Below are positions 1 through 58,257 of a stretch of 58,257 nucleotides of DNA, one piece after another. The translations under genes and the position numbers were made by a program. The stretch is from Bacilli bacterium (GTDB lineage: Bacteria > Bacillota_I > Bacilli_A > ML615J-28 > CAG-313). The notes under the pieces are model-generated. The model had not been told where the DNA came from. It was given only the letters and a program-made list of their open reading frames with translations, and ran no database searches. The stretch covers positions 1-58,257 of the forward strand of contig JAFTPH010000036.1 of assembly GCA_017463365.1 (NCBI GenBank), written 5' to 3'. The first letter of the stretch is position 1. Every line of letters begins with the position of its first letter.

Positions 1-73
1 AATATTTTTTAACTTCTGAAGCTACTAAAGCTTCATAAACTTTAAGGGTGAAAGGCCCATTTTTGCGTACCAT
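1..73 (-). CDS. Possible 5' end of a gene running off the window
   Basis: On the minus strand an ATG at 73 opens a frame of 24 codons that stays open to the window edge (it begins MVRKNGPFTL). A TATAAT box lies on the same strand at 102-107, but no ribosome binding site precedes the ATG and I do not recognise the protein. It could equally be chance coding potential in a short intergenic stretch. Confidence 0.2.
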   Translation of the reverse strand, partial: MVRKNGPFTLKVYEALVASEVKKY

Positions 74-180
74 AAATTTATAAAATTGTAATTATAAAAT
101 AATTATAATCTAATTGCTTGATTTATTTATAGTAGGCTTTTTGGAATAACATATTCCTTTATTATTATTCCCGTAATATG
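74..180. other. Intergenic stretch with a perfect 15-bp palindrome
   Basis: Non-coding AT-rich DNA downstream of the recN terminator. It contains a perfect inverted repeat GGAATA-ACA-TATTCC at 143-157, which could be an operator for whatever gene lies to the left. Nothing else is recognisable. Confidence 0.3.
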
Positions 181-222
181 AAAAAAAAGTATCTTTAATA
201 ATTGGTATTAAAGACACTTTTT
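181..222 (-). terminator. Intrinsic terminator of the nusB-recN operon
   Basis: A 17-bp stem (184-200 with 206-222, one G-U pair) and 5-nt loop, followed on the minus strand by a run of T. It lies just after the recN stop. Confidence 0.85.
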
Positions 223-229
223 GTAAATA

Positions 230-1912
230 TTATTTTTTATATGATTTTATCATATCTTCCGCTAAACGTTGTGATGTAATATCGTTAGCTTGTGACGAAA
301 TCATTTTAGCAATTTCTTCTACTCTTTCATCATATGTTAATTCTTTAATCGCTGTAAATGTACGATTATCTTTAACATCTTTACAAATATATAAATGATT
401 GTCAGCGGCTGATGCAACAATAGGCAAGTGGGTAATTGATAAAACTTGAATATCTTTACTAATAATTTTTAGTTTGTCAGCCATACTTCTCGCAACAACG
501 CCACTTACACCAGTATCAATTTCATCAAAAATAATTGTTGATAAACCTAAATTATTTAGTAAATGAACTTTAAAAGCAAGCATTACTCTAGACATTTCCC
601 CACCAGAGGCAACTTTTGATAATTCTTTTAAAGGTTCTCCGACATTGAAGGAAATATAGAAATTAACAAGATCAGCTCCATCATTTTTAAAGATATTATT
701 ATTTAAAGCATCCGTAAATTGATATTCATTAAATCTAATATCTAAATTAACTTTCTCTAAGTGAAGTTGTTTTAAAGTCTCTAAAATGTTCTTTTTAACC
801 ACTTCTGCATTCTTTTTACGACTATTTGTTAACTCAAGTGTTACATTACATAATTCTTTATAAGTTACATTAACTTTTTTAAGATAATCTTCAAGTGTTA
901 AATCATTTTTTTCAAAACCATCAATGCGTTGTTTTAAATCCAGATGATAACTTAATAATTCTTCGAAAGTCATATGATGTTTACGCATTAACTCTTTAAT
1001 ATGAGCATATCTAGCATTTAACTTATCTAACCTAGCTTCATCAAATTCTAAATTATTAATTTTGTTTAACAAGTCTTCTTCTAATGCTTCTAATTCATAA
1101 TATAAATTTTCACATTCTTCAAAACTTTTTTGATAATTATCTGAATAATCTTTTAATTTATTTAAGTTTTGTTTAATACTGTATAGTTCACTAACAATAT
1201 TATTTGTCGAAAATGCTTGTTTTATGTCTTTTAATAATTTAAAAATATTTTCAAAATTATTAAGCTCAGTAATTTCATTTTCAATATCATTTAATTCATT
1301 ATCTTTTAAATCTGCTTTATCTAATTCTTGTAATTGATATTTTAGATAATCTAAGTTTTCTAAATCATCTTTTATACTTTGACTTTTTTCAAGATATTCA
1401 TTTAAAGCATTTTTATATTCTTTTAGTAATTCTTGATAACGCTCTAGTTTTTTTAATGAATCTTGATTATCAATGAAACTAACATAGTTATTAACATCAA
1501 ATAATTTCTTTGTATCAAGTTGCGTATGGATATCAGCTAAATAATAAGCTACTTCTGATAATTGAGATAAAGTTACGACTGAACCATTAATTCTAATTAA
1601 ACTTTTTCCATTATCATTAATTTCTCTTTTAACAACAATCATTCCATCATCAAATGAATCTAAACCATATTCACTAATTATGTTCATAACTTTTTCTCCA
1701 CAATCAGTAAATACACCTTCGACAATGGCTTTTGATGCGCCACTTCTGATCATTGTTGATGATGCACGATTACCAAATAATAATCCAATAGCATCAATAA
1801 TTAATGATTTACCAGCTCCAGTTTCACCAGTTAAAACCGTTAAACCTTTTTTAAAGTCAATATTGATATTATCAATGATTGCGAAATTCTGAACTGTTAG
1901 ACTTGCTAACAT
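230..1912 (-). CDS. recN: DNA repair protein RecN
   Basis: SMC-like ATPase that acts at DNA double-strand breaks in the cytoplasm. The 560-residue length is normal for the family. Walker A is GETGAGKS at residues 29-36, a long central coiled coil follows, and the C-terminal half carries the ABC signature (VASGGEMSR) and Walker B (IIFDEIDTG). It begins 12 nt after dxs with a GGTGAT ribosome site and is the last gene of the nusB-xseA-xseB-dxs-recN operon, ending at a strong terminator. In many Firmicutes ispA, tlyA and argR separate dxs from recN; here they are absent. The identification is secure. Confidence 0.97.
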   Translation of the reverse strand: MLASLTVQNFAIIDNINIDFKKGLTVLTGETGAGKSLIIDAIGLLFGNRASSTMIRSGASKAIVEGVFTDCGEKVMNIISEYGLDSFDDGMIVVKREINDNGKSLIRINGSVVTLSQLSEVAYYLADIHTQLDTKKLFDVNNYVSFIDNQDSLKKLERYQELLKEYKNALNEYLEKSQSIKDDLENLDYLKYQLQELDKADLKDNELNDIENEITELNNFENIFKLLKDIKQAFSTNNIVSELYSIKQNLNKLKDYSDNYQKSFEECENLYYELEALEEDLLNKINNLEFDEARLDKLNARYAHIKELMRKHHMTFEELLSYHLDLKQRIDGFEKNDLTLEDYLKKVNVTYKELCNVTLELTNSRKKNAEVVKKNILETLKQLHLEKVNLDIRFNEYQFTDALNNNIFKNDGADLVNFYISFNVGEPLKELSKVASGGEMSRVMLAFKVHLLNNLGLSTIIFDEIDTGVSGVVARSMADKLKIISKDIQVLSITHLPIVASAADNHLYICKDVKDNRTFTAIKELTYDERVEEIAKMISSQANDITSQRLAEDMIKSYKK

Positions 1913-1924
1913 ATAATCACCACT

Positions 1925-3730
1925 TTACTTTTTTAATTCTTCTAATAGTTTTTTGTAATCTATTTTATGTTTTGTTTTTAATTCTTCGACTTTGCCTGTT
2001 TCTAAATAAGAATCTTCTAAAGCGAAATGCATATATTTTTTATTATATTCTTTGTCAAATAAATATTCTTTTATCTTACTACCTAATGATGATGTTTTAA
2101 TAACTTGTTCATAAACAATTATTTTGTCAGAAACATCAATTATTTCGTCCATTAATTTTTTATCATATGGATTAATAAATCTAGCGTTAACTAAACCTAT
2201 TTTATCAGTTAATCCTTCTTTAATAAGCATAGCATAAATATCATATACATCACTACCATATGTAATGATATTAACGTTATTAAGTTTATTAATTACGTTC
2301 CAAGTACCATATTCAAAATTTTCTAAACTTGAATTTTGTAATAAACACTTAGGATAACGGATAACAAATGGACCATATTTTTTGGTTAACCCTAATTCTA
2401 ATAATTTAATTGCTTCTTCTATACATGAAGGAGCACTAATTGTAAAGTTAGGAATTGACGATAAATAAGCTATATCATAAATCCCTTGATGAGTGTCACC
2501 GTCATCAGCAACAATTCCACTACGATCAACACAGAAAACAACTGGTGATGATGTACGCCCAACATCATGTAATAATTCATCATACGCTCTTTGTAAGAAT
2601 GTTGAATACATAAATACAATAGGATTTAAGCCATTTTCTGCCATTGAACTAGCAATAACAGCAGCATTTTCTTCAGCAATTCCTACATCAATAATATGTT
2701 CCGGGAAACTTGTTACATAAGGTTTTAATCCTGAACCTAAAATCATTGCTGGAGTAATAACATAAATTTTATCATTCTCAACAGTTTTTTGAACTAAAGT
2801 TCTTGATAAATGCTCTCCAACAATTTGTCCACTTGAATTTTTTATAACTCCAGTTTTAATATCAAATGGTAAAACACTATGCCATTTACCATCAACATCT
2901 TTTTCAGCAAATTCATATCCTTTACCTTTTGTAGTTTTAACATGTAAAATTACACTTTGTTTGGCGTTTTTAGCAAAAGTTAAATAATCATTTAATTGAT
3001 TAAAATCATGTCCATCAATTCCTTCAAAATAACGGAATTGTAAAGCTGAAAAAATATTTGGATTTGGATATACAAATGATTTAATTGAACTCTTAACTCT
3101 AAATAAGAAATTTTTTAATACTTTTGGAGCAAATCGATGCTTACGTTTAATTCTAATTTTATTAAATGCTTCAGCTAAAGCACCAACATTTTTAGATACT
3201 CCCATTTCATTATCATTGATAATTATGATAACTTTGCGATCTGGTTTAGTTGCTAAAAAATTCAAAGCTTCAAACGACAAACCATTTGTTACTGAGGCAT
3301 CTCCAATAACTGCAACAATTTCACCAATCGAATCATCATGTTCTTTAGCATAACTTAAACCAATCGCTGCCGAAATAGCAGTTGAACTATGACCAGCTTC
3401 ATAAATGTCATGTTCACTTTCACTTTTTTTAGCAAAGCCACTATATCCATCTAATTTTCTTAAATTTGTTTCGTTAATTAATCTTCCAGTTAATAATTTA
3501 TGAGTATAAGTTTGATGAGATACATCAAAGATGATTTTATCTTTGGGACTATCAAATACTTTATGTAAAGCAATTGTTAATTCAACAATTCCTAAATTTG
3601 ATGATAAATGTCCACCTGTTTTACTAACTGTTTCAATTATATGCGTTCTTATATCTGAAGCTAAACTTTTTAACTCATCTTCAGATTTGTTTTTTAAATC
3701 ACCAAGATTTTTAATTGGTAATTCTTTCAT
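1925..3730 (-). CDS. dxs: 1-deoxy-D-xylulose-5-phosphate synthase
   Basis: Thiamine-diphosphate enzyme that condenses pyruvate and glyceraldehyde-3-phosphate, the first step of the MEP isoprenoid pathway. The 601-residue protein shows the family start (LGDLKNKSEDEL), GGHLSSNLGIVELT, the TPP-binding region GDASVTNG...NDNEMGVS, and the transketolase C-terminal part with DRSGIVADDGDTHQG. The frame is open 12 codons further upstream, but AGGAGG sits 6 nt before the ATG at 3730, so I start there. It lies between xseB and recN, and the ispA neighbour usual in this cluster is missing. Confidence 0.96.
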   Translation of the reverse strand: MKELPIKNLGDLKNKSEDELKSLASDIRTHIIETVSKTGGHLSSNLGIVELTIALHKVFDSPKDKIIFDVSHQTYTHKLLTGRLINETNLRKLDGYSGFAKKSESEHDIYEAGHSSTAISAAIGLSYAKEHDDSIGEIVAVIGDASVTNGLSFEALNFLATKPDRKVIIIINDNEMGVSKNVGALAEAFNKIRIKRKHRFAPKVLKNFLFRVKSSIKSFVYPNPNIFSALQFRYFEGIDGHDFNQLNDYLTFAKNAKQSVILHVKTTKGKGYEFAEKDVDGKWHSVLPFDIKTGVIKNSSGQIVGEHLSRTLVQKTVENDKIYVITPAMILGSGLKPYVTSFPEHIIDVGIAEENAAVIASSMAENGLNPIVFMYSTFLQRAYDELLHDVGRTSSPVVFCVDRSGIVADDGDTHQGIYDIAYLSSIPNFTISAPSCIEEAIKLLELGLTKKYGPFVIRYPKCLLQNSSLENFEYGTWNVINKLNNVNIITYGSDVYDIYAMLIKEGLTDKIGLVNARFINPYDKKLMDEIIDVSDKIIVYEQVIKTSSLGSKIKEYLFDKEYNKKYMHFALEDSYLETGKVEELKTKHKIDYKKLLEELKK

Positions 3731-3740
3731 ACTAACCCTC

Positions 3741-3950
3741 CTAGTTTTGGAAAGGTACCTCTCCATTTGGTGTCATTTTTTTAACTACTACTTCTTTTGC
3801 TTCATCTAATCGTTTACGGCACTCAGCACTAAGTAATAGTCCAGTTTGATATTTTTCAACTGATTCTTCTAATGACAATTCTCCCTTTTCTAATGATTCA
3901 ACAATATCATTTAATTCTTTTAATAATTCCTCAAATTTTTTATTTTGCAT
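3741..3950 (-). CDS. xseB: Exodeoxyribonuclease VII small subunit
   Basis: A 69-residue, mostly helical protein matching XseB (KFEELLKELNDIVESLEKGELSLEESVEKY). It assembles with XseA into exonuclease VII, which degrades single-stranded DNA to oligonucleotides in the cytoplasm. It starts 2 nt after the xseA stop, consistent with translational coupling, and dxs follows 10 nt downstream. Length and position are typical. Confidence 0.95.
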   Translation of the reverse strand: MQNKKFEELLKELNDIVESLEKGELSLEESVEKYQTGLLLSAECRKRLDEAKEVVVKKMTPNGEVPFQN

Positions 3951-3952
3951 AT

Positions 3953-5386
3953 TTATTCTACACTTTCTTCAATTTCATTAATTGATGTTACAACTTTACC
4001 ATCTTTCATACGTACTTCTAATGGTAATGATTTATCTAAATTTTTCACCGTAGAAACTACTTTATTATTTTGATATGTCACCGCATATCCTTTACTCATT
4101 AAATTTAAAGGATTTAAAATAATTGCTTTATCAATTAAAATATCTAGTTTCTTCTCCTTTAATTCTAATGAATGTAGTAAGATGTTTTGAATTTTAAATT
4201 CACAATCGTTTATAAAATTTTCTTTTTTGTTAAATTGTTCAATTAATATTTCACCTTTTAACTTATTATTAATAACTTCATATTGGAGATTATTATTATT
4301 AATTATATTGCGTATAACAACCTTCAAACGTGATTCTAAATTATCTAACGTTTGTTCATAATTAATTAAAATATTTTTTGGCGAATACTTTTCTAATAAT
4401 TGAACTAAAATGCTGTGTTTATTCTCATATTGAGAAAAAATACTTAAATAATTACTGATTCCATATGATTTAACTTTTTGATTCAATAAATTTTCATTAT
4501 TTATAATAATATTATTAATTTTATTATTTAAACGTTCTACATATGAATTAATATTATTCATAATATCTTTCTTCTCTTTAGTTAACACCATTGCAGCTCC
4601 GGTTGGAGTTGGTGCTCTAAATGATGAAACAAAATCACAAATTGTAAAATCCGCATCATGTCCAATTCCAGTTACTGTTGGAATTGGTGAAGCAAATAAC
4701 GTTCTAGCTAACAATTCGTTATTAAAACATGACAAATCTTCATAACTTCCACCACCACGACCAATAATTAATGCATCATAATTACCATCTTGATAAACTT
4801 CTTTCAGTGCTCTTACCAAATCCATCGGAGCATCAAGTCCTTGAACTAATGCCGGATATAAAGTAATTTTAGCCATTGGTAAACGGCGATTAAAGGTTGA
4901 AATAATATCATGGATGGCATCTCCTGTTGCGGCAGTGATGACAGCAACATTCATTGGATATTCTGGAAGTGGTAATTTGTGTCTAATATCAAATAATCCT
5001 TCTTTTTCTAATTTATCTTTTAATTCTAAAAATTCTTGATATAGTTTACCAACACCATCACGTTCAATGTGATTAATAACAATTGAGTAACTTCCTCTTT
5101 TTTCATAAACTTTAACCGTTCCCACAACTCCAACAATAATTCCATCTTCCATATTAAAATCAATGTTTAACATTTGATAGTTGAAAATCATTGCTGAAAT
5201 AACACTATATTCATCTTTTAAAGAAAAATATGCGTGGCGACCTGAAATTTTAAAATTAGAAATTTCTCCACGCAAATATACTTCTTGTAAATGAATATCA
5301 CTGTCAAACTTATAATTAATGTAACGATTTAAAGCTGTAACACTTAAAAACTGAGCGTTACGAAACTTATCTAAATCTACTCGCAT
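3953..5386 (-). CDS. xseA: Exodeoxyribonuclease VII large subunit
   Basis: Catalytic subunit of exonuclease VII, 477 residues. The N-terminal OB-fold region reads VYLRGEISNFKISGRHAYFSLKD. The catalytic domain has VITAATGDAIHDI, DALIIGRGGGSYEDL, and TGIGHDADFTICDFVSSFRAPTPTGAA. A long lysine- and asparagine-rich coiled-coil region and a C-terminal segment with LMSKGYAV follow. It overlaps the end of nusB by 10 nt and abuts xseB. Its own ribosome site is weak, so it probably depends on coupling to nusB. Confidence 0.96.
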   Translation of the reverse strand: MRVDLDKFRNAQFLSVTALNRYINYKFDSDIHLQEVYLRGEISNFKISGRHAYFSLKDEYSVISAMIFNYQMLNIDFNMEDGIIVGVVGTVKVYEKRGSYSIVINHIERDGVGKLYQEFLELKDKLEKEGLFDIRHKLPLPEYPMNVAVITAATGDAIHDIISTFNRRLPMAKITLYPALVQGLDAPMDLVRALKEVYQDGNYDALIIGRGGGSYEDLSCFNNELLARTLFASPIPTVTGIGHDADFTICDFVSSFRAPTPTGAAMVLTKEKKDIMNNINSYVERLNNKINNIIINNENLLNQKVKSYGISNYLSIFSQYENKHSILVQLLEKYSPKNILINYEQTLDNLESRLKVVIRNIINNNNLQYEVINNKLKGEILIEQFNKKENFINDCEFKIQNILLHSLELKEKKLDILIDKAIILNPLNLMSKGYAVTYQNNKVVSTVKNLDKSLPLEVRMKDGKVVTSINEIEESVE

Positions 5387-5841
5387 TTACCTAATAACCC
5401 TTTAATATCGTCTAGTAAACGATTAGTAAATTTTGATTGTGCTTCATCTTCTAAGTTACTATATTCTTTGGTGATTTCAATAGCTTCATCAATAATAATA
5501 CTAGCTGGTGTATTTGTTTCTAATAATTCGTATACAGCAAGTCTAATTATTGCACGATCGACATAAGATAATCTTTCAATCGTATAATTCTTTAAACAAT
5601 TAACAATTACTTCATCAATTCTTTTTAAATTATGTTTAACACCTAATACAAGTTCTTGAACAAAAGGATTATTTTCAAGAATAAACGCTTCTGTTTCTGA
5701 ATCTGTAAGTTCACTATTATAATCAGGATCCATTACAAATTCAATTTTTCTTGATAAATCTTCTAATTCATTATAAGAACTATTTAAATCTAAACTAAAT
5801 AAAATCTTCATTGCGCAAACGCGACAAACATGGCGATTCAT
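5377..5841 (-). CDS. nusB: Transcription antitermination factor NusB
   Basis: All-helical RNA-binding protein that, with NusE/S10, promotes antitermination on rRNA operons. The 154-residue protein has RVCAMKILFSLDL near its start, the central region VQELVLGV, and the family motif YVDRAIIRLAVYEL followed by PASIIIDEAIEI. An earlier in-frame ATG at 5856 overlaps the ribosome site; GGAGGT lies 8 nt before the ATG at 5841, so I start there. It is the first gene of the operon, just downstream of a good sigma-A promoter. Confidence 0.94.
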   Translation of the reverse strand: MNRHVCRVCAMKILFSLDLNSSYNELEDLSRKIEFVMDPDYNSELTDSETEAFILENNPFVQELVLGVKHNLKRIDEVIVNCLKNYTIERLSYVDRAIIRLAVYELLETNTPASIIIDEAIEITKEYSNLEDEAQSKFTNRLLDDIKGLLGKCE

Positions 5842-5868
5842 ATAATATACCTCCATTTTGGTACTCTT

Positions 5869-5897
5869 ATTATACTATAAATTAGAGTTTTTTTCAA
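5869..5897 (-). promoter_or_regulatory. Sigma-A promoter of the nusB operon
   Basis: On the minus strand TTGAAA (5892-5897), a 17-nt spacer and TATAAT (5869-5874). It lies 28 nt from the nusB start and should drive nusB-xseA-xseB-dxs-recN. Confidence 0.75.
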
Positions 5898-5966
5898 GGA
5901 ATGAAATCACTTATTTAAAAAGTTCTTATACACTACAAAATATTCATAGAACTTATAATTTATGAA

Positions 5967-5997
5967 AGAAAAAATCAAAGAATTAATCTTTGATTTT
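5967..5997 (-). terminator. Terminator of the MATE-trmL-small protein operon
   Basis: An 11-bp stem, AAAATCAAAGA (5971-5981) with its complement at 5987-5997, followed on the minus strand by more T. It overlaps the stop codon of the small gene at 5996. Confidence 0.7.
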
Positions 5998-6166
5998 AAC
6001 GTTTATAGTCATCTTCTACATGTTGTGCATATTCTTGATGCAAACGATCATATCTTTCTCGTGCATCAATATAAGTTGCTAGTTCAACATCATTTACTAA
6101 ATCTCGATCAGTTATTAATAACGTCTCATCATTTAGTTTTGATTTATTTTGTTTCTTCTTTTTCAA
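5996..6166 (-). CDS. Small charged protein of unknown function, TTG start
   Basis: A 56-residue hydrophilic protein, lysine-rich at the N-terminus and acidic afterwards (DERYD-like helices, YAQHVEDDYKR at the end), with no membrane segment or cysteine. The frame has an ATG at 6181 that overlaps the ribosome site and another at 6196. A strong GGGAGGA sits 7 nt before a TTG at 6166, so TTG is the likely start. It follows trmL by 46 nt and ends in a terminator, which supports a real gene. I do not recognise the family; it may be a small RNA-associated or regulatory protein, but that is a guess. Confidence 0.6.
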   Translation of the reverse strand: MKKKKQNKSKLNDETLLITDRDLVNDVELATYIDARERYDRLHQEYAQHVEDDYKR

Positions 6167-6212
6167 TTTTATTCCTCCCATAATATTATTAAACATTTGA
6201 GAGAAAATATTA

Positions 6213-6731
6213 TTATTTTAACAACCAATCTTTACCTTTTAAAGTTTCTGGTTCATAACGTGATAAATCATTATAATCTTGTTGTCTTAAAGCTTCAAAA
6301 ATAACTACTGCCGCAACATTACTGATGTTTAATGAGCGAATTTTATCATTAGTTGGAATACGTATACAATCATCTAAATGTTCTCTTAAAATTTCTTTAG
6401 GAACACCAGTTGATTCTTTTCCAATAACAAAATAGTATGTTTCATCATGATTATTTAGTTTTAATTCGTGAGGAGTTTTCATCCCATATCTTGTTAAGAA
6501 ATACATTTTGCCATGATTCTTACTTTTAAAATCTTCCCAATTTTCATACACTTCAAAATCAACATTATCAAAGTAGTTAACTGCACTTCTATGTAAATGG
6601 GCATCTTCTAATTTAAAACCAAGTGGTTTAATGAAGTGTAATTTTGTATCTGTTCCGGCGCAAGTACGCATAATATTTCCGGAATTTTGGGGAATTTCTG
6701 GTTCGTATAATACAATATTATTTTTTGCCAT
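6213..6731 (-). CDS. trmL: tRNA (cytidine(34)-2'-O)-methyltransferase
   Basis: SPOUT-class methyltransferase that 2'-O-methylates the wobble nucleotide of tRNA-Leu, using SAM. The 172-residue protein has all family marks: IVLYEPEIPQNSGNIMRTCAGT at the N-terminus, LHFIKPLGF, FVIGKESTGVP, and the trefoil knot segment IRIPTNDKIRSLNISNVAAVV. The ribosome site AGAGGT precedes the ATG. It lies 12 nt downstream of the MATE transporter gene in the same operon. A tRNA-Leu(CAA), a likely substrate, is encoded at 9821. Confidence 0.94.
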   Translation of the reverse strand: MAKNNIVLYEPEIPQNSGNIMRTCAGTDTKLHFIKPLGFKLEDAHLHRSAVNYFDNVDFEVYENWEDFKSKNHGKMYFLTRYGMKTPHELKLNNHDETYYFVIGKESTGVPKEILREHLDDCIRIPTNDKIRSLNISNVAAVVIFEALRQQDYNDLSRYEPETLKGKDWLLK

Positions 6732-6743
6732 AACTAATACCTC

Positions 6744-8150
6744 TTAAGTAATTTTTTCAAGTCTTTTTTTCATTGTTGAAACACGTGGAAGGAAATCAAC
6801 AAATTGATATAAAATCGTTCCTAAAATGCAAGCTCCAAAATTGCTTACTACCATACAAAGCCATACAGCTTGTTCACCAATATCAAATACATAAAGCATC
6901 AGCAATAATACTGGAACTCTTAAAACCCACAATCTAATTGTTGATAACATTAATGAATAACCTGTTCTTCCTGCTCCTTGGAAACATCCATTAAAACATT
7001 GGAAAATACTCATTAAGGGCAATCCTACCAATAAATAAAATAAATATTTAACACATAAATCTATATCTTCTTGAGCCGGCAAAAAGATTCCAGCAAGTTG
7101 AGGTCTAAATGGTAATAAAATTAAACCACCAATTATTCCTATCATCAACGATAAACACATTGCTACATTAAATGATTTTTTTGCTCTTTTAATATTTCCT
7201 GCTCCAATATTTTGTCCAACAAAAGTCGCAAGTACTGACCCAACTCCCATTGAAGGGAATAATAGCATCGAATTAATACGATTTCCAATCGCAATAGCAC
7301 TTAATATTCCATCATTATAATCAGCAATTACCGAATTAATAATTAAAAATCCTAATGAAGTAAAAGCTTGACTTACAGCTGATGGCCAGGCTAATCTAAA
7401 AATTTGTTTAATTTTGTTAAAATCAAATTTTAAAGATTCTTTTGTTATTCGCATGTCTTTATTTAATCGCATATGAACAATAATAAGTGGAACTAAAATC
7501 ATATTAGCAATTACAGTTGCGTATGCGGCACCTTTTAAATCCATATTTAACACTAAAACAAATATGCAAGTTAAAACAATATTTAAAATAATAGAAATAA
7601 CATTAAAAATAACCGGCATTACTGTATCGCCCATTGATTGTCTAGTAGCTTGATAAGCAAAAAAGATAAATAGTCCTATCATTTCAAAAGATCTAATTCT
7701 TAAATATGCTAAAGAATAATCATATAAATTTGCTTCAGCATTCATCAGTTTTAAAATAGTCGGACATAATAAATAAAGTAAAACATTAAATAAAAGTCCA
7801 ATAATAGTACAAATAATAAGCAATTGTCCACTTATTTTATTGGCATCTTCTTTTTTCTTAGCCCCTATATATTGACTCATTAAAGCTGATCCAGCTATCA
7901 TTACTCCAAGAGCTAAAGCCTGAAAAATCGAAAGTACTGGTCCAACAAATCCGATAGCAGCAATCTGATCACTTACAATATCAGCTGGAGCATCCATTTG
8001 TCCAACCACAAACATATCAACAACATCATGTAATGCTTTAACTATATTATTAAACATAATTGGCAAGGCCAATAAAAAAATGCCTTTTAAAATATTTTTA
8101 TCATATAAAATTCTTTTTTGTTTAATATCTATATTACTAACTGCTTGCAT
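6744..8150 (-). CDS. MATE family efflux transporter
   Basis: Integral membrane protein of 468 residues with about twelve hydrophobic segments in two homologous halves. MATE marks include LALPIMFNNIVKALHDVVDMFVVG near the start, IAAIGFVGP, and in the second half LAWPSAVSQAFTSLGFLIIN with FVGQNIGAGN. Such proteins export cationic drugs or metabolites in exchange for Na+ or H+; the substrate cannot be read from sequence. It is the first gene of a three-gene operon with trmL and a small protein, behind a good promoter. Confidence 0.92.
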   Translation of the reverse strand: MQAVSNIDIKQKRILYDKNILKGIFLLALPIMFNNIVKALHDVVDMFVVGQMDAPADIVSDQIAAIGFVGPVLSIFQALALGVMIAGSALMSQYIGAKKKEDANKISGQLLIICTIIGLLFNVLLYLLCPTILKLMNAEANLYDYSLAYLRIRSFEMIGLFIFFAYQATRQSMGDTVMPVIFNVISIILNIVLTCIFVLVLNMDLKGAAYATVIANMILVPLIIVHMRLNKDMRITKESLKFDFNKIKQIFRLAWPSAVSQAFTSLGFLIINSVIADYNDGILSAIAIGNRINSMLLFPSMGVGSVLATFVGQNIGAGNIKRAKKSFNVAMCLSLMIGIIGGLILLPFRPQLAGIFLPAQEDIDLCVKYLFYLLVGLPLMSIFQCFNGCFQGAGRTGYSLMLSTIRLWVLRVPVLLLMLYVFDIGEQAVWLCMVVSNFGACILGTILYQFVDFLPRVSTMKKRLEKIT

Positions 8151-8172
8151 AATTTAAATCCTCATTGTTATT

Positions 8173-8201
8173 ATTATACACTAATTACAAACATATTACA
8201 A
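8173..8201 (-). promoter_or_regulatory. Sigma-A promoter of the MATE operon
   Basis: Minus strand TTGTAA (8196-8201), a 17-nt spacer and TATAAT (8173-8178), 23 nt from the ATG. Confidence 0.7.
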
Positions 8202-8210
8202 AATTTATGA

Positions 8211-8235
8211 GAAAAAAGAGACTATTAAAGTCTCT
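8211..8235 (-). terminator. Terminator of the 5'-nucleotidase gene
   Basis: A 7-bp stem AGAGACT/AGTCTCT (8217-8223 with 8229-8235), followed on the minus strand by TTTTTT. It overlaps the stop codon of the nucleotidase gene. Confidence 0.8.
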
Positions 8236-9697
8236 AGTTTTTAGGATTCCATTTCAAATTATTCTCAGTTAAACATTCAATTTCTTCAATCATGATATCA
8301 CGATACAAAGTACCATCAATGTTAATATCTAATCCATTTAAAAACGGATATTCACTTTTATCAAATACATAATCAATAGTTGCGACTAAATAGTATTCAT
8401 CATCAATTAATAATTTACCATTAATGTACATACCATCTTCTTTTTTCTCAACTGTTTCACTATAAACTAGTCCGCCAGCATTTATTAACTTTTTAATATC
8501 AGAACCCTTTAATTTACATGTTTTGATGATATTATCGAATGGCATAATTTGATATATTTTACCAACTGTTATTTTATCATCCTTAGAAATTGGGAATGCA
8601 TCTGCTCTAATTCCTCCTGAATTAGCAAAAGCAATATCGGCCTTAGTATATTTTTGTAAAATATTTGGTCCCCATTGACGAACATCATATACGGTAATTT
8701 TATTTTCAGCTTCTCCAATTACTCTACCAAAAAATGGTTCTGTTTCTTTTTCTAGTTTTTGAACATATTTTAAAAGTTTTTCATTTTCAGCTTTAGAACT
8801 TCCCATTTCAACCGTAACAGCAAGTGGGTTAGATAATGTTTTATTTTCTTGATCTACCTCAAAACTAATAACCCCAACTGCTTCACCACTAGATCCAGCT
8901 TGAACAACAGGAACTTTTCTTCCATCTTTGGTATCAATTATATCAACGGTATCTAAATGTAAATGTCCATTAATAATCGCATCAACTTTTTCATCACCAG
9001 TTAAATTAGCAATTGCTTTATTAGTAGCATCACTTCCATCGTGCCCAACAGCAATTACAACATCACACATTTTTTCATTTCTTAATAGAGATGCATATTC
9101 AGCAACTACTTCTGATGGCATTAAGAAATTATAATCTTCTACCATCTTTGTCGCAATATCACTTTCCAAACCATAACCAATATAACCAATAATTCCAATA
9201 GTTAAGCCACCTCGTTCAAACACGGTATATGGTTCAACATATTGAGGAATGGCATTTTTATCAGTTTCAATAATATTAGCACCTAAAAATGGAAAATCCG
9301 CTTCACCATTTTTATTATTGCCATCTCGATAGGCTAAAATAGTTTCTAACCCCCAATCGAATTCATGGTTTCCAATTGTCATCGCATCAAAGCCAATTAT
9401 ATTCATCATTTCGACAACATCAGCTCCTTGAGAATAATATGATAACCCACTACCTTGGAACATATCTCCAGCAGCAACAACAACAGTCTCATTTGGAGCT
9501 TCTTCTTTAGCATTCATAATATATTCTCCCAAACGTGCAATACCATATTTTCCATCAGTTTCCGTAATAGCTCCATGAAAATCATTTATAGTATAAATTG
9601 TAAGCTTATCAGCTGGCTCTAAACTTTTATCTTTACAACCACATAACACAAAGAATAATAACAATATTAAAAAATATTTTAAGATATTTTTATACAA
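8234..9697 (-). CDS. 5'-nucleotidase/2',3'-cyclic phosphodiesterase-like lipoprotein (UshA family)
   Basis: Predicted to be anchored outside the cell: a hydrophobic signal ends in LCGC, with Cys21 as the lipidation site. The metallophosphatase domain shows the metal-binding motifs NDFHG (38-42), AGDMFQGS, GNHEFDWG and GHLHLD. The C-terminal 5'-nucleotidase domain has NSGGIRAD and a substrate-stacking region around IMPFDN. The start is TTG, preceded by GAGGTGAT at good spacing. It would release nucleosides from external nucleotides, which fits the nucleoside phosphorylases elsewhere in the window. The gene appears monocistronic. Confidence 0.93.
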   Translation of the reverse strand: MYKNILKYFLILLLFFVLCGCKDKSLEPADKLTIYTINDFHGAITETDGKYGIARLGEYIMNAKEEAPNETVVVAAGDMFQGSGLSYYSQGADVVEMMNIIGFDAMTIGNHEFDWGLETILAYRDGNNKNGEADFPFLGANIIETDKNAIPQYVEPYTVFERGGLTIGIIGYIGYGLESDIATKMVEDYNFLMPSEVVAEYASLLRNEKMCDVVIAVGHDGSDATNKAIANLTGDEKVDAIINGHLHLDTVDIIDTKDGRKVPVVQAGSSGEAVGVISFEVDQENKTLSNPLAVTVEMGSSKAENEKLLKYVQKLEKETEPFFGRVIGEAENKITVYDVRQWGPNILQKYTKADIAFANSGGIRADAFPISKDDKITVGKIYQIMPFDNIIKTCKLKGSDIKKLINAGGLVYSETVEKKEDGMYINGKLLIDDEYYLVATIDYVFDKSEYPFLNGLDINIDGTLYRDIMIEEIECLTENNLKWNPKN

Positions 9698-9720
9698 AAT
9701 ATCACCTCATTTCAATAATA

Positions 9721-9753
9721 TTATAACATTTTACCTTATTTTTGAAAAGTAAA
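9721..9753 (-). promoter_or_regulatory. Probable promoter of the 5'-nucleotidase gene
   Basis: A TATAAT box lies on the minus strand about 20 nt upstream of the TTG start, with a poor -35 (TTTTCA) 17 nt further up. The -10 is convincing and the -35 is weak. Confidence 0.45.
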
Positions 9754-9779
9754 AGTGCTTTTTTGTTATGATTAATTAC

Positions 9780-9808
9780 TTGCTTTTTTAGGTAAATTAG
9801 GCTATAAT
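9780..9808 (+). promoter_or_regulatory. Promoter of tRNA-Leu
   Basis: TTGCTT (9780-9785), a 17-nt spacer and TATAAT (9803-9808), 12 nt before the tRNA. Confidence 0.75.
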
Positions 9809-9820
9809 TATAAAGCAAGT

Positions 9821-9906
9821 GCCAGTGTGGTGAAATGGTAGACGCGCTAGACTCAAAATCTGGTATTCGAAAGGATGTGTGGGTTCGAGTCCCACCACTG
9901 GCACCA
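9821..9906 (+). tRNA. tRNA-Leu (anticodon CAA)
   Basis: The acceptor stem GCCAGTG pairs with CACTGGC, followed by discriminator A and an encoded CCA. The anticodon loop is C-T-CAA-A-A, so it reads UUG. The long variable arm and the GGTTCGAGTCC T-arm are typical of class II tRNA-Leu. It is a single gene with its own promoter and terminator. Confidence 0.97.
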
Positions 9907-9918
9907 TATCCATTTATT

Positions 9919-9945
9919 ACTTAATCGAACGATTAAGTTTTTTTT
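9919..9945 (+). terminator. Terminator after tRNA-Leu
   Basis: An 8-bp stem ACTTAATC/GATTAAGT with a GAAC tetraloop, followed by a run of T. It sits immediately before the pepT ribosome site, so pepT may be expressed by readthrough or from an unseen promoter. Confidence 0.8.
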
Positions 9946-9960
9946 ATAAAGGAGCAAAAT

Positions 9961-11169
9961 ATGAAAATTTTAGAAAAATTTATTAATTATGTTAAATTTG
10001 ATACTCAAAGTGAAGAAAATTCTACTACTCAACCTAGTACTTTAAAACAAAAAGATTTAGGTAATTTCTTAGTAAATGAATTAAAATCAATGGGAATAAC
10101 TAATGCTTTTATGGACAATGATGGTTATGTTTATGCGAATATACCTAGCAATGTAGGTTCACCAAAATCAATTGGTCTAATTGCTCATATGGATACTGCA
10201 ACTGAAGTAACTGGAGCTAATGTAAAACCTATGATTATTGACAATTATAATGGTCAAGATATTATTTTACCAAATAATTTAATCCTATCACCTAATCAGT
10301 ATGAAACTCTTAATAAAGCCATCAATCATACATTAGTAACAACAGATGGAACAACCTTATTAGGGGGAGATGATAAAGCAGGAATTGCGATAATAATGGA
10401 GACAATAGAACAAATATTAACCAATAACTATCCGCATCCTAATATTTATATTGCTTTTACTCCTGATGAAGAAATCGGAGAAGGTGCTACATACTTTAAT
10501 TATGATTATTTTAAAGTAGATTTTGCATATACAATTGATGGAGCAGAAATTGACACAATTGCTTACGAAAACTTTAATGCAGCATCAGCAACTGTTGAAA
10601 TAACTGGTTATAACATTCATCCTGGAGATGCTAAAAATAAAATGATAAATAGTAGTTTACTTGCAATGGAATTTAATAATTATTTACCTTCTTCTGCAAC
10701 TCCAGCAAATACCGAATTATACGAAGGTTTTTATCATTTAAATGAAATATCAGGCGACGTATCAAATACTAAGATGCATTATTTAATTAGAAATCATGAT
10801 GCTATAGAATTTGAAAACCAAAAACAACTAATGAAATCTATTGAAGAATTTATGAATAAAAAATATCCAAGTAAACCAATAAAAGTTACAATTACTGATT
10901 CATATCAAAATATGGCATCACTTGTTTTAACAAAACCTGAATCACTTGAATTACCAAAGAAAGCCATGAAAATGGAAAATATCGAAGCCCATTCAACTCC
11001 AATTCGCGGTGGTACAGATGGAGCACGTCTTACTTATGAAGGAATTATTTGTCCTAATCTTGGAACAGGTTCTTATAATCACCATGGGGTATTAGAATAT
11101 GCGGATATTACAGAAATGGAGCAAATGGTAAAAGTAATCATCAAAATGTTTGAAATAAGCGTAAAATAA
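9961..11169 (+). CDS. pepT: Peptidase T (tripeptidase)
   Basis: Cytoplasmic di-zinc aminopeptidase of family M20B that removes the N-terminal residue of tripeptides. The 402-residue length is normal. Metal-site motifs are IAHMDTA, GGDDKAGIA (bridging Asp), TPDEEIGEG (catalytic Glu), TIDGAEID and, near the C-terminus, a conserved His in YNHHGVLEY. The dimerisation insert carries GYNIHPGDAKN. AGGAG precedes the ATG. The gene sits directly behind the tRNA-Leu terminator and ends at a bidirectional terminator shared with the convergent AIM24-type gene. Confidence 0.96.
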   Translation: MKILEKFINYVKFDTQSEENSTTQPSTLKQKDLGNFLVNELKSMGITNAFMDNDGYVYANIPSNVGSPKSIGLIAHMDTATEVTGANVKPMIIDNYNGQDIILPNNLILSPNQYETLNKAINHTLVTTDGTTLLGGDDKAGIAIIMETIEQILTNNYPHPNIYIAFTPDEEIGEGATYFNYDYFKVDFAYTIDGAEIDTIAYENFNAASATVEITGYNIHPGDAKNKMINSSLLAMEFNNYLPSSATPANTELYEGFYHLNEISGDVSNTKMHYLIRNHDAIEFENQKQLMKSIEEFMNKKYPSKPIKVTITDSYQNMASLVLTKPESLELPKKAMKMENIEAHSTPIRGGTDGARLTYEGIICPNLGTGSYNHHGVLEYADITEMEQMVKVIIKMFEISVK

Positions 11170-11193
11170 AAAGGGAATTACTTCCCTTTTTTT
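11168..11193. terminator. Bidirectional terminator between pepT and the AIM24-type gene
   Basis: A 9-bp stem AAAAGGGAA/TTCCCTTTT (11169-11177 with 11182-11190), with T-runs in both directions. It overlaps the end of each gene. Confidence 0.85.
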
Positions 11194-11875
11194 AGTTACT
11201 AGATGGAATATAACGAGAAATTACTCCCGCAACATTTGATATAGGCATACTTTGTAAATATACTTTACCTGGACCAGTAATTATTGTATTGAAAAAACCT
11301 TCTCCGCCAAATAAAACATTTTTTACCCCTTTAACAGCTTCTACACTCATAGTACATGATTCTGTCATTGCTGCTAATCTTCCTGTATCCACAATTATTT
11401 TTTCTCCTGCAGCAAGTTCTTTTTCTTCACAATGTCCATCGATTTCAATAAATACCAATCCATCACCACTAACTTTTTGCATAATGAATCCTTCTCCACC
11501 AAAGAAACCAGCACCTAATTTACGTTGAAAATGTATTGATAAATCTAAACCTTTTTCCATCGCCATAAATCCATTTTTTTGAACAATAATTGCATTACCT
11601 GGTGTTACGTGATATGGAATAATACTTCCTGGAAAACTTGAAGCAAAAGCAATCATTCCAGATCCACCTACAGGAACAAATTCATTTAAGAAGATTGACT
11701 CACCTGAGAATAATCTACCTAAGGCTTTGCCAAATCCTCCTCTTGCATTTGTTGACATTTCTATGTTACCACTCATCCAACACATCGCACCTTTTTCAGT
11801 ACAAAGAACTTCTCCTTCTTCCGGATAACAAACTACTACTGGTAAACTATCACCTTTTATTTCGTATTTAATCAT
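11192..11875 (-). CDS. AIM24/TIGR00266 family protein
   Basis: A 227-residue beta-rich protein with repeated glycine-containing turns (NARGGFGKALGRLFSGES, LGAGFFGGEGF, VLFGGEGFFNTII), matching the AIM24/TIGR00266 family of trimeric beta-prism proteins. The molecular role in bacteria is not settled. The frame extends 22 codons upstream, but GGAGGA sits 7 nt before the ATG at 11875 and MIKYEI is the usual start. It is transcribed alone from a TTGAAA-17-TACAAT promoter. Confidence 0.88.
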   Translation of the reverse strand: MIKYEIKGDSLPVVVCYPEEGEVLCTEKGAMCWMSGNIEMSTNARGGFGKALGRLFSGESIFLNEFVPVGGSGMIAFASSFPGSIIPYHVTPGNAIIVQKNGFMAMEKGLDLSIHFQRKLGAGFFGGEGFIMQKVSGDGLVFIEIDGHCEEKELAAGEKIIVDTGRLAAMTESCTMSVEAVKGVKNVLFGGEGFFNTIITGPGKVYLQSMPISNVAGVISRYIPSSN

Positions 11876-11912
11876 TTTAATTCCTCCATAATATGTTTTA
11901 TAACACAATATA

Positions 11913-11941
11913 ATTGTATTATAAATATTACTATTTTTCAA
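11913..11941 (-). promoter_or_regulatory. Probable promoter of the AIM24-type gene
   Basis: Minus strand TTGAAA (11936-11941), a 17-nt spacer and TACAAT (11913-11918). Confidence 0.55.
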
Positions 11942-11960
11942 ATGAAATAATAATAAATAT

Positions 11961-11986
11961 AAGGGTGCTCAAATTTGAGCACCCTT
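11961..11986 (-). terminator. Terminator of the pdp-mgtC operon
   Basis: A perfect 26-nt palindrome (13-bp arms) just after the mgtC stop. The minus-strand tail is U-rich but interrupted; the plus-strand tail is a cleaner T-run. It therefore probably works in both directions. Confidence 0.8.
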
Positions 11987-11988
11987 TT

Positions 11989-12738
11989 TTACATTTCTTC
12001 AATCGATAAAATCCAATCTTCTTCAAACAAAGCATTAATTAGTTCATCATAAGACATAGCTCGATTTGGAGTAAAATAGATAATAATTTCTTTATAATGT
12101 ATTCCTTCTTTTTGATATTTATTGTGGAAGAAAGTTTTTTTGATATGAACATCATTTTGATCAAATTTATCAAATAATTCTTTTTCATGTTCTTCCTCAA
12201 ATGTAACAAATACACGACGATTACGATATTTTTCTGTAACTTTTCGACCTATTACTCTTATTCCAATCATAATCGGAATAAATAACACAACAACTGTTCC
12301 AGCAACAATATAGTTTGCTACTCCACCGATTCCAATTAATAAACCAAGACCAGCAGACACCCAAAGCATTGCTGCTGTAGTGATTCCTTTGATAGAACCT
12401 TTAGAATAAATAATTGTTCCTGCTCCTAAAAATCCTATTCCACTTACTACTTGTGCAATAATTCTTGTTAAATCTGCATTTAAAATAGATGTTAAATCTT
12501 GATCATTTGAACTTTTAATTGCATCATAAATCATATTTATTGTGTTAATTTGTAATAAAGCAATTATACATGCACCCATCGAAACAATCATAAAAGTGAC
12601 AAATCCTGCTGGTTTACCTTTCATTTCTCTTTCGAAACCAAAGATTGCTCCAACAAACATTGCTGCTAATACTCTTAATATTTGTTCTACAATATCTACT
12701 TCGAAAAAATACTTAGTACTTTCCGTTAAAAAATTCAT
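11989..12738 (-). CDS. mgtC: MgtC/SapB family membrane protein
   Basis: A 249-residue protein with an N-terminal MgtC domain: AAMFVGAIFGFEREMKGKPAG, then helices with SMGACIIALLQI, VVSGIGFLGAGTI and GITTAAMLWVSAGLG. A cytoplasmic C-terminal domain of about 80 residues (from FVTFEEEHEKE) follows, of the ACT-like type common in longer members. The family is linked to magnesium stress and virulence in enterobacteria; its role here is unknown. It starts 7 nt after pdp with a TAGGA ribosome site, so it is co-transcribed with pdp. Confidence 0.92.
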   Translation of the reverse strand: MNFLTESTKYFFEVDIVEQILRVLAAMFVGAIFGFEREMKGKPAGFVTFMIVSMGACIIALLQINTINMIYDAIKSSNDQDLTSILNADLTRIIAQVVSGIGFLGAGTIIYSKGSIKGITTAAMLWVSAGLGLLIGIGGVANYIVAGTVVVLFIPIMIGIRVIGRKVTEKYRNRRVFVTFEEEHEKELFDKFDQNDVHIKKTFFHNKYQKEGIHYKEIIIYFTPNRAMSYDELINALFEEDWILSIEEM

Positions 12739-12745
12739 ATTTTTC

Positions 12746-14056
12746 CTACCTTACAATTTTTAAAATTACTTTCGGAGTACTTGTTGGTTTTTTACTCATT
12801 TGGTAAGCTTCCATTACCATGTTTGAAGCAACCTCAACTCCTAAATCATTGGCATAAATTGTGGCTAAAGAATCATTTTTAGAAACCTTATCACCAACTT
12901 TTTTATGTAAAACAATTCCTACACTATGATCCACAACATCTTCTTTGGTTGCACGTCCTGCACCTAAATTCATTGCAGCTTCGCCAATCATTAAAGCATC
13001 AATGTGATCAACATAAGCATCTTCTTCATCTAAATAGATTAATTCAATTTCTTCAGATGCTTGTTTAAATAAACTATAATCATTAATTACTTCAGGATTA
13101 CCATGTTGATAACTAATCATTTCTTTTAGTTTTTCTAATCCTTTACCACTTCTAATAATATCATCAACAATTGTTTCTGCTTCTTTTACATCTTTAGCAA
13201 TTTTCGCAATTAAAAGAATTTCACTTGCTAAAACTTTACATAATTCAGTAAAATCTTTTGGACCATTACCTTTTAAAGTTTCAATAGCTTCTATAACTTC
13301 CAAACTATTTCCAACTGCATTACCCAATGGCTGTTCCATATCAGTCATAACTGCAACAGTTTCACGACCAACATTCTTACCAATTTTTACCATTGTTTCC
13401 GCCAAAGTGGTTGCTTCTTCTAAGTTTTTCATAAACGCCCCACTTCCAACCTTTACATCTAAAACAATATGATCTGCTCCACTGGCTAGTTTTTTTGACA
13501 TAATTGATGAAGCAATTAATCCTATTGAATCAACAGTTGCCGTTACATCACGAAGTGCGTATAATTTTTTATCAGCTGGGGTAATATTCGCTGTTTGTCC
13601 GATAATCGCAAGTCCTATTTCATTTACTTGTTTTATAAAATCTTTTCCATCTATTTCAATTGTACAACCTGGAATTGATTCAAGTTTATCCAATGTTCCA
13701 CCAGTATGTCCTAGTCCTCTACCACTCATTTTTGCAATTTTTACTCCTGCAGCAGCAACGATTGGACCAATGACTAAACTTGTTTTATCTCCAACTCCCC
13801 CTGTTGAATGTTTGTCAACCTTTATACCAGTTATTTTACTTAAATCAATTTGTTCTCCACTTTTCAGCATTGCATCTGTAAGTGCCCAAATTTCATTATC
13901 ATCTAATGGATTATAATAGATTGCCATTAATAATGCAGAAACTTGATAGTCAGGGATTGACCCATCTACGTATCCATTGATTATGAAATTTATTTCATCT
14001 TTTGTTAATCGTTCACCATCACGTTTTTTAGTAATTAAATCGACCACTCTATACAT
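12746..14056 (-). CDS. pdp: Pyrimidine-nucleoside phosphorylase
   Basis: Cytoplasmic enzyme that splits uridine, thymidine and deoxyuridine with phosphate into base and (deoxy)ribose-1-phosphate. The 436-residue protein shows the family signature SGRGLGHTGGTLDKLES, the phosphate-binding KHSTGGVGDKTSLV, and KLASGADHIVLDVKVGSGAFM. The C-terminal alpha/beta domain has GAGRATKEDVVDHSVGIVLH. Firmicute enzymes of this type are usually Pdp, but thymidine phosphorylase (DeoA) cannot be excluded. AGAGGTGA precedes the ATG. A cre-like site overlaps its -35, so glucose repression is expected. Confidence 0.94.
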   Translation of the reverse strand: MYRVVDLITKKRDGERLTKDEINFIINGYVDGSIPDYQVSALLMAIYYNPLDDNEIWALTDAMLKSGEQIDLSKITGIKVDKHSTGGVGDKTSLVIGPIVAAAGVKIAKMSGRGLGHTGGTLDKLESIPGCTIEIDGKDFIKQVNEIGLAIIGQTANITPADKKLYALRDVTATVDSIGLIASSIMSKKLASGADHIVLDVKVGSGAFMKNLEEATTLAETMVKIGKNVGRETVAVMTDMEQPLGNAVGNSLEVIEAIETLKGNGPKDFTELCKVLASEILLIAKIAKDVKEAETIVDDIIRSGKGLEKLKEMISYQHGNPEVINDYSLFKQASEEIELIYLDEEDAYVDHIDALMIGEAAMNLGAGRATKEDVVDHSVGIVLHKKVGDKVSKNDSLATIYANDLGVEVASNMVMEAYQMSKKPTSTPKVILKIVR

Positions 14057-14084
14057 AATCTCACCTCTTTCATTTAGTACAATT

Positions 14085-14113
14085 ATTTTACCACAAAGTT
14101 AATGAAAACGCAA
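14085..14113 (-). promoter_or_regulatory. Promoter of pdp-mgtC
   Basis: Minus strand TTGCGT (14108-14113), a 17-nt spacer and TAAAAT (14085-14090). Confidence 0.55.
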
Positions 14114-14116
14114 ACA
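14103..14116. promoter_or_regulatory. cre-like site (CcpA operator) at the pdp promoter
   Basis: TGAAAACGCAAACA matches the catabolite-responsive consensus TGWAARCGYTWNCW at 13 of 14 positions. It covers the -35 of pdp, a position where CcpA binding would repress. It also lies 34 nt upstream of the divergent phosphatase promoter. Confidence 0.6.
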
Positions 14117-14149
14117 TTTGCCTTAAATATCGTATTTTAATAATAATTA

Positions 14150-14158
14150 TGCTATAAT
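14150..14158 (+). promoter_or_regulatory. Extended -10 promoter of the histidine phosphatase gene
   Basis: TGC-TATAAT at 14150-14158, with TATAAT at 14153-14158 and no good -35. Confidence 0.55.
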
Positions 14159-14189
14159 ACATTAAAATATGAATATAAATGGAGTTATT

Positions 14190-14783
14190 ATGAAAACATT
14201 AATTTGCTGTGTAAGACATGGTCAAACTGACGGAAATAAATCACGCACCTTTCAAGGTAGAAGTGATTTACCACTAAACGAAATAGGAATATCTCAAGCT
14301 AATACAACATCTGAACTAGTAAAAAAATGTCCAATTAAATGGGATGTTATTATCAGTAGTCCTTTTATTAGAGCTCATCAAACATGTGAAATTATCAAGG
14401 CTGCTATTAACTATCCTAGTCCAATCATTATTGAACCTTTAGCCATTGAAAGATCTTTCGGTAAAGCAGAAGGGCTTCCTATTAATGAAGAAAATTATCG
14501 TTTGATCAGTGAGAATTTTTTTGAAAATCAAGAAAGTGAACAAGATATTATTAATCGTGGAGCAAGTTTCTTAAATAAAATATTACATGATTATGAAGGT
14601 AAAAATGTATTAGTTGTTTCTCACTCCCATTTTATTAAATCTCTTTTTGTACCTCATGATTCAAGTTTAAAATTTGATTCGGGAATTCCAAATGCTTCAC
14701 TTAATTTTCTTGTATATGAAGACAATAAATTTCAAAAAATGATTATTAATTGTAAAGAAGAAAACTTTAAAGATATTATATAA
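14190..14783 (+). CDS. Histidine phosphatase family protein (phosphoglycerate mutase-like)
   Basis: A 197-residue branch-2-like member of the phosphoglycerate mutase superfamily. The catalytic RHGQT motif is at residues 9-13 (phospho-acceptor His10), with the partner arginine in ISSPFIRAHQT, an acidic residue in ERSFGKAEG, and the second histidine in VVSHSHFIKSL. The substrate is unknown; relatives include cobalamin, sugar-phosphate and nucleotide phosphatases. GGAG lies 5 nt before the ATG at 14190; an upstream in-frame ATG at 14169 has no ribosome site. It is divergent from pdp and convergent with folA. Confidence 0.88.
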   Translation: MKTLICCVRHGQTDGNKSRTFQGRSDLPLNEIGISQANTTSELVKKCPIKWDVIISSPFIRAHQTCEIIKAAINYPSPIIIEPLAIERSFGKAEGLPINEENYRLISENFFENQESEQDIINRGASFLNKILHDYEGKNVLVVSHSHFIKSLFVPHDSSLKFDSGIPNASLNFLVYEDNKFQKMIINCKEENFKDII

Positions 14784-14786
14784 ACA

Positions 14787-14815
14787 AAAGCGTGCTTAAT
14801 AATTAAGCACGCTTT
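14787..14815. terminator. Bidirectional terminator between the phosphatase gene and folA
   Basis: A perfect 13-bp stem AAAGCGTGCTTAA/TTAAGCACGCTTT with a 3-nt loop, between convergent genes. It includes the folA stop codon. Confidence 0.85.
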
Positions 14816-15273
14816 CTTTCGTAAACTTCAAAAACTAAATCTCCTGATTCAACACTTGAAACAAGTTCAAACAAAGACTCATCATATTCAGGAAAGAATA
14901 CATCCCCTTCATAATCTTTATTCACGCGAGTGATGTATAAACGATCTGCATATGGCAATACCATACCATAAATCATTTTTCCCCCAATACAAAATACTTC
15001 TTCTTCATGATTATTAACAAATTCTACAAGATCTTTAATAACAATTCCTTCACCAGGCAAAGTATCTTCATATGTAAGAACATAATTACTACGATTAGGT
15101 AATGCTTTTCCTAAACGATTATAAATCGATAAATATGTATTATATCCCATAAATACTGGTTTACCTAATGTTGTTTTTTTAAAGTACTTTAAATCTTCAG
15201 GATAATGCCAAGGTAAATCATTTCCCTTACCTATAAGTCCATTTTTTCCTATTGCTACTATTATAGAAATCAT
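14803..15273 (-). CDS. folA: Dihydrofolate reductase
   Basis: Reduces dihydrofolate to tetrahydrofolate with NADPH. The 156-residue protein shows [14 protein letters not shown], the active-site [14 protein letters not shown] (catalytic Asp27), [10 protein letters not shown], and the NADPH loop [10 protein letters not shown]. Its ATG overlaps the thyA stop (ATGA), so the two are translationally coupled. This is the classic pairing, because ThyA produces the dihydrofolate that FolA recycles. Confidence 0.95.
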
Positions 15274-16151
15274 ACTGCCACCTTTGCTTTAATTCCTTTA
15301 TGTGGATTATAATTTATAAGTTCGAAATCTTCAAATTTAAAATCTTCAATTCTTTTTTGATCTCCGTGGATAATCATTTGTGGTAATTCACGAGGTTCCC
15401 TACTTAACTGACGGTTTACTTGCTCGAAGTGATTAGTATAAATATGAGCATCACCTAAAGTATGAACGAACTCTCCTAATTCTAAATTACAAATTTTAGC
15501 AATCATCATTGTTAATAAAGCGTATGATGCAATATTAAATGGTACTCCTAAAAAGATATCAGCTGAACGTTGATATAACATACATGATAATTTTCCATCA
15601 TTAACATAGAATTGAAACATCATATGACATGGTGGTAGTGCCATCTCATCAATATACAATGGATTCCATGCATTAACAATTAATCTTCTTGAAGCTGGAT
15701 TATTTTTAATTTGATCAATAACCAAAGCTAATTGGTCAACAACTTTCCCTTCACTTCCCCCAAAAGCACGCCATTGTTTACCATATACTGGACCTAAATT
15801 ACCATATTTTTCCGCAAATTCTGCATCATTTTTTATCTTTTCTACAAACTCTTCTTGGGTTTCTCCAAGATATTCTGGCATTTTAGTATATTTAACATAT
15901 GGCCATTCATTCCAAATACGCACATTATTATCAACCAAATATTTGATGTTTGTATCACCTTTAATAAACCATAATAATTCATGAATAATTGCTGGCAAAT
16001 GAACTTTTTTAGTAGTTAATAGTGGAAAACCTTCAGATAAATCAAATCTCATTTGACAACCAAAATATGATTTAGTTCCTGTTCCTGTACGATCTTCCTT
16101 TAAAGTTCCTTTTTCTAGTACTGTTCTACATAAATCTAAATATTGTTTCAT
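15270..16151 (-). CDS. thyA: Thymidylate synthase (ThyA type)
   Basis: Makes dTMP from dUMP using methylene-tetrahydrofolate. The 293-residue protein has [16 protein letters not shown] (phosphate-binding Arg), [18 protein letters not shown], the catalytic cysteine in [28 protein letters not shown], and [17 protein letters not shown] precedes the ATG. It is first in the thyA-folA operon. Confidence 0.97.
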
Positions 16152-16172
16152 ATTAATTACCTCATATCTTTT

Positions 16173-16184
16173 GTAATTATATCA
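16173..16184 (-). promoter_or_regulatory. Extended -10 promoter of thyA-folA
   Basis: Minus strand TGA-TATAAT, with TATAAT at 16176-16181, 25 nt before the thyA start. The -35 (TTTATA) is weak. Confidence 0.5.
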
Positions 16185-16236
16185 TATTGGGAAAAAAATA
16201 TAAAGAAATGTGGTATAAAAAATAAAACATTTTTAA

Positions 16237-16563
16237 TTAAACTTTAATAAATGAAACTCTTTCAGCTATAACTTCAATAATTTTAAATTTCTTCTTTTCC
16301 TCTCCTTCCCCAAAAACATAATCTCTGGTAGCAAGCCTCCCCTTAACTCCAATAATTGACCCTTTCTTACAATACTCAGCTGAAGCAGTAGCTATTCCCT
16401 CCCATAAAGTACATTTGATGAAATCCGTTTCTAAATCACCATTTAGCTCCTTAAATGAGCGGTTTACCGCAAGTGTTACCGTACATACCGTTAATCCACT
16501 TTCCAAAACTTTTAATTCTGGATCAGCTGCTAATCGTCCCACTAACACAACATGATTCAACAT
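16237..16563 (-). CDS. ssb: Single-stranded DNA-binding protein, short form
   Basis: A 108-residue OB-fold protein: MLNHVVLVGRLAADPEL, TVCTVTLAVNRSF, DFIKCTLWEGIATASAEYCKKGSIIGVKGRL. It ends right after the OB fold (AERVSFIKV) and lacks the flexible linker and acidic tip that recruit partner proteins in housekeeping SSB. This resembles the small SsbB-type paralogues. The frame continues 21 codons upstream, but AAGGAGGAG lies 7 nt before the ATG at 16563. It is monocistronic and not in the rpsF-ssb-rpsR context. Confidence 0.9.
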   Translation of the reverse strand: MLNHVVLVGRLAADPELKVLESGLTVCTVTLAVNRSFKELNGDLETDFIKCTLWEGIATASAEYCKKGSIIGVKGRLATRDYVFGEGEEKKKFKIIEVIAERVSFIKV

Positions 16564-16668
16564 TTTATCTCCTCCTTCTATTATTGAATGCAAGAGAATT
16601 TTAACATAATTTATTTTTAAACACAAAAACGCTATCTAATATTTTATTTCTTTAAAACTTCTATTTTC

Positions 16669-16698
16669 GAATATTTATACTCTCTTAATATCATTTAA
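16669..16698 (+). promoter_or_regulatory. Candidate forespore (sigma-G/F type) promoter of the ger operon
   Basis: GAATA (16669-16673), an 18-nt spacer and CATTTAA (16692-16698). This fits the remembered forespore consensus GHATR-N18-CATNHTA with one mismatch in the -10. It lies about 100 nt before gerAB. No convincing sigma-A promoter is seen there. In such AT-rich DNA the match could be chance. Confidence 0.35.
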
Positions 16699-16798
16699 AA
16701 AATGTGTATTTATAAATCAATTTTATAAAAAACTAATAAATATAAAATATTTGGTATTAACTTTATTTTCCAACAAATAATAACAATAGGTGAGAAAT

Positions 16799-17806
16799 GT
16801 GAAAAACAAAATATCTTCACAAATAATGTATTACTTTAATATGATAATTTTTGGAATTGGTTTTGCTAATAGCACTTATTTATCATTAGTTATGAATAAA
16901 GATGCCAAGCATTCTTGGATTATTCCATTATTTATTTTAATTATCTTTTTATTCTTGATGTTATTTGCTAAAAAGAATTTTTCTAATTATCAAAAATTAA
17001 AAAATAATTTAATAATCAAAATTATTATCGGAAGCTATTCATTATTGTCTATCATTTTATTATCTTTTTTTACTTCGATAATTTTGACAAGTTGGTTTTA
17101 TGAAGAAAGTAGTATTTTTGTTTTTATTATAATTATGATTTCTATCGTTATGGTTTTAGGTTTATTTAAAACCACTTCTATTATTCGAGTAGGATTTGCC
17201 TGGTCATTATGCTATATACTTATTGCCCTTTTTGGATTATCAATTCATAACGAAAGTAATATTTTATTTTTATTTCCAATTGAATTATCAAAGTCTACTT
17301 TAATTAACAATCTCTTTTTTCTAATTCTACCCCTAGATAACTTAATTTATTTTTTCATTGATAAACCGGAAAATGATTATCCAAGTAAGAAAACAATTGT
17401 TATAAGTTCGGCTATTACCTTAATAATGTGTACAATTCAAGCAATTGTAAATTTAACACTTGTAAATTATCGTTTTTATGATGGTCTTCAAACTTCAGCA
17501 ATTGAAGCCTTTTTTATGTATTATAGTAAAAATCATATTGGTCATTACGATATCGTATTAATTATCAATGTTCTTATGACATTCTTATATAAAGGCTCAT
17601 TATACGCAAACCTAACCTTAAATTGTTTTAAAGAAAAGAAAAAAATATTAATTATCCCTTTTATTGTTCTACTATGTATTCCGATTACTTTTAAAATGAT
17701 ATATTATCAAGAATTAAAATTTATAATAACAAATATTATATTCATTTTAATATTATTACTTTTCATTTGTATTATTTATTTTCAAAGGAGATTAGAAAAT
17801 GATTGA
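16799..17806 (+). CDS. gerAB: Spore germination protein, GerAB/permease type
   Basis: A 335-residue integral membrane protein with about ten hydrophobic helices, belonging to the APC-like GerAB family that senses germinant in the spore inner membrane. Recognisable parts are the first helix FGIGFANSTYLSLVM, the internal FPIELSKSTLINNLFFLILPLDNLIYF, and a lysine-rich cytoplasmic end. The start is GTG at 16799 with AGGTGAG 4 nt upstream; a GTG at 16790 lies inside that ribosome site. It is the first gene of a B-A-C ordered receptor operon and overlaps gerAA by 8 nt. Confidence 0.85.
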   Translation: MKNKISSQIMYYFNMIIFGIGFANSTYLSLVMNKDAKHSWIIPLFILIIFLFLMLFAKKNFSNYQKLKNNLIIKIIIGSYSLLSIILLSFFTSIILTSWFYEESSIFVFIIIMISIVMVLGLFKTTSIIRVGFAWSLCYILIALFGLSIHNESNILFLFPIELSKSTLINNLFFLILPLDNLIYFFIDKPENDYPSKKTIVISSAITLIMCTIQAIVNLTLVNYRFYDGLQTSAIEAFFMYYSKNHIGHYDIVLIINVLMTFLYKGSLYANLTLNCFKEKKKILIIPFIVLLCIPITFKMIYYQELKFIITNIIFILILLLFICIIYFQRRLEND

Positions 17807-19154
17807 AAACATTACATATGATAAATTAAAAGAATATTTTAAAAACTCAAAAGATGTTAATATCAATGAATTTTATAGAGATAATCATTATTTTATTTGC
17901 ATGTATGTTGAGAATCAAGCAAATATTATGGAATTTAACGCAAACTATATTACAAAAATTAATGCAAATAATATTAATTCATTAACAAGCATCTTCCCAG
18001 GAATCTTTAATCGTATAACAAATGTAAATTATAGTACAATTGAAGAAAGTGTTTTTAATGGAAAAATACTTCTTCTTATTGATAATGAAATATATTATGA
18101 AATAATTCTAATTAAAAAGACAATCCGCACTCCTTCTAAAAGTAATCTTGATCCCACAAATCTTTTTGGCGCAACTGATGGTTTTGTGGAAGATGCTAGA
18201 ACAAATTTATCTTTAATTAGAAAGAGATTAAAAACAACAAATTTAGTTGTTGAAGAAGTGTATATTGGTGATCAAAATAAGACTTTACTTTATGTAATGC
18301 ATCTTAAGGAATTTGATAAGTACAAGGAAGAAATTATCAAAAAGATTAAAACATCTCCTTTAAAATTCCCAACTTCTATTTCAGCCATCAGCAAAATATT
18401 TCAAGGTAATTCATTAATGCCTATGACAGCAATAACCGGATATCCTGAAAATTTTTCTACGGCTTTAACTCAAGGTAAGACCGGAATAATCTTAGATAAT
18501 TCCCCTGTTGGTTTAATTCTTCCTGCTACTTTATCTAGCTTTTCAAACATGAAAAATGATGAAAACTCTCCCGCATTTTACTCAGTATTTATAAGAATAT
18601 TTATTATTTTCTTCTTAATTCTTTCTGTTTTCGGTTTAGGTTTTATGATTGGATTAATTAATTATCATCCAGATTGTTTAACAATATCTTTAGTATCTAA
18701 TCTTAAATTAACAGAACGAGGTACAAATTTTACAATATTTATTGAGGTTGTTTCAATACTAATATTATTTGAATTTTATCGTTTTGCAGCAAGCAGATCA
18801 TCACCTTCTTATATTCAAAATATTGTTGTTATTCTAGGTAGTTTATTTATTGGACAAAATGCTATTAATAGTGGACTAATTGGTCCTTTAATTTTATTAA
18901 TCACATCCATGGCTTATCTATCTAGTTATGCTTTTACAAATAATCCTTACATGATTTCTGCACTATCTAATTTTCGTTTCTTCATTTTAGTTCTATCCCA
19001 TTTATTTGGACTTTTCGGTTTCTTTATAGCTTCTTTTGTGGTAATTGCTTATCTATCCTCTTTAAAATCTTTTGATATCCCTTATCTCTACCCTCTTACA
19101 CCAGTATCCAAATCAGGTATCAAAGAATTTTTTATTCCGAGGTCAAAAAGATGA
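17799..19154 (+). CDS. gerAA: Spore germination receptor subunit GerAA
   Basis: A 451-residue protein. The soluble N-terminal half contains the GerA core (FGATDGFVEDARTNLSLIRKRLKTTNLVVEE, a relaxed form of the usual EGPREAF..NTLIRRR motif). Several C-terminal membrane helices follow, with a terminal YPLTPVSKSGIKEFFIPR segment like those of GerA proteins. It forms the pore-like subunit of the germinant receptor. AGGAG precedes the ATG inside gerAB. It stops with TGA overlapping the gerAC ATG. It is somewhat shorter than the Bacillus GerAA. Confidence 0.93.
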   Translation: MIENITYDKLKEYFKNSKDVNINEFYRDNHYFICMYVENQANIMEFNANYITKINANNINSLTSIFPGIFNRITNVNYSTIEESVFNGKILLLIDNEIYYEIILIKKTIRTPSKSNLDPTNLFGATDGFVEDARTNLSLIRKRLKTTNLVVEEVYIGDQNKTLLYVMHLKEFDKYKEEIIKKIKTSPLKFPTSISAISKIFQGNSLMPMTAITGYPENFSTALTQGKTGIILDNSPVGLILPATLSSFSNMKNDENSPAFYSVFIRIFIIFFLILSVFGLGFMIGLINYHPDCLTISLVSNLKLTERGTNFTIFIEVVSILILFEFYRFAASRSSPSYIQNIVVILGSLFIGQNAINSGLIGPLILLITSMAYLSSYAFTNNPYMISALSNFRFFILVLSHLFGLFGFFIASFVVIAYLSSLKSFDIPYLYPLTPVSKSGIKEFFIPRSKR

Positions 19155-20212
19155 AAAAAATCACTATATTTATTTTATTAATAATATTTAGTTCTCTTCT
19201 AATAAGTTGTAAAGATAATAAAGAAATTCATGAAGTATCTTTTGTATCGAGTGTAGGAATAGATTATAATATTGACACTAAAGAGTATCAGTTGTTTTTA
19301 TATTTTATAAATACCATCAATAATGTCTCTGTTGATTATGGATTATCAGAACCAGATAAATTAGGATTCACTGCTAAAGCAAGCGGCAAAACTTTAACAG
19401 AGGCTTTAATTAATATTCAAACATATTCAGAAACTCATTTAAATCTAAAACATCTAGAATCAATTATTTTTACTGAAACATTTTTTAATGAAGAAAATGT
19501 TTTTGAATTCTACTACTTTTGTCGAAACAGCCATCTCTTCTTTCATACCTTTGAAATATTGATAACTGATTCAAAACTAGAAGATTTATATTTAGTAGAT
19601 AATATGACTGATTCTCCTTCTTATTACACAATATTAACCGGTAAAAAAGCTGGCTTTGATTATCATCAAAAAATGTTTTTAAATTTTTGTAGTGACATCT
19701 TAACCCCAAATTATTATGTCATGTATCCCAAAATTACCATTAGTGATAAAATATTTCAAAAGGATGAAAAGAGTTACAAAACGATCGGTATAACTGGTTA
19801 TAGTATAATAAAAAATGATTATTCTCTTTCTACATATGATTCTAAAGCAATTACGGGTTTAAAATTCATTGAAGATTTTTCAATTTACACCAATTCAATT
19901 GATAAATTGAATTTTACAATTAAAAATTATCGCATCGATAAAGTTTTAAAAAACAATAAACTTTATCTAGATATAAATTATGAAATCATTGTTTTAAACG
20001 ATAATCACAATTTAACCAAAAATGAGATAATCAATTTAATTGAAGAGTATATAATTACAGAATTAATTAATCTTAATGAAATTATGAAAGAAGACAATAT
20101 TGATATCTTTAATGTAGATTTTATGAATGAAGCTAGAGGAAAAAATAAGTTTGATATCAATTATCAAACCGTAGAAATAATTTATGAAATTAAAGCCTAT
20201 TGTGGAAAATAA
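19151..20212 (+). CDS. gerAC: Spore germination receptor lipoprotein GerAC
   Basis: A 353-residue lipoprotein: a hydrophobic signal ends LISC with the lipidated cysteine near residue 20. A Ger(x)C-type body follows, with SVGIDYNIDTKEYQLFLYFIN and an early KASGKTLTEALINIQ segment matching the family's SxGxTxxEA pattern. It is the third subunit of the germinant receptor, coupled to gerAA by an ATGA overlap. The operon ends at a terminator shared with the convergent GNAT gene. Confidence 0.92.
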   Translation: MKKITIFILLIIFSSLLISCKDNKEIHEVSFVSSVGIDYNIDTKEYQLFLYFINTINNVSVDYGLSEPDKLGFTAKASGKTLTEALINIQTYSETHLNLKHLESIIFTETFFNEENVFEFYYFCRNSHLFFHTFEILITDSKLEDLYLVDNMTDSPSYYTILTGKKAGFDYHQKMFLNFCSDILTPNYYVMYPKITISDKIFQKDEKSYKTIGITGYSIIKNDYSLSTYDSKAITGLKFIEDFSIYTNSIDKLNFTIKNYRIDKVLKNNKLYLDINYEIIVLNDNHNLTKNEIINLIEEYIITELINLNEIMKEDNIDIFNVDFMNEARGKNKFDINYQTVEIIYEIKAYCGK

Positions 20213-20245
20213 ATAAGCTAGTTAACTTTTGTTAACTAGCTTATT
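20212..20245. terminator. Bidirectional terminator between gerAC and the GNAT gene
   Basis: A 15-bp perfect stem AATAAGCTAGTTAAC with its complement (20212-20226 and 20231-20245) and a TTTT loop, between convergent genes. Confidence 0.8.
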
Positions 20246-20706
20246 TAATGCTTATCCATTATATTTTTAATTGTAGTTGCCATAACTATATCATTAGGCC
20301 CATTTTTACTATCAATATTAATTACATCAAAACCTAATTTTGAGTATAATTTGACAGCCTTATTTTCTTTAAATACATCTAAAATAATAACATTTTCTAA
20401 ATTATGACAATGTTCTTCACAAAATTTGTAAATAAGGGATGTTGCGACAAGTTTTCTACGATAATCTTGATGAACATTAAGATTTACAATATAGTAATCG
20501 GCATTTGGATATCGGATACTATTAGCATCAACTGTAATGAAACCAATTAATTTATCATTTTCGAAACAACCATAATTTTCATACCATCTCAAACAATATA
20601 AAAGCATTTCTACAGAATACGGTTCTAAACCACAATTTTGTTCCATTTCCCACATTTCATAAAAATGTTTCTCTTCAAGGAATGGTGATAATTTTTTATA
20701 GATCAT
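20245..20706 (-). CDS. GNAT family N-acetyltransferase
   Basis: A 153-residue acetyltransferase fold. The acetyl-CoA motif region is VNLNVHQDYRRKLVATSLIYKF, followed by the beta5 strand NVIILDVFKENKAVKLYSKLGFDVI. The layout resembles RimI-like enzymes that acetylate protein N-termini, but the canonical Q/RxxGxG/A is altered to RRKLVA, so the substrate is open. It overlaps the end of msrA by 11 nt, with a weak ribosome site inside msrA. Confidence 0.82.
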   Translation of the reverse strand: MIYKKLSPFLEEKHFYEMWEMEQNCGLEPYSVEMLLYCLRWYENYGCFENDKLIGFITVDANSIRYPNADYYIVNLNVHQDYRRKLVATSLIYKFCEEHCHNLENVIILDVFKENKAVKLYSKLGFDVINIDSKNGPNDIVMATTIKNIMDKH

Positions 20707-21541
20707 TTTTTCTACCCGACAAAATTAATTCTTCTTCCATTAATTCCGGATTCTTAACCGCATAATCTTGATGATACTCTTCAGCCATATAGAATATTTC
20801 TTCAGGAAGTAATTTCACCATAAATTTCTTCTTTATCTTCTCTTCTTCGTTTTTAATATATTGTAAAATAAAATCTTTCATCTCTTCAGTTTTATAATAT
20901 AATGCTGAAGTATAGCTTTCGCCACGATCAATAAACTGTCCTTCCGCATCCAAAGGATCAATAGTCTCAAAATAAATATCTAAGATTTCTTCATATGAAA
21001 TAATATTTTCATCATAAATTAGCTTTATACATTCACGATGGTGAGTTAGTTGACTTTTCACTTCTTCATATGAAGGCATAACCTTGTTTCCACCACTATA
21101 TCCAGAGAACACACGTATAATTCCATCATACTCATAATAAGGTTTTCCTACACACCAAAAGCAACCACCCGCTAAAACACAAGTTTTAATATTACCCTCT
21201 TTATAAATAAATGTTTTATAACCTTTTATTGGACATTCTAACTCAATAAAGTTTCCTCCAAGATTTAAAACATATTTTTGAGTAAAAATTTCAGCCAACT
21301 CTTTTGACATTGTACATTCGGTAAATTCTAGTCCTAAAGTAATCATATTTTCAACTAATTCTTCAACAAGATGAGTAGATCCATTAACAAATAACTCTCC
21401 CCCTTCTTCTTTTATAACAATTAGTTCATTTATATCATCATAAACTTTTACTATATACGAATTCTTAGTAAAATCATAAGAAATATTTTCTTTTAAATCA
21501 TTTTTTAGAAATTCATAAATATCTGTATATATTTTAATCAT
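20696..21541 (-). CDS. msrA: Peptide methionine sulfoxide reductase MsrA with an extra N-terminal domain
   Basis: The C-terminal part (about residues 117-281) is MsrA, which reduces methionine-S-sulfoxide. It has GGCFWC (catalytic Cys127), FSGYSGG, YEEVKSQLTHHRECIKLIYD, DPLDAEGQFIDRGESYTSALYY, and EEYHQDY. The first about 115 residues are not part of MsrA. They form an acidic alpha/beta-looking segment (IVKVYDDINELIVIKEEGG, HLVEELVENMITLGLEFTEC) that I do not recognise. No resolving cysteine follows the MsrA core. It is co-transcribed with the M16 pair upstream and a GNAT gene downstream. Confidence 0.92.
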   Translation of the reverse strand: MIKIYTDIYEFLKNDLKENISYDFTKNSYIVKVYDDINELIVIKEEGGELFVNGSTHLVEELVENMITLGLEFTECTMSKELAEIFTQKYVLNLGGNFIELECPIKGYKTFIYKEGNIKTCVLAGGCFWCVGKPYYEYDGIIRVFSGYSGGNKVMPSYEEVKSQLTHHRECIKLIYDENIISYEEILDIYFETIDPLDAEGQFIDRGESYTSALYYKTEEMKDFILQYIKNEEEKIKKKFMVKLLPEEIFYMAEEYHQDYAVKNPELMEEELILSGRKNDL

Positions 21542-21553
21542 ATCATCACCATA

Positions 21554-22831
21554 TTAATTCTTTATTACTAATGCAGAAATAGCATCTTCTTCAAAATATT
21601 GTCTAACCATTTCAACATCATCAATTGTTAATTCTTTTATAATATTTAAATTATCAAATAACTCAATATCATAAAAATAAGATTCCAATAACATATTCCC
21701 AAAATACTCAACATTATTCATTTTCCGCAAAATTTGAGCTTCAGTAATCTTTTTATATCCATTAAATGATTCTTTCGAAATTTCAACAAATTTAAGTCTT
21801 AAAAAGTTTTCTTTAACCGCTTCTATAAAACGTTCAGGATATAAAGTATCACTAGTAACTAAAATATGACTATAATTCTTTTCGACAACGATTTCAAAAT
21901 CAAAACTATTATTTATAATGCCATCATGTAAACATTTTTGATAAAAATCCGATGTAACATCAAATTCTTGGAACATTAAAGCAGATAAAGCATAATCTTT
22001 TACAATTAATTGTCTAGAAGTTAAATTATTACATTCTAACTTTAAATTAACACTAACTTTTGGAATTAACACATCCATTTTAATTTCTTGATATTTAGTA
22101 TTTACTTCTTTGGTTTCTAAGTAATATTTAACATCTTTTGACGTTTTCTCGCCATAATTATTTTTTTGATGTTCTTTTAATAACTCATAAATTTCATCTT
22201 TATCGAAATTACCAACTAAAACTAAACACATATTTTCAGGTTGGTAAAAATTATCATAACATAAATCTAAAATATCTTTATTTATTTTGCGTACAGATTG
22301 AATAGTACCACCAATATCTTCTCGAACTAAATTTTCCATATAAAGTGTTTTTAATGCTTCTACTTGGAGTCTAATATTCGGATTATCTAAATACATTAAC
22401 AATTCTTGTTCAATGATATTTTTTTCTTCTTCAATTGATTTCGGCGTATAGCCTTTATTCATTACAAAATCAAGTAATAATGTTAATGCTTTTTTTAGAT
22501 TTCTTGTGGTAGAAAAGAAATAACCAGTGTGGTCATAAGTTGTATAGGCATTTACATCAGCCCCTATTTCGGCAAATAAATTATTGACATCTTCCCCATT
22601 TAGCATTTCAAACATTTTATGTTCCAAAAAATGAGCAACACCTAAAGGAACTTCTACAAACTCATTTTGATTAACAGGAATAAACTTGTTATCAAGAGAT
22701 CCAAATTTTACCGCTAAAACCGCATAAGTCACTGAATAATCTTTTTTAGGCATTAAACGAATTGTTAATCCGTTATCTAATACGTCACTGAAATATGTTT
22801 CTTCTAAACATTCACTATAGTACTTCTTCAT
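21554..22831 (-). CDS. ymfH: M16 family metallopeptidase, active subunit (YmfH-like)
   Basis: A 425-residue inverzincin. The zinc motif HFLEH lies in GVAHFLEHKMFE, with the further glutamate ligand in EKNIIEQELLMY. A C-terminal M16C domain follows. It pairs with the inactive homologue just upstream, as in the Bacillus YmfF/YmfH pair, and the two probably form a heterodimer. The substrate is unknown; such pairs process peptides. It overlaps the upstream gene by 17 nt, and the ribosome site is weak, implying coupling. Confidence 0.9.
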   Translation of the reverse strand: MKKYYSECLEETYFSDVLDNGLTIRLMPKKDYSVTYAVLAVKFGSLDNKFIPVNQNEFVEVPLGVAHFLEHKMFEMLNGEDVNNLFAEIGADVNAYTTYDHTGYFFSTTRNLKKALTLLLDFVMNKGYTPKSIEEEKNIIEQELLMYLDNPNIRLQVEALKTLYMENLVREDIGGTIQSVRKINKDILDLCYDNFYQPENMCLVLVGNFDKDEIYELLKEHQKNNYGEKTSKDVKYYLETKEVNTKYQEIKMDVLIPKVSVNLKLECNNLTSRQLIVKDYALSALMFQEFDVTSDFYQKCLHDGIINNSFDFEIVVEKNYSHILVTSDTLYPERFIEAVKENFLRLKFVEISKESFNGYKKITEAQILRKMNNVEYFGNMLLESYFYDIELFDNLNIIKELTIDDVEMVRQYFEEDAISALVIKN

Positions 22832-24098
22832 TACTTACACAACCTTTCAAAACAAATATTGTATCAAGCACTAAAGCATTGGCTACCACAATAATATCTT
22901 CAAGTTTAACTTCATTAATTTTATCAATTCTCGTTTTCAAATCAAGTAAACGACTTGGATATTCTGCTTTTCGATAAACATCATTTAATAATCCTAAAAA
23001 TGAGTCATCACTTTCTAATATTCCATTAACTATCGTCTCTTTTGTTGCCAATAAAATATTCTCATCAATTAAACCGTTTTTAAAATCTTCAACAATTGAT
23101 AACACTTTTTCTTTAACTTGGTTATAATCATAAAAATTTATCCCCGAGGTAATCGTTAAATAACCCTTTTGGGATGCATACTCTGATAAAATATAATACG
23201 CTAAACCTTCTTCTTCACGAATTATTGTTGTTAACTTAGAATGAAAAAAACCTCCAAGCATTCCATTAAATACACACATTGGATAATAGTATTCATCAAA
23301 TAAACGAATATTTGTTCGATAACCAAAGACTACTACCGATTGATTAGTAGATTTTTCAACAATAACTTCATTAACTTGTTCAATTATTTTATCTTCATAA
23401 TCAATATATTCAAAAGCCGTATTAATCGTTTTAAAAGCACTATATTCTCCAAATACTTGTCCAATTGTCCGTTTTTCGACATCTCCAATAACAAAGCAAT
23501 AAGCATTATCTTTCAATAACTCATAATATGCTTTTGTCAAAGTCTCAACTGTCACTTTTTCGACATCTTCTATTTTTAATCCTGAATATATTTGATATTC
23601 TTCATTTTTAAACATATTTTCAATTAATCCAACAATTGCTTGTAGACGATTATTACTATACTGAGTCTTTATTTCATCAATCAGCAAATTCTTCTCTTCA
23701 TTTAATAAATCAGATGAAAAGTTACCATCTATTAAATAAGGATTAAGTAGAGTGTTTTTTAAAATTTCAAGAGTATCTTGAAATAAATCAATTTTTTCAT
23801 TTAAAAATTTCGCATTAACAATATTTGAACCAAACATAACTTGAAGTGTTTTACCTCTTTTAGATACGTCCGCAAAAATATTAGTATCATACTTATCACG
23901 AAGATATTTTAAGTAATCTTGTTCTTTAGGAAACTTCTCACAAGTTTTTACAAGCATTGAAGATAATAAAACTTTCTCTGCTAAATATTGTTTTGTGAGA
24001 ACTGAAGTAAAAACAATTCCAGCAACAATTGTTTTGAATTTCTTTGTTTGTATATGGTAGACATCCAAATTATTAATTGTATATTTTATTGCGTCCAT
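22815..24098 (-). CDS. ymfF: M16 family peptidase-like protein, inactive subunit (YmfF-like)
   Basis: A 427-residue M16 homologue without the HxxEH zinc site. The region that should hold it reads EKVLLSSMLVKTCEKFPKEQDYL. It keeps the M16C parts (NQSVVVFGYRTNI, NGMLGGFFHSKLTTIIREEEGLAYY with the R/Y-type substrate cleft motif). It probably supplies substrate binding to the active partner encoded next. GAGGTG precedes the ATG. It is the first gene of a four-gene operon (M16 pair, msrA, GNAT). Confidence 0.88.
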   Translation of the reverse strand: MDAIKYTINNLDVYHIQTKKFKTIVAGIVFTSVLTKQYLAEKVLLSSMLVKTCEKFPKEQDYLKYLRDKYDTNIFADVSKRGKTLQVMFGSNIVNAKFLNEKIDLFQDTLEILKNTLLNPYLIDGNFSSDLLNEEKNLLIDEIKTQYSNNRLQAIVGLIENMFKNEEYQIYSGLKIEDVEKVTVETLTKAYYELLKDNAYCFVIGDVEKRTIGQVFGEYSAFKTINTAFEYIDYEDKIIEQVNEVIVEKSTNQSVVVFGYRTNIRLFDEYYYPMCVFNGMLGGFFHSKLTTIIREEEGLAYYILSEYASQKGYLTITSGINFYDYNQVKEKVLSIVEDFKNGLIDENILLATKETIVNGILESDDSFLGLLNDVYRKAEYPSRLLDLKTRIDKINEVKLEDIIVVANALVLDTIFVLKGCVSNEEVL

Positions 24099-24120
24099 AA
24101 AACACCTCGTTTTTTATGAA

Positions 24121-24143
24121 AAAAAGGTCTAAGTGACCTTTTT
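24121..24143 (-). terminator. Terminator of the yggS-deoD operon
   Basis: A 9-bp stem AAAAAGGTC/GACCTTTTT with a TAAGT loop, 5 nt after the deoD stop codon. T-runs are present on both sides. Confidence 0.85.
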
Positions 24144-24147
24144 CATA

Positions 24148-24867
24148 TTATAGATTAATTGCTGTTGTTAAAGCAATTTTCATCATTTGTTCGAACGCTG
24201 TTTGACGTTCAGCTGATGTAGTTTCTTCATGAGTTACTAGTGAATCAGACACTGTAAGAAGACATGCTGCACGTTTATTTAAAACATTAGCGTTATGAAA
24301 TAAAGCAAAAGATTCCATTTCAACCGCTAAACAACCATGTTCTTTAAACATCTCTTCATGTACAGAACCATGTTGACGATAGAATACATCTGATGAATGA
24401 ATTACTCCAACATTTAAAGGAATATTTAACTCACTTGCTGCTTTTTTAATTTCTTCATTTAATTCTTTATTAGCAGGTAAAACACTTCTTTGTTCTCCTG
24501 CTTGCGCTAAAGCAAATGAAGATTCACTATAAGCATCTGAAGCTAAAATAACATCATACAATTTTAAATCAGCAGTATATGCTCCACATGAACCAATTCT
24601 AATAATATTTTCAACACCATAGTTAGAGAATAATTCATATGAATAAATACCAATACTAGGCATTCCCATACCACTACCCATTACAGAAACTCTTTTACCA
24701 TTATATAATCCAGTAAAACCATACATACCACGAACTTCATTGAAACAAATAACATCAGTTAAGAATGTTTCAGCAATATATTTAGCTCTTAACGGATCAC
24801 CAGGCATAAGTACCGTTTTAGCAATTAAACCTTCTTGATTAACTTGAATATGAGGAGTAGCTTTCAT
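24148..24867 (-). CDS. deoD: Purine-nucleoside phosphorylase, DeoD type
   Basis: Hexameric-type phosphorylase that splits (deoxy)inosine, guanosine and adenosine into base and (deoxy)ribose-1-phosphate. The 239-residue protein has VLMPGDPLRAKYIAETFL (phosphate site), GMGMPSIGIYSYELF, IIRIGSCGAY, the ribose-binding AVEMESFALF, and the catalytic Asp in TVSDSLVTHEETT. It overlaps the deoC stop by one base (TAATG). With deoC it turns deoxynucleosides into glycolytic intermediates. Confidence 0.97.
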   Translation of the reverse strand: MKATPHIQVNQEGLIAKTVLMPGDPLRAKYIAETFLTDVICFNEVRGMYGFTGLYNGKRVSVMGSGMGMPSIGIYSYELFSNYGVENIIRIGSCGAYTADLKLYDVILASDAYSESSFALAQAGEQRSVLPANKELNEEIKKAASELNIPLNVGVIHSSDVFYRQHGSVHEEMFKEHGCLAVEMESFALFHNANVLNKRAACLLTVSDSLVTHEETTSAERQTAFEQMMKIALTTAINL

Positions 24868-25529
24868 TAGTTTTCTCCTTTATTTTTTAATTCTTCCATA
24901 ATTACTAAGCCAGCAGATGCTCCAATACGAGTAGCTCCTGCTTCAACCATAGATTCTAAATCAGCTAAATTTCTGATTCCACCACTTGCTTTAACACCCA
25001 TATCAGGTCCAACAGTTTTTCTCATTAAAGCAATATCTTCTTTTGTAGCTCCACCTGTTCCAAATCCAGTTGAAGTTTTTACAAAATCTGCTTCTGCTCT
25101 TTTAGCCGCTTCACAGCATGCTACTTTTTCTTCATCAGTTAAATAGCAAGTTTCAATAATTACTTTTACTGTTTTACCACATGAGGCGGCAACAACAAGT
25201 TTAATTTCATTTTCAATGTAATCAAAATCATGTTCTTTTGCTTTACCTACGTTGATTACCATGTCAATTTCATCTGCCCCATTTTTAATCGCATCTAACG
25301 TTTCTAATACTTTTACATCTGCTGTATTGGCACCAAGAGGAAATCCAATTACAGTACAAACTAAAACTTCACTACCTTCAAGTAAATTTTTAGCTAATGC
25401 AACATTGGCAGGATTAACACATACACTTTTAAAATTATGATAACGTGCTTCTCCACATAATTTTTCAATATCTTCGTTTGTTGCAAAGGCTTTTAAAACA
25501 GTATGATCAATCAATTTGTTAATTTGCAT
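24867..25529 (-). CDS. deoC: Deoxyribose-phosphate aldolase
   Basis: Class I aldolase that cleaves deoxyribose-5-phosphate to acetaldehyde and glyceraldehyde-3-phosphate. The 220-residue protein shows [11 protein letters not shown], the Schiff-base lysine in [14 protein letters not shown], the second lysine in [11 protein letters not shown], and [15 protein letters not shown] precedes the ATG. A phosphopentomutase, needed to feed it from the phosphorylases, is not in this window. The aldehyde product could feed alcohol formation (compare the dehydrogenase at 35279). Confidence 0.97.
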
Positions 25530-25537
25530 AAAATCTC

Positions 25538-26398
25538 CTATTTTTCTACTAAATCAATAATTTTCTTTTCTGTAAATAATGTATGAGGAACACTTTCTTT
25601 GCGAAGTTTCTTAACCATCTTCTTAGCACGGTTAACATTTCTACCACATAATAATAGTAAAACAGCTCCAGGCATATAGTCATATAATTCATACATATAT
25701 TTTTGACAATATTTAAAGAATACATCAGCAGGAATAATTGAAACAACTCCATCTTCTTCCACATGAACATAATCTAAATGTGGAGGGAATACCATAGCTG
25801 TACCTACTTCCCATAAAACACTAAATGCGATTTCTTTATAATCATTATCTAACATAACAATGTATGGATTAATTACTGCTTCATCTTTAATTTTAGAAGG
25901 AAGATAAGGCATCATTTGTAAATAATTGCATACATGCATTAACTTTTCACGTTCTACATAATAAACTTCTTTTTCAGGATGTTCATCAATATAGTATGCT
26001 CTTTCTTTTTCTAAAAACATCATTAAACCAGTCATGTCAAATGGTTCAATATTTTTAATTCCTTCATAATATATTTCAAGTTCAAACGTACGACATAAAT
26101 CCATTATAAAAGCAAGAACTGTTTTAGTTACAAAACCTGGAAGTAAAATTGGAATTTCAACTAATAAATTGATATTAAAGAAATCAACATTTAAATTATA
26201 AATACTTCTAACTTGTGAACGTTTTGTAATTAAAAAGCGATATGGGAAATCAAAAATAGGATCATGGTATACAATTTCTACGTTGTCTTCATTAACATTA
26301 ATTTCACATATTTCTAGTTCATCAAAATAATTAATTAATTTTTCATAATCAATTCTTTCAAGACTTCTATTTCTAAAAAAATGAACACAAATACTCAT
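25538..26398 (-). CDS. Uncharacterised 286-residue protein between ileS and deoC
   Basis: I do not recognise this protein. It is soluble, without signal peptide or clear membrane helix, tyrosine-rich and acidic in the middle. It has short hydrophobic strands ([24 protein letters not shown]) and a basic C-terminal stretch ([22 protein letters not shown]). A repeat-like alternation of beta segments at the start ([18 protein letters not shown]) suggests an alpha/beta fold. AAGGAG lies before the ATG. It sits 26 nt after ileS and 8 nt before deoC in a long operon, so it is very probably expressed. No function is inferred. Confidence 0.75.
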
Positions 26399-26423
26399 AA
26401 TATATCTCCTTTTTTTATTATAT

Positions 26424-29156
26424 TTATTTTTTAATTACTTCTGCACATCTTGTACATAATTCATCTTCATTTACTGAATCAACAACTTGCCAACAACGAC
26501 TACATACAACTCCATCAGCAGCTTCAACCTTAATTGTTCCACTAGGGTATTCTACTCCATCAATTTCAGTTGTAGCAATTACAAATTTAGAAACAATAAA
26601 TACTTGTCCTAAGTTGAATTTTAATGTTTTTATTAATTTTAAAGTAGCAGGTGTTGGATAAAGAGTTAACTTAGCAGAGAAACTCTTACCAATTACTTTA
26701 GCATTTCTTGCTTCTTCTAAAGCTTTTAATACATCAGCACGTAATGAATTAAATTCCGCAAACTTAGCAAGTAATTCATCAGCATTTGGATATTTAACAC
26801 ATTCAGGCATTTCTAGTAAATAAATACTATCTTCTTTTACTCCTGGCATATAGCTATATACTTCATCAGCTGTATGAGGAATAATTGGTGTTAATAATTT
26901 AGCAAGCGCTAAAGCAACTTTATAAATAACTGTTTGAATACTTCTTCTCGCTAAAGAATCAGCTTTTTCAATATATAAAATATCTTTTGTAAAATCAAGA
27001 TAGAATGAAGATAAATCATTTGTCATATATGTTAAGATTGAACGATACACTTCATCAAATTCATATTTTTGATATGCACTTTGAACTTTTGCGATTAACT
27101 CATTAGCAGTACATAATACATATTGATCAACTTCAGATAAATCTTGATAAGCTACCATATCTTTTTCTGGATCAAAATCAAATAAATTACCAAGCATGAA
27201 ACGGAAAGTATTACGAATCTTACGATATGCTTCACTAGTTTGTTTAATAATATCTTTTGAAATACGCATGTCAGCTTGATATGCAACTCCAGCTACCCAA
27301 AGTCTTAAAATATCAGCTCCAAACTCTTTACATACATTAAGCGGATCAATAGTATTACCTAATGATTTACTCATCTTACGTCCTTCACCATCTAAAGTAA
27401 ATCCATGAGTGATTACAGTTTTATATGGCGCTTCACCTGTTAACGCAACCCCTGTTGAAATACTTGAGTTAAACCATCCACGATATTGGTCAGAACCTTC
27501 TAAATAAACATCTGCTGGATATACTCCATATGTTTTCTTTAATGAAGCTTGATGTGAGCTTCCTGAGTCAAACCATACGTCCATAATGTCTGTTTCTTTA
27601 GTGAATTTTCCATTTGGACTACCAGGATGAGTATAACCTTCTGGTAATAAATCTTTAGCATCTTTATTAAACCACGCATTAGTACCTTCTTTTTCAACAA
27701 TATCAGCTACATGGTTAATAATTTCTGCATCAAGAATTGAACTTCCATCTTCCGCATAGAATACTGGAATTGGAACACCCCATACTCTTTGACGAGAAAT
27801 ACACCAATCGTCACGGTCTTTAATCATATTAGCAATACGAGTTTCACCCCATGTTGGAACCCATTCAACAGTTTCAATAGCTTTTAAGATATCTTCTTTA
27901 AAGTTTTTAATAGAAGCAAACCATTGTGGTGTAGCTCTAAAAATAATTGGTTTCTTAGTACGCCAGTCATGTGGATAACTGTGAGTAATAAATGAAAGTT
28001 TTAATAAAGAACCTGTTCCATTTAATTTTTCGACAATTGCTTTATTACAATCTTCATAGAATAAACCTTGGAATTCTCCCGCTTCTTCTGTCATAAATCC
28101 ACGACTATCAACTGGACATAAAATATCTAAATTATATTTCTTACCAACGATAAAGTCATCAGCCCCATGTCCAGGTGCAGTATGAACAAGTCCTGTACCA
28201 GCATCAAGTGTTACGTGATCACCTAAAATAACTGGAGATACTCTATCAAATAATGGATGTTTATAAGTAACACCTTCTAATTCAACCCCTGTAAAAGATT
28301 TAATAACTTCATATTCTTCAACTTCTAAAGTTTTAACAAAGTTTTCTAATAATTCTTTAGCTACTACAAAATAACGACCATTAACATTTACAACAACATA
28401 TTCTAAACGTTCATTAGCACAAATTGCAAGATTGGCTGGAATTGTCCATGGTGTAGTTGTCCAAATAACTAATTCACAATCACTTGATAATAACCCTTTA
28501 CCATCAACAACTTTAAAAGCAACATAAATTGTTGGAGATTTAACATCTTGATATTCAATTTCAGCTTCCGCTAAAGCTGTTTCAGATGATGGTGACCAAT
28601 AAACAGGTTTTAATCCTTTATAAATTAAACCTTTTGCAGCCATTTCTCCAAATGCTCTTAATTGTACTGCTTCATATTCTTTATTTAAAGTAATATATGG
28701 TTCATCCCATTCAGCAAATACTCCTAAGCGTTTAAATCCAGCTTTTTGAATTTCAACTTGTTCTAAAGCATATTTTTCACAAAGATCACGGAATTCAGCA
28801 ACGCTTAATTCTTTACGATTAACTTTTTTATTTTTAGTTAATGCTGTTTCAATTGGTAAACCATGTGTATCCCATCCAGGTGTATATGGAGCATAATATC
28901 CATTCATTGTTTTATAACGAACAATAAAGTCTTTTAATATTTTGTTTAAAGCATGTCCTACGTGAATACTTCCATTCGCATATGGAGGACCATCATGTAA
29001 AAAGAATGGTTTATTATTTCTATTCTTTTCTACTGCACGATGATAAATATCTAATTCTTCCCATTTAGCTTGAATAGGTAGTTCATTAACCCCTAAATTA
29101 CCACGCATTGGGAAATCAGTTTTAATCATTAATAAGGTATCTTTATAGTCTTTCAT
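26424..29156 (-). CDS. ileS: Isoleucyl-tRNA synthetase
   Basis: Class I synthetase charging tRNA-Ile, 910 residues, the normal bacterial type. The HIGH motif is HVGH (65-68) in [16 protein letters not shown]. The editing domain carries [19 protein letters not shown] is in [14 protein letters not shown], and the C-terminal zinc finger has CSRC and CTRC. GAGAGG precedes the ATG. It lies 13 nt after ylmH, so it belongs to the division cluster operon, and no T-box leader precedes it. Confidence 0.98.
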
Positions 29157-29168
29157 ATATTTTCCTCT

Positions 29169-29906
29169 CTACCGCCATATATTAACATTTATGACTAAAT
29201 TATTTTTTTTCGTTTTTTTAATTTCATTATTTAATTTTATTCGTCCAAATTTACGAACACTAATCAAATCATCACTACTTACTTCATAGTGTTTATTCAT
29301 ACAAATTTGATGATTAACTAAAATCTTCTTTTCTTCAAAATAACTATTTATTTCATTTCTCGAAACATTTAAAACACTTGCGAGTACAACATCTAATCGA
29401 AGGCTAGCAATTATAAATGATTTATTAATAGCTTCTTTTGTTTTCAAATTCTTTAGTTCATCAAGATCAACTTCTAATATTTTTACCGGATGATTATTTA
29501 TAGATAATAAATTTTGTTTTAAATATTCAACCATATCCGATAATAAAATTACATAAATGAGGGGAACTTCATCATCAGTAATAATAATATCACCAATTGT
29601 ATTTCGATTAATCCCTAAACTCATAATTGTACCTAAAACATTGCGGTGATTAATTTTAACAAATTTATTAGGATATTCTATTTTCAAAGCTGATAATTCA
29701 AAATCGTTATCATTTACATCCATATATGGATTAATGATCACTCTAACTCTTTCAGCGTTATCATATCCACCATAAACTTGATATTCATAATCATACTTAA
29801 TAGTATTAATTAATTCTGATAATTCTACTTCATCTAAAAACTTAGTTAATACCATTCCTTGTTTAGCTTTATTTAAATAATTAGACCAAACACTAAATTC
29901 AGCCAC
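29169..29906 (-). CDS. ylmH: YlmH-type S4-domain RNA-binding protein
   Basis: A 245-residue protein. A central RRM-like part (VLGTIMSLGINRNTIGDIIITDD) is followed by a C-terminal S4 domain (LRLDVVLASVLNVSRNEINSYFEEKKILVN) with a basic tail. It is encoded next to sepF in Firmicutes. YlmH homologues bind the ribosome/tRNA and act in rescue of stalled nascent chains on large subunits. It begins 1 nt after the sepF stop. Confidence 0.92.
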   Translation of the reverse strand: MAEFSVWSNYLNKAKQGMVLTKFLDEVELSELINTIKYDYEYQVYGGYDNAERVRVIINPYMDVNDNDFELSALKIEYPNKFVKINHRNVLGTIMSLGINRNTIGDIIITDDEVPLIYVILLSDMVEYLKQNLLSINNHPVKILEVDLDELKNLKTKEAINKSFIIASLRLDVVLASVLNVSRNEINSYFEEKKILVNHQICMNKHYEVSSDDLISVRKFGRIKLNNEIKKTKKNNLVINVNIWR

Positions 29907-29907
29907 A

Positions 29908-30225
29908 TTAGTCTCTTTCTTTTAAGTATTGATTTAAAGTACCATCTTTAAATTCTGATTCAGCTCCAAATAAGAAAGTTTTAGCATGAATCTTATGAAC
30001 TTCACCTTTTAACGCATAAACTGCTCCAGATAAGAAAGTAAGCATATAGTTAGCATCTTCAATACTTAATTTTTCAAAATTAGCAAGTAATGCACGATTT
30101 TCTAATAATACATTACATAAATCTAATAATTCACTACGATCATTTACTATACGATGTTCTAAACGATCAAATGATGATAATAAATATCCTGCATCAGTAT
30201 TTTTACGACTTTTTTTCTTAAACAT
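29908..30225 (-). CDS. sepF: Cell division protein SepF
   Basis: A 105-residue SepF core domain, which polymerises and tethers FtsZ at the division site. The sequence includes DRSELLDLCNVLLENRALLANFEKL and the family motif YMLTFLSGAVYALKGEVHKIHAKTFLF. The N-terminus is short and basic (MFKKKSRKN) instead of the usual membrane-targeting helix plus long linker, so membrane contact may be weaker or differ. It lies between yggS and ylmH. Confidence 0.93.
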   Translation of the reverse strand: MFKKKSRKNTDAGYLLSSFDRLEHRIVNDRSELLDLCNVLLENRALLANFEKLSIEDANYMLTFLSGAVYALKGEVHKIHAKTFLFGAESEFKDGTLNQYLKERD

Positions 30226-30235
30226 ATTTTTTCTC

Positions 30236-30886
30236 CTAACTTAATAATACTCTTCCAAGTCTAATCATTGTTGCGCCATACTTAACCGCATACTTATAAT
30301 CATTACTCATTCCCATTGATAGTTCAGTACACGGAGCATATGGTAAATTCAAAGCTTGAACTTCTTCTTTTAAAGCTTGCATTGTCTCAAAATAACCTTC
30401 AAGTAAATCTTGATCAAAGGTAAATCTCGCAATAGTCATTAATCCAACAATTTCTATATTTTCATATTTTGATAAACTTTTAATAAATGGTATAACTTTT
30501 GTTTCATCAATTCCTGACTTATTTGGATCTGAAGATACATTAACTTGGACAAAACATTTTAAAGGTGTAGTTCTTCGTTTATTAATTTCATTAGCAAGCG
30601 ATAAATTATCTAACGAATGTAAATAATCAATCTTATCAATTACTGAACGAACCTTTCTTGTTTGTAGTACGCCAAAGAAATGCCATGTTATATCGTCATG
30701 GTCCTTGTATGCTTCGTATTTTTCTAAAAACGAATCTGTTCTATTTTCTCCTAAATCCCTAATTCCGGCATCTAATAGTTCTTTTGTTTGTTCAACTGTA
30801 ATATATTTTGTTGCAGCGACAATCCGAACATCAGGATAATCCTTTATTGTTTCCTTTACTTTATTTAGCTGTCCTTTAATATCCAT
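30236..30886 (-). CDS. yggS: YggS family PLP-binding protein
   Basis: A single-domain alanine-racemase-fold protein that carries pyridoxal phosphate and contributes to its homeostasis. The PLP lysine is in VAATKYI, followed by LGENRTDSFLEK, WHFFGVLQTRK, CFVQVNVSSDPNKSGI, and ELSMGMSNDYKYAVKYGATMIRLG. The length is 216 residues from the ATG at 30886, where family homology begins; another in-frame ATG lies four codons upstream, and neither has a strong ribosome site. It is the first gene of the yggS-sepF-ylmH-ileS-unknown-deoC-deoD operon. Confidence 0.94.
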   Translation of the reverse strand: MDIKGQLNKVKETIKDYPDVRIVAATKYITVEQTKELLDAGIRDLGENRTDSFLEKYEAYKDHDDITWHFFGVLQTRKVRSVIDKIDYLHSLDNLSLANEINKRRTTPLKCFVQVNVSSDPNKSGIDETKVIPFIKSLSKYENIEIVGLMTIARFTFDQDLLEGYFETMQALKEEVQALNLPYAPCTELSMGMSNDYKYAVKYGATMIRLGRVLLS

Positions 30887-30923
30887 AAAAATAACCATCC
30901 ATTTATCTCTATATCATTTTCTT

Positions 30924-30952
30924 ATTATATCATACTTGTTAAATTTTCACAA
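30924..30952 (-). promoter_or_regulatory. Promoter of the yggS-deoD operon
   Basis: Minus strand TTGTGA (30947-30952), a 17-nt spacer with TG before the -10, and TATAAT (30924-30929). Confidence 0.75.
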
Positions 30953-31007
30953 ATAATTTAACCAACTATTTATTTTTTAAATTTATTTACCATTTTTTAT
31001 CAAAATA

Positions 31008-31016
31008 TGTTATAAT
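31008..31016 (+). promoter_or_regulatory. Extended -10 promoter of tRNA-Arg
   Basis: TGT-TATAAT, with TATAAT at 31011-31016, 12 nt before the tRNA. The -35 is poor. Confidence 0.6.
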
Positions 31017-31028
31017 AAAAAATAGCAT

Positions 31029-31103
31029 GCGCCTGTGGCTTAATGGATAAAGTATCAGGTTCCGATCCTGCTGATGGGAGTTCGATTCTCTCCAGGCGCG
31101 CCA
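31029..31103 (+). tRNA. tRNA-Arg (anticodon CCG)
   Basis: The acceptor GCGCCTG pairs with CAGGCGC, with discriminator G and encoded CCA. The anticodon loop is TT-CCG-AT, so it reads CGG. The T-arm is GGGAG-TTCGATT-CTCTC. The first anticodon-stem pair (T-C) is mismatched. No clear hairpin terminator follows. Confidence 0.95.
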
Positions 31104-31111
31104 TTTTTCTA

Positions 31112-31141
31112 TTGACAAATTCCGACAACAAGTGATATACT
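31112..31141 (+). promoter_or_regulatory. Strong sigma-A promoter before the decayed gene and GNAT
   Basis: Consensus TTGACA (31112-31117), an 18-nt spacer ending TGA, and TATACT (31136-31141). It has outlived the gene next to it and probably drives the GNAT gene at 31547. Confidence 0.7.
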
Positions 31142-31170
31142 CTATCTATAAAATATATTAAGGGTTTTAT

Positions 31171-31540
31171 ATGAAAGAGTTCTTTGAATTTGGAGGATAT
31201 AATAGACCAGTTGAAAGATTTATTTTATGGCAACATTTACTTTTTTTGTTATAATTTTAATGTTTGCACCAATTGTTCATGCAGTGTATTTTGATAAAAA
31301 ACAAAAAGACCAATTGAAAAAAATAAAAATAAAGTTTTAATTCATAGAGCTTATCAATATTTTAATCAATTACAATTATATGTTCTTAATGGGTGGGAAT
31401 GAAACGCTTATGATATTTTATATAATCTCATAAATTGCCATAAAGTATTTTATCCATTAATTGTAGTATTATTATTTATTTTATACATTTTTGTTTTTTT
31501 ACAAAGCATACTTCTTCTAACAAAAAAGAAAAAAGGATAG
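31171..31540 (+). pseudogene. Decayed YwaF/TIGR02206-type membrane protein gene
   Basis: An AAGGG site and ATG at 31171 open a protein beginning MKEFFEFGGYNRPVERF. It runs into a stop within a T-rich tract, continues in another frame (VIILMFAPIVHAVYF, then KKIKIKF), and then in a third frame as HRAYQYFNQLQLYVLNGWE, an in-frame TGA, and NAYDILYNLINCHK with a hydrophobic helix ending in lysines at the TAG at 31538. The start resembles that of the intact paralogue at 42553-43323 (MKFFAEAGKYP). At about 120 codons it is half the family length, so the middle is missing. TGA is a stop elsewhere here, so recoding is unlikely. Confidence 0.7.
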
Positions 31541-31546
31541 ATAAAT

Positions 31547-32032
31547 ATGGAGTTAAGACTTGTTAATAATACAGAATTAGACTATATTTTAAAATTATAT
31601 AAAGATGCTCAAAGTGAACCATTTTGTGTTTGGAATGATGAATATCCGACAATGTTAGAAATTAATGAAGATTATCAAACTAATAATCTCTTTGTTTTGG
31701 TTGAAGGTGATGAAATACTGGGAGCAATTTCTATTGTACATAATAATGAAATGGATGATTGTTTAGAATGGAAAATAACCAATCAAGCTTGCGAAATCGC
31801 AAGAATTGTGATTGATAAAAAACATCATGGAAAAGGTTTAGCAAGTATAATGGTAAAGAGCATTTTTGAAGTTTGTAAAAATCGAGGATTTAAAGCTATC
31901 CATTTATCATGTCAATATCAAAACATTCCCGCAATTAAAACATATCAAAAACTAGGATTTAAAATTGTAGGCGAAAAATCAATGTATAACAATCACTACT
32001 ATTTATGTGAAAAAGATTTAAATATAAACTAA
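31547..32032 (+). CDS. GNAT family N-acetyltransferase
   Basis: A 161-residue acetyltransferase. Motif A reads EIARIVIDKKHHGKGLASIMVKSIFE (acetyl-CoA loop HHGKGLA). The C-terminal part IHLSCQYQNIPAIKTYQKLGFKIVGEKSMY is the usual beta5-alpha4-beta6. The substrate is unknown; small-molecule or amino-acid acetylation is likely. AAGGA precedes the ATG, 6 nt after the relic's stop codon, so it is presumably transcribed from the promoter at 31112. Confidence 0.88.
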   Translation: MELRLVNNTELDYILKLYKDAQSEPFCVWNDEYPTMLEINEDYQTNNLFVLVEGDEILGAISIVHNNEMDDCLEWKITNQACEIARIVIDKKHHGKGLASIMVKSIFEVCKNRGFKAIHLSCQYQNIPAIKTYQKLGFKIVGEKSMYNNHYYLCEKDLNIN

Positions 32033-32056
32033 AGAGGTCCAAAAGGACCTCTTTTT
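32031..32056. terminator. Bidirectional terminator between the GNAT and ECF S-component genes
   Basis: A 10-bp stem AAAGAGGTCC/GGACCTCTTT with an AAAA loop and T-run, between convergent genes. Confidence 0.88.
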
Positions 32057-32614
32057 CTATCTACGTTTTTTATTTAAAACTCCAATTTTATCTAACGCAA
32101 TAATTAGAATAGGAATTAATATTAATTGAAGAATAATTCCTGGCCAGGCGGTTATAAATGCTCCACTTAAGAAAATATCAAATGTGAAATTAAACGTTCC
32201 ATCAATCATTGATAAAATAAAACGTACAAGTCCCCAAACAATTCTTCCCCCAATCATCGCTATTATTAAAGTTATATAATTAGTAAATAAACCCCGTTTA
32301 TGAAGTTTATTAAATAATTCATAAAATAATCCTACTATTAATCCGTATGTAGCAAGTTCAAATGCCATCGCAATTGCCCCAGGATATAAAGGTGGCATAT
32401 AAAAAATTAAACTTCTAAGTAATGGAATCACAAAACCAACTATTAATCCATATTTCCATCCACATATAAACCCACAAATTAACACCGGAATATGCATTGG
32501 ACATAGCATATTTCCAAATTCGGGAATTTGACCAGTTAAAAAAGGCAATACTAACCCTAAAGCAATAAACATACCTGACAAAGAAATTTTAAATATTACA
32601 TCTTCTTTTTTCAT
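32057..32614 (-). CDS. ECF transporter S-component (substrate unknown)
   Basis: A 185-residue, six-helix membrane protein of the ECF substrate-binding type. It has LSGMFIALGLVLPFLTG at the start, then CPMHIPVLICGFICGWKYGLIVGFVIPLLRS, and PPLYPGAIAMAFELATYGLIVGLFYEL. This arrangement resembles S-components annotated for pantothenate and related vitamins, but the ligand cannot be read. It would work with a shared EcfAA'T module encoded elsewhere. The start at 32614 is chosen because AAAGGAGG lies 6 nt upstream; the frame reaches 12 codons further. A consensus promoter precedes it, divergent from the ACT operon. Confidence 0.85.
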   Translation of the reverse strand: MKKEDVIFKISLSGMFIALGLVLPFLTGQIPEFGNMLCPMHIPVLICGFICGWKYGLIVGFVIPLLRSLIFYMPPLYPGAIAMAFELATYGLIVGLFYELFNKLHKRGLFTNYITLIIAMIGGRIVWGLVRFILSMIDGTFNFTFDIFLSGAFITAWPGIILQLILIPILIIALDKIGVLNKKRR

Positions 32615-32640
32615 AATACCTCCTTTTTCAACATCAAACA

Positions 32641-32669
32641 ATTTTAACATTTCAACGCTAAAGTGTCAA
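32641..32669 (-). promoter_or_regulatory. Promoter of the ECF S-component gene
   Basis: Minus strand consensus TTGACA (32664-32669), a 17-nt spacer and TAAAAT (32641-32646). Confidence 0.75.
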
Positions 32670-32689
32670 TATAATTGCATTTATCAAAC

Positions 32690-32723
32690 TTTTACAAAAA
32701 TAAATGTTATTATTTTTGTAAAA
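32690..32723. repeat. 14-bp inverted repeat between divergent promoters
   Basis: TTTTACAAAAATAA (32690-32703), a 6-nt spacer and the exact complement (32710-32723). It contains the -35 of the ACT-operon promoter, so it looks like an operator. A hairpin role is less likely, since no gene ends here. Confidence 0.6.
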
Positions 32724-32744
32724 TACTTATTAATTTGTTATAAT
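32716..32744 (+). promoter_or_regulatory. Promoter of the ACT-UPF0210-dppA operon
   Basis: TTGTAA (32716-32721), a 17-nt spacer ending TGT, and TATAAT (32739-32744). The -35 lies within the right arm of the inverted repeat. Confidence 0.75.
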
Positions 32745-32778
32745 AAACTATCTTTACTTATTATACAGGAGGTATTTT

Positions 32779-33048
32779 ATGAACGCAGTTTTATCAGTAG
32801 TAGGAAAAGATACAGTTGGGATTTTAGCAAGTGTTGCTAGTAAATGTTCTGAATACAAAGCAAATGTTATCGATGTATCTCAAACTGTAATTAATAAATA
32901 TTTTGCGATGTTCATGTTTATTAATATCGATAATTTAACCATTGAATTTAATGATTTTGTTGATGAATTAATAGCATTAGGAAAAGCAAAAGGTTTAGAA
33001 ATTCACGTTATGCATGAAGACATCTTCAATCTAATGCATAAGATTTAG
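32779..33048 (+). CDS. ACT domain protein (UPF0237 family)
   Basis: An 89-residue single ACT domain: [49 protein letters not shown]. Such small proteins probably bind an amino acid and regulate a partner. The same pairing with a UPF0210 protein is common in Firmicutes. AGGAGG precedes the ATG. It starts a three-gene operon, 8 nt before the next gene. Confidence 0.93.
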
Positions 33049-33056
33049 GTGATATT

Positions 33057-34415
33057 ATGTATAATAATCGTGAAATAATGGAAACCATCAAAATGATTGA
33101 GGAACAAAATCTTGATGTTAGAACAATAACAATGGGTATTTCTTTAATCGATTGTATGGATACAGATATTTATAAATCATGTGAAAAAGTATACAATAAA
33201 ATTTATAACCATGCCAAAGATTTAGTTAAAACTGGTGACTTTATATCTAAAAAATATGGTATCCCTATCATAAATAAGAGAGTATCAGTAACACCTATCG
33301 CGATGCTTGTCGGGGTAAGTGGTGGTGATCCAGTATTATATGCTAAAACATTAGATAAGGTTGCTAGTGATATTGGCATTGACTTTATTGGTGGTTACAC
33401 TGCCTTGGTAGGGAAAGGGTTTGCCCCTGGTGATTTAGAATTAATTAATTCTATCCCTGAGGCCCTAGCAACAACTACTAAACTTTGTTCATCAGTTAAT
33501 ATTGGATCAACAAGAGCAGGTATTAATTTAGATGCGGTAAAGTTAATGGGACAAAAAGTACGAGAAGCTGCTGAATTAACCAAAGATTTCGAATGTATTG
33601 GAGCTTCTAAACTTGTGGTCTTCTGTAATGCGGTAGAAGATAACCCATTTATGGCAGGAGCTTTCCACGGAGTTGGTGAAGCAGATACCGTTATTAATGT
33701 TGGTGTATCTGGTCCAGGAGTTGTAAGAGCAGCTATAGCTAATGCACCAAAAGATGCAAGTATTGCTGAAATTGCAGAAACAATAAAGAAAACTGCTTTT
33801 AAAGTAACTAGAATGGGTCAACTTGTCGGAGTTGAAGCATCGAAAATGTTAAACAAACCTTTTGGTATTGTTGACTTATCACTAGCTCCAACACCTGCTG
33901 TTGGGGATTCAGTTGCTCACATTTTAGAAGAAATTGGTCTTGAACAATGTGGGTCATGTGGTACAACTGCTTGTCTAGCAATGTTAAATGATGCAGTTAA
34001 AAAAGGTGGAGTAATGGCCTCTAGTAGAGTCGGAGGTTTATCTGGTGCATTTATCCCTGTTAGTGAAGATGCAGGAATGATTGCGGCAGCTGAAGCAGGG
34101 TCATTAACTATTGAAAAACTAGAAGCAATGACTGCTGTATGTTCAGTTGGTCTTGATATGATTGTTATACCAGGCGACACAACAGCTGAGGTAATATCAG
34201 CCTTAATTGCAGATGAAGCAGCAATTGGAATGATTAATAATAAAACAACTGCTGTTAGAGTAATTCCAGCAATTGGTAAAAAAGATAATGAAAGTTTAAA
34301 TTTTGGAGGTCTTCTTGGATATGGACCAATTATGCCAATATCTAAATTAAAACCAAACACTTTCATTAATCGTGGTGGACAAATTCCTGCTCCACTCAAT
34401 AGTTTAAAAAATTAA
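33057..34415 (+). CDS. UPF0210 family protein (DUF711)
   Basis: A 452-residue cytoplasmic protein matching the UPF0210/PFL family, whose biochemical role is not established. Family-like stretches are [15 protein letters not shown] near the start, [12 protein letters not shown], a central [14 protein letters not shown] and [19 protein letters not shown], then [21 protein letters not shown], and C-terminal [13 protein letters not shown]. The CGSCG...C cluster is notable as a possible metal or redox site. AGGTGA precedes the ATG. It is encoded with an ACT protein and a D-aminopeptidase. Confidence 0.92.
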
Positions 34416-34427
34416 TATGGAGGATTT

Positions 34428-35225
34428 ATGAAAGTATTTATTAGTGCAGATATTGAAGGAGTAAACAATATTTTAACTTGGGATGAAACAGAGTTAAAAT
34501 CAAGCGAATATAGTTATTTTAGAAAACAAATGACTGATGAAGTTACTAAAGCATGTGAAGGAGCTAAAGCTGCTGGAGCAACAGAAATATTAATTAAAGA
34601 CGCCCATGATTCTGCAAGAAATCTTATTTTAAAAGATTTACCAGAATATGTAAAATTACATCGCGGTTGGCAAGGAAATCCATGTAGTATGATGGCTGGT
34701 TTAGATGAAACATATGATGCGGTGATATTTATTGGATATCATAGCCCAGCTAATTCTGATGGTAACCCCTTATCTCATACAATGAATTTAGGTAATGTTC
34801 ATGTAAAAATCAATGGTATTCTTACAAGTGAATTTTATATTAATGCTTTATATGCAAGTTATTTAGGAGTACCTGTTGCTTTCTTAAGTGGTGATGAAAA
34901 ACTAACTGAAATTGTAAAAACGGCTAATCCAAATATTGAAACAGTTGCAACTAAAGAAGGAGTTCATGGAGCAATAATAAGCAAACATCCAAACATTACT
35001 AACAATTTAATTAAAGAGGGAGTTGAAAAAGCCTTAAATAGCAATTTAAAAGAAAAACTTGTTCCTCTTCCTGAACATTTTGAAGTAGAAATTAAGTATA
35101 AGAAATTTAATGATGCTTATAAAGCTTCTTTCTATCCTGGTTGTAAACTAGTTGGAACAGATACTGTAACATTTAGTACAGATGATTATTTTGAAGTAGT
35201 TAGAGCATTTAAATTTATATTATAA
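34428..35225 (+). CDS. dppA: M55 family D-aminopeptidase (DppA-like)
   Basis: A 265-residue zinc peptidase of family M55, whose Bacillus member removes N-terminal D-amino acids, e.g. from D-Ala-D-Ala peptides. It shows VFISADIEGVNNI (metal-binding Asp and Glu), IKDAHDSARNL, HRGWQGNPCSMMAGLDETYDAVIFIGYH, and SHTMNLGNVHVKINGI with metal histidines. GGAGG precedes the ATG. It is the last gene of the ACT-UPF0210 operon. It may recycle peptidoglycan peptides, an inference from the family. Confidence 0.93.
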   Translation: MKVFISADIEGVNNILTWDETELKSSEYSYFRKQMTDEVTKACEGAKAAGATEILIKDAHDSARNLILKDLPEYVKLHRGWQGNPCSMMAGLDETYDAVIFIGYHSPANSDGNPLSHTMNLGNVHVKINGILTSEFYINALYASYLGVPVAFLSGDEKLTEIVKTANPNIETVATKEGVHGAIISKHPNITNNLIKEGVEKALNSNLKEKLVPLPEHFEVEIKYKKFNDAYKASFYPGCKLVGTDTVTFSTDDYFEVVRAFKFIL

Positions 35226-35229
35226 AACT

Positions 35230-35262
35230 AAAAACATGTAACTTAATTGTTACATGTTTTTT
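35230..35262. terminator. Bidirectional terminator between dppA and the alcohol dehydrogenase gene
   Basis: A 13-bp stem AAAAACATGTAAC with its complement (35230-35242 and 35249-35261) and a T-run, between convergent genes. Confidence 0.88.
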
Positions 35263-35278
35263 TACTTCTTCTTATATT

Positions 35279-36451
35279 TTATTTAGCAAGTTTGAAAATT
35301 TCAATAATGTCTTCTGCGTATAATTTTTTAATACCATCAACCGGTACAGTATTATTTTTTGTTGCTTTCATCGCCATATCTTCAAAATGTTTTGAAGTAA
35401 TACCTAATTGTGATAAATGAGTAGGCATTCCAATACTTTCGAAATATTTTTCAATACGATTAATTCCTACAACTGCAGCTTGTTCATGGCTAAGAGTACT
35501 TGATACACCTAAAACATTATATGCGAATTTAGCAAATAAAGGGGCATTAGTTTTATAAACATATTTTGCCCAAGCTGGGAATAAAACAGATAATCCTTCC
35601 GCATGTGCAACAAAATCATACATACCACTTAACTCATGTTCTAATTTATGAACAGTAAAGTAATACTTAACACCAACACTTGTAATTCCATTGTGTGAGA
35701 AACTTGATGCCATCATTAAAGTTGCACGTGATGGGTAATGATCTGGAGTTTTATAAGCCATTGTTCCTGCTTTCATTACTGATTTTAATAATCCTTCTGA
35801 TAACCCACTAGCTAAATCATTATCTGGAGTATCATTAAAATAACGTTCAATTGTATGCATCATAATGTCAACAATACCACATCCAGTTTGTCTTTTAGAA
35901 ACACTATATGTAATTTCCGGATTCATAATCGCAAAAATTGGACAGATAATATCACTATTAAATCCTCTTTTCCATTTTCCAACTGGATTAGAAATTACAC
36001 ACGAATTACTCATTTCTGATCCTGCTGCGGCAATTGTTAATACAACACCAACAGGAATTGTGTTTTTAACTTTTACGTTTCCTAAACTAAATTCCCAAGG
36101 ATCTTCTTTTGACTTAGCACCAACTCCAATAAGTTTAGCTGAATCAATAACTGATCCACCACCAACCGCTAAAATCAAATCAACTTTTTCTTTTTTACAA
36201 AGAGCTATCCCATCGCGAACTAAACTGATTTTAGGATTTGGTTCAACTCCACCTAATTCAATAAATTCAATTCCTTCTTTATTTAAACTAGCAACAATTC
36301 GATCATATAGCCCTAATTCTTTAATTGAAGACTTTCCATAATGAAGTAAAACCTTTTGGTATTTTAGTTTTTTAACAATTGATCCTACTTCTTTTTCTCT
36401 ATTTTTTCCAAAATATATTTTGGTTGGAGAATAATATTCAAAATTAATCAT
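35279..36451 (-). CDS. Iron-containing alcohol dehydrogenase (butanol dehydrogenase-like)
   Basis: A 390-residue group III dehydrogenase that reduces aldehydes to alcohols with NAD(P)H. It has NFEYYSPTKIYFGKN at the start, the cofactor motif GGGSVIDSAKLIG, GSEMSNSCVISN, the metal-binding GIVDIMMHTIERYF and HKLEHELSGMYDFVAHAEGLSVLFPAW. It resembles BdhA/YugJ-like enzymes, which accept NADPH and C2-C4 aldehydes. GAGGTG precedes the ATG. It lies 23 nt after the cyclophilin gene, so it is probably in the copA operon, though the link is unexplained. Confidence 0.93.
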   Translation of the reverse strand: MINFEYYSPTKIYFGKNREKEVGSIVKKLKYQKVLLHYGKSSIKELGLYDRIVASLNKEGIEFIELGGVEPNPKISLVRDGIALCKKEKVDLILAVGGGSVIDSAKLIGVGAKSKEDPWEFSLGNVKVKNTIPVGVVLTIAAAGSEMSNSCVISNPVGKWKRGFNSDIICPIFAIMNPEITYSVSKRQTGCGIVDIMMHTIERYFNDTPDNDLASGLSEGLLKSVMKAGTMAYKTPDHYPSRATLMMASSFSHNGITSVGVKYYFTVHKLEHELSGMYDFVAHAEGLSVLFPAWAKYVYKTNAPLFAKFAYNVLGVSSTLSHEQAAVVGINRIEKYFESIGMPTHLSQLGITSKHFEDMAMKATKNNTVPVDGIKKLYAEDIIEIFKLAK

Positions 36452-36474
36452 TCTATCACCTCACCAATAAAATT

Positions 36475-37125
36475 TTAACCTCTACGAATAGATTCAATAA
36501 CTACTGGAAATTGTGGGAAATCAGAAAAACCATATCCTATATTCATAGTTGGCACTTTACTAATTTCTAATACCACTTGATTGCTTTCTTCATCAACCGT
36601 TTTACCAAATGCGGCATAATTTCCATCTAAATGTGGAGCATCAGCTGAACAAATAAAGAATTGAGATGATGCTGAATTCATATCATTTGTACGAGCCATT
36701 GAAATAACTCCTAATTTATGAGCTAAATTGTTTTCTACACCGTTTGCTTCAAATTCACCTTTAATTGATGGAATATCGGCTTTTTCATTTAAGGAATTTC
36801 CATCTAAATAATAACCTCCAGTTTGAATCATAAAGTTTTCAATTACACGATGGAAACATACTCCATCAAAATATTTTTGATCAACTAATTTTAAAAAGTT
36901 TTCAACTGTAATTGGGGCTACTTCTGGATATAATTCCAAAGTGATTTTTCTTCCATCTTCTAATTTAATAACGATAATTGGATTTTCCATTTCTTCATTT
37001 CCTCCATTTTCTTCTTGATTTTGATTATTTTCTTCATCATTTGGTATTTGATCATCAACTGATTTATCACACCCAGATAATACCAATAACAAAGTACAAA
37101 TCAGCATAATAAATAGTTTTTTCAT
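36475..37125 (-). CDS. Peptidyl-prolyl cis-trans isomerase, cyclophilin-type lipoprotein
   Basis: A 216-residue exported cyclophilin. The signal ends LSGC (lipidated Cys19), then an acidic asparagine-rich linker, then the cyclophilin core: ITLELYPEVAPITVENFLKLV, FHRVIENFMIQTGG (catalytic Arg), MARTNDMNSASSQFFI, and YAAFGKTV. It would assist folding of extracellular proteins. Its ATG overlaps the copA stop by one base (TAATG), so it is translationally coupled to the copper ATPase. Confidence 0.93.
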   Translation of the reverse strand: MKKLFIMLICTLLLVLSGCDKSVDDQIPNDEENNQNQEENGGNEEMENPIIVIKLEDGRKITLELYPEVAPITVENFLKLVDQKYFDGVCFHRVIENFMIQTGGYYLDGNSLNEKADIPSIKGEFEANGVENNLAHKLGVISMARTNDMNSASSQFFICSADAPHLDGNYAAFGKTVDEESNQVVLEISKVPTMNIGYGFSDFPQFPVVIESIRRG

Positions 37126-37334
37126 TATTCAACACTTACTACATCATAACCTGCATCAGTTACTGCTTGTACAAGTTGTTCATTTGATACTTCTTTAGCA
37201 AGTTCAACAGTTGCAGTTTTAGAAGCTAAATCAACTACTACCCCTGTAACTCCTTCTACTTTTACTAAAGCATCTTCAACATGTTTTTGACAATGTTTAC
37301 ACATCATACCTTCAACTTTTAAAGTTTTTTTCAT
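37125..37334 (-). CDS. copZ: Possible free CopZ from an internal start in copA
   Basis: Within copA, an in-frame ATG at 37334 is preceded by GAGGA at 8-9 nt spacing. From it a complete 69-residue copper chaperone is read (MKKTLKVEGMMCKHCQKH), the normal CopZ length with the CxxC at its usual place. The site looks like that of a stand-alone gene, so both a fusion and a free CopZ may be made. Whether the ATPase part really reads through is only shown by the open frame. Confidence 0.5.
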   Translation of the reverse strand: MKKTLKVEGMMCKHCQKHVEDALVKVEGVTGVVVDLASKTATVELAKEVSNEQLVQAVTDAGYDVVSVE

Positions 37335-39563
37335 TATTTTTTCCTCTTTTCTTTCAACATTTTTAATCTTTTTTAATCTTAATGAATTTAAAACAACACA
37401 CACAGAACTTAAACTCATCATCAATGAACCTACCATTGGCGTAATCACAATTCCAAGAGGCACTAAAATTCCCGCAGCCACAGGAATACAGATTGCATTA
37501 TAGAAGAATGCCCAAAATAAGTTCATTTTAATAATCTCGATTGTCTTTTTACTTAAATTAATTGCTTCTACAATATGTAACAAATCTTGACCTATAATAA
37601 CAATATCAGCGCTATCGATTGCGATATCAGTACCATCACCAATAGCCATACCAATATCTGCAGCAGTTAACGCAACCGCATCATTGATACCATCACCAAC
37701 CATTAAAACTTTTCCATTTTGCTTTAATGCTTCCACAATATTCTTCTTATCTTCTGGCATTGCCTCAGCAAAGCATTCATCAATCCCTAATTTATTTGCT
37801 AAATTTAATGCTACTTTTTTGTTATCACCGCTTAATAAAACAGTTTTTATTTTCATATTTTTTAAAGTATTAATTAAACTTGCGCTTTGTTCTTTTATTT
37901 CATCTTCGAAAGTAATAATTCCTAATAATTCATCATTTTTAGCTAACATTATTTTCGTAAACTCTAAATTATCTTCTGGCACTTGAACACCATATTCTCT
38001 TAATAACTTTGGATTACCTACAAGATACGTATCATCTTTAAGGTTAGCAATCATTCCAAGTCCAGGTTTTTCAATGATTGTATCAAACTCAAATACTTTT
38101 TTAACTTCTTCTTGGACTTTATCTACAATACTACTAGCTAGTGGATGATTACTATTTTTCTCAATACTATAAACTAAATCAATTAATTCTTGATATGATG
38201 TATTAATTGTTTTTATTTCTTTAACACTCATTAATCCTTTAGTAAGTGTTCCTGTTTTATCAAAAACAACCGTCTTAACATCTTTTAATATTTCCAAACA
38301 TGAACTATTTCTAATTAATATCCCATGGTTAGCAGCAGTACCTGAGGCAACCATTATTCCTAGTGGGGTAGCAAGACCTAAAGCACAAGGGCATGAAATA
38401 ACTAAAACAGAAATCGCATGTTCAAAAATCTTACTTGTATCAATAAATGACCAAATTATCGCTGTTAGAGCAGCAATCCCAATTACAACAGGGACAAATA
38501 TTCTTGCAACTTTATCCACTATTCTAGATATTGGCATTTTTGAATTACTAGCTTCTTCAACAAGTTTTATTATCTTAGATATTGAACTATCTTCATAACC
38601 ATGAACAACTTTAATAATAATTGTTCCAGATATATTTAATGTTCCCGCTAAAACAGAATCTTTTACTTTTTTATATAGCGGAATACTCTCACCAGTTAAA
38701 CTCGCAGAATTGATACTTGTCTCTCCTTCAATAATTTCCCCGTCTAATGGAACTTGCATTCCCGGTTTAATCATTACAAGATCATTTTCTTTCACAAATT
38801 CAATTGGGACAATTTTAAATTCTTCCCCTTTTTTGACAAAAACTTCTTGGGGAGTAAGATCAATTAATTTTTCAATCGCATCAGTTGTTTTCTTTTTTGA
38901 TAAACTTTCAAAATATTTCCCCACCGAAACAAAAGTAAGAATTGATCCTGCTGATTCAAAATAATATTGTTCGTATGTTTTTGAAACGAGACTCAAATCA
39001 TTATTTATCCAACCATATAATGATTCTCCAATCGTAACAATACCATATATTAAACTTGCAAGAGCTCCAATTGCAATAAGTGAATCCATATTTGGATTTT
39101 TCTTTATTAAGTGCTTAAATCCCCTTGTAAAATAACCAAAATTTAAACCAATAATAGGAACTACTAAAATAAGCTGAATTAATCCTAACCAAAAACTACT
39201 ATAAAGTCTATCAGCATTTGGATGATGTAACACTTCAGGTATAGGTAATCCAAACATATGTCCCATTGATACATACATCAAAACTACCAAAATAATAATC
39301 GATATAATTAATTTAATTTTTTTATAATTTACTTCTTTTCCTTTTTCTTCTTTTTTAGTAAGGGAAGCACCATATCCAATTTCAATAACTTTTTGAATAA
39401 TTTGTTCCACACTACAAATATTTTCATCAAATTCAACTATCATTGTATTTGTTACTAAACTAACAACACAATTTTCTACACCATTCATTTTATTTATAGT
39501 TCGATCAATAAAGGCAGAACATGCTGAACAAGTCATACCAGTAATATAAAATTTTTTATTCAT
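37125..39563 (-). CDS. copA: Copper-exporting P-type ATPase with C-terminal CopZ domain
   Basis: An 812-residue P1B ATPase. Metal-binding domain 1 has GMTCSAC (Cys12, Cys15). Membrane helices and the phosphatase motif SLTGES follow, then the copper channel CPC in VISCPCALG, the phosphorylation site DKTGTLT, the HP motif in NSNHPLAS, and GDGINDAV. After the last helices a second metal-binding domain with GMMCKHC forms the final 69 residues; in most Firmicutes this CopZ chaperone is a separate gene. TTAGGTGA precedes the ATG at 39563; the frame reaches 12 codons further without a better site. Confidence 0.95.
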   Translation of the reverse strand: MNKKFYITGMTCSACSAFIDRTINKMNGVENCVVSLVTNTMIVEFDENICSVEQIIQKVIEIGYGASLTKKEEKGKEVNYKKIKLIISIIILVVLMYVSMGHMFGLPIPEVLHHPNADRLYSSFWLGLIQLILVVPIIGLNFGYFTRGFKHLIKKNPNMDSLIAIGALASLIYGIVTIGESLYGWINNDLSLVSKTYEQYYFESAGSILTFVSVGKYFESLSKKKTTDAIEKLIDLTPQEVFVKKGEEFKIVPIEFVKENDLVMIKPGMQVPLDGEIIEGETSINSASLTGESIPLYKKVKDSVLAGTLNISGTIIIKVVHGYEDSSISKIIKLVEEASNSKMPISRIVDKVARIFVPVVIGIAALTAIIWSFIDTSKIFEHAISVLVISCPCALGLATPLGIMVASGTAANHGILIRNSSCLEILKDVKTVVFDKTGTLTKGLMSVKEIKTINTSYQELIDLVYSIEKNSNHPLASSIVDKVQEEVKKVFEFDTIIEKPGLGMIANLKDDTYLVGNPKLLREYGVQVPEDNLEFTKIMLAKNDELLGIITFEDEIKEQSASLINTLKNMKIKTVLLSGDNKKVALNLANKLGIDECFAEAMPEDKKNIVEALKQNGKVLMVGDGINDAVALTAADIGMAIGDGTDIAIDSADIVIIGQDLLHIVEAINLSKKTIEIIKMNLFWAFFYNAICIPVAAGILVPLGIVITPMVGSLMMSLSSVCVVLNSLRLKKIKNVERKEEKIMKKTLKVEGMMCKHCQKHVEDALVKVEGVTGVVVDLASKTATVELAKEVSNEQLVQAVTDAGYDVVSVE

Positions 39564-39578
39564 AATTAAATCACCTAA

Positions 39579-39593
39579 TATGATTTTATCATA
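39579..39593. promoter_or_regulatory. Palindrome over the copA -10 region
   Basis: Perfect TATGAT-TTT-ATCATA (plus strand). On the minus strand it contains TGATAAAAT, a likely extended -10 of copA. It is a possible operator; it does not match the CopY box TACANNTGTA. Confidence 0.35.
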
Positions 39594-39624
39594 ATTCAAT
39601 TAAAAATATCAAAAAAATGCAAAT

Positions 39625-39646
39625 AAAAAGGGATTTCTCCCTTTTT
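39625..39646 (-). terminator. Terminator of the SDR-transglutaminase operon
   Basis: A 9-bp stem AAAAAGGGA/TCCCTTTTT with a TTTC loop at the end of the transglutaminase-like gene. Confidence 0.82.
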
Positions 39647-41624
39647 ACTTTTCAAAGTATCTAATAGTTAACACTTTATTTTCTAACCATGCATCACTAC
39701 TAATATCTAAAGTGCTAATACTTTTAATACCTGCCTCAGTTATTGCTTCAGTCAATATACTAGTTATATCACCTTCATAACTAAAACTTATACGCATATC
39801 AATTGTTATGTCGTTTGAATAATTTTGGGCATACCATTTTAGAATAATCTTTAATTCATTTAATGAAGTAATATTGAAATCATATAAATGTCCATCATAT
39901 TCAAAGAACATTTCTTGATAGATATCATATTCACCATAAGCAATTAAATCAGTGTATGTTTCAGCAACATATTCACTACCATAAAAATCATCATTAACTA
40001 ATAGATATTTATGAGTAAGTACTTCTTTCCCTTCAGCAATTGTTCCTCCACTTGTTGCGTCAACCACATACCACATATCATTTATTCTTACTTTATTCCA
40101 TGCATGTCTATAAGAACCATCAACAGCTGAACCAATTACTCTAATCGCCTCAATTCCTTCAATTCGACACATTACCACAAAAGCTTTCGCGATACCATCA
40201 CAAACTGCTCGATTATCTAGTAAAACACCTTCTAAATAAAATCCTCGATATTTACGAATATCTTCAATACGTCCTTCAGTATATTCTTTTAGTCGTTTAT
40301 CATAAGTAACATTGATAACTAACCAATCGTATATCGCATGAACCTTTTCATAATCATTCATTTCTGTTTTAATAATATTTCTTAAAACATATTTAGCTTC
40401 TTCATATATTTTTATAACTTCACTAGACCCTTCATCATTATAATCAAAAAGCGGTTTATATCCACGCTCTAACACATAATAAAGTTGTTCAGAATTTTTA
40501 ACTAAATATCCATTTGGTAAATTGTTTATTTCAAAATTTTCAAATGCCGGACCACGACTATTACTTAAAATGGTCTCAACATTTTCTAATTGTTGATATC
40601 CATCAGTAAGAGAGGCTTTTGTAGTTGCTTCTTCTTCAAATTCTAAATCAACAAAGATACTGTTTCCTTTACGTTGCACGCTATATTCAACCTTTGAATC
40701 ATAATGAACTTCTTCGATAGCGTATCTTACTTCTGTTTGAACATTTGTTAAATCATAGTTAATTATAATTTCATGAGTTCCCGTAATTCGATGAAAAATC
40801 ATATATTCAAAATAATCAACTAATTCTTCATAACTATTTACTGTATTAGATAAATAACCTAGTTCTAAATTATCTAAAAATCCTTTATCAAGTTCTTGAG
40901 TTTTTTCGAATCGTCCATATAAGGTGATATTATTATCTGGCATTTTATAGAAAGAATACACATCTTTATATGAACTATCTTTATACCAAACAAGGTGATA
41001 ACCTTCTCTTACATCATTTTCATTAAGTTCTGGAGCTTTGATTTTAGTTCCAGGAATCTCTTTTAATGGTTCAAATTCAATACCATCTACTTCAAAGTTA
41101 ATAGTAGCATACCATGTGGCATATAATTCTAAATCATATGCTGGCATAGTTTCCATATCAAATAAATTATTCTCATAAAACCACCCAACAAACTCATAAC
41201 CATTTTTCGAAATTTCTGGTAATTCATCAAGTTCAGAATTATAATCATATTCAACTGTGCCAATCACTTCATTATCACAAATAAATGATATTGTATATTG
41301 ATTTACCTCATAAAGTGCTTTATATTTTTCATCTTTAGTAACTAAATCGAAACTAGCTTTATTATCCCAACCAACAAATGTATATCCTGTTTTGTTAGGT
41401 ACTTCAGGTGGAACTACTGATCCTCCTTTTAAAACCTCTACTTCAGTTATATAACCTTCAATATCAAATGTGATTGTTGCATATCCATCATCATCTAAAT
41501 CGGATATTTTTCTATAAACATATAACCCGCCAAATAAGGCAATAAATATAATACTTAAAGCAATTAATTGTTTGATAAATTTAATCATATTTTCATCACC
41601 TCTTTGTATCATAAATTTTAACAT
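39645..41624 (-). CDS. Membrane-anchored protein with InlB-type repeats and a transglutaminase-like domain
   Basis: A 659-residue protein. One N-terminal helix (about residues 16-36) anchors it, probably facing out. Three repeats of the Listeria-Bacteroides (Flg_new/InlB B) type follow, marked by GYTFVGWD, GYEFVGWFYE and GYHLVWYKD. A transglutaminase-like domain has a plausible triad Cys475 (VCDG), His507 (RHAW) and Asp522 (VVDATSGG). Such proteins may process or cross-link surface polypeptides. Two in-frame starts have ribosome sites: 41624 (AAGGAGG, 5 nt) and 41588 (GAGGTGAT); I use the first. Confidence 0.85.
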   Translation of the reverse strand: MLKFMIQRGDENMIKFIKQLIALSIIFIALFGGLYVYRKISDLDDDGYATITFDIEGYITEVEVLKGGSVVPPEVPNKTGYTFVGWDNKASFDLVTKDEKYKALYEVNQYTISFICDNEVIGTVEYDYNSELDELPEISKNGYEFVGWFYENNLFDMETMPAYDLELYATWYATINFEVDGIEFEPLKEIPGTKIKAPELNENDVREGYHLVWYKDSSYKDVYSFYKMPDNNITLYGRFEKTQELDKGFLDNLELGYLSNTVNSYEELVDYFEYMIFHRITGTHEIIINYDLTNVQTEVRYAIEEVHYDSKVEYSVQRKGNSIFVDLEFEEEATTKASLTDGYQQLENVETILSNSRGPAFENFEINNLPNGYLVKNSEQLYYVLERGYKPLFDYNDEGSSEVIKIYEEAKYVLRNIIKTEMNDYEKVHAIYDWLVINVTYDKRLKEYTEGRIEDIRKYRGFYLEGVLLDNRAVCDGIAKAFVVMCRIEGIEAIRVIGSAVDGSYRHAWNKVRINDMWYVVDATSGGTIAEGKEVLTHKYLLVNDDFYGSEYVAETYTDLIAYGEYDIYQEMFFEYDGHLYDFNITSLNELKIILKWYAQNYSNDITIDMRISFSYEGDITSILTEAITEAGIKSISTLDISSDAWLENKVLTIRYFEK

Positions 41625-41661
41625 AAAATCCTCCTTTTAACAACTTTTTTATAAACTAAAA

Positions 41662-42474
41662 TTATTCACTTGTAAACGCCCTTTTAACAATTTTAAATAA
41701 CCATTTTTTAGGCATCAATTTTGATATCCAATAAAATATTTTATTTTTTAATCCTACAACAACTATTATTTTTGGTCGTTCTTTTTTTATTTGTCGATAC
41801 ACGACTTTCGCTACTTTTTCAGGTCGCATTCCTACTTGTTCCATATGTTCTAATCGTTTTACAGCATAGGCTAAAGATCTATATTCTCCCGCATGATGGT
41901 TATTAATTTTACGTTTATAAGTAAATGAAGTCTTTGTTCCTCCTGGTAACACACTTGTTACATAAATATTAAAATCATTGAGTTCGATATTTGATGTAAA
42001 AGCAAGTGAATCAATTGCTGCTTTGCTTGCGGAATAGAATGTGTCATAAGCAATTGGAATATTGGAACCTAAAGAACTAATTAAAATAATTCTTCCACCT
42101 TTTTTGTTTTTCATAAAAGGAATAACACTTTTAATACTTTCCATAATTCCAAAAAAGTTTACATCAAACAAATATCGATATTCACTTCGTTTAGTATATT
42201 CTAAGGGTATTGCCATACTACAACCTGCACTATATACCAACACATCAATCCCTTGTTCTGTTTTACCGATTTCTGAAATAGTTTTCTTTAAGTTATCTTC
42301 ATTGATTACATCACATACATGATTTTTAACTCTAGGGTTTAGGCTTTCATGTCTAGAAATTTGATGAACTTTATAATTTTTATTTAAAAGCAGTTCTACA
42401 ATACTATCTCCTATCCCGCTTGATCCTCCAATAACGATTGCTGATTTTTTTTTACTATCTTCTTTTTCTTTCAT
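41662..42474 (-). CDS. Short-chain dehydrogenase/reductase
   Basis: A 270-residue SDR with the Rossmann motif GGSSGIGDSI near the N-terminus, NVFFG-type VNFFGIMESI, ISSLGSN (catalytic Ser region) and YSASKAAID (catalytic Tyr and Lys). It ends in a basic C-terminal amphipathic stretch (IFYWISKLMPKKWLFKIVKRAF) that may bind membrane. The substrate is unknown. GAGGTG lies 7 nt before the ATG at 42474; a GTG five codons upstream sits in the ribosome site. It precedes the transglutaminase-like gene by 37 nt. Confidence 0.9.
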   Translation of the reverse strand: MKEKEDSKKKSAIVIGGSSGIGDSIVELLLNKNYKVHQISRHESLNPRVKNHVCDVINEDNLKKTISEIGKTEQGIDVLVYSAGCSMAIPLEYTKRSEYRYLFDVNFFGIMESIKSVIPFMKNKKGGRIILISSLGSNIPIAYDTFYSASKAAIDSLAFTSNIELNDFNIYVTSVLPGGTKTSFTYKRKINNHHAGEYRSLAYAVKRLEHMEQVGMRPEKVAKVVYRQIKKERPKIIVVVGLKNKIFYWISKLMPKKWLFKIVKRAFTSE

Positions 42475-42532
42475 ATCTACACACCTCACTGATATTTTTT
42501 ACCAATATTGGAAAAATATAAGTATAAATAAA

Positions 42533-42566
42533 AAAATCTACTTAAGTAAAACTTAAGCAGACTTTT
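42533..42566 (-). terminator. Terminator of the ABC exporter-YwaF operon
   Basis: A 12-bp stem with G-U pairs around CTTAAG/CTTAAG, followed on the minus strand by TTTTTTT. It covers the stop codon of the YwaF-like gene. Confidence 0.82.
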
Positions 42567-43323
42567 TAACAAATATTTGTTTTTTACTAAATAAAAATAC
42601 TAACAACTTATATAATCCTAAACTTATAAAAAAGGTTCCCAAATTTTGAAATAACATTATTGATAGAGGATAAAATTTACCTGTAGCTTCATATAAAATC
42701 TTTAAAATAGGATTATTAGAATAACTAGCTAAAAACATATAATTAGTATCTAAAATTCCATTTAAAATATAGGAAATAATACAAAAGACACTAGTGATAA
42801 CAAAATACCATTTTAGATCTTTAATATGAGGTTTTATTAAATCATTATATAATGCAAAAATACCAGTAAAAATCATAAGTGTATGATAAATCATACTATG
42901 AAAAGATATAAAATGAAATGCAGGATAACGTCCAATTGAGGTAGTAGGGAACACTAAATAAGCAATTCCACCAATTATACCACCATAAAATAGAAATGTT
43001 AAAGCAACATGTTGAAGTTTACCCTTGGTAAATGCTGACATTAAACTTAGTGGGATAAATAGACTACAAAACCATAATGGTAAATAGTCAAACCAATCCG
43101 CATATCTACCAACTGATATTCCCCATATAATTTTACTTACTTCCATTAATAAAACTAAAATAGAAATAATTTTAATTACTTTAAGCGGAGCTTGATTTTT
43201 ATTTTTAATCATTAATCGAATTAAAATATATAAAATAAGTAAACAAACTAAAATCAATAATAAGTGCCCTAAAGAAAATAATCCAGCTTTAGGATATTTC
43301 CCCGCTTCCGCAAAAAATTTCAT
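42553..43323 (-). CDS. YwaF/TIGR02206-type integral membrane protein
   Basis: A 256-residue protein with about seven hydrophobic helices. Marks of the TIGR02206 family are the start FFAEAGKYPKAGLFSLGHLLLI, DWFDYLPLWFCSLFIPLS, and FHFISFHSMIYHTLMIF. Its function is unknown. AGAAGGTGA precedes the ATG. It follows the second ABC exporter gene by 15 nt, so it is co-transcribed. A broken relative is at 31171-31540. Confidence 0.85.
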   Translation of the reverse strand: MKFFAEAGKYPKAGLFSLGHLLLILVCLLILYILIRLMIKNKNQAPLKVIKIISILVLLMEVSKIIWGISVGRYADWFDYLPLWFCSLFIPLSLMSAFTKGKLQHVALTFLFYGGIIGGIAYLVFPTTSIGRYPAFHFISFHSMIYHTLMIFTGIFALYNDLIKPHIKDLKWYFVITSVFCIISYILNGILDTNYMFLASYSNNPILKILYEATGKFYPLSIMLFQNLGTFFISLGLYKLLVFLFSKKQIFVKKSA

Positions 43324-43338
43324 CTTCTCACCTTCTAT

Positions 43339-45132
43339 CTATTTAAATTGAGAATTAAATAATTCGTAATAAAAACCTTGTTTATTTAATAATTCTTTAT
43401 GAGTTCCAAGTTCAACAATATTACCATCTTTAACAACTAAAATTAAATCAGCGTTTTTAATAGTTGATAAACGATGAGCAATTATGAAACTTGTTTTATT
43501 CTTCATTAGATTTTTCATCGCTTCTTGAATTTTAATCTCAGTTCTCGTATCAACATTAGATGTAGCTTCATCTAAAATAAGCATTTTAGCATCTAATAGC
43601 ATTGCTCTGGCAATCGTTAATAATTGTTTTTGACCTTTCGAGATATTAATTCCATTATCTGAAAGAATCGTATTATAACCATCAGGTAGACGTTTAATAA
43701 ATCCATGGATATTCGCAAGTTTTGCGGCAACAATTACTTCTTCAAGAGTCGCATCCTTTTTCCCATATGCTAAATTATCAAAAACTGTACCTTCAAATAA
43801 CCAAGTATCTTGTAACACCATTGCATAATTTTTACGCAAATCAGCTCGTTTTAATTCATAAATTGAATGATCATCTAAAATAATATTACCACTATCAATA
43901 TCATAAAAACGCATTAACAAATTAACAATTGTTGTCTTACCAGCCCCTGTTGGACCGACAATAGCAATCATTTGTCCTGGTTTAGCATTAAATGAAAGAT
44001 TTTTAATAATTGGTTTATTAACTTCATAACTAAAGTTAACATTTTCAAAACTAATACTTCCTTTTACTTCTTCGATTATTTTAGCATCATCTATATCTTT
44101 AATTTCTGCTTCGGCATCAATTAGATTAAATACACGTTCTCCAGCAGCCAAAGATGATTGTAAATCGGTAAAAATATTAGCTACTTCATTAATAGGCCCA
44201 GAAAACTTTCTTGAATAAAGCACAAATGAAGACATTTGTTGTAATGAGAAATCACCAAAAATAAATAATAATGAACCAAATATACATATTAAAGAAAGTG
44301 ATAAATTATTAATAAAGTTAACCCCTGGACCAGTTGATGAACTATAATATTCCGCTAAATATGAAGCAGTTGTCGCCTCAATATTATGTTTATCAAAACC
44401 ATTAATTATTTCTTCTTCAATACCATATGATTTTATACTCTTAATTCCCGTTATTTTTTCTTCAACATAACCATTTAATTGTCCGAGTTCATATGAACGT
44501 TTTCTAAACAATTTGCTTGTTTTACGAATCATAAATCTTGTAAATAATAATGAAATTGGAATAGTTACCACAAAGATTAAAACTAAAATTGGTGATATAA
44601 AAAGCATACTAACAAATGAACCAATAACAGTAATCAAACTAGTTGAAATATGAATTAAATCTGTTGAAAGGGAAGTATTTATTGTATCAATATCATATGA
44701 TATTTTACTAATAATATCTCCAGTTTGGTTAGTATCAAAATACGAAATAGGCAACATCAATATTTTTCTAAATGCATCTTCGCGTAATTTAAAGACAATT
44801 TTTTTACTAATTTTCATCATTAAAATTGATAAAACAAACGATAAAACCGATGATAAAACATAGAAAATAACAAGTAAACTTGCATATTTATACATCTCAT
44901 CAAAATTAACTAAACCTTCTCCCAGTTCAATAGCTCCAATCGCATAACCCGATAATAATGGCCCTAGCAAGCTAAATGCATTGCTTAAAATAGTTAAAAC
45001 AAAAGCTAGTAACAACCACCATTTAAATTTATATAAATAGTTCCCAATTCTTTTTAAAGCATATTTTGTATTTTTTGGTTTTGTAAAAGTACGACTACTA
45101 TTATTTTTACCATTTCCTCTATAATTCATCAT
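43339..45132 (-). CDS. ABC exporter half-transporter, catalytic half (BmrD/LmrD-like)
   Basis: A 597-residue type IV ABC exporter: a basic N-terminal extension, six helices, then a nucleotide-binding domain. Walker A is GPTGAGKTT (393-401), Walker B LILDEATS has the catalytic Glu522, and the switch is His553. Its signature NISKGQ is degenerate (LSGGQ expected). With the partner encoded upstream it forms one canonical and one degenerate ATP site, as in heterodimeric multidrug exporters. GGGAGG lies inside the upstream gene, 6 nt before the ATG at 45132; the two genes overlap by 14 nt. Confidence 0.92.
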   Translation of the reverse strand: MMNYRGNGKNNSSRTFTKPKNTKYALKRIGNYLYKFKWWLLLAFVLTILSNAFSLLGPLLSGYAIGAIELGEGLVNFDEMYKYASLLVIFYVLSSVLSFVLSILMMKISKKIVFKLREDAFRKILMLPISYFDTNQTGDIISKISYDIDTINTSLSTDLIHISTSLITVIGSFVSMLFISPILVLIFVVTIPISLLFTRFMIRKTSKLFRKRSYELGQLNGYVEEKITGIKSIKSYGIEEEIINGFDKHNIEATTASYLAEYYSSSTGPGVNFINNLSLSLICIFGSLLFIFGDFSLQQMSSFVLYSRKFSGPINEVANIFTDLQSSLAAGERVFNLIDAEAEIKDIDDAKIIEEVKGSISFENVNFSYEVNKPIIKNLSFNAKPGQMIAIVGPTGAGKTTIVNLLMRFYDIDSGNIILDDHSIYELKRADLRKNYAMVLQDTWLFEGTVFDNLAYGKKDATLEEVIVAAKLANIHGFIKRLPDGYNTILSDNGINISKGQKQLLTIARAMLLDAKMLILDEATSNVDTRTEIKIQEAMKNLMKNKTSFIIAHRLSTIKNADLILVVKDGNIVELGTHKELLNKQGFYYELFNSQFK

Positions 45133-46843
45133 TTTCACCTCCCATTTGAGAAGCAAAGATTTCCTTATAAATATCAACATTTTTTAATAATTCCCGATGA
45201 GTTCCATAGGCTACTTCTTCCCCATCATCGATTACTAAAATATGATTACAATCTTTAATTGAACTAATTCTTTGAGTAACAATTATCGTAGTTGTTTCTT
45301 TTAAATTTTCTTTTAATGCTTTTCGTAACAAGGCATCGGTTTTATAATCTAGAGCACTTGAGGCATCATCTAAGATTAAGATATCTGGTTTACCAATTAT
45401 AGCTCTCGCGATAAACAATCTTTGACGTTGACCACCAGAAATATTGGTTCCTTTTGAAGATACAAAAGTATCATATTTTTCTGGTAAATCTTCAATATAA
45501 CCTGCTTGAGCAATTGCGCAAGCATTTTTAACTTCTTCTAAACTATAGTCTCTACCAAAACAAATGTTTTCTTTAATGCTTGCGGAAAAAACAGCATCAT
45601 TTTGTAAAACAACACCAAACATTCTCTTTAAAACCGCCAAATCATAACTTTTAACATTTTTACCATTAATTAAAACTTCCCCTTTATCAACATCGTAAAA
45701 ACGCATTAAAAGTTGAATAATTGTAGATTTACCAGAACCTGTTGCCCCAATAATTCCTAAACTTTCACCCTTTTTTATAGCAAAATTAATATTTGATAAA
45801 TTGTTTTCTTTTTTATTATATGAAAAATCAACATCTCTAAATTCAATATGATACTCATCTGAAACTTTTGGTAAAGTATTATCTACTGGTAAATCTTCTT
45901 TAAAATTCATTATGTAATCAATACGACTGGCTGAGGCAGAAGCTTTTGAAAAGATCATAAATATTCTTGTTATTGATAACATTGCGTTTAAAATTATTGT
46001 GAAATATGTTGTAAAAGCTAAAATCTTTCCTGCTAAAATATTACCGTTATTAACGCGATAAGCACCAACAATTATAACAATAACAAGTCCAACATTCAAA
46101 ATAATATTTACTAGCGGGCTTAAACGAGCCATCATGGTTCCTGATTTTAATTCAAAATCGATAACTTTTTTATTTACTTTTTCAAATCTTCCATTCTCGT
46201 ACTCTTCTTTTGATAATGCTTTTATAACTCTTATTCCCGTAATATTTTCTCTTATTACTAAGACTAATTCATCAATTGCATGTTGAACTTTATTAAACAA
46301 AGGAATTCCAGCTTTTGAAATACCTAAAACAACAATTACAATAAACGGAAGTAAACCAAGTAAAATTAAGGTTAAAACTGGATCAAGAGTAATTGTAACA
46401 ATAATTCCTCCAATTAATAAAATAGGAGCTCTAGTACCAATTCTTTGCATCATCCCAATCATATGATGGACATTGTAAGTATCTGAAGTCATTCGTGAAA
46501 TTAAAGATGGTACTGTTACTTCATCCATTTGTTTTGCACTTAAGTTTTCTATTTTTACAAATAAATCATGACGTAAATCAGTTGTAACAACTCTCGCAAT
46601 ATATGAAGCCATTCTATTAGCAACCACATTTCCAACAAAACCAATGATTGCACAAATAATCATTATTACGCCATAAAATAAAATTGGTTTGATATTATCT
46701 TGATTATTAGGAATAACCTCATCAACAATGTAAGCTAAAAGCCATGGTAAAACTAAATCCATAATTGTACCAATAAATTTGATTGTTGTTCCAATAATAA
46801 GACGTAATTTATATTTTTTTAAATAACCAAATACTCGTCTCAT
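45119..46843 (-). CDS. ABC exporter half-transporter, degenerate-site half (BmrC/LmrC-like)
   Basis: A 574-residue ABC exporter subunit with six helices and a nucleotide-binding domain. Walker A is GATGSGKST (366-374) and the signature NISGGQ (467-472) is canonical. The Walker B glutamate is Asp493 (LILDDASS) and the switch histidine is Gln524 (VTQRISS). These are the changes seen in the non-hydrolysing site of heterodimeric exporters. The substrate is unknown: drugs, peptides or lipids. It is first in the operon with the other half and a YwaF-like protein. Confidence 0.92.
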   Translation of the reverse strand: MRRVFGYLKKYKLRLIIGTTIKFIGTIMDLVLPWLLAYIVDEVIPNNQDNIKPILFYGVIMIICAIIGFVGNVVANRMASYIARVVTTDLRHDLFVKIENLSAKQMDEVTVPSLISRMTSDTYNVHHMIGMMQRIGTRAPILLIGGIIVTITLDPVLTLILLGLLPFIVIVVLGISKAGIPLFNKVQHAIDELVLVIRENITGIRVIKALSKEEYENGRFEKVNKKVIDFELKSGTMMARLSPLVNIILNVGLVIVIIVGAYRVNNGNILAGKILAFTTYFTIILNAMLSITRIFMIFSKASASASRIDYIMNFKEDLPVDNTLPKVSDEYHIEFRDVDFSYNKKENNLSNINFAIKKGESLGIIGATGSGKSTIIQLLMRFYDVDKGEVLINGKNVKSYDLAVLKRMFGVVLQNDAVFSASIKENICFGRDYSLEEVKNACAIAQAGYIEDLPEKYDTFVSSKGTNISGGQRQRLFIARAIIGKPDILILDDASSALDYKTDALLRKALKENLKETTTIIVTQRISSIKDCNHILVIDDGEEVAYGTHRELLKNVDIYKEIFASQMGGENDEL

Positions 46844-46868
46844 AAATTCACCTATATCTATATAATTA

Positions 46869-46896
46869 AGTATACTAATTTTTGATATTTTTTCAA
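46869..46896 (-). promoter_or_regulatory. Promoter of the ABC exporter operon
   Basis: Minus strand TTGAAA (46891-46896), a 16-nt spacer and TATACT (46869-46874), 25 nt before the ATG. Confidence 0.6.
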
Positions 46897-46913
46897 TTTA
46901 TTTGCCCCTAAAT

Positions 46914-46954
46914 GAAAAAAAGCTACATTTTTAATAACTAAAAATGTAACTTTT
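46914..46954 (-). terminator. Terminator of asnA
   Basis: A 16-bp stem with one G-U pair (46918-46933 and 46939-46954), followed on the minus strand by TTTT. Confidence 0.85.
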
Positions 46955-46960
46955 CCCTTC

Positions 46961-47971
46961 TTAGAGAAGATGAATGTTATTTTTTTTCATTAACTCTATT
47001 TCATCGGCTGGCCAAACTGAAGCTTGTACTTCCCCAATATGGGCCTTTTTTAAGAAAAACATACACATTCTTGATTGTCCAATTCCCCCACCAATTGTAA
47101 GTGGTAAACGATCATTAATGATATCTTGTGAATATGGTGTTTCAAGTTTATGATGTTCTTTTTTATATTCAATTTGTTTTACTAATGAATCTTTATTAAC
47201 TCTTATACCCATTGATGAAATTTCTAAAGAAATTCCTAATTCATCATACCATAATAAAATATCTCCATTTAAATTCCAATCATCATAGTCAGCTGCTCTT
47301 CCATCATGAGGATTTCCACTTTTTAGTGGCCATCCAATTTGATAAAGAAAGACTGCTTTATATTTTTTAGTGATTGCATCTTCACGTTCTTTTGATGTTT
47401 TATCTAGATACATTTCTTCTAACTCGCTAGTAGAAATAAAAGTAATTTCATCTGGTAATGAAATAGTCAAAACTGGATAAGTTTTCGAAACAACTTCTTC
47501 AGTAGCAAGTAATGCTTTATAAATATTTTTAACAATATATTTTAAATAATCTAAATTACGATATTCAGGTTTAATAATTCTTTCCCAATCCCATTGGTCT
47601 ACATATAAAGAATGAATATTATCTAATTCTTCAAAAGGTCTAATCGCGTTCATATCGGTATATAATCCATATTCAGCATCGAAATTATATTTAGCTAAAG
47701 CATTTCTTTTCCATTTAGCTAAAGATTGAACAATTTCTAAATTACGATTTTCTAAATCAACAGCTTTAAATGAAACAGCTTTTTCAAAACCATTTAAGTT
47801 ATCATTTAACCCAGTTTCTGGTTCAACAAATAAAGGTGCTGATACTCTTATTAGTTTTAATTGTTCTTGTAACTTTAATTCAAATGTATCCTTAACAAGT
47901 TTAATAGCGATTTCTGTATCAATTAAATTAAGAAGCGATTGATAATTATCTTTTATTAATACTCTACGCAT
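46961..47971 (-). CDS. asnA: Aspartate-ammonia ligase (AsnA)
   Basis: Makes asparagine from aspartate, ammonia and ATP in the cytoplasm. The fold is class II synthetase-like. The 336-residue protein has LKLIRVSAPLFVEPETGLNDNLNG, the active-site region HSLYVDQWDWE, AVFLYQIGWPLKSGNPHDGRAADYDDW, and LPLTIGGGIGQSRMCMFFL. It belongs to the ammonia-using type, unrelated to glutamine-dependent AsnB. GGAGGA precedes the ATG. It is monocistronic with an extended -10 promoter. Confidence 0.97.
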   Translation of the reverse strand: MRRVLIKDNYQSLLNLIDTEIAIKLVKDTFELKLQEQLKLIRVSAPLFVEPETGLNDNLNGFEKAVSFKAVDLENRNLEIVQSLAKWKRNALAKYNFDAEYGLYTDMNAIRPFEELDNIHSLYVDQWDWERIIKPEYRNLDYLKYIVKNIYKALLATEEVVSKTYPVLTISLPDEITFISTSELEEMYLDKTSKEREDAITKKYKAVFLYQIGWPLKSGNPHDGRAADYDDWNLNGDILLWYDELGISLEISSMGIRVNKDSLVKQIEYKKEHHKLETPYSQDIINDRLPLTIGGGIGQSRMCMFFLKKAHIGEVQASVWPADEIELMKKNNIHLL

Positions 47972-47995
47972 AATACGTCCTCCAATAATGTAATT

Positions 47996-48004
47996 ATTAT
48001 ACCA
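47996..48004 (-). promoter_or_regulatory. Extended -10 promoter of asnA
   Basis: Minus strand TGG-TATAAT, with TATAAT at 47996-48001, 25 nt before the ATG. The -35 is weak. Confidence 0.5.
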
Positions 48005-48120
48005 CTTTTTATTAATAAATGTGTCCTTTTAGTGAAAAATAATTGAATTTTAATTAAAAAATATTTATTTATTTAAAAAAAATGATATACTAAAACTATA
48101 ATATTAAAGGAGGTATTTTT

Positions 48121-49941
48121 ATGAAAAAAATATTTTTTATTTTTTTATTTTTACTTATTGGTATAACAACTAGTGGATGTAACAACAACAATGATGATTT
48201 ATGGGATAACCTAGGTGGTGGGGGTGTTGGAGATCAAACCGATGAATCAAATGTTGATTTAGATAAATTACCATCTAATGACGAAATTGAAAATAATAAA
48301 AATAACAATTTCCAAGTTGATGAAGATGGAACAACTGAAATCAATTTAGATACTTTATCCACTTCTACTCTTACCCTAAGTGAAGGTGGTACTTATATTT
48401 TAGAAGGTAACTTTCTAGGAAACGTTGTGGTTGAAGGGGACGCAGAAGAAATAATTGTTATTTTAAAAAATGCAAACATAAAACCATCAGACTCTCAAGC
48501 TTTTCCTGCTATAACTTTTAAGAAGCATAGCGGAACAAGAGTTCTTCATATCTATGAAAATAGTATTAATTACTTAGCTGATAGTGTTGGTGATACTAAT
48601 GAAGCCGATGAAGGTAACGCAGTAATTCAAGCAAAGAAATCTTCGCTAACTATTAATGGTACAGGTACATTAAACATTAATTCATATGGTGAAGAAACAA
48701 CTGGTATAAAGATTAAAAATGATTTAATCATCGATGGTCCGACTATTAATATTGATGTAAATGATAACGGAATAAAAGCAGGAGAATTAATTGCTTTATA
48801 TAATGCTAATCTAAATATTAAAGCTGATAATGATGCTATTAAAACTGATGTTGAAGCAACAAATTCGGAAGAAGGAAATGAATATACAACTAATCCATTT
48901 GCGGGGTACATTTATATTAAAAATTGTAACATATCAATTGTTTGTGGTGATGATGGTATTTCAGCAAATTCATTACTAAAGATTGATAATACTAATGATT
49001 TTACAATTAACGTTACTACTAACAATGGTGCACCAAATACCATAACTGAATATTCTTCAGATAATGCTGATGGTAAAGCCATAAGAACTTGTGGTATCAC
49101 ATTAGTTGATGAAGAAACAGGAGATGAAACAGATTTATTATCTCAAACTGATGATAATTATTTATTAATTATTTTAGGTGGTAACTTTATCATTAATAGT
49201 AATGATGATGCCATTTCTTCAAAAGGTAATTTATTTATTAATGATGGTATCTTTGATCTTTCAAGTGGCGATGATGCAATTCATGCGGAATACTTAACAG
49301 CAATATATAATGGTAATATTAAAATAAATAAGTGTTATGAAGGAATTGAAGGAGCTAGTGTTGAAATTTATAATGGAGAAATTAATTTAACATCAACTGA
49401 TGATGGAGTTAATGCAGCAAACGGTGATTTAATTGGTTACAATTATAACATCTTCTTCGGTGGCGGAAATATCTTTATTGATGCAGGTGGAGATGGAATA
49501 GATAGTAATGGAACTGTCGAAATAACTGGTGGAAACATCACAATTTGGGGTCCAACCAGAAACGATAACGCAGCTCTAGATGCCGACAAAGGAATTCTTG
49601 TTAATGGGGGAACTCTTGTGGCATGCGGACCAGCTGGAATGGTTGAAACACCATCAACTAATTCAAAACAATGTTCAATTGTTTATAATGTAAGGAACTA
49701 CATTAGTGTCGGTGAACAAATTACAATTACTGATAAAAATAACAACGTAATATATTCAACAACAGCTAAAAAACAATTCCAATCATTGGTTATCAGTTTA
49801 GATGAATTTAAATTAAATGAAACTTATACTATAACTATTGGATCTAATTCTGAAAAAATAACACTTTCAAAAACAACTAATCAAATAGGTAATACCTTTG
49901 GTCCTGGTGGGCCTGGTGGACCAGGCGGTCCTCGACCATAA
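48121..49941 (+). CDS. Beta-helix surface lipoprotein, Cthe_2159-like carbohydrate-binding family
   Basis: A 606-residue protein. The signal ends TSGC (lipidated cysteine about residue 20), followed by an acidic asparagine-rich linker. Then come many right-handed beta-helix turns with recurring D-D/G-x-I/V-x-A/S motifs (NDNGIKAG, GDDGISANS, NDDAISSKG, GDDAIHAE, TDDGVNAANG, GDGIDSNG) ending in ALDADKGILVNGG. A tail of GPGGPGGPGG closes it. The architecture matches the Cthe_2159 (DUF4353) family, a member of which binds plant polysaccharides; the acidic turns may bind calcium. AAAGGAGG lies 7 nt before the ATG. It is monocistronic. Confidence 0.85.
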   Translation: MKKIFFIFLFLLIGITTSGCNNNNDDLWDNLGGGGVGDQTDESNVDLDKLPSNDEIENNKNNNFQVDEDGTTEINLDTLSTSTLTLSEGGTYILEGNFLGNVVVEGDAEEIIVILKNANIKPSDSQAFPAITFKKHSGTRVLHIYENSINYLADSVGDTNEADEGNAVIQAKKSSLTINGTGTLNINSYGEETTGIKIKNDLIIDGPTINIDVNDNGIKAGELIALYNANLNIKADNDAIKTDVEATNSEEGNEYTTNPFAGYIYIKNCNISIVCGDDGISANSLLKIDNTNDFTINVTTNNGAPNTITEYSSDNADGKAIRTCGITLVDEETGDETDLLSQTDDNYLLIILGGNFIINSNDDAISSKGNLFINDGIFDLSSGDDAIHAEYLTAIYNGNIKINKCYEGIEGASVEIYNGEINLTSTDDGVNAANGDLIGYNYNIFFGGGNIFIDAGGDGIDSNGTVEITGGNITIWGPTRNDNAALDADKGILVNGGTLVACGPAGMVETPSTNSKQCSIVYNVRNYISVGEQITITDKNNNVIYSTTAKKQFQSLVISLDEFKLNETYTITIGSNSEKITLSKTTNQIGNTFGPGGPGGPGGPRP

Positions 49942-49948
49942 AAAAGAT

Positions 49949-49980
49949 AATAAGCCAAACTTAAAAGTTTGGCTTATTTT
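49949..49980. terminator. Bidirectional terminator between the surface lipoprotein gene and trmN6
   Basis: A 14-bp stem AATAAGCCAAACTT with its complement and a T-run, between convergent genes. Confidence 0.87.
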
Positions 49981-50642
49981 TTTCTATCAATTATAATTGG
50001 TTTTTCTACAATTAACCCTTCTTTAGCACCTTTAACCGCTTTTATTAAAACAACATTAGAATATTCTTTATTAACGTCATATACAAATTTTAGCTTTTTA
50101 ATAATCAATTTCTTATTATTAAATACTTTTATTACTTCATTTAATCTTGATGTTTGAAATAAGAAATATAAAGTTCCATTATTTCGAAGATTGCGGTTAA
50201 TACAATTAGCCATACTTTCTAACGAAAAATTATCTTCATGTTTAGCCAATGCCAAAAATTCATTATTTCCTAAATCTTTAGATGGAGTCTTGAAATAAGG
50301 AGGATTAAAAATAACCACATCTACTTCTTCATCTAATCTAAATGTATTTCCATCAGCATGAATCAACTCGTAATTTTTAACATTATTTTCTTCCATATTC
50401 TTTTTAGCAAGTTCCAAGGCTTTTTGATTAATATCAATTCCTACTAAACGTCGAGGATTAAATAAACTTGCATAAAGCATTAAAGCTCCTGTATTAGTAC
50501 CTATATCTAGGACAACATCATTTCGATATACTTCAAGAAACTCTCCTAAGACCATTGTATCAGTGTTAATACAAAACATTTCATCATCTTGATAAATTTT
50601 AATGTCTTCGTGTTTTGGTAAAAAATCTACTCTAATGCTCAT
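49974..50642 (-). CDS. tRNA1(Val) (adenine(37)-N6)-methyltransferase-like protein
   Basis: A 222-residue class I SAM methyltransferase of the TrmN6/YabB group. It has a short N-terminal part, the SAM motif VLDIGTNTGALMLY, the acidic VGIDINQKALELA, and the catalytic VVIFNPPYFKTP (NPPY, typical of N6-adenine methylation). By family it methylates a tRNA adenine, but target specificity is inferred. It lies 2 nt after the membrane protein gene in a three-gene operon. Confidence 0.9.
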   Translation of the reverse strand: MSIRVDFLPKHEDIKIYQDDEMFCINTDTMVLGEFLEVYRNDVVLDIGTNTGALMLYASLFNPRRLVGIDINQKALELAKKNMEENNVKNYELIHADGNTFRLDEEVDVVIFNPPYFKTPSKDLGNNEFLALAKHEDNFSLESMANCINRNLRNNGTLYFLFQTSRLNEVIKVFNNKKLIIKKLKFVYDVNKEYSNVVLIKAVKGAKEGLIVEKPIIIDRKK

Positions 50643-50644
50643 TG

Positions 50645-51019
50645 TTAGTTCTCTAACTCTTCAATTCGTTTTTCTAATTCTTGACATTTTGCTTCTAATA
50701 AAACTAGTTTAATTGCCGCATCAGTTGGTTCATTAAAACCATATTTTGATGTACGTTGCTTATATTTTTCATAATTACCTTTAGTAGGAATAAATAAGAA
50801 AGGCAAAACACAAATTAAGAAAACAGCACCTAACATAATGAAAATTGGACCTACCATTGTTCCATCTTCATCAATTACTTTTTCTACTAATAAAATAATA
50901 CCTAAAACAATAAAAATTAAACTAATTAAACCAAAGATAATACAAAATACTTTTTTTGTATATTTCATTTGTTTTGCGTATATTCTTTCATAAAGTTCTT
51001 TTTCTTTTTGTTCATTCAT
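50645..51019 (-). CDS. Small membrane protein with two helices and a coiled coil
   Basis: A 124-residue protein that I cannot assign. A charged N-terminus (EKELYERIYAKQMKYTKK) precedes two hydrophobic helices (VFCIIFGLISLIFIVLGIILL and IFIMLGAVFLICVLPFLFI). A C-terminal helix likely to form a coiled coil (LLEAKCQELEKRIEELEN) ends it. AGGTG lies 7 nt before the ATG at 51019; a GTG three codons upstream sits inside that site. It is between a kinase-like gene and a tRNA methyltransferase gene. Confidence 0.78.
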   Translation of the reverse strand: MNEQKEKELYERIYAKQMKYTKKVFCIIFGLISLIFIVLGIILLVEKVIDEDGTMVGPIFIMLGAVFLICVLPFLFIPTKGNYEKYKQRTSKYGFNEPTDAAIKLVLLEAKCQELEKRIEELEN

Positions 51020-51028
51020 ATCTTTCAC

Positions 51029-51631
51029 CTATTTTAACATTTTTGCTACAACGTCTACAACATCTTTAATAACTAAATTAGTTGTATTAATACATAAATC
51101 ATAGTTTTCTTTATTACCCCATTTTTGATCTGTATAATGTTCGTAATATTTAGCCCGTTGTTTATCAATTTTTTCAATATATTTCTTTATTTCTTTTTCG
51201 CTATATTTTTCAGAACCATTATTGCGAGCAACACATCGTTTAATTTTACTATCTAACGAAGCATAAATAAATATTCGATATGGATTATATTCTCTCAAAA
51301 TATAATCAGCACAGCGTCCTACCATAATACAGTTTGATTTTTCAGCAAGTTCTTTTAAAATTTTACTTTGTGCATAATAAATACTTTGAATTTGTTGCTG
51401 AGCATAATTATCTACATAAGAAAATGAATTTCCTATCGTAATTGGATACAATTTATGAGGCTCACATTCTACTACTTGTCTAACATATTCTTCTGATAAA
51501 GCAGTATTTTTAGCAATCTCCATAATGATTTCATTATCATAATATTCATAACCTAAAGTTTCTGCTAAACGTCTAGCAAACTCACGTCCCCCACTTCCAA
51601 ATTCACGACCAATAGTAATAATTTTATTCAT
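51029..51631 (-). CDS. Cytidylate kinase-like family protein
   Basis: A 200-residue P-loop protein of the cytidylate kinase-like family (PF13189 type). The P-loop is ITIGREFGSGGREFARRLAETLG, followed by YYDNEIIMEIAK, a nucleotide-binding CIMVGRCADYIL, and a lid region CVARNNGSEKYSEKEIKKYIEKIDKQRAKYYEHYT. The true substrate of this group is uncertain; it is distinct from Cmk. A TTG directly before the ATG is also possible as a start. It is first in an operon with a strong promoter. Confidence 0.88.
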   Translation of the reverse strand: MNKIITIGREFGSGGREFARRLAETLGYEYYDNEIIMEIAKNTALSEEYVRQVVECEPHKLYPITIGNSFSYVDNYAQQQIQSIYYAQSKILKELAEKSNCIMVGRCADYILREYNPYRIFIYASLDSKIKRCVARNNGSEKYSEKEIKKYIEKIDKQRAKYYEHYTDQKWGNKENYDLCINTTNLVIKDVVDVVAKMLK

Positions 51632-51653
51632 CAATCATTACCTCCTCTTTTTA

Positions 51654-51682
51654 ATTATATCACGATAAAAAGTATTAGTCAA
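51654..51682 (-). promoter_or_regulatory. Promoter of the kinase-like/trmN6 operon
   Basis: Minus strand TTGACT (51677-51682), a 17-nt spacer ending TGA, and TATAAT (51654-51659). It is one of the best matches in the window. Confidence 0.82.
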
Positions 51683-51716
51683 AAATAAAGATGTGAAAGA
51701 ATTATTCTTTCACATC
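51680..51716 (-). terminator. Terminator of metNIQ
   Basis: An 11-13 bp stem GATGTGAAAGA with its complement (51690-51716) and a U-rich tail on the minus strand. Confidence 0.82.
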
Positions 51717-51725
51717 ATTTTATTA

Positions 51726-52523
51726 TTATTTTTCAAATACGTAATTTACAGTTGGACCGTAAGTATCTTCAATGAATTTTTGTACTTCTGGTTGAGATAA
51801 AGCTTCAATTAAAACTTTAATTTTTTCGCTATCTAAATCAGCAGTTTTAACCGCAATAATATTTGGATAAGCAACTTCTGTAGATTCTCCAAACACTTTA
51901 TATTCAGCAGCATTAGATGCTCCCCATGCGTTTAAGGCATAGTTACCAGGAATAACAGCATATCCACCTTCAGTTACTTTTTGATGTAATAACCCAGCAT
52001 TGATACATTCAATAGTAACTCCAATTGATGAAGTATAAACTGGATGTTGAGCATTGAAGTTTTCAACACTATATGAATCTAATAAACCATTAGCAACTAA
52101 TAATTTAAATGCTCTTTCTACGTTAGATGCATCGTCAATAACATATACTTTTGTATTTGACCAATCTGTTTTAGCTTCTAAACCATATAAATTTAATGGT
52201 TCATTATGAACTTTACATGCAACTGCTAAATCATATCCTTTAGTTGCGATTTCTTCTTCTAAATAAGGGATATGTTGGAAATAGTTTGCGTCAATTGCAC
52301 CATCATTTAAAGCTTTATTAGGTGTAACATAGTCTTGATATACTTTAACTTCTAATGTATACCCTTTAGATTTAATATAATTTTGAACTGCATCACTTTC
52401 TAAGATTTCTGCATGAGGTGAAGGAGTTGCTCCAACAAGAATTGTTTTATCATCACTTCCACCACATGATGCTAAACATAATAAACTAACTAACACAAAT
52501 AATAAACTTACTAATTTTTTCAT
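51726..52523 (-). CDS. metQ: Methionine ABC transporter substrate-binding lipoprotein
   Basis: A 265-residue NlpA/MetQ-type lipoprotein. The signal peptide ends LASC (lipidated Cys19). The binding domain shows ILVGATPSPHAEIL, VYQDYVTPNKALNDGAIDANYFQHIPYLE, and VIPGNYALNAW. It captures methionine outside the cell for the MetI-MetN importer. AAAGGAG precedes the ATG at 52523; the longer frame reads back into metI and is not used. Lying last in metNIQ, it ends at a terminator. The T-box leader upstream supports methionine as substrate. Confidence 0.95.
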   Translation of the reverse strand: MKKLVSLLFVLVSLLCLASCGGSDDKTILVGATPSPHAEILESDAVQNYIKSKGYTLEVKVYQDYVTPNKALNDGAIDANYFQHIPYLEEEIATKGYDLAVACKVHNEPLNLYGLEAKTDWSNTKVYVIDDASNVERAFKLLVANGLLDSYSVENFNAQHPVYTSSIGVTIECINAGLLHQKVTEGGYAVIPGNYALNAWGASNAAEYKVFGESTEVAYPNIIAVKTADLDSEKIKVLIEALSQPEVQKFIEDTYGPTVNYVFEK

Positions 52524-52525
52524 TT

Positions 52526-53185
52526 TTATTTTCTCCTTTTGTCTAATTTCTTTGAAATAAATAATCCGCCCTCTTGTATTAATTGGACAATAATAACCAC
52601 AAATAAAATACAAATCCACATTCCAACTTTTTCAGTTCCATAGTAACCTAAGTTAAATGCTTCTACTATTAAACCTCCACCAGCAATATAACCGGCAAAT
52701 GAAGTATAACCAATAATTGAAACAACTGTCACCGCAAAACCTGAAATAAGTGATGGTTTAGCTTCTGACAATAAAACTTTCATTGTAATTTGGTGATCTG
52801 AAGCTCCAAGACTTCTTGCAGCTTCAATTACTCCTGTATCAACTTCTGCTAAACTTTGTTCCACCATTCGCGCGATAAACGCAAATGAAGCAAAAACTAA
52901 AGGAACAATCATTGAATACCAATTACCTGACCAAGATCCCTTACCAAAAATTATATTGGTAATTGGAATTAAAACAATTATTAATAATAAGCATGGAATT
53001 GATCTAAAAATATTTACGATTGTTCCTAAAATTGTATTAATAATCGGATTAGGTTTTAAACCTTTTTTTGAAGTTTTATATAAAATAATCCCAACAGGTA
53101 ATCCAATAATATATGCGACAATTGTTGAAACACAAGTCATCAAAAGAGTATCTCTAACAGCTTCCAGTAGTAGTTCCCAACTCAT
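52526..53185 (-). CDS. metI: Methionine ABC transporter permease
   Basis: A 219-residue membrane protein with five helices of the MetI family. It has TLLMTCVSTIVAYIIGLPVGIILY and the ABC-coupling EAA loop GVIEAARSLGASDHQITMKVLLSEAKPSLISG. AAGGAGGTGG precedes the ATG at 53185, inside metN, so the two genes overlap by 32 nt. It stops 2 nt before metQ. It forms the channel for methionine uptake with MetN and MetQ. Confidence 0.96.
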   Translation of the reverse strand: MSWELLLEAVRDTLLMTCVSTIVAYIIGLPVGIILYKTSKKGLKPNPIINTILGTIVNIFRSIPCLLLIIVLIPITNIIFGKGSWSGNWYSMIVPLVFASFAFIARMVEQSLAEVDTGVIEAARSLGASDHQITMKVLLSEAKPSLISGFAVTVVSIIGYTSFAGYIAGGGLIVEAFNLGYYGTEKVGMWICILFVVIIVQLIQEGGLFISKKLDKRRK

Positions 53186-54194
53186 GGTTTTCCACCTCCT
53201 TGTAAGCAATTCCTTTTATATCTAAATAATTCTTAAGCCGATCAATATCTTCTTCATAATAAGGTAGTTTAATAATTAATTGACCAAATATCTTATCATC
53301 AACAACCCAAGAATTAGCATAAACAATTGATACTAAAATATTACATTCTTGAATTATTCCCGCAATCAATGGTTGATTAGTATCGCCATTAAATTCAAAT
53401 TTTATTAATTTTGAATCATGGAATTTTGTAACCACATGTCCTGAATAAACTAGTTTTCTTGCTGCTTCGGTTTGAGGATTTAAGAATACTTCTGCTACTT
53501 CTCCCAATTCAACAACTTTATGGTCAGATAGTATCGCAACTTTATTGCAAACACGTTCAATTACTGACATTTGATGAGCAATAATTATAATTGTTAATCC
53601 CAATTCTTTATTTAGATTTTTTAATAAATCTAAAATCTGATCAGCAGTTGTTGGGTCCAAAGCACTTGTTGCTTCATCACATAATAGTACTTTTGGATTA
53701 TTAATTAACGCTCTTGCAATTGCAACCCGTTGTTTTTGTCCTCCCGATAACTGACTTGGATAAGATTTTTCTTTAGCCTCTAATCCTACTAGTTTAATTA
53801 TTTCTTTAATTCTTTGATCTACAGCTTCTGTTCTTTTATATTTACTATCTAAAGTTAAAGGAAATTCAATATTTTGATATACATTTTTTTGATTTAATAA
53901 ATTAAAATCTTGGAAAATCATTGATACTTTTTTGCGATATTTTCGTAAATTAGCTCCATTTAAGCTACCAACATCTAATTTATTATCTTCATCATTAAAA
54001 TATATTTTACCGCCATCAGCTTGTTCTAAACGATTAATACATCTAACAAGTGTACTTTTTCCTTCACCAGACAAACCAATAACTCCAAAAATATCACCTT
54101 TATTAATAGTAAGCGATACACCATCTAATACTGGTGTGACATTTTTACCATTTTTAAATGATTTTGAAAGATTTTCTATTTCTAAAATTGGCAT
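53154..54194 (-). CDS. metN: Methionine ABC transporter ATP-binding protein
   Basis: A 346-residue ATPase: Walker A GLSGEGKST (40-48), signature LSGGQKQRVAIARAL, Walker B VLLCDEATSALD and switch IIAHQM. The C-terminal NIL domain (about residues 265-340) is the regulatory domain that binds methionine and inhibits transport. AAGGAGG lies 7 nt before the ATG. It is the first gene after a T-box leader. Confidence 0.97.
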   Translation of the reverse strand: MPILEIENLSKSFKNGKNVTPVLDGVSLTINKGDIFGVIGLSGEGKSTLVRCINRLEQADGGKIYFNDEDNKLDVGSLNGANLRKYRKKVSMIFQDFNLLNQKNVYQNIEFPLTLDSKYKRTEAVDQRIKEIIKLVGLEAKEKSYPSQLSGGQKQRVAIARALINNPKVLLCDEATSALDPTTADQILDLLKNLNKELGLTIIIIAHQMSVIERVCNKVAILSDHKVVELGEVAEVFLNPQTEAARKLVYSGHVVTKFHDSKLIKFEFNGDTNQPLIAGIIQECNILVSIVYANSWVVDDKIFGQLIIKLPYYEEDIDRLKNYLDIKGIAYKEVENHELGTTTGSC

Positions 54195-54220
54195 TTAATG
54201 TTCCTCCTTTCATGAAGAAT

Positions 54221-54495
54221 AAAAAAAATCGTCCTGAAAAAATATTCAAGGACGAGATATATACCCGTGTTACCACCTTTATTCATTACTACCTCACGAT
54301 AGTAACCTTATCAAGTACAATTTTATACTTTATCGCTTTAACGGGCGAACCCGTCTTTGCCTAAATATCGACAAAGCAACTCCGAGGCCATCTTCAATGC
54401 TACCAATAATGTTTGTTTTCACCAAATCCAAACTCTCTAAGAATACCAATAACACTTACTCTTCTCTTCAACGTCATTTTAAAAAATAAAAATAT
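54221..54495 (-). promoter_or_regulatory. T-box riboswitch controlling metNIQ
   Basis: The leader has a stem I with AGAGAG and GGTG...AAAA elements. The likely specifier codon is ATG (54389-54391, methionine). The T-box sequence is AAGGTGGTAACACGGGT (54263-54279). The terminator stem TCGTCCT/AGGACGA (54229-54255) is followed by eight T. Uncharged tRNA-Met should pair with the T-box bulge and favour the antiterminator, switching on methionine import. The specifier is assigned by position and operon content. Confidence 0.9.
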
Positions 54496-54501
54496 ACGAC
54501 A

Positions 54502-54530
54502 ATTTTACACTATTTCAAATGGTTTGTCAA
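54502..54530 (-). promoter_or_regulatory. Promoter of the metNIQ T-box leader
   Basis: Minus strand consensus TTGACA (54525-54530), a 17-nt spacer and TAAAAT (54502-54507). Confidence 0.8.
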
Positions 54531-54547
54531 ATAATTTATCCTATTTT

Positions 54548-55375
54548 TTATTCACCTTTTACAAAAATGTATCCAAATGCATTTGGACCCCAATGACATG
54601 CAATCGCAGGATCTAAATTGTCATAAACCTTCATTTGAGCATGATATTTAGGATCAGTCATGCTAATTAACTTCTCTAAATTATCTGTTTTATAAGTATA
54701 TGAAGGGATAATTTCATAGTTAGGATCACATTTTAATTCATCTAAAGCATTTACAATATATTCCATACTATGGCGAATTCCTCGTTTTTTAGCATCTACA
54801 TGAACCTTACCTTCATCTAAACTAATAATTGGATTTATTCTTAAAGCTGTTCCAACTGCGTAACTTACTTTACTTAGTCTTCCTCCACGAAGTAGATAAG
54901 TTAAAGATTCGGGAATAGCTAAAACCTTAATACGAGATATTAATGACTTAACTTTAGATACAATAACTTCAGTTATTTCGTGACGATAACGGTTAATTTC
55001 ATTCACTAGTAATCTAATTCCCCCAACAGCAGTTAAAGAATCGATAACAGTAACTTTATTATTATCTTCAAATAGTAATCTAATAAAATTATAAGTCCCT
55101 GATATTTTAGATGAAATGGTAATTATAATTACATCATCACCAGCACTTGTATATTCATTTATTTTTTTTTCAAATTCAACCATTGATGGAAGTGATGTTT
55201 TAGGGAAAATTTTATTATCGATTAATTGATGATAAAATTCCTCCATTGATAAATCTACCCCATCTTGATACTCTTTATCCCCTAATAAAATTTTTAAAGG
55301 GATAATTTCTACATTATATTTTTCTTTTTCTTCTTGTTTAATACTTGATCCTGAATCAACAAATACTCTAAGCAT
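54548..55375 (-). CDS. DegV family fatty-acid-binding protein
   Basis: A 275-residue two-domain DegV protein (FakB-like). It begins VFVDSGSSI (the usual form is TDSxSD), has PKTSLPSMVEF (the family TSxPS motif), ITISSKISGTYNF, and LLRGGRLSK (family L.RGGRLS). Such proteins hold a fatty acid for phosphorylation by FakA. The first motif is altered (SGSS for S-D-L), so lipid specificity may differ. It overlaps the HAD gene by 8 nt. Confidence 0.92.
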   Translation of the reverse strand: MLRVFVDSGSSIKQEEKEKYNVEIIPLKILLGDKEYQDGVDLSMEEFYHQLIDNKIFPKTSLPSMVEFEKKINEYTSAGDDVIIITISSKISGTYNFIRLLFEDNNKVTVIDSLTAVGGIRLLVNEINRYRHEITEVIVSKVKSLISRIKVLAIPESLTYLLRGGRLSKVSYAVGTALRINPIISLDEGKVHVDAKKRGIRHSMEYIVNALDELKCDPNYEIIPSYTYKTDNLEKLISMTDPKYHAQMKVYDNLDPAIACHWGPNAFGYIFVKGE

Positions 55376-56093
55376 TTTTTCTTTCCTCTATTTCTTTTTT
55401 AATTGTTAAAATAACTTCTTCCATTTTAATTATTGGAAAACTTTCAGTTACTTTTGGATGATTAATAATAAAATCACCTACCAAATAACATTTAATTCCA
55501 GCCATTTTGGCACAAGTTGCATCTTCTAAAGAATTATTACCAAATAAAATAACTTCATCTGGTTTTAAGTTAAATTGTTTTAAAATTTCAAGAAAATAAT
55601 TTGGATTTGGTTTACAATAACAACAATTTTCATATGAAGTAACTAAATCAAAATCATCTTCTTTTAAATCAACAAAACCCATTCTTGTGATTGTTCCTAC
55701 TCTTGGAAAAATTGGATTAGTTGATAAAATAACTTTATCAACATTATTTCGACAATAATCAACAATTTCTCTAGCTAGAGGATTTGGCATACAAGCATTA
55801 ATAGTTTTTTTAAATTCATTAGTATAATATTCATCAATATTATTTTTATGATTAAGTTTTTCTAAACCATAAACTTTAACAAAGAAATCCCAAAATCTTT
55901 CTTCATTGGTTTTAGTACCATCATTTTTGTACATTTCTTTAGTTCCACCCCAAATTACTTCAACTAATTCTTCAGGATCAAAACCAAATGATGCCATTCT
56001 TTCACATAATAATTTAAAATAATACTTTGTAAACTTTTCTTCATCCATCGGAAGTAAAGTTCCATCTAAATCAAAAAATACCGCTTTTAACAT
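55368..56093 (-). CDS. HAD family hydrolase
   Basis: A 241-residue haloacid dehalogenase-type phosphatase. Motif I is FFDLDGTLLP (nucleophile Asp), motif II VILSTNP, motif III lysine in YCKPNPNYF, and motif IV FGNNSLEDATCAKMAG. The large helical cap between motifs I and II suggests a small phosphorylated substrate, not identifiable here. AAAGGAG precedes the ATG. It is first in a two-gene operon with degV. Confidence 0.9.
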   Translation of the reverse strand: MLKAVFFDLDGTLLPMDEEKFTKYYFKLLCERMASFGFDPEELVEVIWGGTKEMYKNDGTKTNEERFWDFFVKVYGLEKLNHKNNIDEYYTNEFKKTINACMPNPLAREIVDYCRNNVDKVILSTNPIFPRVGTITRMGFVDLKEDDFDLVTSYENCCYCKPNPNYFLEILKQFNLKPDEVILFGNNSLEDATCAKMAGIKCYLVGDFIINHPKVTESFPIIKMEEVILTIKKEIEERKNA

Positions 56094-56132
56094 GTCGGCT
56101 CCTTTCTATTTTTAATAGAACACACGTGAAAT

Positions 56133-56161
56133 ATTATACCATTTTTATTAAAAATAAGCAA
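56133..56161 (-). promoter_or_regulatory. Promoter of the HAD-degV operon
   Basis: Minus strand TTGCTT (56156-56161), a 17-nt spacer ending TGG, and TATAAT (56133-56138). Confidence 0.75.
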
Positions 56162-56198
56162 CTACGATATTATGAATTTTTATTGAACAATAAGTGAA

Positions 56199-56228
56199 AA
56201 GTTCTAAACGAATATACGTTTAGAACTT
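56199..56228 (-). terminator. Terminator of the M28 peptidase gene
   Basis: A 12-bp stem AAGTTCTAAACG with its complement and an AATATA loop, followed on the minus strand by a moderate T-run. Confidence 0.8.
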
Positions 56229-56233
56229 ATTTC

Positions 56234-57484
56234 TTAAGGTCTTTCTTTACGACCAAAATAATATTCAATTTCTTCTTTCATGTTCCCTGGAATTTCTTGT
56301 TCAACTGGGAAAACAACAGCTGAAGCCATTCTTTCAGCAAATTGAGCAATAAAATCACAGCTCTTATAGTAGTTTTCTTCTTCTAAAAAATCAATTACAT
56401 CTTTACGAGAATGAATTACCGCTCCACCTTGAGGAGAAATTCTCGCGAATGATAGAGCTGGAACTCCGTTATCCGCAAATGGTGTTGAATCAGATGAATA
56501 TACACCTTGTCTTGCTTTAATAGCAAATCCTTTTTCACATCCTAAATAATTAATGTAATTAACTAATGAAGAATTAGCTGTACAACATGCGATATCAAAA
56601 CCAAGAGTTACGCCAATCATATCAATATTAATACATAATTTATAATTTTTAAGTTCTTCTTTATGTTGTTCACAATATGCGATTGACCCAAGTAAACCCA
56701 TTTCTTCAGAACCACACCAAATAAATTTTAATGTTCTTTCCGGTTTATGTTCTTTGAAATAAGCCAGTAATTGCATAATACCAGTTGATCCTGTCGCGTT
56801 GTCATATGCACCTTTAGAATAACTTACTGAATCATAGTGAGCAGTAAAAGCAATTACTTCATTTTTGTATTTTCCACCTTCGATAGTCGCAACTACATTA
56901 TGTGAATCATTTTTCAATTCTTCTTGTATTAAAACAATATGAGCTTTTTTAGGTTTAGCACGTAATACTTTTTCTGCATCTTTCATACGAATACAAACAG
57001 CAGGAATTTTTCCATGTTTATAATTTCTTTCACGATACATGTATGGATCTAAATCGACATTTTCTGCCTTATCATAAACAGAACCTGTACATAACACTAA
57101 TCCAATTGCTTTCTTTTCTACTAAACGTTTATATAATTTTTGTCCAACAAGTTTTGTATGAACCAAACATATTTTTCCCTCAACATCTTGAATTTCAACA
57201 TCTGCTTCGGAATTAATATAAGTAAATTCCCCAGTAATTCCTTCAGGAAGGGTAGATGAAGACATTCCAACTCCCGCGCATTCAATTTCCATATCAGGAT
57301 CTAGGAATTTAACTTTAGCTTGTTCAACTTTATATCCATCAACTTTAAATGATTCTAATTCAGCTTTTACCCCTAATCTTTCACATTCTTCTTTTAAAAG
57401 ATTAGCAGCCTTTAATTCCTCTAAAGAACCACCAGTTCTAACAAAATATAATTTATTTAATAAATCAAAACTCTTATAGTTCAT
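56234..57484 (-). CDS. M28 family metallopeptidase with PA domain
   Basis: A 416-residue di-zinc aminopeptidase. No signal peptide is present, so it is predicted cytoplasmic. A protease-associated-like insert (VEGKICLVHTKLV) precedes the catalytic part. Zinc ligands are in FTAHYDSV, KGAYDNATGSTG (bridging Asp), CGSEEMGLLGS (catalytic Glu pair), NIDMIGV, and the final His in IHSRKDVID. The family releases N-terminal residues from peptides. GGAGGT precedes the ATG. It is monocistronic behind a TTGAAA-18-TAAAAT promoter. Confidence 0.93.
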   Translation of the reverse strand: MNYKSFDLLNKLYFVRTGGSLEELKAANLLKEECERLGVKAELESFKVDGYKVEQAKVKFLDPDMEIECAGVGMSSSTLPEGITGEFTYINSEADVEIQDVEGKICLVHTKLVGQKLYKRLVEKKAIGLVLCTGSVYDKAENVDLDPYMYRERNYKHGKIPAVCIRMKDAEKVLRAKPKKAHIVLIQEELKNDSHNVVATIEGGKYKNEVIAFTAHYDSVSYSKGAYDNATGSTGIMQLLAYFKEHKPERTLKFIWCGSEEMGLLGSIAYCEQHKEELKNYKLCINIDMIGVTLGFDIACCTANSSLVNYINYLGCEKGFAIKARQGVYSSDSTPFADNGVPALSFARISPQGGAVIHSRKDVIDFLEEENYYKSCDFIAQFAERMASAVVFPVEQEIPGNMKEEIEYYFGRKERP

Positions 57485-57513
57485 AATTACCTCCAGTTTT
57501 TACTATGCTAATA

Positions 57514-57543
57514 TTTTATCATATCTAAATTAATTATTTCAAT
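57514..57543 (-). promoter_or_regulatory. Promoter of the M28 peptidase gene
   Basis: Minus strand TTGAAA (57538-57543), an 18-nt spacer ending TGA, and TAAAAT (57514-57519). Confidence 0.6.
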
Positions 57544-57562
57544 CAATAAACACTTATTAAAA

Positions 57563-58123
57563 CTATTTAAGTTTTAAACCATCACTAAAAGCATTACCAA
57601 CTTTTTCCCCTAATGTAACATAAGCATGATTAGATGGATCATATGATATTGGTTTAAATTTACTTAAATCTATTTTTCCATTTTCATTTAGGATTTTTTC
57701 ATCAACGCTAACATTTACTACTTCTCCTACAACACATTCTGTTTCTTCATCAAAACTTACAAGTCTACATTCTAAAGTAAGTGGTAATTCTTTAAAGGTT
57801 GGCGCATTAACAAATTCACTCATAACTGGCGTCCAATTAATTTTTTCAAGTTTATTTGGAACATCATTTGCTGAAACAACCCCAACATAGTCAGCTTCAA
57901 CTACATTCTTAGCATCTGCCATACTAACGGTAAATTCTTTTTTTGCTAAAATATTTTTAGTAGTTTTATGAGTTGCTGATAAGAATATCGCAACTTGATT
58001 CATATCACAAATAGTTCCCCATGCCGCATTCATCGCATCAGGCGTTCCACTTTCATCATATGTTCCAATAATTAATACTGGAAGGGGATATAATAGTGGT
58101 TTTGGTTTTAAATTTTTTCTCAT
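57563..58123 (-). CDS. Flavin reductase family protein
   Basis: A 186-residue FMN-binding split-barrel protein of the flavin reductase/DIM6-NTAB type. It has YPLPVLIIGTYDESGTPDAMNAAWGTIC (flavin-binding strand region), FLSATHKTTKNI, FTVSMAD and a C-terminal GNAFSDG. It probably reduces flavins or acts as a flavoprotein oxidoreductase; the partner is unknown. The ribosome site is weak. The upstream region holds repeated operator-like units at 58133-58176, suggesting control by a dedicated regulator. Confidence 0.9.
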   Translation of the reverse strand: MRKNLKPKPLLYPLPVLIIGTYDESGTPDAMNAAWGTICDMNQVAIFLSATHKTTKNILAKKEFTVSMADAKNVVEADYVGVVSANDVPNKLEKINWTPVMSEFVNAPTFKELPLTLECRLVSFDEETECVVGEVVNVSVDEKILNENGKIDLSKFKPISYDPSNHAYVTLGEKVGNAFSDGLKLK

Positions 58124-58132
58124 ATTTTTCTT

Positions 58133-58176
58133 GTATAATATAAACGTATAATATAGTTTATAAGTTTATATTATAA
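58133..58176. repeat. Three operator-like repeat units upstream of the flavin reductase gene
   Basis: GTATAATATAAAC (58133-58145), directly repeated as GTATAATATAGTT (58146-58158), and an inverted near-copy GTTTATATTATAA (58164-58176). Each also resembles a -10 box, so regulator and promoter sites overlap. Confidence 0.45.
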
Positions 58177-58212
58177 TCCTTTCTTTAAATTTTATATAAA
58201 CATAATAAATTA

Positions 58213-58257
58213 TGTTATAATTTAATCGTACTGTGGATTTGTTTCTGTATTAGTACA
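58213..58257 (+). promoter_or_regulatory. Divergent promoter at the right edge
   Basis: TGT-TATAAT, with TATAAT at 58216-58221, facing right. The sequence after it contains GTACT...AGTAC, which could begin a structured leader, but the window ends there. Confidence 0.35.

Follow-up and report, generated by a model that had tools for sequence, protein, structure and literature searches.

In E. coli, a programmed −1 frameshift in copA gives a free CopA(Z) domain (PMC5009743; Meydan 2017 and Drees 2017, via PMC7558416). As proposed here for fused copA-copZ genes, a single copper-pump gene thereby encodes both the pump and a free chaperone, an HMA domain about 70 residues long. The two cases differ in that the E. 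coli product is the N-terminal domain and is made by a frameshift and an early stop, whereas the fused genes would release the C-terminal domain by internal in-frame initiation without any frameshift. Separate copA-copZ operons of the Bacillota encode the same two proteins, and the Shine-Dalgarno (SD) sequence of copZ often lies within the end of copA, but a stop codon or a change of frame stands between the genes. In infB, clpB and cheA, an internal in-frame start yields a C-terminal isoform. The mechanism is like the one considered here but serves another function, as the isoform from copA-copZ would be the soluble partner of a membrane pump. In the literature that was searched, we found no internal start in copA and no in-frame release of a C-terminal CopZ by internal initiation.

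The much-studied CopA of Archaeoglobus fulgidus has a C-terminal metal-binding domain (Mandal & Arguello 2003; Agarwal 2010), and PDB entries 3J08 and 7R0G are structures of this pump. The function of the C-terminal domain is unsettled. The species has, in addition, a CopZ encoded separately that contains an iron-sulfur domain (PMC7558416), and the activity of its pump was reported to be unaffected when the metal-binding domains were lost (PMC11970713).

The gene analyzed here lies in a window of 58,257 nucleotides, by which we mean the whole stretch of DNA that was analyzed, and all features described below are on its minus strand. An uninterrupted frame ran from an ATG at 39563, with the SD-like TAGGTGAT upstream, to a TAA at 37127-37125 and encoded 812 amino acids plus the stop (37125..39563). 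In Pfam and NCBIfam scoring, this open reading frame matched a Cu P1B-ATPase and carried an HMA domain at either end. Membership in P1B-1 CopA was met with 557.7 bits for TIGR01511 (cut-off 397), together with matches to PF00122 in the actuator/E1-E2 ATPase region (38325..38858, residues 236-413) and to PF00702 in the phosphorylation and nucleotide-binding region (37656..38279, residues 429-636), which contains DKTGT and GDGIND. These two motifs and CPC serve as the CopA criterion, and all three were found in the translation. The N-terminal HMA metal-binding domain (39372..39551; PF00403, 57.5 bits) carried GMTCSAC, and an A-rich stretch was seen just after it at 39330-39360. A promoter-like site upstream of copA, TTGATA-18-TAAAAT (39583..39612), was recognized by consensus match only. 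A terminator-like hairpin at 39621..39650 belongs to the upstream gene, so copA is probably the start of its own transcription unit. From a reading of the sequence only, the upstream gene (39645-41624) appeared to encode a surface protein that carries repeats of the Listeria-Bacteroides type and a domain resembling transglutaminase.

Between the last ATPase helix and the C-terminal domain, a Lys/Glu-rich linker (37335..37380) contained an internal SD, GAGGA (37342..37346), followed after a 7-nt spacer by an in-frame ATG (37332..37334), the putative CopZ start codon. Both were kept in relatives. The frame from this ATG to the stop codon (37125..37334) encoded 69 amino acids forming an HMA domain with GMMCKHC, which on its own scored 56.4 bits for PF00403 and met the criterion for CopZ/Atx1-type proteins, that is, an HMA domain some 66-70 residues long that carries GMxCxxC. 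The nearest short solved chains were the CopZ proteins 1k0v and 2qif, and both domains of the fusion have standard folds. The curated NCBIfam cut-offs for CopZ were not reached (CopZ_Bs, 63.6 vs 91; TIGR00003, 58.2 vs 62; CopZ_AFE_1862, 70.7 vs 85), and by its profile scores the domain is a CopZ relative outside these curated subfamilies. An earlier note on this DNA had claimed that copA ends in a complete 69-residue CopZ domain within one open frame, that both CxxC motifs are present and that the in-frame ATG follows GAGGA at good spacing, and the analysis confirmed all of this. With an in-frame start and an SD at the boundary of the C-terminal HMA domain, the window met the criterion for a fused copA-copZ gene with an internal start. 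The window's genome, which is 97% complete, contains no further HMA domain and hence no separate copZ; it also lacks a CsoR-family repressor. Local RNA folding around the internal ATG was weak. The SD of the window was moderate and weaker than most (−6.0 kcal/mol; p = 0.17 vs synonymous recoding). Taken alone, this one sequence proves little, and the claim of a second, predicted product rests on conservation across fused genes and not on the window by itself.

A start codon with a strong SD at the domain boundary was present in 128 of 136 fused CopA-CopZ genes, which came from a scan of named genomes, a Bacilli-wide sample for which the linker had been removed from the profile, and fetched regions. 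One pattern of the first scan resembled the linker, and counts from the linker-free profile are given separately to guard against circularity; in the Bacilli sample alone, 65 of the 68 fused genes had the site. Samples drawn after the hypothesis had been formed showed the site in 48 of 48 genes (Spirochaetota 23/23, clostridial phylum 22/22, Archaea 3/3). Because long linkers disrupt the match to the profile, a cut-off of 1e-46 proved too stringent in the phylum of the genome carrying L046, and that search was repeated. Only 6-8% of random 19-codon windows from the same genes met the same rule, and a matched control of internal HMA domains from the N-terminal part of CopA gave no site in 40 cases. 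When the genes were clustered to 60% identity, giving 50 clusters, the site was present in 88% on average. The hidden-start arrangement was seen in about 175 of the bacterial and archaeal pump genes examined. The earlier note had suggested asking whether the internal site is conserved in relatives, and it was kept in fused relatives across the Bacillota, Spirochaetota, Bacteroidota and Archaea. Holdemania filiformis and Selenomonas ruminantium are among the species that carry it.

The linker varied from a few to more than 60 residues, with the SD still 4-11 nt from the start codon, and in L047 the site was kept with GTG in place of ATG. Two or three tandem C-terminal HMA domains were observed in several CopA proteins (L012, L094, L099, L152, L157, L158, L160, L161 and L274), and the internal start preceded a later C-terminal HMA domain in L152, L158 and L160. 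The site was absent from eight fused genes among the first 136. Two of these eight, in G001 and G009, belong to the window's family, and no separate copZ was found there, which indicates that a free CopZ is not indispensable.

The mean SD energy was −9.6 kcal/mol, compared with −2.5 kcal/mol at other in-frame ATGs in 68 genes. The internal start was weakly structured (−3.6 vs −12.6 kcal/mol at other ATGs), and the region after the SD in fused genes was A-rich with little structure, like real starts. When genes were recoded synonymously one by one, p < 0.05 was reached in only 22%, so no single gene settles the matter, whereas the joint codon test is decisive. The SD occurred in two main registers, AAG GAG G (Lys-Glu) and AAA GGA G (Lys-Gly). 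In Lys-Glu linkers, AAG and GAG were each used in 53 of 57 cases (16 and 15 expected, respectively), and in Lys-Gly linkers AAA and GGA were each used in 20 of 20 (11 and 5.7 expected), with the expectations taken from the same genes. The test admitted only genes with an SD above threshold, which excluded just 2 of 126 ATG genes. The lysine codon reversed with the SD register, and since a protein constraint cannot explain this, the SD itself is selected. Judged by codon choice, the internal SD is under selection at the nucleotide level.

A tree of 213 pumps, in which many inner branches were weak, showed one large, old group in which most pumps are fused, along with several fusions that arose separately, with at least 14 changes of state. 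In many unfused relatives, copZ began inside or just past the end of copA, which indicates the route to fusion. L067, L068 and L073 formed one supported clade in which the SD-ATG sequence AAGGAGGAAAAAATCATG was common to fused, separate and overlapping forms. Within the window's family, the window's genus had the fused gene with the site, and in the sister genus g2 the site was present in two species and absent in two, all four genes being fused. The earlier note had also proposed looking in relatives for a stop codon between the two parts, and genus g3 (L013-L017) has kept this stop, with copZ as a separate gene that is overlapping or adjacent. In two fused genes of genus g2, L005 and L006, the boundary showed neither a Met nor an SD, and their genomes yielded no separate copZ; the stop is overlapped by the next reading frame, whose product is a putative lipoprotein of 450 amino acids. 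The window sequence GAGGAAAAAATAATG and the overlapping form GAGGAAATATAATG of L014 differ in length by 1 nt, so an error in the window's contig alone is not strictly excluded. Assembly error or a simple frameshift as the general cause of fusion was rejected, as well over 150 genes are fused in this way.

A separate copZ was found in 6 of 39 fused genomes compared with 21 of 26 genomes with unfused pumps (Fisher p = 3e-7). This was a hand tally in which a good candidate had at least 45 bits in a reading frame of up to 160 amino acids, and the unfused set was picked by the analyst and was not random. Some fused genomes also contained weak separate HMA proteins. Among Bacilli genomes whose fused gene is without the site, 2 of 5 had a separate copZ, and in L218 it lay 1 nt downstream of such a gene. 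These numbers are too few to prove that a separate copZ compensates for loss of the site.

The gene after copA in the window encodes a lipoprotein cyclophilin (36475..37125; PF00160), and its ATG overlaps the copA stop as TAATG. The earlier note had called this translationally coupled neighbour unusual for a copper operon, and it is not conserved beside fused copA in other genomes. Among the loci seen, no other fused copA gene was followed by a cyclophilin, and the coupling is local to the window's genome. Wherever the next gene was a copper gene (at least 25 loci), it was csoR. It was observed directly 3′ of fused copA-copZ, often overlapping the stop, in L075, L076, L078, L081, L088, L094, L098 and others, and fused copA-copZ with csoR makes a compact copper operon.

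We consider it very likely that one gene gives two products here, a pump and a free CopZ from the internal start, in the absence of any ribosome profiling, proteomics or blot. Translation from 39563 would give the P1B-1 ATPase, a Cu(I) exporter that carries metal-binding domains at both ends, and translation from the internal SD and ATG (37346-37332) would give only the final 69 residues, a protein of about 7.5 kDa. This would be a free, soluble Cu(I) chaperone of the CopZ type, able to bring copper to the pump. On this explanation, the fused gene arose when copA merged in-frame with a copZ that lay next to it or overlapped it, with the copZ start site retained inside, and selection has kept the site because these genomes are mostly without another copZ. 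The explanation draws on the observed site, on its conservation and its selection at the nucleotide level, on the window's genome being without a separate copZ, and on sister genes in separate, overlapping and fused forms. Use of the site in the cell, the free soluble product and its role as a chaperone are inferred from the internal start, as there are no expression data.

The internal SD and ATG could instead be unselected leftovers of a recent copA-copZ merger. In unfused relatives the copZ SD already lies within the last part of copA or directly behind it and so would be inherited on fusion, and a few fused genes have lost the site. However, in an old and large clade of fused genes that spans the Bacilli, Clostridia, Negativicutes and Spirochaetes, the site persists although the surrounding linker has diverged, the codon choice is opposite between the two registers, and the start codon of L047 has changed only to another start codon; we regard mere inheritance as very unlikely. 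In most genes the SD comes directly after the last transmembrane segment, a position that would also suit a pausing signal, with slowed ribosomes giving the final ATPase helices time to insert ahead of CopZ synthesis. Against this, it is the distance from the SD to the start codon that stays at 4-11 nt despite variable linkers, the distance to the membrane is not fixed, and the downstream sequence is rich in A and has little structure, as is seen at real starts. Pausing in place of initiation seems less probable still.

The full-length frame is open in all fused genes, so that a tethered domain is certainly encoded, and the internal start is missing from a few of them, which would agree with a C-terminal CopZ domain that acts solely as a tethered metal-binding domain or pump regulator. 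Such a sole role would leave the conserved start site unexplained, and it sits poorly with the reported activity of A. fulgidus CopA after loss of the metal-binding domains (PMC11970713); we find it scarcely credible. A tethered role is nevertheless compatible with the two-product explanation, and the two are not exclusive. The inference of one gene with two products, in-frame and C-terminal, had been made in the earlier note and gained support from the comparison (128/136, 48/48 and the codon choice). The two-product reading is well supported at this comparative level and reaches far beyond the window, with production of the small protein itself inferred.

The archaeal pump L284 was identical over 400 residues to PDB 3J08 (A. 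fulgidus CopA) and had AGGAGGTGATAGTGTG at the boundary of the C-terminal domain with a GTG start. In the same gene, AGGAGGTGAT and then GTG were seen where the C-terminal metal-binding domain begins, and the match to 3J08 stopped just before. From this identity it follows that the C-terminal metal-binding domain of A. fulgidus CopA has the same hidden start. The A. fulgidus case shares this start, through L284, and the domain order with the window gene, and differs in being an archaeal pump with a GTG start and an additional separate CopZ. The balance tips slightly towards the view that the C-terminal metal-binding domain of fused pumps, that of A. fulgidus CopA among them, is mainly a copZ merged in-frame, with the free chaperone from the hidden start as the key product. 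The small product would be missed by annotation pipelines and by tryptic proteomics alike, because all its internal peptides are shared with the pump. If the view is true, copper handling by one gene with two products would have evolved repeatedly via different translational routes, through a frameshift at the N-terminal end and through internal initiation at the C-terminal end.
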